A stretch of 20,667 nucleotides of DNA from IMG/VR virus record IMGVR_UViG_3300042691_028870, positions 1-20,667 of that record, one strand, 5' to 3'. Below the pieces are notes generated by a model that saw only the letters and a program-made list of their open reading frames with translations, made no database searches and was not told the origin of the DNA. Below, one piece after another: positions 1 through 20,667 of this stretch. This stretch comes from a virus. The first letter of the stretch is position 1, and each line of letters starts with the position of its first letter. Made by a program: the position numbers and the translations under genes.

Positions 1-2
1 AT

Positions 3-212
3 GGATATGTAAAAAATGAAGAAAGTTTTTTACAAGAACAAACTAAAATACGTTATTTGTTATCTAATAACAAATGTGTTATAACAAAAAAGTGTTTAAG
101 TAATCGCTTTTCTAATTTAATCTCAGTGTCAGTTGACGAAGTTCTCGACACTATTTTTTATCTTTTAGAAAATGATCGATGGAAAAATTTTACTAAACTT
201 TATTTAAAATGA
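3..212 (+). CDS. 3' end of an unidentified gene (partial)
   Basis: Frame 3 is open from the left edge to a TGA at 210-212 and encodes about 69 residues, ending in NDRWKNFTKLYLK. The TGA overlaps the ATG of the next gene in an ATGA arrangement, the usual sign of translational coupling in a phage operon, which supports it as a real gene end. The fragment is lysine/leucine rich with a helical-looking C-terminus (VDEVLDTIFYLLEN). I recognise no domain. From the neighbours it may belong to the same glycan-modification cassette, but that is inference only. The start lies outside the window. Confidence 0.6.
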   Translation, partial: GYVKNEESFLQEQTKIRYLLSNNKCVITKKCLSNRFSNLISVSVDEVLDTIFYLLENDRWKNFTKLYLK

Positions 213-1966
213 AAAATAAAACTGCAAAAATTGTAATGATGTCTATGTTTCGAAATGAAGCAAAGACTATTGGACGGATGTTACAGTCTTGTTATAAGTA
301 TATAGATTTCTGGGTATTACAAGACAATGGATCAACTGATGGCACTCCTGAAGTTGTCAATGAATTTTTTAAAGACAAAAATATTCCAGGTTTTATCTAC
401 AAAGTAGAAGAAGGTTGGGTCGGTTTCGGATGGAATAGAGATCATCTTGTGCAAGTTGTTCGACAGACCAGCCACGGATGCGACTGGATTTTAAAAATGG
501 ACTGTGATGAAATATTAGAAGTCGATGACGATTTTGATTGGACTTTGTTAAATCAGTTTGATGTTCAAGCTTTTCATATACCTGCAATTTCAGACGGAAT
601 TCTTTATCAAAGAGCATGGATGTATAATGCAAAATTGCCTTGGAGATTTAACCATGACGATGCTCATGAAACAAGTTATGTTGACATCGAAGGTATAGGT
701 GAAGGATTTCAACGCTATGATTTGCCTCAAAGTTTTAGACAAATAGGATTTTCAGACGGTCAAAGTTATGGTATAAGAACAAAGTATTTCACTGATGCGT
801 TAAAGCTAGAAGAAAGATTAGTTCGAGAAGAAACTATGTTAACTGATACGTATCATTTTTGGTATGTAGGAAAAAGTTATTATGATTGTTACAGAGGAGA
901 CTTTTATCCTTTAGGTCGTAAGCATTCTGAAGAATTTGCTAGACGAAGCATTTGGTATTTTGACGAATGGGTAAATGCAACACATAATTACGAAAAAACC
1001 GGTAAACCTGATAGAATTGACGAAATGGCATATTATGCCAAAATGTTAAATGGTCTTACTTGTCGTTTTTTAAATGATACTGAAAGAGCTATTGAATATT
1101 TGTATGAAGCAGGGACATTTGCACCTCGTCGTAACGAACATTTATTAAGACTAGCAGAAATTTTTTATCATGAAAAGAAATTTGATAAATTATTTGAAAT
1201 TACTTCGACACTAATTAACATCGACAGGACTAATCCTTTCCCCGAATACCATTTAATGATAGAACCGGGTGCTTATTATAATACAGGTGCAGAGCCTCAC
1301 ATATATCATCAGTTAGCTTTAGACAACATTGGAGCTCCTAAAGTTCAACAACCTATTAATACTGTTGTTACTACTAATAGTAATGATACAAATTTATTTT
1401 TTAAAGTGAATACAAATATGAAAAAACGTCTTTTTATTGTTGATAATTTTTATGATGACCCGGATGCAATTAGACAATTTGCTCTAAATTTAGAATTTGA
1501 GGCAGATATTCGTTGGTATAAGGGACTAAGGTCTACTTCAAAGTTCAAGCCTGCAGGTCTAAAAGAAGCATTCGAATCAATCATCGGTGAAAAAATTACT
1601 GTTTGGGATGAGCACCATTTTAACGGATGTTTTCAGATAACAACAGCTGATGATCCACAAGTATATCACCACGATGTTCAAAAGTGGGCAGCAATGATTT
1701 ATCTTTCTCCTAATGCTCCAATAGAGAGCGGAACACGATTACACAGATCAAAAATTTCCGGAGCAAGACATGCTCATGATGAAGGTATTGATCAAGCATT
1801 TTCCGGTGGATTTATTGATAGCACAAAGTTCGATACAGTTGACAATGCCGGCAATATCTATAATAGATTAGTTATTATGGATGCATTATTGATACACTCA
1901 GCTGGTCCTTATTTTGGTACTGATACCGGAACAGGCCGGTTAATACATTTATTCTTTTTTGATTAA
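209..1966 (+). CDS. Family-2 glycosyltransferase fused to a DUF6445-like 2OG-Fe(II) oxygenase
   Basis: This 585-aa two-enzyme protein starts with a GT2-type glycosyltransferase. Residues 8-50 have the nucleotide-sugar fold start (MFRNEAKTI, then QDNGSTDGT), and the metal/nucleotide DxD is D98-C-D100. Residues about 250-345 look helical and TPR-like (paired helices, RAIEYLYEAGTFAPRRNEH). Residues about 405-585 resemble the DUF6445 branch of the 2OG-Fe(II) oxygenases: VDNFYDDPDAIRQFA, then an HxD pair (H487, D489), a distal histidine (H563) and a 2-oxoglutarate-binding arginine (R577). Expected roles are sugar transfer and hydroxylation of a sugar or protein. The partner substrate is unknown; a virion surface glycan or host envelope glycan is likely. 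The start is ATG 209, overlapping the previous stop, and there is no clear Shine-Dalgarno, so translation is probably coupled. The GT call is firm; the oxygenase call rests on the spacing of the four catalytic residues. Confidence 0.85.
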   Translation: MKNKTAKIVMMSMFRNEAKTIGRMLQSCYKYIDFWVLQDNGSTDGTPEVVNEFFKDKNIPGFIYKVEEGWVGFGWNRDHLVQVVRQTSHGCDWILKMDCDEILEVDDDFDWTLLNQFDVQAFHIPAISDGILYQRAWMYNAKLPWRFNHDDAHETSYVDIEGIGEGFQRYDLPQSFRQIGFSDGQSYGIRTKYFTDALKLEERLVREETMLTDTYHFWYVGKSYYDCYRGDFYPLGRKHSEEFARRSIWYFDEWVNATHNYEKTGKPDRIDEMAYYAKMLNGLTCRFLNDTERAIEYLYEAGTFAPRRNEHLLRLAEIFYHEKKFDKLFEITSTLINIDRTNPFPEYHLMIEPGAYYNTGAEPHIYHQLALDNIGAPKVQQPINTVVTTNSNDTNLFFKVNTNMKKRLFIVDNFYDDPDAIRQFALNLEFEADIRWYKGLRSTSKFKPAGLKEAFESIIGEKITVWDEHHFNGCFQITTADDPQVYHHDVQKWAAMIYLSPNAPIESGTRLHRSKISGARHAHDEGIDQAFSGGFIDSTKFDTVDNAGNIYNRLVIMDALLIHSAGPYFGTDTGTGRLIHLFFFD

Positions 1967-1976
1967 AGGTTTAGTG

Positions 1977-2729
1977 TTGAGCAAAATTGCTATTTTTTAT
2001 ATGATTGGTCAATTCAACGACCAATGGGAAGATGAATGGTATAAAGATCAATTAAATCTTCTAACTAGTTCAGGATTGCATGACGAAATACAGTTTATAG
2101 ATATATTTGTAAAAGGAAAATCTCCTTTAAATTTTACATTGGATAAAACAAATAATATAACTTTTTTAGGCGACCTTGAAGAAGAAACTCCCATTAATAA
2201 AAAATTATATAGAGCATACATTTATATTCAACAAAGAATATGGAATTTTAGCCAAGCAAATCCTGACTATAAAATATTATTCTTTCATTCGTTAGGAATA
2301 TCGCACTCTAATTCAATTATAAAACATAGAAAATTTACTTGGAGAAAATATTTTGAAACTTTGTTGATTTCAAATTGGAAAGAATGTATAAATTTACTAG
2401 ACTATTATGATTGTGTGGGCACAGAATATGTTCCTAATGGAGTATATACTAACGGTGAAAATTTAACTTATTCACCTCACTATCAAGGATTTTTTTGGTG
2501 GGCAAATAGCAATTATATTAAAAAATTGAACCCTAATTACATGTATCAAAATATTCCTTGGCAACCTTTTTTGTGTGAATTGTGGATAGGTACTGGAAAT
2601 CCTAAAGCATACAGTTTTTTTAATAGTGCATTAAATCATTACGAATCAGAAATTAATCCTCCGATAGACGAAATCATGACTATTTGTCATGCACATTTAA
2701 ATCAATTAAGAAATAATACAACATTGTAA
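1977..2729 (+). CDS. Glycan-biosynthesis-like protein (probable glycosyltransferase-type, uncharacterised)
   Basis: The frame is open from TTG 1959, but the best start is TTG 1977 (about 250 aa): AAAGG at 1965-1969 lies 7 nt upstream, the spacing used before gp18 and gp19 here. GTG 1974 is the alternative, and no ATG occurs before 2001. The N-terminus SKIAIFYMIGQF is a buried beta strand of nucleotide-sugar-enzyme type. The middle and C-terminus carry DYYDCVGTEY, SPHYQGFFWWANSNYI and ELWIGTGNPKAY. I associate this aromatic-rich pattern, from memory, with unnamed proteins in polysaccharide loci and marine viruses. Placement between two glycosyltransferase fusions supports a glycan role. No DxD motif is obvious, so catalysis is not shown. 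It follows the preceding stop by about 10 nt. Confidence 0.6.
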   Translation: MSKIAIFYMIGQFNDQWEDEWYKDQLNLLTSSGLHDEIQFIDIFVKGKSPLNFTLDKTNNITFLGDLEEETPINKKLYRAYIYIQQRIWNFSQANPDYKILFFHSLGISHSNSIIKHRKFTWRKYFETLLISNWKECINLLDYYDCVGTEYVPNGVYTNGENLTYSPHYQGFFWWANSNYIKKLNPNYMYQNIPWQPFLCELWIGTGNPKAYSFFNSALNHYESEINPPIDEIMTICHAHLNQLRNNTTL

Positions 2730-2739
2730 AAGAGACAAA

Positions 2740-3999
2740 ATGAACTACAAATTTAGCATTATAACTCCAGAGCATAATATTAAAAATATGCCTTTTTTGT
2801 TAGAATTATACGAAAGTATAAAAGAACAAACTTATGAAAATTGGGAATGGATACTTTTCTTAAATGGAAAAATGACCAAAGCCCAGTTACCTAAAGAAAT
2901 TGTTAAAAATAAAAAAGTAGTAGTAATTGAAGATACTACCAATAATAACAATATAGGTTATTTAAAAAATAAAGCATTTTTTGCAGGAACGGGTGACATA
3001 TTAGTTGAAGCAGATCATGATGACATATTAGTTAACACCTGTTTAGAAAAATTAAACGAAGCATTTCAATCTGATGAAATTGGTTTTGTATATAGTGATA
3101 CTGCAACTTTGCATATGACTGAAGAATTCAGGCCATTTAATTCATTATATGGATGGTCGCATAAAACATTTAAATGGAAAGATAAAGAGTTAATTTCTAT
3201 GAATTCTTTCCCTCCTTCTAGTCATTCAGTAGGATATATTTGGTATGCACCCGATCATGTTAGATCTTGGAGGAAATCAATTTATCAAGAAATTGGAGGC
3301 CATAATGTCGAACTTTCAATATGTGATGATCATGAACTTATGATAAGAACATACCTCCATACAAAAATGCATTATATTCCTGAAGTTCTATATATCTATA
3401 GAATAACAGGAGAGAATACATGGCTTGAAAGAAATCAGGCAATTCAATTAAAAACCGTAGAGTTGTTTAACCAATATGCATTGAAATTAGCAGAAAAGGA
3501 TGCAGGTGATAGAGGATTATTAAAAGTAGATTTAGGTGGAGGTATTAATCCTTTGCCTGATTATCTTGTTATTGATCAAGCTAATGCACATATAAATTAC
3601 GATCTTAATAATGGTATTCCTTTACCTGATAATAGTGTTGGGGTATTAAATGCCAGCCATGTTATCGAACATTTAAAAGATCCTATAAAAACTATGAGAG
3701 AAATACATCGTGTATTAGCACACGGAGGATGGGCTTTTATTGAAGTCCCAAGCACCGACGGCCGTGGAGCTTTCCAAGATCCTACTCATGTCAGTTATTG
3801 GAATGAAAATAGTTTTCTATATTATACAGATGCATATCTAGCACAATTTATTAGAAATAAAGAAATTAGATTCCAAGAATTTAGAAGAGAAACTTGGTTT
3901 CCGAATGAATGGTTAAGAAATCTTAATGTTTGTGTTACAACTGCTTGGCTTGTAGCAGTTAAAGATGGTCCTAGACTACCGCATATATTAAAAATTTAA
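2740..3999 (+). CDS. Family-2 glycosyltransferase fused to a SAM-dependent methyltransferase
   Basis: This is a 419-aa bifunctional protein. Residues 1-235 form a GT2 domain: FSIITPEHN with QTYENWEWILFLNG, the DxD at D92-H-D94, and an acceptor-side CDDHEL around 195-200 where the catalytic acid of GT2 enzymes normally sits. Residues about 255-365 form a class I methyltransferase of the Methyltransf_11 type: the SAM loop VDLGGG (263-268), then ASHVIEHLKDP (305-315) and EIHRVLAHGGWAFIEVPS (321-338). The likely outcome is transfer of a sugar plus methylation of it, for example to cap a glycan chain. The start ATG lies 10 nt after the previous stop, in the same operon. Its stop overlaps the stop of the opposite-strand Nudix gene at 3996-3999. 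Substrate is unknown. Confidence 0.85.
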   Translation: MNYKFSIITPEHNIKNMPFLLELYESIKEQTYENWEWILFLNGKMTKAQLPKEIVKNKKVVVIEDTTNNNNIGYLKNKAFFAGTGDILVEADHDDILVNTCLEKLNEAFQSDEIGFVYSDTATLHMTEEFRPFNSLYGWSHKTFKWKDKELISMNSFPPSSHSVGYIWYAPDHVRSWRKSIYQEIGGHNVELSICDDHELMIRTYLHTKMHYIPEVLYIYRITGENTWLERNQAIQLKTVELFNQYALKLAEKDAGDRGLLKVDLGGGINPLPDYLVIDQANAHINYDLNNGIPLPDNSVGVLNASHVIEHLKDPIKTMREIHRVLAHGGWAFIEVPSTDGRGAFQDPTHVSYWNENSFLYYTDAYLAQFIRNKEIRFQEFRRETWFPNEWLRNLNVCVTTAWLVAVKDGPRLPHILKI

Positions 4000-4430
4000 T
4001 TAAAAAGTTCGCAAATAGTTTGAATTTTAATTCTGTTATTGTTTGATGTTAGTGTTTGTTTAAGACTTTGATGCAAAGGTTTTGGCCAATGATTAAGGTT
4101 ACACCAAGCATAACCAGAATGTTCTTGATTTAACACAGGTATAAATTCTTTATCGACTATAAGAACATATGTGTTATATTGAAAATTGTTATCTTTAGAT
4201 ATAAAAAATTCAAGAGGGATAATTTTTTTAATTTTAGGAGTTGCTCCTATTTCTTCAATTATCTCTCTATTTAAAGCGTCGATTAAAGTTAGATCTTGGG
4301 GTTCTTTTTTTCCACCTACAATGCTCCAAGATCCTAGTGTTTTATTTGAAGTTCTTTGAAGAAACAAAAATCTTTTAGTTTCTCTAGATAAAAATAATCC
4401 CCCACTGCAAATTATAGAATTAGTCTCCAT
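3996..4430 (-). CDS. Nudix hydrolase
   Basis: This 144-aa Nudix pyrophosphohydrolase cleaves a nucleoside diphosphate linked to another moiety (oxidised dNTP, nucleotide sugar, cap or similar). Residues 9-37 give the entry strands (SGGLFLSRETKRFLFLQR), followed by GG at 39-40 and the core box REIIEEIG (55-62) with the metal-binding glutamates. The box is slightly unusual: between the GGK start and the REIIEE helix the spacing is one residue longer than in MutT, and aspartate D46 stands where MutT has the first glutamate. It is the last gene of the minus-strand structural operon. Its ATG lies inside the last 19 nt of the upstream structural gene, with GAAGGAG about 16 nt before it, so translation is probably coupled. 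The substrate cannot be read from sequence. Confidence 0.88.
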   Translation of the reverse strand: METNSIICSGGLFLSRETKRFLFLQRTSNKTLGSWSIVGGKKEPQDLTLIDALNREIIEEIGATPKIKKIIPLEFFISKDNNFQYNTYVLIVDKEFIPVLNQEHSGYAWCNLNHWPKPLHQSLKQTLTSNNNRIKIQTICELFN

Positions 4431-5803
4431 AATTGTTTATCATACACTCCTTCAAAACTTTTACTCCAGGAACTTTCAGACCATTTGTATTGTATTCCTG
4501 TATATGAATTAGTTATATAAGTGGTTGTAGAAGTTTGGGTAGAATTGAACACTATTGTCCAATTAGTGCCGTTCCATTCTATAATATCATTTCCGTATGC
4601 TTGAAAATCTGTATTGTCTGAATTCTTCCATGCATCAGGACCATCATAATCAACAGTTCCAAATTGTTCATTTATATTGATGTTTTCTAAAATTAAATAT
4701 CTAGTTCCTGCTGTTTTATTAATAGGATTAAATGTCTCTGGGTTAACAATAGCATCAACAGTTCCTCTACCACTAATTATAGTATTAGAAGGAACGGTAT
4801 CAGCGTCAAAATTTAACATCATACGAGTTTCGTCATATGGGTCTAAACTTATATAAGCAACAATTTCGGTGTTATCGGGTTTTAACAATCGTAACTGACT
4901 TAGTCCTGCTCTAAATTTTCCAGGATACATATCTAAAAGTTTATACCAAGAACCTTTATTTTGCGGCAATGTAATATCAATATCTTCTTTAACACCGGTC
5001 TTTTTAATTAGAGTTGCAACATTATCTAATACCAATAAGTCAAAATTTCCTGGTGTAACTACAACTTTAGTACCAGACTCGTCAAAAAATTCAACTATAT
5101 TTGGATCAATAAATTCTGAACCAATAGTTCCCGGTGCAATAGCATGAACGTTAGCAATTATTTTTGTTATAATCCCTAATTTTTTAATTTTTGCTGGAGG
5201 AGTGATCCAAATTGGTGAAGTAAAAGTTAATGAAGTTATATCTATATCTTGTTCTAACCCCTGAGGAATAGCTCTACTACTAAATGTTTGTGCAGTTAAT
5301 TCTAATAAACTTAAACTAGTCCAATCTATATAATTGTCTGTTGTTTGTATTTCTAAACTAGGGTTAAATAAAACCGTAATTTGTTCCCATACTTGTAATT
5401 TTTGATCTAAGTTAGATGTCCAAACATCGGCGCTAAATGTTGCCAAATAGGGCGTAGGCATTAATCTTTCAACTGTATAATTTGCCCCTTGAGTGTTTAG
5501 ATATTCATTTCCTGCGCTATCAAATTCTCTTTCTCTAATTTGTAATTTACTTATAAATGTAGGGTCCTGCATTCTAGGACGATCAAATTGCAAATCTTTT
5601 ATATAACATGCAATAAAAGGAGCACTTGGTACAGTATTTTCAGAATTTTTCTTTAAAATTTGAGCAACTTGGCGATTCATATCACCATATCGAACAGGCA
5701 CTTGGACTAGTTGCCCTTTTGCATCTTTATAACTAAAGTTACTCATCACACGCATAAATTGCGTAAGATATCTTCTTACTTGTGCATCATAAAAATAATC
5801 TAT
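4412..5803 (-). CDS. Tail structural protein, T4 gp15-like (tail sheath stabiliser/completion type)
   Basis: The first ATG would be at 5755 (447 aa), but conserved-looking coding sequence continues upstream in frame as DYFYDAQVRRYLTQF. That matches the start typical of this family in marine T4-like phages and of T4 gp15, which begins with an FYN...RRYATL-type segment. The open frame reaches back only to a TGA at 5812-5810 and contains no ATG, GTG or TTG, so I place the start at ATA 5803 (463 aa). Motifs include VPVRYGDMNRQVA, YLNTQGANYTVERLMPTPY and DQKLQVWEQITVLFNPSLE, the last resembling the gp15 segment around QIVEQILPYFQPH. The C-terminal 80 residues hold a W-rich beta segment (NDIIEWNGTNWTI) also seen in other tail proteins here. 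It would bind at the head-proximal end of the tail. The assignment to gp15 specifically is moderate; the structural role is firmer. Confidence 0.7.
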   Translation of the reverse strand: MDYFYDAQVRRYLTQFMRVMSNFSYKDAKGQLVQVPVRYGDMNRQVAQILKKNSENTVPSAPFIACYIKDLQFDRPRMQDPTFISKLQIREREFDSAGNEYLNTQGANYTVERLMPTPYLATFSADVWTSNLDQKLQVWEQITVLFNPSLEIQTTDNYIDWTSLSLLELTAQTFSSRAIPQGLEQDIDITSLTFTSPIWITPPAKIKKLGIITKIIANVHAIAPGTIGSEFIDPNIVEFFDESGTKVVVTPGNFDLLVLDNVATLIKKTGVKEDIDITLPQNKGSWYKLLDMYPGKFRAGLSQLRLLKPDNTEIVAYISLDPYDETRMMLNFDADTVPSNTIISGRGTVDAIVNPETFNPINKTAGTRYLILENININEQFGTVDYDGPDAWKNSDNTDFQAYGNDIIEWNGTNWTIVFNSTQTSTTTYITNSYTGIQYKWSESSWSKSFEGVYDKQLWRLIL

Positions 5804-5810
5804 TTTATTT

Positions 5811-5829
5811 CAACAGGGTTAAACTGTTG
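5811..5829 (-). other. mRNA hairpin between Shine-Dalgarno and start of the gp15-like gene
   Basis: On the minus strand CAACAG (5829-5824) pairs with CTGTTG (5816-5811) around a 7-nt loop. GGAGG (5834-5830) is immediately upstream and AAATAAA plus the proposed ATA start (5803-5801) follow. Folding the hairpin out leaves exactly 7 nt between GGAGG and ATA. This resembles T4 gene 38, where a hairpin brings a distant Shine-Dalgarno close to the start. The pairing is seen in the sequence; the function is inferred. Confidence 0.5.
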
Positions 5830-5835
5830 CCTCCA

Positions 5836-7041
5836 TTAAACATCTGCTCGCGGTTTTAATGCTTTACTCAATGCTTGACGTTCTACAACAACTTCTCCAG
5901 CAATAGTTGCTGTATTGTTATTATTAATAAAGCTAGTTTTTTGTGTTTTTCTTACAGCATTACCTGCATGAACCCCTGATGTTACTTCATTATTTCCAAA
6001 ATTATTTAAAGTCATTCTTACATTATCTTCATACCTTAACCAATGTTTCCCGTCATATCTAAATAATCTATTCGGTAAGTAATCTGTTCTTAGATAAAAC
6101 TGTCCTGTAACAGGAGTAGTTGGAAAATTTATACCAAAGCCATACGGAGCTCCGTTGGGAGGAGTTCCATCTCCAGTTAAGTATCCAACATATAAATCTT
6201 TTGATGGACTTTGTAATATTATACTGGCGTCTAAACTATGATTATCAGTGCTAGCATCGTTATCGATATCGGAAGCATCAGCAGTGTCTACTAGACCGTC
6301 TTGATTTAATGGTAAAACAAACAAATGTTTTGTTTCGTATCCGCTAATAGGAGCATCTAAATTAGCTTGTTCTAATATTTGATTGTTTATATCAATACTT
6401 TGTTTATATGTTGATAACATATCTCTTAATGTGCTACCGTCACCTGCACCGGAATCACTATCAAAAATTTCTTTAAATTCTTGACTATCGACTAACGGAA
6501 CACATTTTGCTCTAAGCAAATGTGGATACCAAGTTGGGCTAAACCCAGTTGCTGGCCTTGTAACATCTTGTATTACATAAAATCTACGTAACGCAACTGT
6601 GCTATCATCGAGGGCATATTCGTCTTTTAAATGCGGTAGTTCTAAAACGTCACCGGACATGAGTTTACGACCTAACGCATCGACGCTACCTCGAAGATGA
6701 AACATTATCATTATTGTATCATTTTGAAGAAATATTCCAAACTGACTTAAATTAAAATCTAAATCTTGCATTTGATATATTCCTCGAATAACATAAACGT
6801 CCGGGTCATAGTGTCTATCTCTATTTTCCATAAATATTAGATCTTGAATACCTAATTCTGGAATAGGGTTAGTATTATTAGGAGTTGAAGGAGTGCTGTC
6901 ACCGTCAGAAGGATTTACTGGTCCGAGATACTTATGTATATAAACATCAGTACCGCCGACTTGAAATTGTTCGTTAATTACACGATCTAAAAAACGAAAA
7001 TCGTTTCCTTTCTCCGGTCTGTATAAGCTTAATCTTGGAAT
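5836..7041 (-). CDS. 14: Neck protein, T4 gp14-like
   Basis: The first ATG is at 6831 (331 aa), but 70 further in-frame residues precede it (PRLSLYRPEKGNDFRFLDRV, then VINEQFQVGGTDVYIHKYLG), with composition and continuity of real protein. The best start is ATT at 7041-7039: a strong AAAGGAG (7055-7049) sits 7 nt before it, an in-frame TAA is just upstream, and no ATG, GTG or TTG occurs between. That gives 401 aa. Shared features with gp14 are GDVLELPHL followed by a conserved beta segment (FYVIQDV, GFSPTWYPHLLRAKCVPL), resembling the T4 GDLIYFP...FEINWVEP region. The C-terminal part has a GQFYLRTDYLPNRLFRYDG motif like those in the sheath. It would form the portal-proximal neck with gp13, which is encoded divergently. 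It is first in its operon, behind the late box at 7062-7069. gp14 is the best match, from fold-like motifs, not close identity. Confidence 0.7.
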   Translation of the reverse strand: MPRLSLYRPEKGNDFRFLDRVINEQFQVGGTDVYIHKYLGPVNPSDGDSTPSTPNNTNPIPELGIQDLIFMENRDRHYDPDVYVIRGIYQMQDLDFNLSQFGIFLQNDTIMIMFHLRGSVDALGRKLMSGDVLELPHLKDEYALDDSTVALRRFYVIQDVTRPATGFSPTWYPHLLRAKCVPLVDSQEFKEIFDSDSGAGDGSTLRDMLSTYKQSIDINNQILEQANLDAPISGYETKHLFVLPLNQDGLVDTADASDIDNDASTDNHSLDASIILQSPSKDLYVGYLTGDGTPPNGAPYGFGINFPTTPVTGQFYLRTDYLPNRLFRYDGKHWLRYEDNVRMTLNNFGNNEVTSGVHAGNAVRKTQKTSFINNNNTATIAGEVVVERQALSKALKPRADV

Positions 7042-7061
7042 TTTTATTCTCCTTTATTGTA

Positions 7062-7069
7062 TATTTATT
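7062..7069 (-). promoter_or_regulatory. Late promoter box AATAAATA for the minus-strand neck/tail operon
   Basis: On the minus strand the box reads AATAAATA, one base from the T4 late consensus TATAAATA. By T4 geometry transcription starts about 6 nt past the box, near 7056, so the AAAGGAG at 7055-7049 would lie at the very 5' end of the mRNA. Confidence 0.6.
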
Positions 7070-7070
7070 G

Positions 7071-7078
7071 GATAAATA
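7071..7078 (+). promoter_or_regulatory. Late promoter box GATAAATA for gp13
   Basis: GATAAATA is followed by 5 nt and the ATG of gp13 at 7084. By T4 geometry +1 falls on the A of ATG, so the mRNA would be leaderless. The sequence GATAAATATCATT recurs before the gene at 18547. Confidence 0.65.
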
Positions 7079-7083
7079 TCATT

Positions 7084-7842
7084 ATGAACGAAACAGAATT
7101 AGAACGTCAAAAAGTAATTGATTATTGTCAACTTATGTTAGGCTCCGGCATGGTTGATGTTGAGCTAGACCCTAGTCATTATAATACTGCAATTGACCGT
7201 GCTTTGAGTAAATTTAGACAACGTAGCAGTAATGCAATAGAAGAAAGTTATGCTTTTTTAACACTTCAAGTTGATGTAAATGAATACATACTTCCAAAAG
7301 AAGTTATGCAAGTTCGTCAACTTTTCCGTCGTTCCATAGGAAGTCGCACAGGAGGCGGCGATGGCGGTACGCTCTTTGAACCATTTAACTTAGCTTATTC
7401 TAATACTTATTTACTTACAAGCACTCACATGGGCGGCCTTGCAACTTATTATGCTTTTGCAAGTTATCAAAAAATGGTCGGTAAAATGTTCGGCTCCGAT
7501 ATCAATTTTACATTTAATAGAACAACTAAACTTTTAACATTGATGCAAAGACCCCGCGCTGAAGAAGAATTATTAGTTTGGCAATACAATTATAGACCTG
7601 ATTTCAATTTGATTCAAGATCCTTATGCAGGGCAATGGTTAAAAGACTATAGTTTAGCAACATGTAAAATTATGTTAGGTGAAGCAAGAGAAAAATTTTC
7701 ACAAATTGCAAGCCCACAGGGCGGAACTAGCTTAAACGGACAAGCACTAAAGGCCGAAGGTAAAGCCGAAATAGAAGTGTTAGAGCAAGATTTAATTAAT
7801 TATAAGGCCGGCGACACACCTTTAACTTTTGTGATCGGTTAA
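7084..7842 (+). CDS. 13: Neck protein gp13
   Basis: This 252-aa protein is recognised as the T4-type neck protein gp13, which with gp14 completes the head and joins it to the tail. N-terminal helices read LERQKVIDYCQLMLGSG and VELDPSHYNTAIDRALSKFR. The centre has NEYILPKEVMQVRQLFRR, and the C-terminal half has ELLVWQYNYRPD, WLKDYSLATCKIMLGEAREK and SPQGGTSLNGQALKAEGKAE, all typical of marine T4-like gp13. It is shorter than T4 gp13 (about 309 aa). I use ATG 7084, not the upstream in-frame TTG 7057, because the late box GATAAATA lies between them and an mRNA from that promoter could not contain 7057. There is no Shine-Dalgarno. Its partner gp14 is on the opposite strand. Confidence 0.85.
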   Translation: MNETELERQKVIDYCQLMLGSGMVDVELDPSHYNTAIDRALSKFRQRSSNAIEESYAFLTLQVDVNEYILPKEVMQVRQLFRRSIGSRTGGGDGGTLFEPFNLAYSNTYLLTSTHMGGLATYYAFASYQKMVGKMFGSDINFTFNRTTKLLTLMQRPRAEEELLVWQYNYRPDFNLIQDPYAGQWLKDYSLATCKIMLGEAREKFSQIASPQGGTSLNGQALKAEGKAEIEVLEQDLINYKAGDTPLTFVIG

Positions 7843-7859
7843 CATTGATTAATAAAATA

Positions 7860-7886
7860 TTGACATCGCTTTGTTTAAAGTATAAA
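7860..7886 (+). promoter_or_regulatory. Possible sigma70-like promoter for gp1
   Basis: TTGACA (7860-7865) and TATAAA (7881-7886) are separated by 15 bp, a little short of the optimum. The TATAAATT overlapping the -10 is also one base from a late box, so the region may serve both early and late transcription. AGGGA at 7902-7906 is the ribosome site for ATG 7912. Confidence 0.45.
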
Positions 7887-7911
7887 TTATAGTATCTAAT
7901 TAGGGAATACT

Positions 7912-8562
7912 ATGATTGTAGGGTTTTGCGGATTTATTGGGTCGGGTAAAGATACAGCAGCAGATTTTTTAATTAACTATTACGGATTTCGTCGTGATAG
8001 TTTTGCAAATTCTTTAAAAGATGCTGTAGCAAATGTATTTGGATGGGATAGAATCCTACTTGAAGGTCGCACCAAAGAAGCTCGCGAATGGAGAGAGCAA
8101 AAAGATGAATGGTGGTCAAATCGATTAGGTAAAGAAATTACGCCTCGCTGGATTTTACAATATTGGGGAACAGAAGTTTGCCGTGTAGGATTTCATGATG
8201 ATATTTGGATTGCTAGTTTAGAAAATAGATTGCGTAAATCAAAAGATGATATTGTAATTAGTGATGTAAGATTCCCTAATGAGATTGCTGCAATTAAACG
8301 TGCTGGTGGAAAAGTAGTTAGGATTGTTAGAGGTGAAGATCCCGAATGGTATAACGATGCTAAATTAGCAAATGCGGGAGAACAAGTAGTAGGATCTGCG
8401 ATTGCCCGTGCTCGTATGAGAAATAGAAAAATTCATAGTTCAGAATGGGCATGGATTGGCAATGGAATAGATATCGAAATAGATAATAATGGTACAATTG
8501 ATTATCTATTTGAACAAATTAAAAGTCAGGTATTAAATCTCCTTGGCGCCACGGAAGCTTAA
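7912..8562 (+). CDS. 1: Deoxynucleoside monophosphate kinase (T4 gp1 type)
   Basis: This 216-aa P-loop kinase phosphorylates dNMPs to dNDPs for phage DNA synthesis, acting in the cytoplasm. The Walker A loop is GFIGSGKD (7-14), immediately after the first strand. RDSFANSLKDAV and PRWILQYWGTEVCR are the lid and dNMP-binding region, and DDIVISDVRFPNEIAAIKRAGG gives the second strand with a DVRFPNE motif characteristic of this family. T4 gp1 is 241 aa, so the length fits. It stands alone among structural genes with a sigma70-like promoter, unlike the late boxes nearby, in keeping with earlier expression. Its last 44 nt overlap, tail to tail, the end of the minus-strand zinc protein gene. Substrate range among dNMPs cannot be read here. 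Confidence 0.85.
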   Translation: MIVGFCGFIGSGKDTAADFLINYYGFRRDSFANSLKDAVANVFGWDRILLEGRTKEAREWREQKDEWWSNRLGKEITPRWILQYWGTEVCRVGFHDDIWIASLENRLRKSKDDIVISDVRFPNEIAAIKRAGGKVVRIVRGEDPEWYNDAKLANAGEQVVGSAIARARMRNRKIHSSEWAWIGNGIDIEIDNNGTIDYLFEQIKSQVLNLLGATEA

Positions 8563-8854
8563 GTTTATGTAAAATTCTTTGGCAATTAGCACATACTGTT
8601 TTTAAATTAGAAAAATTACAATTAGAAGGATTTCCGTCTACATAAAATACATTAAATTGTTCGGAAAATTTTGAAGTATATCCGCATCGATCACACGCTG
8701 TTTTTTTCTTGTATCCCGTTTTAACCCATAACGGTTTACCTAATTTTCTCCCTTTAGCACAATGGTCGCATTTTGATCTATAAAATGGTTGACCATTTTT
8801 ATAGTAATTAATAGCAACAGGCCTTTCTCGACAAGTTTTACAAAGATTTCTCAT
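8519..8854 (-). CDS. HNH-like zinc-finger protein, catalytic histidine missing
   Basis: This 111-aa protein has four CxxC pairs: C5/C8 with C29/C32, and C54/C57 with C88/C91, forming two zinc sites. The second half has the layout of an HNH nuclease (FYVDGN, NFSNLKTVC, NC), but the expected histidine before VDGN is tyrosine Y71 and the usual final histidine after the last CxxC is glutamine Q92. The fold is therefore kept but nuclease activity is doubtful. A DNA- or protein-binding role in late transcription or packaging is possible. A likely ribosome site (AAGGG) lies about 8 nt before ATG 8854, and a late-like box GTTAAATA lies at 8892-8885. Its 3' end overlaps gp1 convergently. I recall similar small proteins in marine T4-like phages, but no assigned function. 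Confidence 0.75.
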   Translation of the reverse strand: MRNLCKTCRERPVAINYYKNGQPFYRSKCDHCAKGRKLGKPLWVKTGYKKKTACDRCGYTSKFSEQFNVFYVDGNPSNCNFSNLKTVCANCQRILHKLKLPWRQGDLIPDF

Positions 8855-8884
8855 TCACGCCCTTTTCTGTCCCTTTTATGCTAG

Positions 8885-8892
8885 TATTTAAC
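8885..8892 (-). promoter_or_regulatory. Late promoter-like box GTTAAATA for the HNH-like gene
   Basis: On the minus strand the box reads GTTAAATA, about 30 nt before ATG 8854. It is divergent from the gp18 box at 8915-8922, 22 nt away. Confidence 0.4.
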
Positions 8893-8914
8893 CTGGCAGT
8901 TTTTTAGGGTTACG

Positions 8915-8922
8915 ACTAAATA
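8915..8922 (+). promoter_or_regulatory. Late promoter box ACTAAATA for gp18
   Basis: ACTAAATA would start transcription near 8928, leaving a leader of about 26 nt that contains the GAGGAG ribosome site at 8941-8946, 7 nt before the gp18 ATG. This gene therefore has a conventional leader, unlike several neighbours. Confidence 0.6.
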
Positions 8923-8953
8923 ATTGAAAGTAATCCATTTGAGGAGATAGATA

Positions 8954-11902
8954 ATGGCACTAGTTTCACCAGGAATCGAAGTAACAGTAATTGATGAGAG
9001 TTTTTATACTCCGGCTGCTCCGGGAACAATTCCCTTGATATTCGTAGCATCTGCACAAGATAAAAAGAATGCGTCAGGTACTGCAACTGCACAAGGAACA
9101 ACCGCAGCCAAAGCTGGAACAGTTTATGCAATAACTAGCCAACGAGATTTAGTAGACACTTTCGGAACACCTTATTTTTATACCGATGCTTCTGGAAATT
9201 CAGTACATGGTAGCGAAGTAAATGAATACGGTTTACAAGCTGCATATAGCTTATTAGGAGTAAGCAGCAGAGCATATGTTGTAAGAGCCGACATTGATCT
9301 AGAACAATTATCACCGTCGAGTGATGCACCAACTGGCGATCCTAAAGCAGGAACATATTGGTTAGATACTGATTCTAGCTTGTTTGGAATTAATGAGTGG
9401 ACGAGCTCAACGCAAACATTTAGCGTAAAAACTCCATTATATATTAATGATCAGAATTATTCAACAGTTAGCACAGGCGGAACTCCGAATGATAATTTCG
9501 GTGAACCAGGCGACTATGCCGTATATGCTACTGCTAGCGGGTTAGTAACACTTTGGTATAAAACAACTGCTATCTCTAATTCATGGGTAGCTGTTACAAA
9601 TACATTTAACGGATCAAAGAAAGTTCAAATTAGTCCGCATACAGAATATCCAACTTGGGTAGGAACTACTACAGTAACTGGCAGTGTTTGGGTTAAAACA
9701 ACATCGCCAGGAAGAGGAGCAAATTGGTCTGTAAAATACTATAATGGTGCTACTCAAACTTGGGCTACGGTTCCTGCACCGTTATATAGTAACCCTTTAA
9801 AATCTTTTGAAGGTCTAGATTTAGCAGGCGGAGGCAAAAACATCGCCGTAGGAACTTTATATGTCGAAGTAAGTCCTACACAACCTAATTCTGATACAAC
9901 AGCAGAATTTAGACTAATGAGACGTAATGCAGTAGGTAATACAGTAGTTGTTTCGGCAGCAAATACTGCAACAAATGTATCTACTGCAACATTCCAAATT
10001 AGAGAGTCTGTTAAAGTAGGATCTACATGGACATGGTCGGCACCAGTTACTGCAACCGTTGTACCTAGCACAAATACTAGTGTGTTAAGTAGATTGCCTG
10101 CTGCTATATCCGGATTAACAAATGTTTCAGTTAATTATGATAACTCAACTAAGAAAATAACATTTACACATTTAAAAGGCGGAGAAATACAGTTTAATAA
10201 CGAGTTTAGTAATTACGGATTCTCAACTGCATTAACAAATGTTTATGCTATTTCTGGTTCTAGTCCATATACATTAGTTGGATCTAACTGGAAACCATTA
10301 ACTTTTGAGTCAAGAAATACTGCTCCGTATACTGACCCAGCAGACGGCACATTATGGTTTAATAATGTTGTTGACGAAGTTGACATTATGATACACAATG
10401 GCGAAAAATGGGTCGGGTATCGTAATTATACTGCAACAAGCGGAACTGATCCTAAAGGTCCTATTGTCAGTGCATTAGAGCCAACAACACAATCTGATGG
10501 GGTTACTAGTCTAGCCGACGGAGATATTTGGATCTCTACAGACAATATGGAACGTTATGGAAAAGACATCTATGTTTACGACAGTATCAATTCTGCATGG
10601 GTTTTACAAGATGTTACTGATCAAGATAGCCCAAGTGGTTGGTTATTTGCCGATGCACGTTGGGCCACTACAGGGACAACTTTAACTGAGTCAACTATCA
10701 TTGAGTTGTTAACTAGTGACTATCTTGATCCTGATGCACCAGATCCTGCTTTATATCCAAGAGGCATGAGACTTTGGAATACTCGTCGTAGCGGATACAA
10801 CGTTAAGAAGTTTGTAAAAGGACACATTAACATTTATGCTAACGACGGAAACAATCAACGTTACCCATATGGTTCAGGTGAGTCAATGGAGAATTACGAA
10901 ACTGATCGTTGGATCGGTGCAAGTCCTAACAATGAGGATGGGTCTGGAACATTTGGCCGTAAGGCTCAAAGAGCAACTGTTGTTAAAGAATTAAAATCTT
11001 TAATTGATACTAATACAGCAGTAAGAGATACAGATACTTTAAATTTCAACTTAATTGCTTGCCCAGGATATCCCGAAGTTATACAGAATATGATAGGGTT
11101 CAACGTTGATCGCGGATTAACTGCTTTCATAGTTGGGGATACTCCGTTCAGATTAGAGCCTAACGGAACTGTATTAAGTAATTGGGGTAAAAATACTGGT
11201 TTAGCATTCGACAACGGTGATGACGGTGCTGTTAGTTATGACGAATATATGGCAATGTTCTATCCAAGTGGTTATACTACTGATAATTCAGGAAATAAAA
11301 TCGTTGTTCCAGCAAGCCATATGATGTTACGCACTATTATTAACAGTGATTCGAAGAGCTATCAATGGTTTGCTCCTGCAGGAACACGTAGAGGTGGTGT
11401 TGATAATGCTACTTCTGTAGGTTATATTGATGCAGAGAGCGGCGAATTCAAAACTACTGCTATATATCAAGGATTAAGAGATATATTAGCCGAAGTAAAA
11501 ATTAATCCAATTACTCCTCTTCCGGGAGTAGGTATAGTTAACTTCGGACAATATACTCGTGCTAAAAATGCCAGTGCATTAGATAGAATAAATGTTGTTC
11601 GTTTAATTGCATATATGCGTAGACAGTTAGAAATTCTTGCCAAACCGTTCTTGTTTGAACCAAATGATGCTCAGACACGTAGAGAAATTAAAGCAGCAGC
11701 TGAAAGTTTCTTACTTGAGTTAATGGGACAACGAGCATTGTATGACTTTATCGTAGTATGCGATGAATCAAATAATACACCTGCAAGAATTGACCGCTCT
11801 GAGCTATATATGGATATTGCTATAGAGCCAGTTAAGGCTGTTGAATTTATATATATTCCATTACGTATAAAGAATACAGGTGAAATTGCAGCCGGTGTAT
11901 AA
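8954..11902 (+). CDS. 18: Tail sheath protein gp18
   Basis: This 982-aa contractile-tail sheath subunit assembles around the gp19 tube and contracts to drive it through the host envelope. The N-terminus ALVSPGIEVTVIDESFY is a sheath hallmark. The C-terminal core (about 600-982) has RDILAEVKINPITPLPGVGI, NVVRLIAYMRRQLEILAKPF and the handshake-type end EFIYIPLRIKNTGEIAAG. T4 gp18 is about 659 aa, so roughly 300 residues are extra, in the middle (about 120-560). That region holds five copies of a W-centred motif around 131-151, 185-213, 242-271, 463-489 and 521-551, such as ADGTLWFNN...HNGEKW and ADGDIWIST...SAWV. The insertions probably form domains on the outside of the tail. Start ATG 8954 has GAGGAG 7 nt upstream. 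Confidence 0.93.
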   Translation: MALVSPGIEVTVIDESFYTPAAPGTIPLIFVASAQDKKNASGTATAQGTTAAKAGTVYAITSQRDLVDTFGTPYFYTDASGNSVHGSEVNEYGLQAAYSLLGVSSRAYVVRADIDLEQLSPSSDAPTGDPKAGTYWLDTDSSLFGINEWTSSTQTFSVKTPLYINDQNYSTVSTGGTPNDNFGEPGDYAVYATASGLVTLWYKTTAISNSWVAVTNTFNGSKKVQISPHTEYPTWVGTTTVTGSVWVKTTSPGRGANWSVKYYNGATQTWATVPAPLYSNPLKSFEGLDLAGGGKNIAVGTLYVEVSPTQPNSDTTAEFRLMRRNAVGNTVVVSAANTATNVSTATFQIRESVKVGSTWTWSAPVTATVVPSTNTSVLSRLPAAISGLTNVSVNYDNSTKKITFTHLKGGEIQFNNEFSNYGFSTALTNVYAISGSSPYTLVGSNWKPLTFESRNTAPYTDPADGTLWFNNVVDEVDIMIHNGEKWVGYRNYTATSGTDPKGPIVSALEPTTQSDGVTSLADGDIWISTDNMERYGKDIYVYDSINSAWVLQDVTDQDSPSGWLFADARWATTGTTLTESTIIELLTSDYLDPDAPDPALYPRGMRLWNTRRSGYNVKKFVKGHINIYANDGNNQRYPYGSGESMENYETDRWIGASPNNEDGSGTFGRKAQRATVVKELKSLIDTNTAVRDTDTLNFNLIACPGYPEVIQNMIGFNVDRGLTAFIVGDTPFRLEPNGTVLSNWGKNTGLAFDNGDDGAVSYDEYMAMFYPSGYTTDNSGNKIVVPASHMMLRTIINSDSKSYQWFAPAGTRRGGVDNATSVGYIDAESGEFKTTAIYQGLRDILAEVKINPITPLPGVGIVNFGQYTRAKNASALDRINVVRLIAYMRRQLEILAKPFLFEPNDAQTRREIKAAAESFLLELMGQRALYDFIVVCDESNNTPARIDRSELYMDIAIEPVKAVEFIYIPLRIKNTGEIAAGV

Positions 11903-11904
11903 AT

Positions 11905-11912
11905 GGTAAATA
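11905..11912 (+). promoter_or_regulatory. Late promoter-like box GGTAAATA for gp19
   Basis: GGTAAATA begins 3 nt after the gp18 stop. It would give gp19 its own transcript as well as read-through from gp18. AAGGAG at 11922-11927 is 7 nt before ATG 11935. Confidence 0.45.
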
Positions 11913-11934
11913 ATAAAGAATAAGGAGCATATAG

Positions 11935-12570
11935 ATGCCAATCGCAAGTTTAAATAGATTCACAGTACCTTTATCAACAGACCAAAGTTCTGCTGTTCAA
12001 GGTCTGTTAATGCCAAAATTAAAATATCGCTTTCGTGTTACTTTAGATAACTTTGGCGTTGCCGGTACACCTAGCACTGAACTTACAAAACAAGTTATGA
12101 ACGTATCAAGACCAGATGTTACATTTGGTGATATAACTCTAAACGTTTATAACAGCACTGTAAAACTAGCAGGCCGTCCAACTTTTGCTAATGCAACTTT
12201 AACATTGCGTGACGATGTTACTGGAGCAGCTACACGTAAAGTTGGCGAACAGCTACAGAAACAATTTGATTTCTTTGAACAAAGTAGTGCTGCTAGCGGT
12301 ATTGATTATAAGTTTAGAATGCGTGTTGAAATCCTTGACGGTGGTAACGGCGCATATGAAGCTACTAGCCTCGAAAGTTTTGAATATTTAGGTTGCTATT
12401 TACAAAACGTTAAGTATCAAGGCGGCGATTATAGCTCTAATGACCCAATGGATATTGCACTAACTATTGCTTATGACAATGCAATTCAGTTAAATCGTCC
12501 AGGCGGCGAGCGTGCTGGATTAGGTGTAGAAGTAGGAAGAACTATACGCACACTGGCGTTAGGCGGCTAA
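11935..12570 (+). CDS. 19: Tail tube protein gp19
   Basis: This 211-aa tail tube subunit forms hexameric rings that stack into the DNA conduit inside the gp18 sheath. Family features are the N-terminal LMPKLKYRFRVTLDNFGV strand, KQVMNVSRPDVTFGDITLNVYNS, RPTFANATLTLRDDVTG, and the C-terminal FEYLGCYLQNVKYQGGDYSS followed by MDIALTIAYDNAIQ. T4 gp19 is 163 aa, so this is longer, with extra residues mainly at the ends. The start has a good AAGGAG ribosome site. It follows gp18 directly, as in T4, and a strong terminator follows 22 nt after its stop. Confidence 0.93.
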   Translation: MPIASLNRFTVPLSTDQSSAVQGLLMPKLKYRFRVTLDNFGVAGTPSTELTKQVMNVSRPDVTFGDITLNVYNSTVKLAGRPTFANATLTLRDDVTGAATRKVGEQLQKQFDFFEQSSAASGIDYKFRMRVEILDGGNGAYEATSLESFEYLGCYLQNVKYQGGDYSSNDPMDIALTIAYDNAIQLNRPGGERAGLGVEVGRTIRTLALGG

Positions 12571-12592
12571 ACCTTCTTTTTCAACCAAAAAC

Positions 12593-12618
12593 AAAAACCC
12601 GGCAAGTCCGGGTTTTTT
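12593..12618 (+). terminator. Rho-independent terminator after gp19
   Basis: AAAAACCCGG pairs with CCGGGTTTTT around a CAAGT loop and runs into six T's. It ends the gp18-gp19 transcript just 4 nt before the next late box. Confidence 0.9.
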
Positions 12619-12622
12619 ATAT

Positions 12623-12630
12623 GCTAAATA
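12623..12630 (+). promoter_or_regulatory. Late promoter box GCTAAATA for the assembly operon
   Basis: GCTAAATA lies directly behind the terminator and 6 nt before the next ATG (12637). Predicted +1 is within 1 nt of the ATG. There is no Shine-Dalgarno. Confidence 0.6.
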
Positions 12631-12636
12631 GTTAAT

Positions 12637-13785
12637 ATGAGCAATGCATTTACAAATTTTTTAGGCAGTGTAGCATCTGGAATATTCGATACATCCGCTG
12701 ATGTAAAAACATATCAACATGCTGACCGATTATATGTCAAAGACACATATGCTAGAGCACCTAAATTTGGTCATTTATACTATGTTGTGTTTGGTATAAA
12801 TCAAACAATTTTAAACGGACCATTAAAAAAATGGGCTGCTAGAGGAAAAAATGCAGTTGGTTTTTTAGTTAAAAAAATAGATTTACCTAAATTTCAAATC
12901 ACAGTAGAAGAAATTAATCAATATAACAGAAAAACACTTATACAAAAACAAATAAAATATCAACCTATCACTATTGATTTTCACGATGATAATAGCAACA
13001 TAATTACAGAATTATGGAAAAACTATTATCAGTATTATTTTGCTGATAGTAATTACGGAAATAAAAATAAAGAAGTTGTAGAATCTTTTAGAGATACAAA
13101 ATATAAAGAAACAAATTATACGTATGGTCTAGCAAATTTTCAAACAGTTCCTTTTTTTGACAAAATTGATATATATGTTTTTCATCAACAAAAATATTCT
13201 CAATATACATTGTTAAATCCTCTCATAAGTGACATGTCGCATGATTCTGTTGAACAAGATCAGAGTGCAAAAACTTTAACAAATAAAATGACAGTGCAGT
13301 ATGAAACAGTAATTTACAATATAGATCCTACTAATCGAATTACAAAAAGTAACCCTGCAGGATTTAACCAATACTATGACACCTCTCCGAGCCCGTTAAG
13401 CATTGGAGGGAACGGAACTAACACATTATTTGGTCCAGGCGGTGTAATTGCAGGAGCTGATGGCCTATTAGGATCAGTAATGAATGCAAAATCACCATTA
13501 GATTTTTTAGGAGCAGGAATTCAAGCAGTGCAATTAGGAAAAAATGTAAAGTCATTGAGCAAAGCTGGATTAAAACAAGAAGGTTACAGTATTATTGGCG
13601 GAATTTTAGGTAACATACAAACAACTGGGAATCAACCAGGAGGAGTTACTAACAGCATACGTAGCTCTATAAACAATGGAAATTTTGGTGCACTAAGCCA
13701 AGTAGGTGTAGGTTTATTTAAAAATGCAACTATAGATAATACTACAACTGCTAACCTTAAAAAATTAGCAGGAGGCGGCGGATAA
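12637..13785 (+). CDS. Tail-tube-like structural protein (gp19/gp54-type fold suspected)
   Basis: This 382-aa protein probably has a tail-tube-type fold in its first two thirds: a strand region FGHLYYVVFGINQ, then GFLVKKIDLPKFQITVEE, YQPITIDFHDDNSN, WKNYYQYYFADSNYG, and late strands FHQQKYSQYTLLNPLIS with MTVQYETVIYNI, echoing gp19 ends. After residue 245 it becomes low-complexity and Gly/Ser/Asn rich, with helical stretches, and ends LKKLAGGGG. T4 gp54 (baseplate tube initiator, 320 aa) has a similar tube domain plus a Gly/Ser-rich C-terminal part, so this may be the tube initiator or cap. That is inference; a non-baseplate virion protein is the alternative. It is first in an operon with the late box 6 nt before its ATG. 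Confidence 0.65.
   Translation: MSNAFTNFLGSVASGIFDTSADVKTYQHADRLYVKDTYARAPKFGHLYYVVFGINQTILNGPLKKWAARGKNAVGFLVKKIDLPKFQITVEEINQYNRKTLIQKQIKYQPITIDFHDDNSNIITELWKNYYQYYFADSNYGNKNKEVVESFRDTKYKETNYTYGLANFQTVPFFDKIDIYVFHQQKYSQYTLLNPLISDMSHDSVEQDQSAKTLTNKMTVQYETVIYNIDPTNRITKSNPAGFNQYYDTSPSPLSIGGNGTNTLFGPGGVIAGADGLLGSVMNAKSPLDFLGAGIQAVQLGKNVKSLSKAGLKQEGYSIIGGILGNIQTTGNQPGGVTNSIRSSINNGNFGALSQVGVGLFKNATIDNTTTANLKKLAGGGG
13770..13775 (+). promoter_or_regulatory. Ribosome site AGGAGG inside the coding tail of the preceding gene
   Basis: AGGAGG, part of the GCA GGA GGC GGC GGA codons for the A-G-G-G-G tail of the tube-like protein, lies 11 nt before ATG 13787. The glycine tail therefore also supplies the next gene's Shine-Dalgarno. 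Confidence 0.5.
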
Positions 13786-13786
13786 C

Positions 13787-14170
13787 ATGAATCAAACCAA
13801 ATACAACAATCTTCCATCCGAGCCAAAAAATAAATCTAGTTCTGACTTAACTATACAAGCATTTGATACATATTATTCAAAACCATTAGAGATTAGTGTA
13901 GATATATTAAATTCTATGTCAGGATTTTTTCAAAGTAAAGGGTTTGAACAAGTAGCATCCGAAAATATTGCTATGGTTATTATTAAACAGGCAAAAAAAG
14001 ATGGATATAACCCTATGCAAATTTTAGATACTCTAAAAGGGTTTGATAATGTTGAAATTAGCGCACTAGTATCAGAAATTTTAAATTATAATCGATTTAA
14101 AACTAGTTTTTTAGGCTATACTCAAAGTTTTGTTATCAATGATGAAGTTTTAAGAAATATACAAGCATGA
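13787..14170 (+). CDS. Conserved phage protein of unknown function
   Basis: This 127-aa protein has a polar disordered N-terminus (about 1-22), then a compact, mostly helical body: FDTYYSKPLEISVDILNSM, ENIAMVIIKQAKKDGYNPMQ, LDTLKGFDNVEISALVSEIL and NYNRFKTSFLGYTQ. There is no signal peptide, membrane segment or catalytic motif that I can see. It begins 1 nt after the preceding stop, and its own stop overlaps the gp4 start (ATGA), so expression is tightly coupled to the structural genes. I recall similar proteins in marine T4-like phages without an assigned role. A small virion or assembly factor is likely from context. Confidence 0.75.
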   Translation: MNQTKYNNLPSEPKNKSSSDLTIQAFDTYYSKPLEISVDILNSMSGFFQSKGFEQVASENIAMVIIKQAKKDGYNPMQILDTLKGFDNVEISALVSEILNYNRFKTSFLGYTQSFVINDEVLRNIQA

Positions 14171-14610
14171 GCTTAAAATTTAGTCAAGGAATTTATAAAG
14201 TTAAAAACCCAGAAAAGTATGTAGGCTTAGGATATCCTAAATATCGTAGCAGTTGGGAAATGACTTTTATGATATTTTGCGATAATAATCCCAGTGTGCA
14301 ACAATGGGCTAGCGAAAGTATTAAAATTCCCTATAAAGATCCGTTAACTGGAAAAAATACCATATATATTCCTGATTTTTTTATAGTATATGTTGATAAA
14401 AACATGAAAAAGCACGCCGAGCTTATTGAAATTAAACCGGCTAAGCAAACTTTAAAAGAACGAGTTGGAAAGAATCCTTATGACCAAGCACAATACGTAA
14501 AAAACATGGCAAAATGGTCAGCAGCAACAGAATGGTGTAAACGAAATAAAATATTTTTTAGAGTAGTAAACGAAGATGATATTTTTGTCAATAATAAAAA
14601 AAGAAAATAA
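14167..14610 (+). CDS. 4: Head completion protein gp4
   Basis: This 147-aa protein matches T4 gp4 (150 aa) along its length, beginning with KYRSSWEMTFMIFCDNNPSVQQWASE against T4 YRSNWEKFFFEWLDKNPEIIAWGSE. It has a TnsA-like PD-(D/E)xK nuclease layout: E31 in SSWE, PD at 69-70 in IYIPDFF, and ExK at 88-90 in LIEIKP. gp4 acts late in head completion after packaging. The preserved nuclease triad suggests processing of DNA at the packaged end, although the exact reaction is not established. The C-terminus ends in a basic NNKKRK tail. The start ATG overlaps the upstream stop. Confidence 0.9.
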   Translation: MSLKFSQGIYKVKNPEKYVGLGYPKYRSSWEMTFMIFCDNNPSVQQWASESIKIPYKDPLTGKNTIYIPDFFIVYVDKNMKKHAELIEIKPAKQTLKERVGKNPYDQAQYVKNMAKWSAATEWCKRNKIFFRVVNEDDIFVNNKKRK

Positions 14611-14629
14611 GTAATAAAAAGGAATTTTA

Positions 14630-15115
14630 ATGACAAAACGTTTAGAAGAAATTTTAAATATCGCACCAACAGACGAACCAAAAATTATAAGCCCTACAGA
14701 AAACGATACACCGCAGGTGCCTACTATCGATTTACAGGCAAAATTAGAAGAATTTGACAAAATTTCTTCAGCTCTTCCTAAAGTTAAAGGTTTAGGAGAT
14801 TTAGCAGATAGCGAGTTAGATTCTTTAGCAGCTAAGGCTGAACAAGCATACGATGATTTAATGGATTTAGGTATGAATGTAGAAGCTCGTTATGGAGCAA
14901 GAATGTTTGAAGTGGCAGCACAAATGATGAATGCTGCTATACAAGCAAAATCTCATAAAATTGATAAAAAACTAAAAATGGTTGATTTACAATTAAAAAA
15001 ACTAGCAATTGATAAAAAGAATACTTCAAAAGACGACGATCCGATCGAAGGTGAAGGCTATATTATTACAGATCGTAATAGCATTCTTGAAAAACTTAAG
15101 AATTTGAATAAATAA
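14630..15115 (+). CDS. 16: Terminase small subunit gp16
   Basis: This 161-aa protein is similar in length to T4 gp16 (164 aa). An N-terminal linker rich in P/T/E (1-35) precedes helices: LEEFDKISSALPKVKGL, SELDSLAAKAEQAYDDLMDLG, then EARYGARMFEVAAQMMNAAI and KSHKIDKKLKMVDLQLKKLA, the last probably a coiled coil as in T4 gp16. The C-terminal GYIITDRNSILEKLKNL resembles the short gp16 C-terminal peptide (MGSPTELMDEI). gp16 forms rings that bind concatemeric DNA and regulate gp17. It sits 19 nt after gp4 with AAAGG 7 nt before its ATG. gp17 is not adjacent as it is in T4: two genes intervene. Confidence 0.85.
   Translation: MTKRLEEILNIAPTDEPKIISPTENDTPQVPTIDLQAKLEEFDKISSALPKVKGLGDLADSELDSLAAKAEQAYDDLMDLGMNVEARYGARMFEVAAQMMNAAIQAKSHKIDKKLKMVDLQLKKLAIDKKNTSKDDDPIEGEGYIITDRNSILEKLKNLNK
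15107..15114 (+). promoter_or_regulatory. Late promoter-like box AATAAATA overlapping the gp16 stop
   Basis: AATAAATA overlaps the end of gp16 and ends 7 nt before ATG 15122, with no Shine-Dalgarno between. Placement matches the boxes at 7071, 12623, 16935 and 18533. Confidence 0.5.
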
Positions 15116-15121
15116 TTAACT

Positions 15122-15709
15122 ATGAAAAACTTTAAAGATTATCTAACAGAATCAAAAAAGAATTACGACTTTCGTGTAAAGGTCGCTGGAGAATTTACTA
15201 CCGAACAAGAATCAAAATTAAAAGATCTTTTAGGCAGATATACAGTAAGTAACTTTAGTAAAAAAGGTAAAACTCCTATTCAAGAGTTACCTTTAGATTT
15301 TCCACAGGTAAAAAATTGCGAAGTAAGTATTTTTGAAGTCACAGTGGACTATCCAACAACTGCACACGAATTAACAGAATATCTAACCTCAGGACTAGGT
15401 ATTGGTAGACAATTTCTTGTTGTCCGTCGCCCCGGGGAACCAAGTGAAGAATATCAACAGCCTGTTGATGAGCGCAAAGATGCGTTATTAACTGATCCTG
15501 ATTACAAAGAAGCACCTAATGCTAAATTTGAAGACTATTACGGTGACAAATATAACAGCGGTTTTGTTAAAGAACTAAATGATTTATTAAAACTTCAGCG
15601 CAAAGAGCGAGGTGAACAAATCCCATCGGCTGAAACTGTAAAATACAATACAGATAAAGATGCTGAAACAACAGCAGTTTTAAAACTTGCTGAAGATCCA
15701 AGGAAATAA
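15122..15709 (+). CDS. Candidate internal head protein with T4-type capsid-targeting peptide
   Basis: This 195-aa protein begins MKNFKDYLTES. The first ten residues match, position by position, the capsid-targeting sequence of T4 internal proteins IPII/IPIII (MKTYQEFIAE), and L-T-E at 8-10 fits the gp21 prohead-protease site (L/I-x-E). Cleavage after E10 would release the rest into the capsid. Residues about 18-110 form an alpha/beta domain (FRVKVAGEFTTEQESKLKDLL, then CEVSIFEVTVDYP, TAHELTEYLTSGLGIGRQFL). The remainder is charged (DERKDALLTDPDYKEAPNAK, then KLQRKERGEQ). It sits between gp16 and another suspected head protein. If packaged, it would be delivered with DNA into the host. The targeting signal is seen; the packaging is inferred, and no enzymatic motif is visible. 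Confidence 0.7.
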   Translation: MKNFKDYLTESKKNYDFRVKVAGEFTTEQESKLKDLLGRYTVSNFSKKGKTPIQELPLDFPQVKNCEVSIFEVTVDYPTTAHELTEYLTSGLGIGRQFLVVRRPGEPSEEYQQPVDERKDALLTDPDYKEAPNAKFEDYYGDKYNSGFVKELNDLLKLQRKERGEQIPSAETVKYNTDKDAETTAVLKLAEDPRK

Positions 15710-15711
15710 TT

Positions 15712-16887
15712 ATGCAAATGATCGATGTATTAAAGCGTCTTGCAGAACTAGATGCAAAAAATTCTAATGTTGTTAAAGAACAAACAATAACAGAAAATTT
15801 AGATGAATGCGGTATGATGGGCGGGATGAGCCAACCTCATAATCATAGCCCTGCAACTATTAATATGACTGCTGATAGCGGTACTGAATTAACTGGTATG
15901 TTACGTGATATTATGCAACTTGCTGGCATGAAACAAGTTGGCCCTTCTGATCTAGGTCACGATCACGAGCCAGCTGTAATTAGTGCAGAGCCAAGCATTA
16001 GTATTGCAAAAGTAGACGACGAACCTGATATTATGCGCTCAATGATGGATAAACTAAATCCAGATGATGAACAAAAAGTAGATGAATGGGATAACGAACC
16101 TACTACTGCTGAAGATGTTCCTACTATGGATCATGATGCTATGTTAAACACTGGTATGCATAATCAAGACCCAGCAGGTGCACCTGGTGCAGCAGACGGC
16201 CGACATCTAAAGAATCATCCTGTTGCAAGTCCTGAGGCAACCTATGAAAGCTTAATGGCAGAATATCGTAAATTTTTAGGGGAAGATCAAAGTGCAACAG
16301 AAGGTATGTCAGATCACGAAGATGAATTATCTATACGTAGTGCAGTGTTAGATGTATTACAAACTATATATGATGGAGCATCAGCAGGTGAAGAAATGAT
16401 CGACACTGTTGCAGATGAGTTAGGCGACTATTACGACGAAGTAGAACAAAGTGGTGATAGCGAACTAATGAAAGCATATAGATTTGTACGAGAAAAAGGT
16501 GCCGATGCAGAAGGCAATCCTGAAATGATGGCAAAAGTAGTAAAACAAGCAATGTCTGTTTTAGGAAACGATCAAGGTGTGGCGGAAGGCCAAAAATCGT
16601 GGACCGATGGAACTGTTGAGTATTCGATGACAGATCCTAATAATCCTAACGCTGAAATAGACGTTACTATAGATTACACTATTGATCATCGACACAACGA
16701 ATGTAGAGTTGATAGTGTAACAAATTCAGAGACTGGTGAAGACCTTACAAATAAAGTAGATAGACGACAATTTATAGATGTTTGTGTAAACGATTACCAA
16801 AGAAAAAGTGACGATAGATACGGCGAAGGTATGGCGGAAGCTGACACAATGGAATCTATGTTAAAACTAGCAGGACTTAAAAAATAA
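15712..16887 (+). CDS. Modular acidic protein, probable prohead core or internal head component
   Basis: This is a 391-aa, strongly acidic protein with separate modules. Residues 1-28 begin VLKRLAELDAKN. Residues 33-85 are Met/Gly/His rich (CGMMGGMSQPHNH) with a TELTGMLRDIMQLAG helix. Residues 86-175 are disordered and acidic. At 178-191 YESLMAEYRKFLGE resembles the N-terminal targeting peptide of the preceding gene. Residues 203-287 are helical (DVLQTIYDGASAGEEMIDTV, then a YDEVEQSGD turn). After GVAEG (289-293) comes a beta domain with a conserved-looking IDYTIDHRHNECRVDS. The end is MAEADTMESMLKLAGLKK. I recall GVAEG-separated modules in proteins of uncultured marine phages. Acidity, neighbours and repeated L/M-x-E sites suggest a scaffold or packaged protein processed by the head protease. 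Start has AAGGA about 7 nt upstream. Confidence 0.65.
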   Translation: MQMIDVLKRLAELDAKNSNVVKEQTITENLDECGMMGGMSQPHNHSPATINMTADSGTELTGMLRDIMQLAGMKQVGPSDLGHDHEPAVISAEPSISIAKVDDEPDIMRSMMDKLNPDDEQKVDEWDNEPTTAEDVPTMDHDAMLNTGMHNQDPAGAPGAADGRHLKNHPVASPEATYESLMAEYRKFLGEDQSATEGMSDHEDELSIRSAVLDVLQTIYDGASAGEEMIDTVADELGDYYDEVEQSGDSELMKAYRFVREKGADAEGNPEMMAKVVKQAMSVLGNDQGVAEGQKSWTDGTVEYSMTDPNNPNAEIDVTIDYTIDHRHNECRVDSVTNSETGEDLTNKVDRRQFIDVCVNDYQRKSDDRYGEGMAEADTMESMLKLAGLKK

Positions 16888-16905
16888 TCAATTTTTAAGT
16901 TAACC

Positions 16906-16933
16906 AAATAGCCACTTAGGTGGCTATTTTTTT
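16906..16933 (+). terminator. Rho-independent terminator before gp17
   Basis: AAATAGCCAC pairs with GTGGCTATTT around a TTAG loop, a perfect 10-bp stem running into seven T's. It separates the assembly operon from gp17 and ends 1 nt before the gp17 late box. Confidence 0.92.
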
Positions 16934-16934
16934 C

Positions 16935-16942
16935 AGTAAATA
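16935..16942 (+). promoter_or_regulatory. Late promoter box AGTAAATA for gp17
   Basis: AGTAAATA ends 5 nt before ATG 16948. T4 geometry puts +1 exactly on the A of ATG. No Shine-Dalgarno is present. Confidence 0.6.
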
Positions 16943-16947
16943 ATATT

Positions 16948-18534
16948 ATGGGAAGCAAAAACTTAGATGGCAAACTCGTAAAAACCGCGCACTCTACGCA
17001 ACGTTTTACAGAAAAGGATCTTGAAGATCTAGCAAAATGCATGGATCCTGAAACTGGACCACATTACTTCCTTGAAAACTTTTTCTACATACAACATCCT
17101 GTTAGAGGTAAACTAAAATACGAACCATTCGACTATCAACGTAGATTGATAGATAGCTATCACCAACATAGATTTAATGTTAACTTATTACCTCGTCAAA
17201 CAGGTAAAACTACAACTGCTGCCGGATATCTACTTTGGTATGCAATGTTTGTACCAGATAGCACTATACTAATTGCAGCACACAAATATACAGGTGCACA
17301 AGAAATTATGGTTCGTATACGTTATGCTTATGAAATGTGTCCTGACAATATCCGAGCAGGTTGCACAAGTTATAACAAACAAAGTATTGAATTTGAAAAT
17401 GGTTCCAGAATAATTGCACAAACTACAACAGAAACAACAGGCCGGGGTATGAGCTTGTCATTACTATATGCTGACGAGTTTGCATTCGTTGCACCAAATA
17501 TTGCTAGCGAGTTCTGGACTAGTATTTCACCTACACTTGCAACAGGTGGTAAGGCAATTATCACAAGCACACCTAACTCAGACGAAGATCAATTTGCAAG
17601 TATATGGAAAGAAGCAAATAAAAGATTTGATGAACATGGAAATACCACAGATGTAGGTCGAAATGGTTTCTTTCCGTTTAGAGCATATTGGAATGAACAT
17701 CCTGATAGAGACGAAGCGTGGGCGGAAGTTGAACGCAGTCGTATTGGAGAAGAACGTTTTAGACGTGAACATGATTGTGAATTTTTAGTATTTGATGAAA
17801 CATTAATTAGCAGTATTAAACTTGCTGAATTAGAAGGGTCTGAACCCATAATGAAAATGGGGCAATGTCGCTGGTATAAAAAAATTAATCCAAAATACAC
17901 TTACATTGTTGCATTAGATCCTAGTTTAGGCACAGGAGGCGACCCTGCTGCAATACAGGTTATAGAATTACCTACTTTCGAACAAGTAGCAGAGTGGCAT
18001 CACAATTTAACTACAGTTCAAGGCCAAGCAAGAATATTGCGAGATATATGTAATCATATTAGAGACGAGGGTAGTAAAAAAGGAGCAACCATAAACGTTT
18101 ATTATAGTGTAGAAAATAATACAGTCGGTGAAGCAGCATTAATTGCAATTAGTGAAATTGGTGAAGAAAGCATACACGGATTATTTTTAAGCGAACCTAT
18201 TAAAAAAGGACATATTAGGCGTTTTAGAAAAGGATTTAATACAACTCATTCGAGCAAAATTTCTATATGTGCAAAATTTAAACATTTAATTGAATCAAAT
18301 AGAATGAAATTACATTCAAAGCCTTTAATTAGTGAGCTTAAAACATATGTTGCTAAGGGAATTAGTTTTGCAGGTAAAGGGGATATGAATGACGACCTTG
18401 TAAGCAGTATATTGTTAGCATTAAGAATGATTGTAGTATTACAAGACTGGGATCCAGCGGTCTATGATAAATTAAGAGAAGAAGCCGATGACGAATGGGT
18501 AATGCCGATGCCTATATATATAAACACTTTTTGA
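16948..18534 (+). CDS. 17: Terminase large subunit gp17
   Basis: This 528-aa packaging motor and headful nuclease (T4 gp17 is 610 aa) docks on the portal, pumps DNA using ATP and cuts the concatemer. The N-terminal ATPase has an adenine-binding region around FDYQRRLIDSYHQHRF, Walker A PRQTGKTT (82-89; the GxGK is degenerate, as in T4 SRQLGKT) and Walker B LLYADE (172-177), with ITSTPN as coupling motif III. The C-terminal RNase H-like nuclease has D324 in IVALDPSLGTGGD, E389 in YYSVENN and D482/D483 in GDMNDDLVSS. The end is short and acidic (EADDEWVMPMPIYIN). There is no Shine-Dalgarno; the late box lies 5 nt before the ATG. The gene has its own promoter behind a terminator, split from gp16. 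Confidence 0.95.
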   Translation: MGSKNLDGKLVKTAHSTQRFTEKDLEDLAKCMDPETGPHYFLENFFYIQHPVRGKLKYEPFDYQRRLIDSYHQHRFNVNLLPRQTGKTTTAAGYLLWYAMFVPDSTILIAAHKYTGAQEIMVRIRYAYEMCPDNIRAGCTSYNKQSIEFENGSRIIAQTTTETTGRGMSLSLLYADEFAFVAPNIASEFWTSISPTLATGGKAIITSTPNSDEDQFASIWKEANKRFDEHGNTTDVGRNGFFPFRAYWNEHPDRDEAWAEVERSRIGEERFRREHDCEFLVFDETLISSIKLAELEGSEPIMKMGQCRWYKKINPKYTYIVALDPSLGTGGDPAAIQVIELPTFEQVAEWHHNLTTVQGQARILRDICNHIRDEGSKKGATINVYYSVENNTVGEAALIAISEIGEESIHGLFLSEPIKKGHIRRFRKGFNTTHSSKISICAKFKHLIESNRMKLHSKPLISELKTYVAKGISFAGKGDMNDDLVSSILLALRMIVVLQDWDPAVYDKLREEADDEWVMPMPIYINTF

Positions 18535-18540
18535 TAAATA
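18533..18540 (+). promoter_or_regulatory. Late promoter box GATAAATA for the 678-aa gene
   Basis: GATAAATA overlaps the gp17 stop and ends 6 nt before ATG 18547, with no Shine-Dalgarno. The GATAAATATCATT context is identical to the gp13 start region. Confidence 0.6.
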
Positions 18541-18546
18541 TCATTT

Positions 18547-20583
18547 ATGAAACCAATACAAATAATTTCGCAAGATCTTTTTGATAAAATTAGAAGCCGA
18601 TTTTCAAATTTAGAAATGGGTACAGAAGAAGGCGGGGTAACTATAGATCCTGCAGAAGCACGATTTTTTGATTTTGATTTTGTTATAGAAGAAAATAATT
18701 TAGGTAGAGTAAGTATCAGCATTAATGATCCGGGTAGTTTAAAAATTTACTACAGTCAAGGAATTACAGAAAATCAAGATAGTAAAATAAAAAAATATTG
18801 GTATAGTTTTTTACGAGAAATGAGATATTTTGCAATGCGCAGGATTCTTCGATTTGATACTAGAGATATTTCTAAAGACAATCTTGATAAAAATGATTTT
18901 CGATATCTTGCGTCTACTAAACCTAAGGACGAAAAGGCTATGAATATGAATGAATCACGTTGGACTGGTCGAAACACCAGCAAAACAAGTAGGAGAGTAC
19001 AAGGTAAAACACAGGTTATTGTAAGACATAAAAACCGAGTAAACGAAATGCTACCTGCAGATCGTAGCAAACCATCAAACATTACAGCAATTTTTATTCA
19101 GAATGCTGACGGAGAAAGATTTAAATCTCCTTTTAATTACTTGCCATTGGCTTTCGCATTAGCACAACATATTGATCATGGCGGATTACCTTATGATACT
19201 CCTGCTAAAAAAATTATTAATATGTGTGAACAAATAGCACAACTTAGTGAATTTAAAAAACATATAAAAACTTCAAAACTACATGGCGATACTTTAGGCA
19301 TTGTAGATAGGGCTGTAGGCCGTTTAAACGAATTAAAAACAACTTTAGAATCTTTAGGAAAACGTCGTCATTATGAATCATGGCTTGCTGAATTTAATGA
19401 AAGTGAAGAAAATGATCTAATTGAATTGTCTCCCGTGCAAATGGAAGAATATAAATCTAAATTTACACAAAGTGAATTTAATGAAAATTTAGCAAAATAT
19501 TTTCCATTAATACATAGTATAATGCAAGAAAAAATAGAATTAGATGAATATGTTAGTAAAGAATTAGAAAATACTGTCGACGAAAATAACAATACAAATT
19601 TTACATCAGAAATACAACATTTTGAAGAATGGGCAGAATCTGTAGAACAGAATAGATTAGATTTAAATAAAATTCAAGATAATTTAAAGGGCGAAGATTT
19701 AATAAAAACTTTAAGTGAAATTACTTTAGGTCCCGGAGGAACTGTTGCTTGGTCAGAACTGAGCAACATTTTCGATCTCGACGAAAGAGACTCAGACGAT
19801 GAAGCGCTAAAAAATCAGCTTGAAGCAAAAGCAGAAACTGCTGATCAAGAGGCAACAGGTCTAGATAGCCCTGTAATGGATGTGTTCAAAAGTTGGGTAG
19901 AAGATAAATTTCCTCAATGGAAACAAGATCTTCAAGGATTATTCCCTGCAGAGCAGCAGGCACCGGCACCACAATCGGAGCCTGCACCTCAACCAGAACC
20001 TGTAGCAGCTCCGGCACTACAACCAGAACCTGTTCCACAACAGCAACCGGTGGCTGAAGGAACTGGATCTATGATGAAAGAAATTGCAGAAACTGTAAAA
20101 CGTTTTTACAATGCATCAAATGAGGATGTAGGACCTTTCCGTAGCGAAGAAGCAGTTTGTTTAGAAGTAGAAAAAACAATAAGCGAAAAATATGGAGAAG
20201 GTGCCGGAAAACGTGCAGGGTTAGTAGCTAAACAATTTATGGAAAAATTAACCAAACAATGGGAAATGAAACATCATAAAAATAAAGAAGAATTAGCACC
20301 TGTTGGCGACGACGGATTGGCACGTTTGAAAGAATTATTAGGTAACGTCAAAGCCAAAGTTGAAGGAATGTCAAATAAAGAAGACACAGCCGATGAAGGT
20401 ATGATGGATAAAGTTAAATCTTTTGGTAAGAAAGTTTTAGATAAAGTAGCACCCGATGATGCTGCATTATTAAAACAACTTGAAAAAGATAGCGGAGGAA
20501 GAATACCTCCACAATTTGAACCGAAGCCAGAACCTAAAAATGAAATGACAGATCTAAAAAAATTGGCAGGTTTGACAAAATAA
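18547..20583 (+). CDS. Large modular protein of unknown function, probable virion or head-assembly component
   Basis: This is a 678-aa protein with no recognised enzyme motif. Residues 1-210 are an alpha/beta domain (LFDKIRSRFSNLEMG, then GGVTIDPAEARFFDFDFVI), a pattern I recall from unnamed proteins of uncultured marine phages, followed by a basic stretch (SRRVQGKTQVIVRHKNR). Residues about 215-395 are helical (ESLGKRRHYESWLAEFNESE). An acidic stretch (408-436) precedes a Pro/Gln/Glu linker (467-505) containing QPEPV repeats and ending PVAEG. Residues 507-570 are a helical module, 580-645 more helices, and the end is TDLKKLAGLTK. The linker, the VAEG junction and the C-terminal tail resemble the 391-aa protein upstream of gp17, so the two probably act in the same process. 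Position beside gp17 suggests head or packaging. Start ATG 18547 follows a late box with no ribosome site. Confidence 0.65.
   Translation: MKPIQIISQDLFDKIRSRFSNLEMGTEEGGVTIDPAEARFFDFDFVIEENNLGRVSISINDPGSLKIYYSQGITENQDSKIKKYWYSFLREMRYFAMRRILRFDTRDISKDNLDKNDFRYLASTKPKDEKAMNMNESRWTGRNTSKTSRRVQGKTQVIVRHKNRVNEMLPADRSKPSNITAIFIQNADGERFKSPFNYLPLAFALAQHIDHGGLPYDTPAKKIINMCEQIAQLSEFKKHIKTSKLHGDTLGIVDRAVGRLNELKTTLESLGKRRHYESWLAEFNESEENDLIELSPVQMEEYKSKFTQSEFNENLAKYFPLIHSIMQEKIELDEYVSKELENTVDENNNTNFTSEIQHFEEWAESVEQNRLDLNKIQDNLKGEDLIKTLSEITLGPGGTVAWSELSNIFDLDERDSDDEALKNQLEAKAETADQEATGLDSPVMDVFKSWVEDKFPQWKQDLQGLFPAEQQAPAPQSEPAPQPEPVAAPALQPEPVPQQQPVAEGTGSMMKEIAETVKRFYNASNEDVGPFRSEEAVCLEVEKTISEKYGEGAGKRAGLVAKQFMEKLTKQWEMKHHKNKEELAPVGDDGLARLKELLGNVKAKVEGMSNKEDTADEGMMDKVKSFGKKVLDKVAPDDAALLKQLEKDSGGRIPPQFEPKPEPKNEMTDLKKLAGLTK
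19990..20033 (+). repeat. Short direct repeat coding for QPEPV in the linker
   Basis: CAACCAGAACCTGT occurs at 19990-20003 and again at 20020-20033, 30 nt apart and in frame. It encodes repeated QPEPV units of a flexible Pro/Gln linker. Such repeats can expand or contract by slippage. Confidence 0.75.
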
Positions 20584-20605
20584 TTTAACCATTATTATTG
20601 TTTTT

Positions 20606-20613
20606 TATAAATA
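20606..20613 (+). promoter_or_regulatory. Consensus late promoter box TATAAATA
   Basis: This is an exact match to the T4 late consensus, 23 nt after the 678-aa gene stop, and the only perfect box in the intergenic regions here. The next gene lies beyond the window. Its last base is the first base of the terminator stem. Confidence 0.55.
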
Positions 20614-20652
20614 AAGTGTGTATAGTTAACTCTATACGCACTTTTTCTTTTT
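20613..20652 (+). terminator. Rho-independent terminator after the 678-aa gene
   Basis: AAAGTGTGTATAG (20613-20625) pairs with CTATACGCACTTT (20632-20644) with one G-U pair and a 6-nt loop. A T-rich tract interrupted by one C follows. Confidence 0.8.
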
Positions 20653-20667
20653 AGTCAGTGGGCTTTA

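Follow-up and report, generated by a model that had tools for sequence, protein, structure and literature searches.

The internal proteins of T4 are encoded by variable, dispensable and host-specific accessory genes, and packaging by means of the capsid-targeting sequence (CTS) was defined in the T-even phages, where this targeting peptide loads variable anti-restriction proteins. A review of the T4 work describes the properties of the peptide in IPIII, where the first ten residues are sufficient. Targeting depends mainly on residues 4 and 7 and processing on residues 8 and 10, and an Asp at position 10 stops processing but leaves targeting intact (PMC9026906). The ip genes of T-even phages have previously been found via their signal sequence, and Ip1-3 are accessory, each acting specifically on a single GmrSD enzyme (PMC12373910). 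That a CTS is carried by a variety of T-even internal proteins is known already. The propeptides of T4 gp24 and of the head proteins of SPN3US and phiKZ are similarly N-terminal and removed by a prohead protease, but most of the SPN3US and phiKZ propeptides are far longer and have a different cleavage motif (PMC5694885). In the open-access literature we found no report of the tag on a Rak2-like core head protein or on a wide environmental set of proteins.

We have analyzed a window of 20,667 nucleotides from virus record IMGVR_UViG_3300042691_028870, a 20.7 kb fragment with the protease region lying outside it. The key features are summarized in Table 1. The ORF of the window protein starts MKNFKDYLTESKKNYDF, so that its first residues are MKNFKDYLTE, followed by S. 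T4 IPII and IPIII both start MKTYQEFIAE (read from NC_000866), and all ten positions of the window peptide are either identical to these or conservatively substituted. The preliminary description had proposed a class-by-class match to IPII and IPIII that included the L/I-x-E site, and this is borne out.

Table 1. Features of the window, with the basis of each assignment. A slash marks the predicted position of cleavage.
Feature	Position	Strand	Basis
gp4-like head completion protein, upstream neighbor	14167..14610	+	PHROG 218 and PF08722
PHROG 16202 ORF, gp16-like small-terminase candidate	14630..15115	+	gp16 identity inferred from position
Window protein ORF, ATG start, 195 aa	15122..15709	+	PHROG 14802 virion structural protein; synteny
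CTS-like targeting peptide MKNFKDYLTE; predicted targeting F4 and Y7, processing L8 and E10	15122..15151	+	Conservation; T4 mutational map; IPII/IPIII match
Predicted prohead-protease cut E10/S11 (L-T-E/S)	15149..15154	+	Same kind of site in MCP aligned with T4 gp23 cut
Predicted ferredoxin-like (ribosomal S6-like) domain, residues 15-102	15164..15427	+	AlphaFold2 and Foldseek
Low-confidence C-terminal tail, one predicted helix at residues 142-162	15428..15709	+	AlphaFold2
Downstream ORF, 391 aa, scaffold-like LAG motifs (15910-15930 and 16858-16878), C-terminus MESMLKLAGLKK	15712..16887	+	Motif scan
Large terminase gp17	16948..18534	+	PF03237 and PHROG 36964
PHROG 13484 virion structural protein, scaffold-like C-terminus TDLKKLAGLTK (motif 20554-20574)	18547..20583	+	Profile and motif scan

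Conservation of the peptide was assessed in 37 distinct IMG/VR homologues collected without an N-terminal search pattern, i.e. found independently of the N-terminus. Position 4 is F or Y and position 10 is E in all 37, position 8 is L in 36 and F in one, and position 7 is Y in 30 with the remainder being H, I or L. Positions 3, 5 and 9 are variable. The window tag has the aromatic residues at 4 and 7, L or I at 8 and E at 10 by which we define a CTS, and all 37 homologues fit this description once H, I or L is allowed at 7 and F at 8. As judged from the sequences, the conserved positions coincide with those mapped by mutation in the CTS of T4 IPIII. Within the family genes Leu8 is encoded by all six leucine codons and Ser11 by both serine codon boxes. 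Since the codons vary while the residues stay fixed, selection acts on the protein and not on the DNA, and a DNA-level signal was rejected as the source of the conservation. Some members of the family have small insertions directly behind the predicted cut.

In a profile search the window protein matches PHROG 14802 ('virion structural protein') over residues 1-134 with E = 2.9e-9. Relatives are found in the jumbo phages PA5oct, CBB, GAP32, 121Q, XbC2, Atu_ph07 and Phosso with a similar gene neighborhood, and we added 80 further IMG/VR loci to the comparison of synteny. gp4 lies upstream of the family gene in 100/100 testable loci and the PHROG 16202 ORF (the counterpart of that at 14630) in 97/100, while gp17 is located within 6 kb downstream (≤6 kb) in 61 of the 73 testable loci. 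This synteny indicates a conserved head-operon gene and not an accessory one, and it is maintained across phages of very different hosts. The window protein is the product of a core head-operon gene of T4-related, Rak2-like jumbo myoviruses. It was initially put forward as a new cargo protein, a description that must be withdrawn given that the family is already annotated in these phages as a virion structural protein and that its gene is conserved within the head operon. The cultured members of PHROG 14802 (CBB_210, GAP32_204, 121Q gp557 and PA5oct EST35_0202) are homologous to window residues 1-134 and occupy the same neighborhood, but their tags have diverged whereas the window form is canonical and IPII/IPIII-like.

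Two further features of the locus were observed. The gp22-like scaffold of the clade terminates in the motif [LIM][LKR]xLAG[LIV] (e.g. LDIRKLAGLK followed by the stop codon), as seen in G001, G002, G003, PA5oct and Atu_ph07. ORF 15712 of the window terminates in MLKLAGLKK, with the motif at 16858-16884 and a second copy at 15910-15930, and ORF 18547 terminates in LKKLAGLTK, with the motif at 20554-20580. The IMG/VR loci contain 57 distinct cases compared with none for the reversed motif, and T4 gp22 is without the motif. The motif may be a scaffold-like tag that binds the shell. Because the two ORFs share this ending with the gp22-like scaffold, the picture of a head-core locus is strengthened. 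Secondly, the sequence ATAAATA, which is similar to the late-promoter element of T4, TATAAATA, precedes the window genes at 7084, 15122, 16948 and 18547. In 62 of 81 family genes, from related loci, it is present within the 25 bases 5' of the start codon, often only 5-8 bases away, and it may in part be just the stop codon of the preceding gene. Were these sites to act as late promoters, they would give rise to mRNAs with almost no leader.

The structure of the window protein was modeled using AlphaFold2 with 57 sequences (mean pLDDT 71, pTM 0.45). In the model the tag is a separate short helix comprising residues 4-10. Foldseek places ribosomal protein S6 at the top of the PDB matches, with E about 1e-4 and a TM of about 0.5 by target length, but an S6-like fold by itself is no pointer to packaged cargo. 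The window protein gave no match in Pfam, none in a sequence search against solved structures, and none to the defense families of PADLOC. A fold match in a viral library to Ip7 of the T-even phage MX01 (E = 4.8e-4, TM 0.24/0.39) is too weak to be used as support. It is the sole fold match of this kind, and at the level of sequence no relationship to the inhibitors of T4 is detectable, in agreement with the original observation that the body does not resemble T4 internal proteins.

The preliminary description also hinted at anti-restriction. The protein could be an injected anti-defense factor, packaged by its CTS and delivered with the DNA to inhibit a host enzyme in the manner of Ip1-3, which carry the same tag and are all GmrSD inhibitors (PMC12373910). 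The match to Ip7, such as it is, and the presence of enzymes including an ADP-ribosyltransferase among the other tagged bodies (see below) would be in keeping with this. Yet in phages of very different hosts the gene is conserved and keeps its place in the head operon, unlike the variable accessory ip genes, and the PADLOC and Pfam searches and the low TM scores provide no link to a known inhibitor. Given that Ip1-3 are accessory proteins directed to one GmrSD enzyme each while the present gene belongs to the conserved head operon, we regard this role as unlikely.

Cleavage of the tag would require a suitable protease. The T4-type prohead protease (PF03420) is present in 11 of the 13 relatives searched, and the two without it, contigs of 154 and 103 kb, may not be complete. 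The major capsid proteins (MCPs) of six relatives have the sequences YLAE/S, YLAE/A, YLKE/N, FLVE/N, PLME/N and MLTE/S aligned with FLTE/A of T4 gp23, suggesting that they are cut at the corresponding site. On sequence grounds these L-x-E sites with S, A or N after the cut are of the same kind as YLTE/S of the tag. Homologues of the window protein are found in virions. CBB_210 was detected in purified CBB virions by 13 unique peptides with 60.5% coverage (PMC5259590), and PA5oct EST35_0202 is annotated as detected by ESI-MS/MS. Presence in the virion, as expected from the earlier suggestion of packaging, is seen for two homologues, both of which carry diverged tags (CBB MNKLQKILTE and PA5oct MKSFRDYYDA) and not the window form; virion detection covers such relatives only, and mass spectrometry of these two phages does not separate the head interior from the shell or tail.

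Processing residues are altered in PA5oct (Y8 and A10), in Phosso (MKNFYEYLSS, with S10) and in XbC2 (MNKLQKILTD, with D10), so that some members of the family probably escape processing. GAP32 has the same tag as CBB, which T4 gp24 (MAKINELLRE) resembles, and the family member in G002 has MTSFKQLLSE. The strict tag pattern gave no match in scans of the PA5oct, 121Q and Atu_ph07 genomes, the nearest in Atu_ph07 being MKTLQDYLTE, and therefore only diverged tags are present in the isolates whose virion proteomes have been analyzed.

We scanned IMG/VR for the tag, which gave at least 85 matches in 80 loci. Among the matches listed (85 in 80 loci) nearly all are ORF starts, and the 80 proteins of sufficient length for a comparison fall into 34 clusters after removal of the first 12 residues, the largest being the window-protein family with 22. 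Remote relationships may exist among some of the singletons, so that the matches listed represent at most 34 unrelated bodies. Annotated bodies include adenylate kinase, DnaJ, cytidylyltransferase-like, DUF5661, ADP-ribosyltransferase, DUF6267 and HAD-like phosphatase. PF03420 is encoded on 9 of the 11 tag-bearing contigs of at least 58 kb, a raw fraction that does not include the IMG/VR background rate. The cyanophage S-SM1 has a single match to a relaxed pattern, the cytidylyltransferase MKKFSAFLNE/A of group T4-GC190 (also represented in Syn9 and P-SSM2), and this has been detected in purified S-SM1 virions (PMC3037559). It shares the tag with the window protein but has an unrelated body with predicted enzyme activity, and so is an independent check that a tagged, unrelated protein reaches the virion.

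A number of individual tagged genes were also observed. The ADP-ribosyltransferase (MKSFKEFLFE; PF03496, E = 1.8e-14) is encoded at 170264 of contig G012 (L335 1501-2283) and is comparable to the injected T4 Alt; the same contig bears three other tagged genes. Contig G017 has four adjacent tagged genes at 86066-87448 (L253 and L362) with unrelated bodies, one of them HAD-like; three begin MKTFKEYLEE and one MKTFKEYIRE, and together they form a cargo cassette. G002 encodes a second tagged protein of 274 aa at 169868-170692 (L356), with MKTFRDYLKE/A, that is unrelated to the window family. In T4 itself gp61.1 (54 aa; NC_000866 18966-19130, minus strand; L336 1167-1331) has the CTS-like start MKTFKEFIKE. 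Its gene adjoins the anti-toxin gene 61.2 (adfA), and gp61.1 may be an internal protein of T4 that has so far been overlooked.

The wide distribution of the tag bears on a different reading of the N-terminal helix, as a docking segment for another step of head assembly (e.g. the portal, neck or terminase complex) that is never cleaved and whose likeness to the CTS is convergent. The position of the gene in the gp4-to-gp17 packaging region fits with docking, and the loss of processing residues in PA5oct, Phosso and XbC2 implies that cleavage is not needed everywhere, but docking would not account for the same peptide on up to about 34 unrelated bodies encoded elsewhere among the matches listed, nor for its occurrence on both T4 IPII and IPIII. 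L8 and E10 are moreover invariant in most members without other reason. This explanation is therefore improbable.

The preliminary description had proposed a search of the same genome for other starts of the form M-K-x-[YF]-x-[DE]-[FY]-[LI]-x-E. Because the window record covers no more than 20.7 kb this was performed on relatives, using 2102 ORF starts (first ATG, ≥100 aa) from seven T4-like genomes. Five starts match, compared with 0.003 expected from independent columns. These are T4 IPII, T4 IPIII, two members of the window family and one unrelated protein of 274 aa. The relaxed DNA pattern gave 34 matches in 26 genomes compared with one for the reversed pattern. Real ORF starts account for 32 of the 34, and the other two, at HTVC008M 36025 and CBB 204755, were rejected as tagged genes, being short antisense chance frames. 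The motif is a short one made up of residues that abound in AT-rich genomes, but a likeness arising by chance or from composition bias at the start of genes (AT-rich Lys, Phe and Glu codons) is rejected by the expected-count and reversed-pattern controls and by the variation of codons at fixed residues, and is exceedingly improbable.

Comparison with T4 IPI, IPII and IPIII brings the main points together. The ten-residue N-terminal peptide has the same position classes, with targeting at 4 and 7 and processing at 8 and 10, a T4-type protease is encoded in the window clade, and homologues of the window protein are present in virions. The differences are that the body is unrelated in sequence, that this is a conserved head-operon core gene and not a variable accessory gene, that no restriction target is evident for the window protein, and that its cleavage and injection are predicted. 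It is probable that the window protein is a core head protein with an S6-like body in the head, that it is packaged by a T4-type CTS and that the prohead protease trims it in most cases. On assembly of the prohead core the tag (mainly F4 and Y7) would bring the protein into the core. On maturation a gp21-type protease would cut after E10 (L-T-E/S) and the peptide would leave, freeing the S6-like body, beginning at S11, to be retained inside the head. PA5oct, Phosso and XbC2 differ at the processing residues but retain either the targeting positions or their hydrophobic class, and in these phages the tag may stay attached. The most likely role of the protein would be to organize the core in a general way or to associate with the DNA inside the head, and it may be ejected together with the DNA. 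The sequence, its conservation and synteny, the protease genes in relatives, the MCP site by alignment and the detection of homologues in virions are established here; targeting, cleavage, internal location in the head and ejection are what we infer.

A label defined on T-even cargo is here fixed on a conserved jumbo-phage head protein, and recurs on environmental bodies. We lean towards the view that the T4-type CTS is a general mobile address label of T4-related environmental phages, fixed on the Rak2-like core head protein and grafted onto dozens of other bodies. If this is so, reading the tag would give a direct list of the proteins that uncultured phages package and probably inject. Provided the tag works as it does in T4, a motif of ten residues names the proteins that these phages pre-load, such as the tagged ADP-ribosyltransferase.
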